From: JAHJDO01 sp030671985 [NCBI: bacterium] | Lineage (GTDB): Bacteria; JAHJDO01 | Assembly (NCBI GenBank): GCA_030671985.1 | Contig: DAOVHI010000047.1 | Coordinates: 1 to 9,303, forward strand | Direction of reading: 5' to 3' | Length of the DNA stretch: 9,303 bases | Part shown: one piece after another, positions 1 to 9,303 of the stretch | Position numbering within the stretch: the stretch's first letter is position 1 | Layout of the letters: each line of letters opens with the position of its first letter | The notes under the pieces: generated by a model | The model's database searches: none | Told to the model about the DNA's origin: nothing | The model's input: only the letters and a program-made list of their open reading frames with translations | Made by a program: the position numbers and the translations under genes

Positions 1-354
1 ATTAAAAATATATTTAGTATTTCTTTTGTTGCAAATAGGGGAATTGCGTTTGGCTTATTTTCAAATTCCAACTTTCCTTTTATCTTAATATCCATAGCAG
101 TTCTTGTATGCATAACATTAGCATTTATTTCATTTAGCAAAGAAATTATGTCAAAAAAGGCGAGGATTTGGATAAAAATTGCATATGGATTAATCTTGGG
201 CGGCGCGCTTAGTAATATGCTGGATAGAATAAGAATAGGACAGGTTATCGATTTTTTGGATTTTCATATTTGGCCTGTGTTTAATATCGGGGATTCTGCA
301 ATATGTGTTGGAGCGGGAATATTTATGTTGAATATTTTAAGAAGTAAGAGATGA
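1..354 (+). CDS. lspA: Lipoprotein signal peptidase II, C-terminal part (5' end outside window)
   Basis: This is an aspartic peptidase of the inner membrane that removes the signal peptide from diacylglyceryl-modified prolipoproteins. The frame is open from base 1, so the N-terminus, including the first membrane segment, lies outside the window; 117 codons remain. Visible family marks, in order, are NRGIAFGLF near the left edge, a hydrophobic segment (about codons 26-43), GGALSNMLDR, and WPVFNIGDSAICVG before a last hydrophobic stretch. The two catalytic aspartates are the GAT codons at 223-225 (NMLDR) and 292-294 (FNIGD). The usual FNxAD is FNIGD here, a mild change. The first ATG in the remaining part (148) is internal, because conserved sequence precedes it. 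The stop is 3 bases before lgt, the next enzyme-coding gene of the same pathway, so co-transcription is likely. Confidence 0.95.
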   Translation: MKNIFSISFVANRGIAFGLFSNSNFPFILISIAVLVCITLAFISFSKEIMSKKARIWIKIAYGLILGGALSNMLDRIRIGQVIDFLDFHIWPVFNIGDSAICVGAGIFMLNILRSKR

Positions 355-357
355 TTT

Positions 358-1128
358 ATGCATTCAATACTGTTTAAAATCGGTTCGGTTGCTATTTATT
401 CATACGGACTGATGGTTGCTATTGCCTTTCTTATATCTATATATCTTGCAAGCCGCTCAATTGTAGGGGCAGGTAATGATGAGAAAATTATGGATATCGG
501 ATTAGTTCTTTTAATTTTAGGTATAGTTGGAGCGAGATTATTGTATGTTCTTACAGAAATAGAATATTACAGAGCAAATCTTCTTGAAATAGTAATGATT
601 TGGAAAGGCGGGCTGATTTTTTATGGGGGATTTATTACAGCATTTGTTTGCGGCTGGGTGTTTTTAAAAAGGCATAAAATGCCTGTTTTGAAAACCTGTG
701 ATCATCTAATTCCATATCTCGCGTTAGGTCAGGCAATAGGAAGGATCGGATGTTTTCTTAATGGGTGCTGTTTTGGAAAGCCGACAAATCTTCCATGGGG
801 AATGATATTTCCAGTAGGAAGCATAGCGGGGGGTGCGTATCCTGGTATTCATATTCATCCAACGCAGTTGTATTCCGTTTATACAAATTTTTTGATATTT
901 GCAATACTCTTGTTATTTAAAAACTGGAAGAAGTTTGACGGACAAATCTTATATCTGTATTTGATTCTATATTCTGTATCAAGATTTTTTATCGAATTTC
1001 TGCGGGCAGATAATCCACAGATTTTATTGGGATTAACAATATCTCAGGTGATTTGTGTTGTGTTATTTCTAACAGGAGTAGTTGTATATATTAGAGGCTT
1101 CTTCTCATTCATTTGGAGGAAAGGGTAG
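358..1128 (+). CDS. lgt: Prolipoprotein diacylglyceryl transferase
   Basis: This integral inner-membrane enzyme transfers diacylglycerol from phosphatidylglycerol to the lipobox cysteine of prolipoproteins, the step before LspA. At 256 residues it is a usual length, with about seven hydrophobic segments. Visible marks are YGLM (Tyr16), WKGGLIFYGG (82-91), GRIGCFLNGCCFG (128-140), HPTQLY (167-172) and SRFFIEFLR (208-216). By alignment in my head to E. coli Lgt, Tyr26, Arg143, Gly154, Tyr235, Arg239 and Glu243 match Tyr16, Arg129, Gly140, Tyr205, Arg209 and Glu213. His103 is Tyr89, Asn146 is Cys132 and Glu151 is Cys137. The changes sit in an otherwise intact fold and I recall this FYGG/GCFLNGCC form from other phyla, so I treat it as a functional subtype. 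The ATG at 358 follows the lspA stop by 3 bases. The ribosome site of trkA lies inside its last codons. Confidence 0.96.
   Translation: MHSILFKIGSVAIYSYGLMVAIAFLISIYLASRSIVGAGNDEKIMDIGLVLLILGIVGARLLYVLTEIEYYRANLLEIVMIWKGGLIFYGGFITAFVCGWVFLKRHKMPVLKTCDHLIPYLALGQAIGRIGCFLNGCCFGKPTNLPWGMIFPVGSIAGGAYPGIHIHPTQLYSVYTNFLIFAILLLFKNWKKFDGQILYLYLILYSVSRFFIEFLRADNPQILLGLTISQVICVVLFLTGVVVYIRGFFSFIWRKG
1115..1119 (+). promoter_or_regulatory. Ribosome binding site deciding the trkA start
   Basis: A perfect GGAGG lies inside the last codons of lgt, 11 bases before the ATG at 1131. It supports ATG 1131 over the in-frame TTG at 1113, which would place this site inside the coding region and add six residues ahead of the conserved MRLLIIGAG start. 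Confidence 0.75.
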
Positions 1129-1130
1129 AT

Positions 1131-2477
1131 ATGAGACTATTGATCATAGGTGCAGGGAGGACTGGAAAGAATCTGGCGAATAAGCTATGCAGTATGGGGC
1201 ATGATGTAGTCATGATAGATAACAATGCCAATGCTCTCACCAATATTGATTCAGAAGTAGACGTCTTGCTCGTGGAAGGTAACGGCTCTGCGCCAGATAT
1301 CCTTGAAAAGGCTGAGGTTGCGAAAGCCGATGTCGTTGTTGCTGTCACATCAAAAGATGAGGTTAATTTCCTGGCCTGTCATTATGCTCGCTGCGCAGGC
1401 GTGTGTCGCACCATCGCCCGTATCTCAGATATGAGTTACATTAATTCTCCACTTGTCAATCTTGAAAGACTCGGAATAGACCGTGCCGTGAACCACAACG
1501 AAGAGTGTGCACAGGAGATTCTCAATGTCCTTTGTCTTCCGGGGGCGATTGAGGTAACTAATCTACTTGGAGGTAGGATTGCAGCCATCGGTTTCAAGTT
1601 GCCGTCCACCAGTCCCCTACTCAACAAGTCTCTGGAACAATTCAAAGAAGATGAAAGGTTTCTCAATGTCCGCTTTATCGGTCTCGTCCACGATGATAAA
1701 TTGGAAATTCCTGGAGGTAAGTCATGTTTCAGTGAAGGTGATGATGTGTACGTGGTTCTCACTCCAGACGATACTGCTTCTTTTCTCAACTGGGTCATGG
1801 GCGAACAGCGGCAGAATTTGCGAAAAGTAATCATTGCCGGCGGTAGCGACTTAGGATTATCGCTCGCCGAACTCCTCGAAGAAACATCCATAAAGACCGT
1901 TCTAATTGAAAATGACCGCGTCCAGGCAGAATACGCATCAGAACTACTCAATAAATGTCTCGTAATCAATGCTGATGCCTCCAAACGTGCAATGTTTAAG
2001 GAACTTGGAACAGATATTGAGACCGCCTTTGTCGCTGTCACAGGAGATGAAGAGATGAATATTGTAAGCTGTATACAGGCCAAGCAACTCGGGGCAGGGT
2101 TTACTGTTGCTCGTATAGATAAACAGGAATATATCCCCATTATTGACAAACTTAGACTTATTGACTGCATCATCAATCCATATCTTGCTCTGATAAGGAC
2201 AATACTCCAGTTTGTCCACGGTGAAAATATTGTGGACGTCGGACTTTTTCATCGGATTTCCGGAGAATTGCTGGAAATAGCGATTAAAGCCGGAAGCAAA
2301 AAGGTCAATATGCGTCTCAGCGAAACAAATCTTCCCAGAGGGATGATCATTGCAGCCATTCAACGCGGCAATGAGGCATTTATTCCAACCGGTGAATTTG
2401 TTCTCAGGGAAAATGATCGTCTTGCTGTCTATTGTCTGCCAGGCATGGTGAATAAGCTTAAATCGATATTCAAATGA
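1131..2477 (+). CDS. trkA: Trk potassium uptake system, NAD-binding regulatory subunit TrkA
   Basis: This is a cytoplasmic peripheral protein that binds NAD(H) or nucleotides and gates the TrkH potassium pore. It has 448 residues and the full two-copy RCK plan: RCK_N 1 (about 1-120), RCK_C 1 (about 140-222), RCK_N 2 (about 231-350) and RCK_C 2 (about 365-448). The first Rossmann motif is GAGRTG (7-12) with an acidic Asp30 at the end of strand 2, as expected for NAD binding. The second is GGSDLG (237-242) with Glu260. I chose ATG 1131 because it follows a GGAGG site and begins directly with the first Rossmann strand. It starts 2 bases after the lgt stop and ends 10 bases before trkH. Composition is richer in GC than in its neighbours: 14 of 23 arginine codons are CGN, against 5 of 20 in gatB by my hand count. 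Confidence 0.95.
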   Translation: MRLLIIGAGRTGKNLANKLCSMGHDVVMIDNNANALTNIDSEVDVLLVEGNGSAPDILEKAEVAKADVVVAVTSKDEVNFLACHYARCAGVCRTIARISDMSYINSPLVNLERLGIDRAVNHNEECAQEILNVLCLPGAIEVTNLLGGRIAAIGFKLPSTSPLLNKSLEQFKEDERFLNVRFIGLVHDDKLEIPGGKSCFSEGDDVYVVLTPDDTASFLNWVMGEQRQNLRKVIIAGGSDLGLSLAELLEETSIKTVLIENDRVQAEYASELLNKCLVINADASKRAMFKELGTDIETAFVAVTGDEEMNIVSCIQAKQLGAGFTVARIDKQEYIPIIDKLRLIDCIINPYLALIRTILQFVHGENIVDVGLFHRISGELLEIAIKAGSKKVNMRLSETNLPRGMIIAAIQRGNEAFIPTGEFVLRENDRLAVYCLPGMVNKLKSIFK

Positions 2478-2482
2478 AAGGA
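2476..2482 (+). promoter_or_regulatory. Ribosome binding site for the GTG start of trkH
   Basis: GAAAGGA overlaps the trkA stop codon and ends 5 bases before GTG 2488. An ATG at 2486 is nearer to the eye but is in another frame and meets a stop at once (ATGTGA), so GTG is the real start. The overlap with the trkA stop suggests translational coupling of the two subunits. Confidence 0.6.
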
Positions 2483-2487
2483 TAAAT

Positions 2488-3936
2488 GTGAATATACGGG
2501 CAGTATCTCACATTATTTCTTATCTGCTTGGTATCATAGGTATAGCTATGGGACTGAGCTTGATGATCTCTTTTGGCGTAGATGATTCTCTGTCAGTAAA
2601 ATATGGTATCGGAATCAGCTGCTGGATTACAATTATGACCGCAGCAATCATCTGGCTGTTAACACGAGGCAGTATAGAGCTTTCACGGCGCGACGGTTTC
2701 GGCATTGCTACATTCGGATGGCTCACAGCGGCTATTTTCGGTGCTCTACCATATATATTCTCGAGTGTTATTAGTGAGCCAATACCCGCAATCTTTGAGA
2801 CAATGTCAGGGTTCACAACAACCGGAGCCTCCGTGTTATTAGATCTTGAATCAGTTCCAAGAGGAATACTCTTCTGGAGAGCAATGACGCAATTTTTCGG
2901 GGGTATGGGCGTATTGGTGCTGTGCGTGGCAATACTACCGTTTCTCAAGGTTGCAGGGATGCAAATCTATCGCGCAGAAGTTCCTGGTCCTTCCAAGGAT
3001 CGACTCACACCGCGTATCACTGCTACAGCCAAGCTTCTATGGGGTGCATACGTTCTGTTCTGCTTAATCGAAACTGTGATGCTTAGATTCGGAGGAATGT
3101 CGTGGTTTGACTCATGGTGTCATACCTGTGCGACAATGGCCACAGGAGGGTTCTCCACGAGAAGCGCCAGCATTGGAGCATATGACAGTGTCTATCTGGA
3201 TATCGTGATTATCGTCTTCATGTTCATTGCCGGGACAAACTTCGTTCTGCATCTGAAACTTCTCAGCGGTAAGCCGTTTGAGTACTTCAAAAATTCGGAA
3301 TTTCGCTTTTACATCTTTTTCTGGCTCACAGCCTGTTTGATCCTGACGTTCAATATCTGGGGAAACATTTATGAAAGCTTTACAGAATCACTGAGGTCGG
3401 CTTTCTTCCAAGGTACTTCAATCATGACAACAACAGGTTTCTGCACCAAAGACTTTGATCTATGGCCGGGGACATCCAGGATACTGCTGGTTCTTCTCAT
3501 GTTCGTTGGTGGTTGTGCAGGTTCTACGGGTGGTGGAATCAAGAATATCAGGATATTCGTGGCAATCAAGGCTCTCTTCAGGGAAATTCAACTTTACATG
3601 CGTCCTGAGACGGTGAAGCACGTCAAGATTGACGGGAAGTATCTCAAGGACAAGACCGTCTTAAATATCTGCGTATTTTTGCTAATATTTGTCATCGTGT
3701 TCGCTGCAAGTTCGTTAATCATGACTGCCTTTACCCCAGACCTGGCTACTGCGGTTACCAGTACGATCGCCTGTCTCGGGAATATTGGCCCAGGTCTTAG
3801 TGGTGTTGGGGCGACAAAAAACTATGCGGCGATACCACAGCTTGGCCAGCTTTTCCTGAGCCTGCTGATGCTCCTCGGGCGATTGGAACTCTATACAGTC
3901 CTCGTGATCTTTACGCCAGCGTTCTGGGAAAAGTAA
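2488..3936 (+). CDS. trkH: Trk potassium uptake system, pore-forming membrane subunit TrkH
   Basis: This is an inner-membrane K+ channel-like transporter of the SKT (Trk/Ktr/HKT) family, the partner of TrkA. At 482 residues it matches TrkH-type proteins. Four pore loops supply the selectivity filter: TTTGAS (110-115), ATGGFS (218-223), TTTGFC (314-319) and GNIGPG (431-436); each contains the filter glycine expected for K+ selectivity. The intramembrane gate loop is seen as GGCAGSTGGGIK (341-352), and MLLGRLELYT (461-470) carries the conserved arginine of the last helix. The start is GTG. It sits 10 bases after trkA, so the two subunits form one transcription unit. Its base composition is GC-rich like that of trkA. 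The gene ends in TAA with a 60-base AT-rich gap before gatA. Na+ or proton coupling cannot be told from the sequence. Confidence 0.95.
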   Translation: MNIRAVSHIISYLLGIIGIAMGLSLMISFGVDDSLSVKYGIGISCWITIMTAAIIWLLTRGSIELSRRDGFGIATFGWLTAAIFGALPYIFSSVISEPIPAIFETMSGFTTTGASVLLDLESVPRGILFWRAMTQFFGGMGVLVLCVAILPFLKVAGMQIYRAEVPGPSKDRLTPRITATAKLLWGAYVLFCLIETVMLRFGGMSWFDSWCHTCATMATGGFSTRSASIGAYDSVYLDIVIIVFMFIAGTNFVLHLKLLSGKPFEYFKNSEFRFYIFFWLTACLILTFNIWGNIYESFTESLRSAFFQGTSIMTTTGFCTKDFDLWPGTSRILLVLLMFVGGCAGSTGGGIKNIRIFVAIKALFREIQLYMRPETVKHVKIDGKYLKDKTVLNICVFLLIFVIVFAASSLIMTAFTPDLATAVTSTIACLGNIGPGLSGVGATKNYAAIPQLGQLFLSLLMLLGRLELYTVLVIFTPAFWEK

Positions 3937-3943
3937 ATGCAGA

Positions 3944-3971
3944 TTGTATTTTAAAGAAATAAGTTTACAAT
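3944..3971 (+). promoter_or_regulatory. Possible weak sigma70 promoter ahead of gatA
   Basis: In the 60-base gap between trkH and gatA, TTGTAT (3944-3949) and TACAAT (3966-3971) are separated by 16 bases. The -10 matches 5 of 6 consensus positions but the -35 only 3 of 6. A second TACAAT lies at 3980-3985. The region is AT-rich, so chance matches are likely; gatAB may equally be read through from upstream. Confidence 0.3.
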
Positions 3972-3996
3972 AATGTGTCTACAATCAATAGGGTAG

Positions 3997-5469
3997 ATGG
4001 ATATGAAATTACATACACTCTCAGCTCATGAACTTGCCAAACTGCTTATCGGTAGAGAGGTGAGTTCTGAGGAACTTACCAAAAAATTGTACGGTCACAT
4101 AGAGAAAACCGATGGAGAGATTGGGGCGTATATTACCCTAACAAAAGACATAGCCATTGAACAGGCAAAGAAAGCTGATAAAAGGATAAAGGAGAAAAGG
4201 GATATTGGGCAGTTAACAGGGATTCCGATTGCAATAAAAGACAACATGTGTATTAAGGGCGTTTTGACTACATGCGGGTCTAAAATGCTCGGTAATTTTG
4301 TGTCTCCATATAATGCCACGGTAATAAACAAGTTGAGAGAGAACGGGTTGGTATTTCTGGGCAAAACAAACATGGATGAATTTGCTATGGGTTCGTCTAC
4401 GGAAACTTCTTATTTTAAAGTTACCGGAAATCCGTGGAATACAAATTTTATTCCCGGCGGTTCCAGCGGAGGATCTGCGGCAGCAGTTGCGTCTGATCAG
4501 GCAATTTTGTCTATTGGTTCTGATACCGGTGGTTCTATTCGCCAGCCTGCATCGCATTGCGGTATAGTTGGTATGAAGCCCACTTATGGCAGAGTGTCAA
4601 GGTATGGGCTTGTAGCTTTTGCCTCGTCTCTTGATCAAATAGGCCCTTTGACCAAAGATGTTCAGGACTGTGCTGCGCTTCTTGAAGTAATAAGCGGGTA
4701 TGATCCTATTGATTCAACATCATTACGTATGACTTCGCCGGATTATATGAGCTTTCTCAATAAGGACATCAAGGATATTAAAATTGGAGTTCCAAAGGAG
4801 TATTTTATAGACGGGATTGATAAAGATGTAGAATTGTCTGTGAAAAGGGCAATCGAAAAATTAGAAAGTCTTGGAGCTAATATTGAAGAGGTATCTCTGC
4901 CTCATACCGAGTACGCTGTTGCGACATATTATATTATTGCTCCTGCAGAGGCGAGCTCAAATCTGGCGAGATATGACGGAGTTAAGTATGGATACAGGGC
5001 AAAAATGGAGAGTGCTGATAAAGGTTTATTGGGTATGTATGAGAATACAAAAAAAGAGGGTTTTGGCATGGAAGTAAAACGCAGAATAATGCTTGGAACT
5101 CACACATTAAGTTCAGGTTATTACGACGCTTATTACTTAAAAGCGCAGAAAGTAAGGACCCTTATCAAACAGGACTTTGATAATGCCTTTAAGAAATTTG
5201 ATCTCTTAGTTACTCCAACATCTCCTACTCCTGCGTTTAAGATGGGGGAAAAAATAGATGACCCTCTGCAAATGTATCTATCCGATATATTTACAATACC
5301 AACTAATTTAGCAGGTTTGCCTGCTATCTCTATTCCATGCGGGGTCAGTAAAAATGGACTGCCAATAGGTTTGCAGCTCATAGGTAACTATTTTGATGAA
5401 GGAAGGATTTTACAGGCTGCGCATGCCTTTGAGCAAAGCACAAATTTTCATAGGAAAAAGGCGTTATGA
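3997..5469 (+). CDS. gatA: Glutamyl-tRNA(Gln)/aspartyl-tRNA(Asn) amidotransferase subunit A
   Basis: This cytoplasmic amidase subunit of GatCAB hydrolyses glutamine and passes ammonia to GatB, which amidates misacylated Glu-tRNA(Gln) or Asp-tRNA(Asn). It has 490 residues, the usual length. The amidase-signature triad is complete: Lys81 in GIPIAIKDN, cis-Ser156 in PGGSSGGS and Ser180 in GSDTGGS. The spacings of 75 and 24 residues equal those I recall for S. aureus GatA (Lys79, Ser154, Ser178). The start is uncertain: ATG 3997 is given, but ATG 4003 (beginning [11 protein letters not shown]) is better placed 9 bases after AGGG at 3990-3993. It overlaps gatB by ATGA, so translation of the two is coupled. 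The odd point is that gatC, the small subunit often next to gatA, is not in the window and cannot fit in the 60 bases upstream. Confidence 0.97.
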
Positions 5470-6890
5470 ATTACGAAACGGTGATTGGGCTGGAAGTTCA
5501 TGTTCAGCTTTCAACAAAAACTAAAATATTCTGCGGATGCAGTACGAATTTCGGCGCCTCTCCAAACACTCAAACATGTCCTGTTTGTCTGGGGCTTCCG
5601 GGCGTGCTTCCTGTTTTGAATAAAGAAGTAGTTCAGTGCGCTATTAAAACAGCATTAGCAACTAATTGTAAAGTTGTTGAGAAATGCATATTTCATAGAA
5701 AGAACTATTTTTATCCTGATCTTCCAAAGGGGTATCAGATATCGCAGTATGATATACCTGTTGGAGAAAATGGCTGGATTCAGATTGAGATCGATGAGAA
5801 GGCGAAAAAGATACGCATAACCAGAGTTCACATGGAAGAAGATGCCGGAAAACTAATTCATTCTGAAAATTCAAGAAGCAGAGTTGATTTAAATAGAGCC
5901 GGTGTGCCATTACTTGAGATTGTCTCAGATCCTGATATAAACTCTCCTGCGGAAGCGTATCAATATCTAGTATCTTTAAAACAAATACTGGAATATCTGG
6001 AGATTTCCGACTGCAATATGGAAGAAGGCAGTCTTCGCTGTGACGCAAATATTTCACTAAGGCCGGTAGGGGAGACTAAACTTGGCACAAAGACAGAACT
6101 AAAGAATATGAACTCGTTTAAGGGAGTTCAGAAAGCTCTTGAATATGAGATCGTACGTCAGAAAAACCTGCTTGGTAAAGGAGAAAAGATAATTCAGGAA
6201 ACACTACTATGGAATGCTAACCTTAACAGAACGGAATCTATGAGGAGCAAAGAGGATGCCCATGATTATAGATATTTCCCTGAGCCTGATCTGGTGAATA
6301 TTATTATTGACGAAGAATGGATGAGTAAAACGAGACGAAGTCTCCCTGAACTTCCTCAAGCGCGTAGAGGTAGATTGAAAAACGAGTATGGGCTTTCTGA
6401 TTATGACGTTGAAGTGCTTACAATAGATAAAAATGTTGCGGATTATTTTGAAGAGTGTTCAAAATATTTTCCAAATTGTAAAATGATTGCAAACTGGATA
6501 ACAGGCGATGTTTTGGCGGTTCTTAAGGATAAAAAGATTAATATTAATAATCTTAATGTGTCTCCGGAACAATTAGGAGGACTGCTTGATTTAATTGAGA
6601 ATGGAACAGTGAGCGGGAAGATTGCTAAAGACGTTTTTCTGGATATGGTATGTACCGGGCAAGACGCAAAACAGATTGTGTCGGGAAAAGGACTTGTTCA
6701 GCTTTCAGACGAGGGAGAACTGGTTTCGATAATTGATAAGATTATTAAACAAAATCCAAAACCGGTTAGTGATTTTAGGGCAGGAAAACAGAAGGCATTA
6801 GGTTTTCTCGTAGGTCAAATTATGAGAGAGACAAAGGGCAAAGCAAACCCTCAGCTTGTGAATAAAATGTTAAGAGAAAAATTGTCCTAA
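5466..6890 (+). CDS. gatB: Glutamyl-tRNA(Gln)/aspartyl-tRNA(Asn) amidotransferase subunit B
   Basis: This is the tRNA-binding kinase/transamidase subunit of GatCAB: it activates the glutamyl or aspartyl group of mischarged tRNA with ATP and amidates it with ammonia from GatA. It has 474 residues, full length. Visible features are the N-terminal [12 protein letters not shown], four zinc-type cysteines (Cys23, Cys25, Cys38, Cys41), [16 protein letters not shown] (81-96), HMEEDAGK (122-129), and [17 protein letters not shown] (141-157). These are followed by a cradle domain to about residue 295 and a helical plus YqeY-like tail (about 330-474) that holds the tRNA elbow. The ATG overlaps the gatA stop (ATGA), with AGGA 10 bases upstream. 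The presence of GatAB suggests that glutaminyl- or asparaginyl-tRNA is made indirectly in this organism; which one cannot be decided here. Confidence 0.97.
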
Positions 6891-6906
6891 AAATCTCGAA
6901 GATTGT

Positions 6907-6934
6907 TTTGATATTAATCAGGAGTTTGATATTA
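6907..6934 (+). repeat. Two 10-base direct repeats upstream of the PII gene
   Basis: TTTGATATTA occurs exactly at 6907-6916 and again at 6925-6934, with a period of 18 bases. The first copy covers the proposed -35 and the second covers most of the proposed -10. This could be a tandem binding site for a regulator, or a by-product of AT-rich promoter sequence. No known operator is recognised. Confidence 0.5.
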
Positions 6935-6935
6935 T
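6908..6935 (+). promoter_or_regulatory. Probable sigma70-type promoter of the PII-gdh-glmS cluster
   Basis: TTGATA (6908-6913) and TATTAT (6930-6935) each match 5 of 6 consensus bases and are 16 bases apart. Transcription would begin near 6942, leaving a leader of about 25 bases that holds GGGAG (6952-6956), 9 bases before the ATG at 6966. It lies in the longest intergenic gap of the window, where the function changes from tRNA amidation to nitrogen sensing. I see no GG-N10-GC sigma54 site here. Confidence 0.5.
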
Positions 6936-6965
6936 ACGCAAGAATGAAAAAGGGAGAAAGTAATT

Positions 6966-7307
6966 ATGTTAAAGAAAATTGAGTGTATCGTTCAGCCGTT
7001 TAAATTAAAAGAGATAAAAGAAGGTTTCAAAGAAATAACTGTTGATGGAATGACAATTACTGAGGTAAGCGGTTGTGGGAAACAAAAAGGGCATCTAAAA
7101 AACGTTAAAAATAATGAATCTATCAATTTCCTGCCGAAAGTAAAGATAGAGATTGTTACTGAGGAAGAAAGAGTTGAGGATATAATTGATGTAATACAAA
7201 AGCTTGCAGGAACAGGACAGATTGGTGCAGGAAAGATATTTGTACTTCCTGTTGAAGACGTAATACGTGTTAGAACGAGAGAAAGAGGAAGAAGCGCAAT
7301 AGAATAA
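6966..7307 (+). CDS. PII-family nitrogen regulatory protein with atypical T-loop
   Basis: This is a small cytoplasmic trimeric signal protein that binds ATP/ADP and 2-oxoglutarate and controls partner proteins through its T-loop. At 113 residues it has the family length. The core is well kept: IVQPFKLKEIKEG (8-20), TITEVSGCGKQKGH (30-43) with Gln40, FLPKVKIEIV (55-64) with Lys58, the B-loop GTGQIGAGKIF (82-92) with Lys90, and VIRVRT (99-104) with Arg101 and Arg103. The T-loop tip (44-54) reads LKNVKNNESIN. It is one residue shorter than in E. coli GlnB and lacks the uridylylated Tyr51; Glu is at that number. It differs from both GlnB and GlnK, so I give no symbol. No amtB is beside it. It ends in tandem stops (TAATAA) 19 bases before gdh, which suggests a shared transcript. 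Confidence 0.93.
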   Translation: MLKKIECIVQPFKLKEIKEGFKEITVDGMTITEVSGCGKQKGHLKNVKNNESINFLPKVKIEIVTEEERVEDIIDVIQKLAGTGQIGAGKIFVLPVEDVIRVRTRERGRSAIE

Positions 7308-7315
7308 TAACTAAT

Positions 7316-7320
7316 GGAGG
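7316..7320 (+). promoter_or_regulatory. Ribosome binding site deciding the gdh start
   Basis: A perfect GGAGG ends 6 bases before ATG 7327. A GTG directly upstream (7324) is in frame and would add one residue; ATG is preferred for its codon and its spacing. Confidence 0.75.
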
Positions 7321-7326
7321 TAGGTG

Positions 7327-8571
7327 ATGGCGTTTAATCTGTGGCACAACGCGTTAGAACTTTTTGACAATGTATCGAAAAAAATAAATCTGGACGAAGT
7401 AGCGCATAAAAGACTAAGTAAATGTGTGAGAGAGTTAACGGTTTCTATTCCTGTAAAATTGGATAATGGTGGTTTTGAGGTGTTTACAGGTTACAGGGTT
7501 CAGCACAATATACATCGCGGACCGTCTAAAGGCGGAATTAGATTTCATCCTGACGTAACTTTGGATGAAGTCAAAGCATTAGCAATGCTTATGACATGGA
7601 AGTGCGCCGTTGTCGGTATCCCATACGGCGGAGCAAAAGGCGGAGTCATCTGTGATCCGGCTAAGATGTCAATAGGAGAAATAGAAAAACTTGCAAGAAG
7701 ATACACCTCGGAAATAATAACGATAATAGGTCCTGAGAAAGATATTCCTGCTCCTGACATGAATACAAATCCTCAGGTCATGGCGTGGATTATGGATACA
7801 TACAGCATGGATAAGGGTTATGTTGTTCCCGGCGTGGTAACAGGAAAACCAATATCCATAGGCGGTTCTCAGGGAAGGGAAGAAGCGACAGGAAGAGGCG
7901 TCATGTACACAACGTTAAATACACTTAAACATTTTAATATGGATATAGAGCACACGTCTGTCGTTATTCAGGGCTATGGAAATGTTGGAAAAGCAACTGC
8001 TGAACTTCTTTATAAAGAGGGCTGCAAAATTGTAGGTGTTGGGGATGTTTATGGAAGCATCTGTAATCCTCATGGATTGGATATAACAAAGCTTAGCAAG
8101 CATTGGGCTGACACAGGCAGTGTGATTAAATATAAGGACGCAGACAGTGTAGAGAACAAGGATCTCCTTGAGTTAGAATGCGATGTTTTGATACCTGCTG
8201 CTTTGGAAGGACAGATAAGAGAGGATAATGCTGAAAAGATTAAAGCGAAGATTATTATTGAGGCTGCAAATGGTCCGGTAACTCCCGGGGCAGACAATAT
8301 TCTAAGACAAAAAAATATATGTGTAGTTCCTGACATTCTGGCAAATGCAGGAGGAGTAACTGTTTCATATTTTGAATGGGTGCAGGGGCTACAGAGTTAT
8401 TTCTGGAGTAAGAGGGAAGTTAATCTCAAGCTGAGAGATATTATAACAAAGGCGTTTTACGATGTTTTGGCGATATCGGAAAAAGAGAATGTTGATATGA
8501 GAATGGCCTCATATATGCTTGCTGTAGGCAGAGTGGCAGAGGCTGTAAAAATAAGAGGGCTATATCCATAA
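7327..8571 (+). CDS. gdhA: Glutamate dehydrogenase, short hexameric type
   Basis: This cytoplasmic enzyme converts 2-oxoglutarate, ammonia and NAD(P)H to glutamate, reversibly. Its 414 residues fit the hexameric clostridial/thermophile class. Substrate and catalytic residues are in place: Lys68 (RGPSKGGIR), Lys92 (MTWKCA), catalytic Lys104 (GGAKGG) and Asp144 (PAPDMNT). The spacings equal those I recall for Clostridium symbiosum GDH (Lys89, Lys113, Lys125, Asp165). The dinucleotide fold starts at VVIQGYGNVG (212-221), with Asp240 at the end of the next strand, followed by NAGGVTVSYFEW. NAD versus NADP use cannot be settled from this. The ATG at 7327 follows GGAGG. A PII gene lies 19 bases upstream and glmS 3 bases downstream, which points to a role in nitrogen assimilation. 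The symbol gdhA is used broadly; gudB or rocG naming is possible. Confidence 0.96.
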   Translation: MAFNLWHNALELFDNVSKKINLDEVAHKRLSKCVRELTVSIPVKLDNGGFEVFTGYRVQHNIHRGPSKGGIRFHPDVTLDEVKALAMLMTWKCAVVGIPYGGAKGGVICDPAKMSIGEIEKLARRYTSEIITIIGPEKDIPAPDMNTNPQVMAWIMDTYSMDKGYVVPGVVTGKPISIGGSQGREEATGRGVMYTTLNTLKHFNMDIEHTSVVIQGYGNVGKATAELLYKEGCKIVGVGDVYGSICNPHGLDITKLSKHWADTGSVIKYKDADSVENKDLLELECDVLIPAALEGQIREDNAEKIKAKIIIEAANGPVTPGADNILRQKNICVVPDILANAGGVTVSYFEWVQGLQSYFWSKREVNLKLRDIITKAFYDVLAISEKENVDMRMASYMLAVGRVAEAVKIRGLYP

Positions 8572-8574
8572 ATT

Positions 8575-9303
8575 ATGTGCGGAATTATAGGATATATAGG
8601 TTTTCGTAAAGCAGTTCCGGTGATTATTGAAGGTTTGAATAAGCTGGAATATCGCGGCTATGATTCATCAGGTATTGCTGTCCTGGAGGGTGGTGCTCTA
8701 AAAAGATTTCGAGCAGAAGGAAAGATAAACAAGTTAGAAAAAAAGATTTGTAAAAAGAATTTGTCAGGAAATATAGCATTAGGTCATACCAGATGGGCGA
8801 CTCATGGAAAACCGTCCGAAGAGAATGCTCATCCGCACACCGATTGCAATAAACGCCTGGTAGTGGTTCATAACGGGATCATAGAAAACTATCTTAAGCT
8901 TAAAACCCAGCTCGTCTCAGAAGGGCATAAGTTTGAATCCGAAACCGATACGGAGGTAATAGCTCATCTAATAGAGGACAACATAAGCGAAGGATTACTT
9001 GAATCGTTAAGAATTACTTTGAGCAAAATAAACGGCTCTTATGCATTAGCTGTAATTAGCGAAGACGAGCCTGATAAGATAGTCGTTGCCCGTTCTAAAA
9101 GTCCTTTAATTATTGGTCTGGGAAGCGGCGAGAACTTTATAGGTTCAGATGTTCCTGCCTTTCTGAATTATTCCAGACGAGTAGTATATTTGAAAGATGG
9201 AGAAATAGGTGTACTAACCAAGGATAAAGTAAAGATTTATAAAGGAGAAGTTGAGAAAAAATTCAAAAGCGTATCGATAAAATGGGATAGCGCTATGGCG
9301 GAG
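8575..9303 (+). CDS. glmS: Glutamine--fructose-6-phosphate aminotransferase, N-terminal glutaminase domain (3' end outside window)
   Basis: This cytoplasmic enzyme makes glucosamine-6-phosphate from fructose-6-phosphate and glutamine, the first step to UDP-GlcNAc for peptidoglycan and lipopolysaccharide. The frame stays open to the last base; 243 codons are seen of an expected 600 or so. It starts MCGIIGYIG, so Cys2 becomes the N-terminal nucleophile after methionine removal. Other class II glutaminase marks are EYRGYDSSG (25-33), HTRWATHG (71-78), HNGIIENY (99-106), SETDTEVIAHL (122-132), INGSYALAV (152-160) and FIGSD (188-192). The sugar isomerase (SIS) domains lie outside. The start is 3 bases after the gdh stop with no strong ribosome site, so translation is probably coupled to gdh. 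PurF and AsnB share the glutaminase fold, but the LEYRGYDSSG and SETDTEVIAHL signatures point to GlmS. Confidence 0.95.
   Translation, partial: MCGIIGYIGFRKAVPVIIEGLNKLEYRGYDSSGIAVLEGGALKRFRAEGKINKLEKKICKKNLSGNIALGHTRWATHGKPSEENAHPHTDCNKRLVVVHNGIIENYLKLKTQLVSEGHKFESETDTEVIAHLIEDNISEGLLESLRITLSKINGSYALAVISEDEPDKIVVARSKSPLIIGLGSGENFIGSDVPAFLNYSRRVVYLKDGEIGVLTKDKVKIYKGEVEKKFKSVSIKWDSAMAE

Follow-up and report, generated by a model that had tools for sequence, protein, structure and literature searches.

A PII protein with a shortened T-loop forms a conserved gene module with glutamate dehydrogenase and is probably its dedicated regulator

The PII gene carried by the window, that is, the whole stretch of 9,303 nucleotides analysed here, lies directly ahead of a glutamate dehydrogenase (GDH) gene, and this PII-gdh pairing is a conserved module. 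The two genes recur together in several little-known bacterial lineages, the PII proteins and the GDHs each form a clade, Tyr51 is lost from the PII proteins, GlnD was not found in the 18 genomes searched, and the linked GDHs carry a helix motif. Because the short-loop PII adjoins gdh and the linked GDH has a distinctive surface patch, PII probably controls GDH directly. In our preferred reading, which we hold to be probable, the short-loop PII has the neighbouring gene's GDH as its dedicated target, docking on the GDH hexamer and responding to ATP/ADP and 2-oxoglutarate rather than to uridylylation.

The window corresponds to contig G000:C137 of a genome of 1.25 Mb in 152 contigs that is 92% complete. 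Along its + strand, gatA and gatB are followed by the PII gene (6966-7307), gdh (7327-8571) and glmS (from 8575); trkH, gatA, gatB, gdh and glmS were assigned by annotation, and the lspA-, lgt- and trkA-like genes upstream by reading only. The 19-base gap between the PII gene and gdh (7308-7326, + strand) contains a GGAGG ribosome-binding-like sequence, and in the scan it held no terminator-like site. The gdh start is the ATG at 7327, 19 bases past the PII stop codon, with the GTG at 7324 as an alternative in-frame start. A promoter-like sequence upstream of the PII gene (6908-6935, + strand; 10 of 12 consensus positions) is the best of 8 promoter-consensus matches in a promoter and terminator scan in which 7.6 were expected by chance, so that the matches come in chance numbers. 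Directly before gatA (3937-3996) there is no gatC-like ORF, and trkH ends 60 bases upstream. The PII-gdh pair often lies amid genes resembling those of glutamine amidotransferases or of glutamine synthesis (window 3997-9303; L036, L037, L041, L190, L194, L239); such neighbours are gatA/gatB and glmS in the window, by annotation, and glnA, nadE, guaA, pyrG, carB and purL elsewhere, by eye only.

For comparison, a collection of 84,980 species was scanned, the best 80 of 186 PII loci were compared, and further genome searches added loci. All fetched loci together yielded 151 distinct PII sequences that were long enough, 31 with a short and 120 with a normal T-loop, the latter being the best matches to the query and not a random draw; a fragment of a short-loop PII (L165, G386) was excluded from the counts.

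The 113-residue product of the PII gene (6966-7307, + strand) is a member of the gdh-linked clade. It matches PF00543 with 104.8 and 105.5 bits in two profile searches (cut-off 25) and also matches two NCBIfam GlnB/GlnK equivalog models, both below their cut-offs. Its AlphaFold model has the PII fold (pLDDT 80.6), and all 50 PDB matches listed are PII or GlnK chains with query TM-scores of 0.72-0.80, confirming a known fold. Its sequence has all of the residues that serve nucleotide and 2-oxoglutarate binding in PII proteins. Across the short-loop set, K58, E62, G87, G89, K90 and R101 are invariant (31/31), Q40 is kept in 30 of 31 (Arg in L208) and R103 in 29 of 31 (Ser in G340 and G395), and T30 is Ser in 17 of 31. 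Ligand sensing may differ in G340, G395 and L208, since these lack Arg103 (G340, G395) or the equivalent of Gln39 (L208).

The T-loop (residues 41-57; 7086-7136, + strand) sets the window protein and its relatives apart. The stretch flanked by the equivalents of E. coli GlnB Gln39 and Lys58 comprises 17 residues in every one of the 31 short-loop PIIs and 18 in every one of the 120 normal-loop PIIs. The window protein lacks Arg47 and Tyr51: residue 51 in its own numbering is Glu, and it contains no Tyr anywhere. The RGSEY context that surrounds Ser49 in cyanobacteria is missing as well. Tyr51 is missing throughout the short-loop set (31/31); some Tyr falls within residues 43-57 in 19 of the 30 gdh-linked PIIs, mostly at 43. 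The short loop has a frequent pattern of its own, comprising Pro49 (19/31), Asn50 (23/31), Lys/Arg51 (24/31) and Lys54 (22/31). In the B-loop, clade comparison singles out residue 88 (7227-7229, + strand), where the window protein has Ala instead of the usual Asp; this residue is Ala or Ser in 31/31 short-loop PIIs and Asp in 120/120 normal-loop PIIs. In all, 24 alignment columns separate the short-loop clade, of which 11 lie in the T-loop, two (80 and 88) in or near the B-loop and four in the C-terminal stretch, three regions known as partner-facing surfaces of PII; the remaining seven columns lie outside the loops and count against reading the signature as a partner surface. The PROSITE uridylylation-site and C-terminal patterns each match none of the 31 short-loop PIIs, as against 108 and 116, respectively, of the 120 normal-loop PIIs. 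The first-pass annotation had described this PII gene as followed by gdh 19 bases on, and its product as having a conserved ligand-binding core, a T-loop one residue short with Glu replacing the modifiable Tyr51, and no match to the cyanobacterial Ser49 context; all of this is borne out, with a few exceptions to the core elsewhere in the clade.

Linkage to gdh follows the loop type. A gdh gene lies directly downstream on the same strand of 30 of the 31 short-loop PIIs, and the 31st (L207, G556:C46) sits at a contig end where the downstream sequence is unreadable. None of the 120 normal-loop PIIs has this arrangement, at least 500 bases being readable downstream of 114 of them and less downstream of the other six. 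Chance pairing was rejected on this contrast between 30 of 30 readable short-loop PIIs and 0 of 120 normal-loop PIIs. The 30 linked PIIs span 28 genomes from the window's genus (4), Aerophobetes, NPL-UPA2, Actinomycetota, two CSMAG bacteria and the class of G340 and G395; the G391 locus contains 15 N and an interrupted gdh frame, and in G340 gdh runs off the contig. With G391 left out, the spacing between the two genes ranges from an overlap, which is 4 to 14 bases long according to the start codon taken, up to 89 bases.

A profile of the linked PIIs scored 178-194 bits in seven genomes of a 385-genome broad sample (the genus four, G031, G178 and G340) and at most 148.2 bits in other genomes among the matches listed; T-loop and neighbours were inspected there at the loci of the best-scoring matches only. 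In an even draw of 396 Actinomycetota genomes, 14 matched at E 1e-45 or better, and gdh came next at 13 of these 14 short-loop loci, the 14th lying at a contig end. From the counts in these two samples it follows that the short-loop PII is rare yet widely scattered. The module is present in 5 of 17 genomes of the phylum shared by G031 and G178, and the class of G340 has only two genomes in the collection. Searching in the reverse direction, a PII gene was found upstream of gdh in six of the best 30 GDH loci, all in module-bearing genomes, and none was seen in the other 24, where one could be missed in L221, L235 and L237 because just 521, 160 and 29 bases, respectively, are visible upstream of gdh.

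The short-loop PIIs form one clade (SH-aLRT 98) even with the T-loop columns left out, in a quick-search tree built from the complete set of 30 linked sequences plus 50 randomly drawn others. The linked GDHs likewise form one clade (SH-aLRT 97), in a quick-search tree that sets 27 of them against the nearest unlinked GDHs (24) and a paralogue rather than against all GDHs; the linked GDHs of G340, G391 and G398 were too incomplete for the 27-sequence set. Pairwise distances of PII and GDH agree over the 27 pairs (r 0.76; 0 of 2000 permutations, Mantel test), an agreement that co-inheritance alone would predict; near-identical genus members are included in both trees and in the Mantel test. Since the clade has a single origin, the linkage does not represent 30 independent events, and the evidence lies in its persistence amid changing neighbours: 28 upstream neighbours fall into 17 families and 13 downstream neighbours into 10, counted over mechanical ORFs of at least 90 aa, a few of which are perhaps not genes. 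A fixed synteny block was rejected, as the pair persists while its neighbours change and so moves as a unit. Two genomes, G396 and G389, each have two complete PII-gdh pairs, and the pair therefore duplicates as a unit.

On the enzyme side, the 414-residue GDH (7327-8571, + strand), a member of the linked clade, matches PF00208 and PF02812; its model is closest to GDH 1b26 (TM 0.92), and by sequence and model it appears to be of the hexameric Thermotoga type. Helix 362-387 of the model (8410-8487, + strand) holds both the largest constraint gain of the linked GDHs and their motif, and R363, L367, R370, D371 and K375 on it form the proposed PII docking patch. All 27 linked GDHs, and none of the 25 unlinked ones, contain the motif R-x-V/I-N/D-L/I-x-L/P-R/K-D/E-I/V, which was written from these same sequences. 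Out of sample, its key residues (R363, L/I367, R/K370, D/E371) occur together in 0 of 22 further unlinked GDHs, paralogues in G000, G002, G031 and G340 included, and the motif is present in the one interrupted linked GDH (G391) outside the 27; R363 is found in one of the 22, Tyr at 367 in one, and Arg or Lys at 370 in nine. Position 367 is Leu or Ile in all 27 linked GDHs and is never L, I, V, M, F, W, Y or C in the 25 unlinked ones.

We compared constraint column by column between 24 linked GDHs (three near-copies dropped) and the 25 unlinked ones. The gain in the linked GDHs is largest at residues 363-377, a value reached in 1 of 5000 column permutations. This test is not specific to the helix, because residues 274-288 (8146-8190) contrast nearly equally in the opposite direction, being more conserved in the unlinked GDHs (0 of 2000 permutations); with the mean removed, the two stretches stand at 0.85 (363-377) and 0.81 (274-288), neither reached in 200 label shuffles. 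On the model, the constraint gain along helix 362-387 points about 161 degrees away from the buried side, by a weak test (225 of 5000 shuffles), and an exposed Leu between two Arg on an otherwise polar face looks like a docking site. Alignments of the linked GDH to mammalian GDH end at residue 360, near where animal GDH chains rise into the antenna; the placement of helix 362-387 at the pole of the hexamer is our assumption from known GDH structure and from this alignment end. The window's own genome encodes a second GDH (G000:C135:3120-4328; L239), 48% identical; its gene lies between ones resembling pyrG and carB and has no adjacent PII gene, and the protein lacks the helix motif.

The first-pass annotation had proposed a PII dedicated to this GDH, and had named as evidence to the contrary the same T-loop mostly beside amtB or glnA, or the lack of a conserved gdh link. 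A PII tree read with gene neighbourhoods, as it had suggested, instead has the short T-loop tracking with an adjacent gdh in one clade, every one of the 30 readable short-loop PIIs standing beside gdh, and the link recurs in Aerophobetes, NPL-UPA2, Actinomycetota, the window's genus and other lineages. Its proposal is thus considerably strengthened by the linkage, the clades and, independently, the confinement of the motif to linked GDHs.

Other parts of the nitrogen system were sought in the carrier genomes, including the glnD genes and further PII copies for which the first-pass annotation had advised a search. GlnD (PF08335) was not found in any of 18 incomplete genomes searched, namely 16 distinct module carriers, one duplicate (G394 = G178) and G001, and the same search was positive in 3 of 14 control genomes; G001 is of the window's genus and 62% complete, and the module was not found in it. 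With GlnD not found and Tyr51 absent, the classical Tyr51-GlnD switch therefore appears to be missing together with its target residue. AmtB (PF00909) was present in 3 of 16 genomes searched, one of the three being a fragment, and in 0 of 5 from the window's genus; G340 and the later Actinomycetota genomes lay outside this set. A short AmtB remnant with a stop codon (G393:C172:13823-15340), some 400 bases before glutamine synthetase, suggests loss of the ammonium channel. Glutamine synthetase was found in 15 of 18 genomes, G002-G004 giving weak matches only (75-79 bits).

The window's own genome has no second PII above the family cut-off. A weak PII-like protein in it (G000:C151:7492-7815; L002, L245 3478-3819) scores 23.2 bits against the cut-off of 25, its gene is flanked by permease-like and cation-antiporter-like ORFs, and it has counterparts in all five genus genomes at 22-24 bits; apart from four of the same genus, no genome in the relatives sampled is closer than domain level. 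G391 and G340 each have a second PII of normal loop length, beside amtB (G391, C143) or glnA (G340). Since a normal-length PII coexists with it there, the short-loop PII is a separate specialist in these two genomes. The normal-length PII of G340 (L163, G340:C19), which adjoins glnA, has a T-loop without the EY motif (YRGVIHQVNL), and a neighbouring ORF reads as ammonium-transporter-like.

Could the pairing serve co-expression only, with the short-loop PII acting elsewhere, on glutamine synthetase, NadE or nearby glutamine amidotransferases? The gatA, gatB and glmS genes near the pair in the window would fit, as would, from ORF reading only, the glnA-like and nadE-like genes at L190 and the glnA-, carB- and guaA-like genes at L037, and an interaction of PII with NadE is known (PMC7196632). 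However, gdh is the sole neighbour kept amid 17 upstream and 10 downstream families, and the helix motif is confined to linked GDHs, being missing from the paralogues in G000, G002, G031 and G340; we consider this explanation unlikely. The T-loop could also be a relic, Tyr51 and Arg47 having been free to drift once GlnD and AmtB were lost and little specific PII function being left. The outcome of the GlnD (0/18) and AmtB (3/16) searches agrees with such a course, as does the loss of a ligand residue in a few members (Q40 in L208; R103 in G340 and G395). Against it, the loop is fixed in length (31/31) with its own frequent pattern at Pro49, Asn50, Lys/Arg51 and Lys54, the residues K58, G87, G89, K90 and R101 are invariant, and G391 and G340 keep a normal-length PII besides the short-loop one next to gdh. 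Decay of the T-loop through loss of function was set aside because of that fixed length, and the relic explanation as a whole strikes us as very improbable.

It is also conceivable that the GDH patch has another role, in hexamer stability, in binding another partner or in cofactor control, and that its overlap with the linkage reflects shared ancestry. The linked GDHs are one clade, so any trait of the clade would coincide with linkage, and the stretch 274-288 differs almost as strongly in the reverse direction. The trait in question, though, consists of a hydrophobic residue that is exposed, with Arg flanking it, where the face is normally polar, and this explanation accounts for the patch but leaves the linkage unexplained; of the explanations considered here it seems to us the least plausible.

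Returning to a short-loop PII that regulates the adjacent GDH, we infer the following for the contact, its stoichiometry and site, the effector logic and the direction of control. The PII core for binding ATP, ADP and 2-oxoglutarate would be retained, and the T-loop tip that serves AmtB plugging and GlnD uridylylation would have been replaced by a short form fitted to GDH. Each pole of the GDH hexamer might receive a PII trimer, aligned with the three-fold axis and with its T-loops toward the patch, the contact being made on the exposed face of helix 362-387, where animal GDHs bear their regulatory antenna. By comparison with known PII complexes, the contact would be weakened by 2-oxoglutarate together with ATP and promoted when 2-oxoglutarate is low or ADP high. 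Bound PII would then, most likely, restrain reductive amination when nitrogen is plentiful, an outcome that we place somewhat ahead of activated deamination; restraint of amination by the low-2-oxoglutarate form is proposed by analogy with GlnK-AmtB, and its sign is a guess. As 2-oxoglutarate is also a GDH substrate, the carbon/nitrogen balance would be sensed by the pair directly at the enzyme. Going further, and with slightly more doubt than conviction, we propose that this PII subfamily is an external allosteric subunit of GDH, in which two trimers cap the hexamer poles at the antenna site and read 2-oxoglutarate and ATP/ADP without a covalent switch, making GDH a new class of PII target and the pair a portable module of candidate phyla and part of Actinomycetota.

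The short-loop PII resembles canonical GlnB/GlnK (E. coli GlnB; closest solved sequence 2eg1) in fold, PF00543 membership, most core ligand residues and length, but differs in having 17 rather than 18 T-loop residues, no Tyr51 or Arg47, a replaced Asp88, no match to either PROSITE pattern and a place beside gdh, in genomes where GlnD was not found in the search and AmtB in 3 of 16. GarA/OdhI, a small FHA-domain phosphoprotein that controls GDH in Actinobacteria, offers a likeness, in that a small protein controls GDH in Actinomycetota, but it is not a PII. A group termed PII-NG, reportedly defined by Sant'Anna and colleagues in 2009, is said to have its own sequence signature and metal-transport neighbours, whereas the neighbours here, by eye, are of another kind. 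In work attributed to Tomita and colleagues in 2019, Thermus thermophilus GDH is said to be complexed with an adenine phosphoribosyltransferase homologue and activated by AMP and leucine; this is alike in that a bacterial GDH is complexed with a separate nucleotide-binding protein, but the regulator family is unrelated and that GDH is hetero-oligomeric.

The best precedent is the GlnZ-NadE2 pair of Azospirillum, in which a PII gene is clustered with an enzyme gene and gene pairing led to a proven interaction of the proteins under 2-oxoglutarate control (PMC7196632). It differs in that the enzyme is another one, GlnZ is uridylylated, and the pairing is called frequent and not tied to one PII form (PMC7196632). 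The antenna of animal GDH is a regulator inserted into the enzyme (PMC11050691, PMC9570180), whereas here the regulator would be a separate protein. The first-pass annotation had mentioned a PII-GDH contact in haloarchaea, which stays unconfirmed: GDH did not turn up in a term search of one GlnK paper on haloarchaea (PMC3831643). No report of PII control of GDH was found among the matches listed in a search of open-access titles and abstract openings, a body of text in which subscription papers are mostly not included.

Few bacterial signal proteins have been studied as much as PII, and the metabolite that it senses is the very one used by GDH. With a dedicated pair, the T-loop, the target surface and the effectors could all be tested in a clean system of two genes, and such a pair may reveal how nitrogen is controlled where GlnD, and in most of the searched genomes AmtB, was not found. 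If the proposed docking site is right, bacteria and animals would act on GDH at one and the same site, though with unrelated devices.
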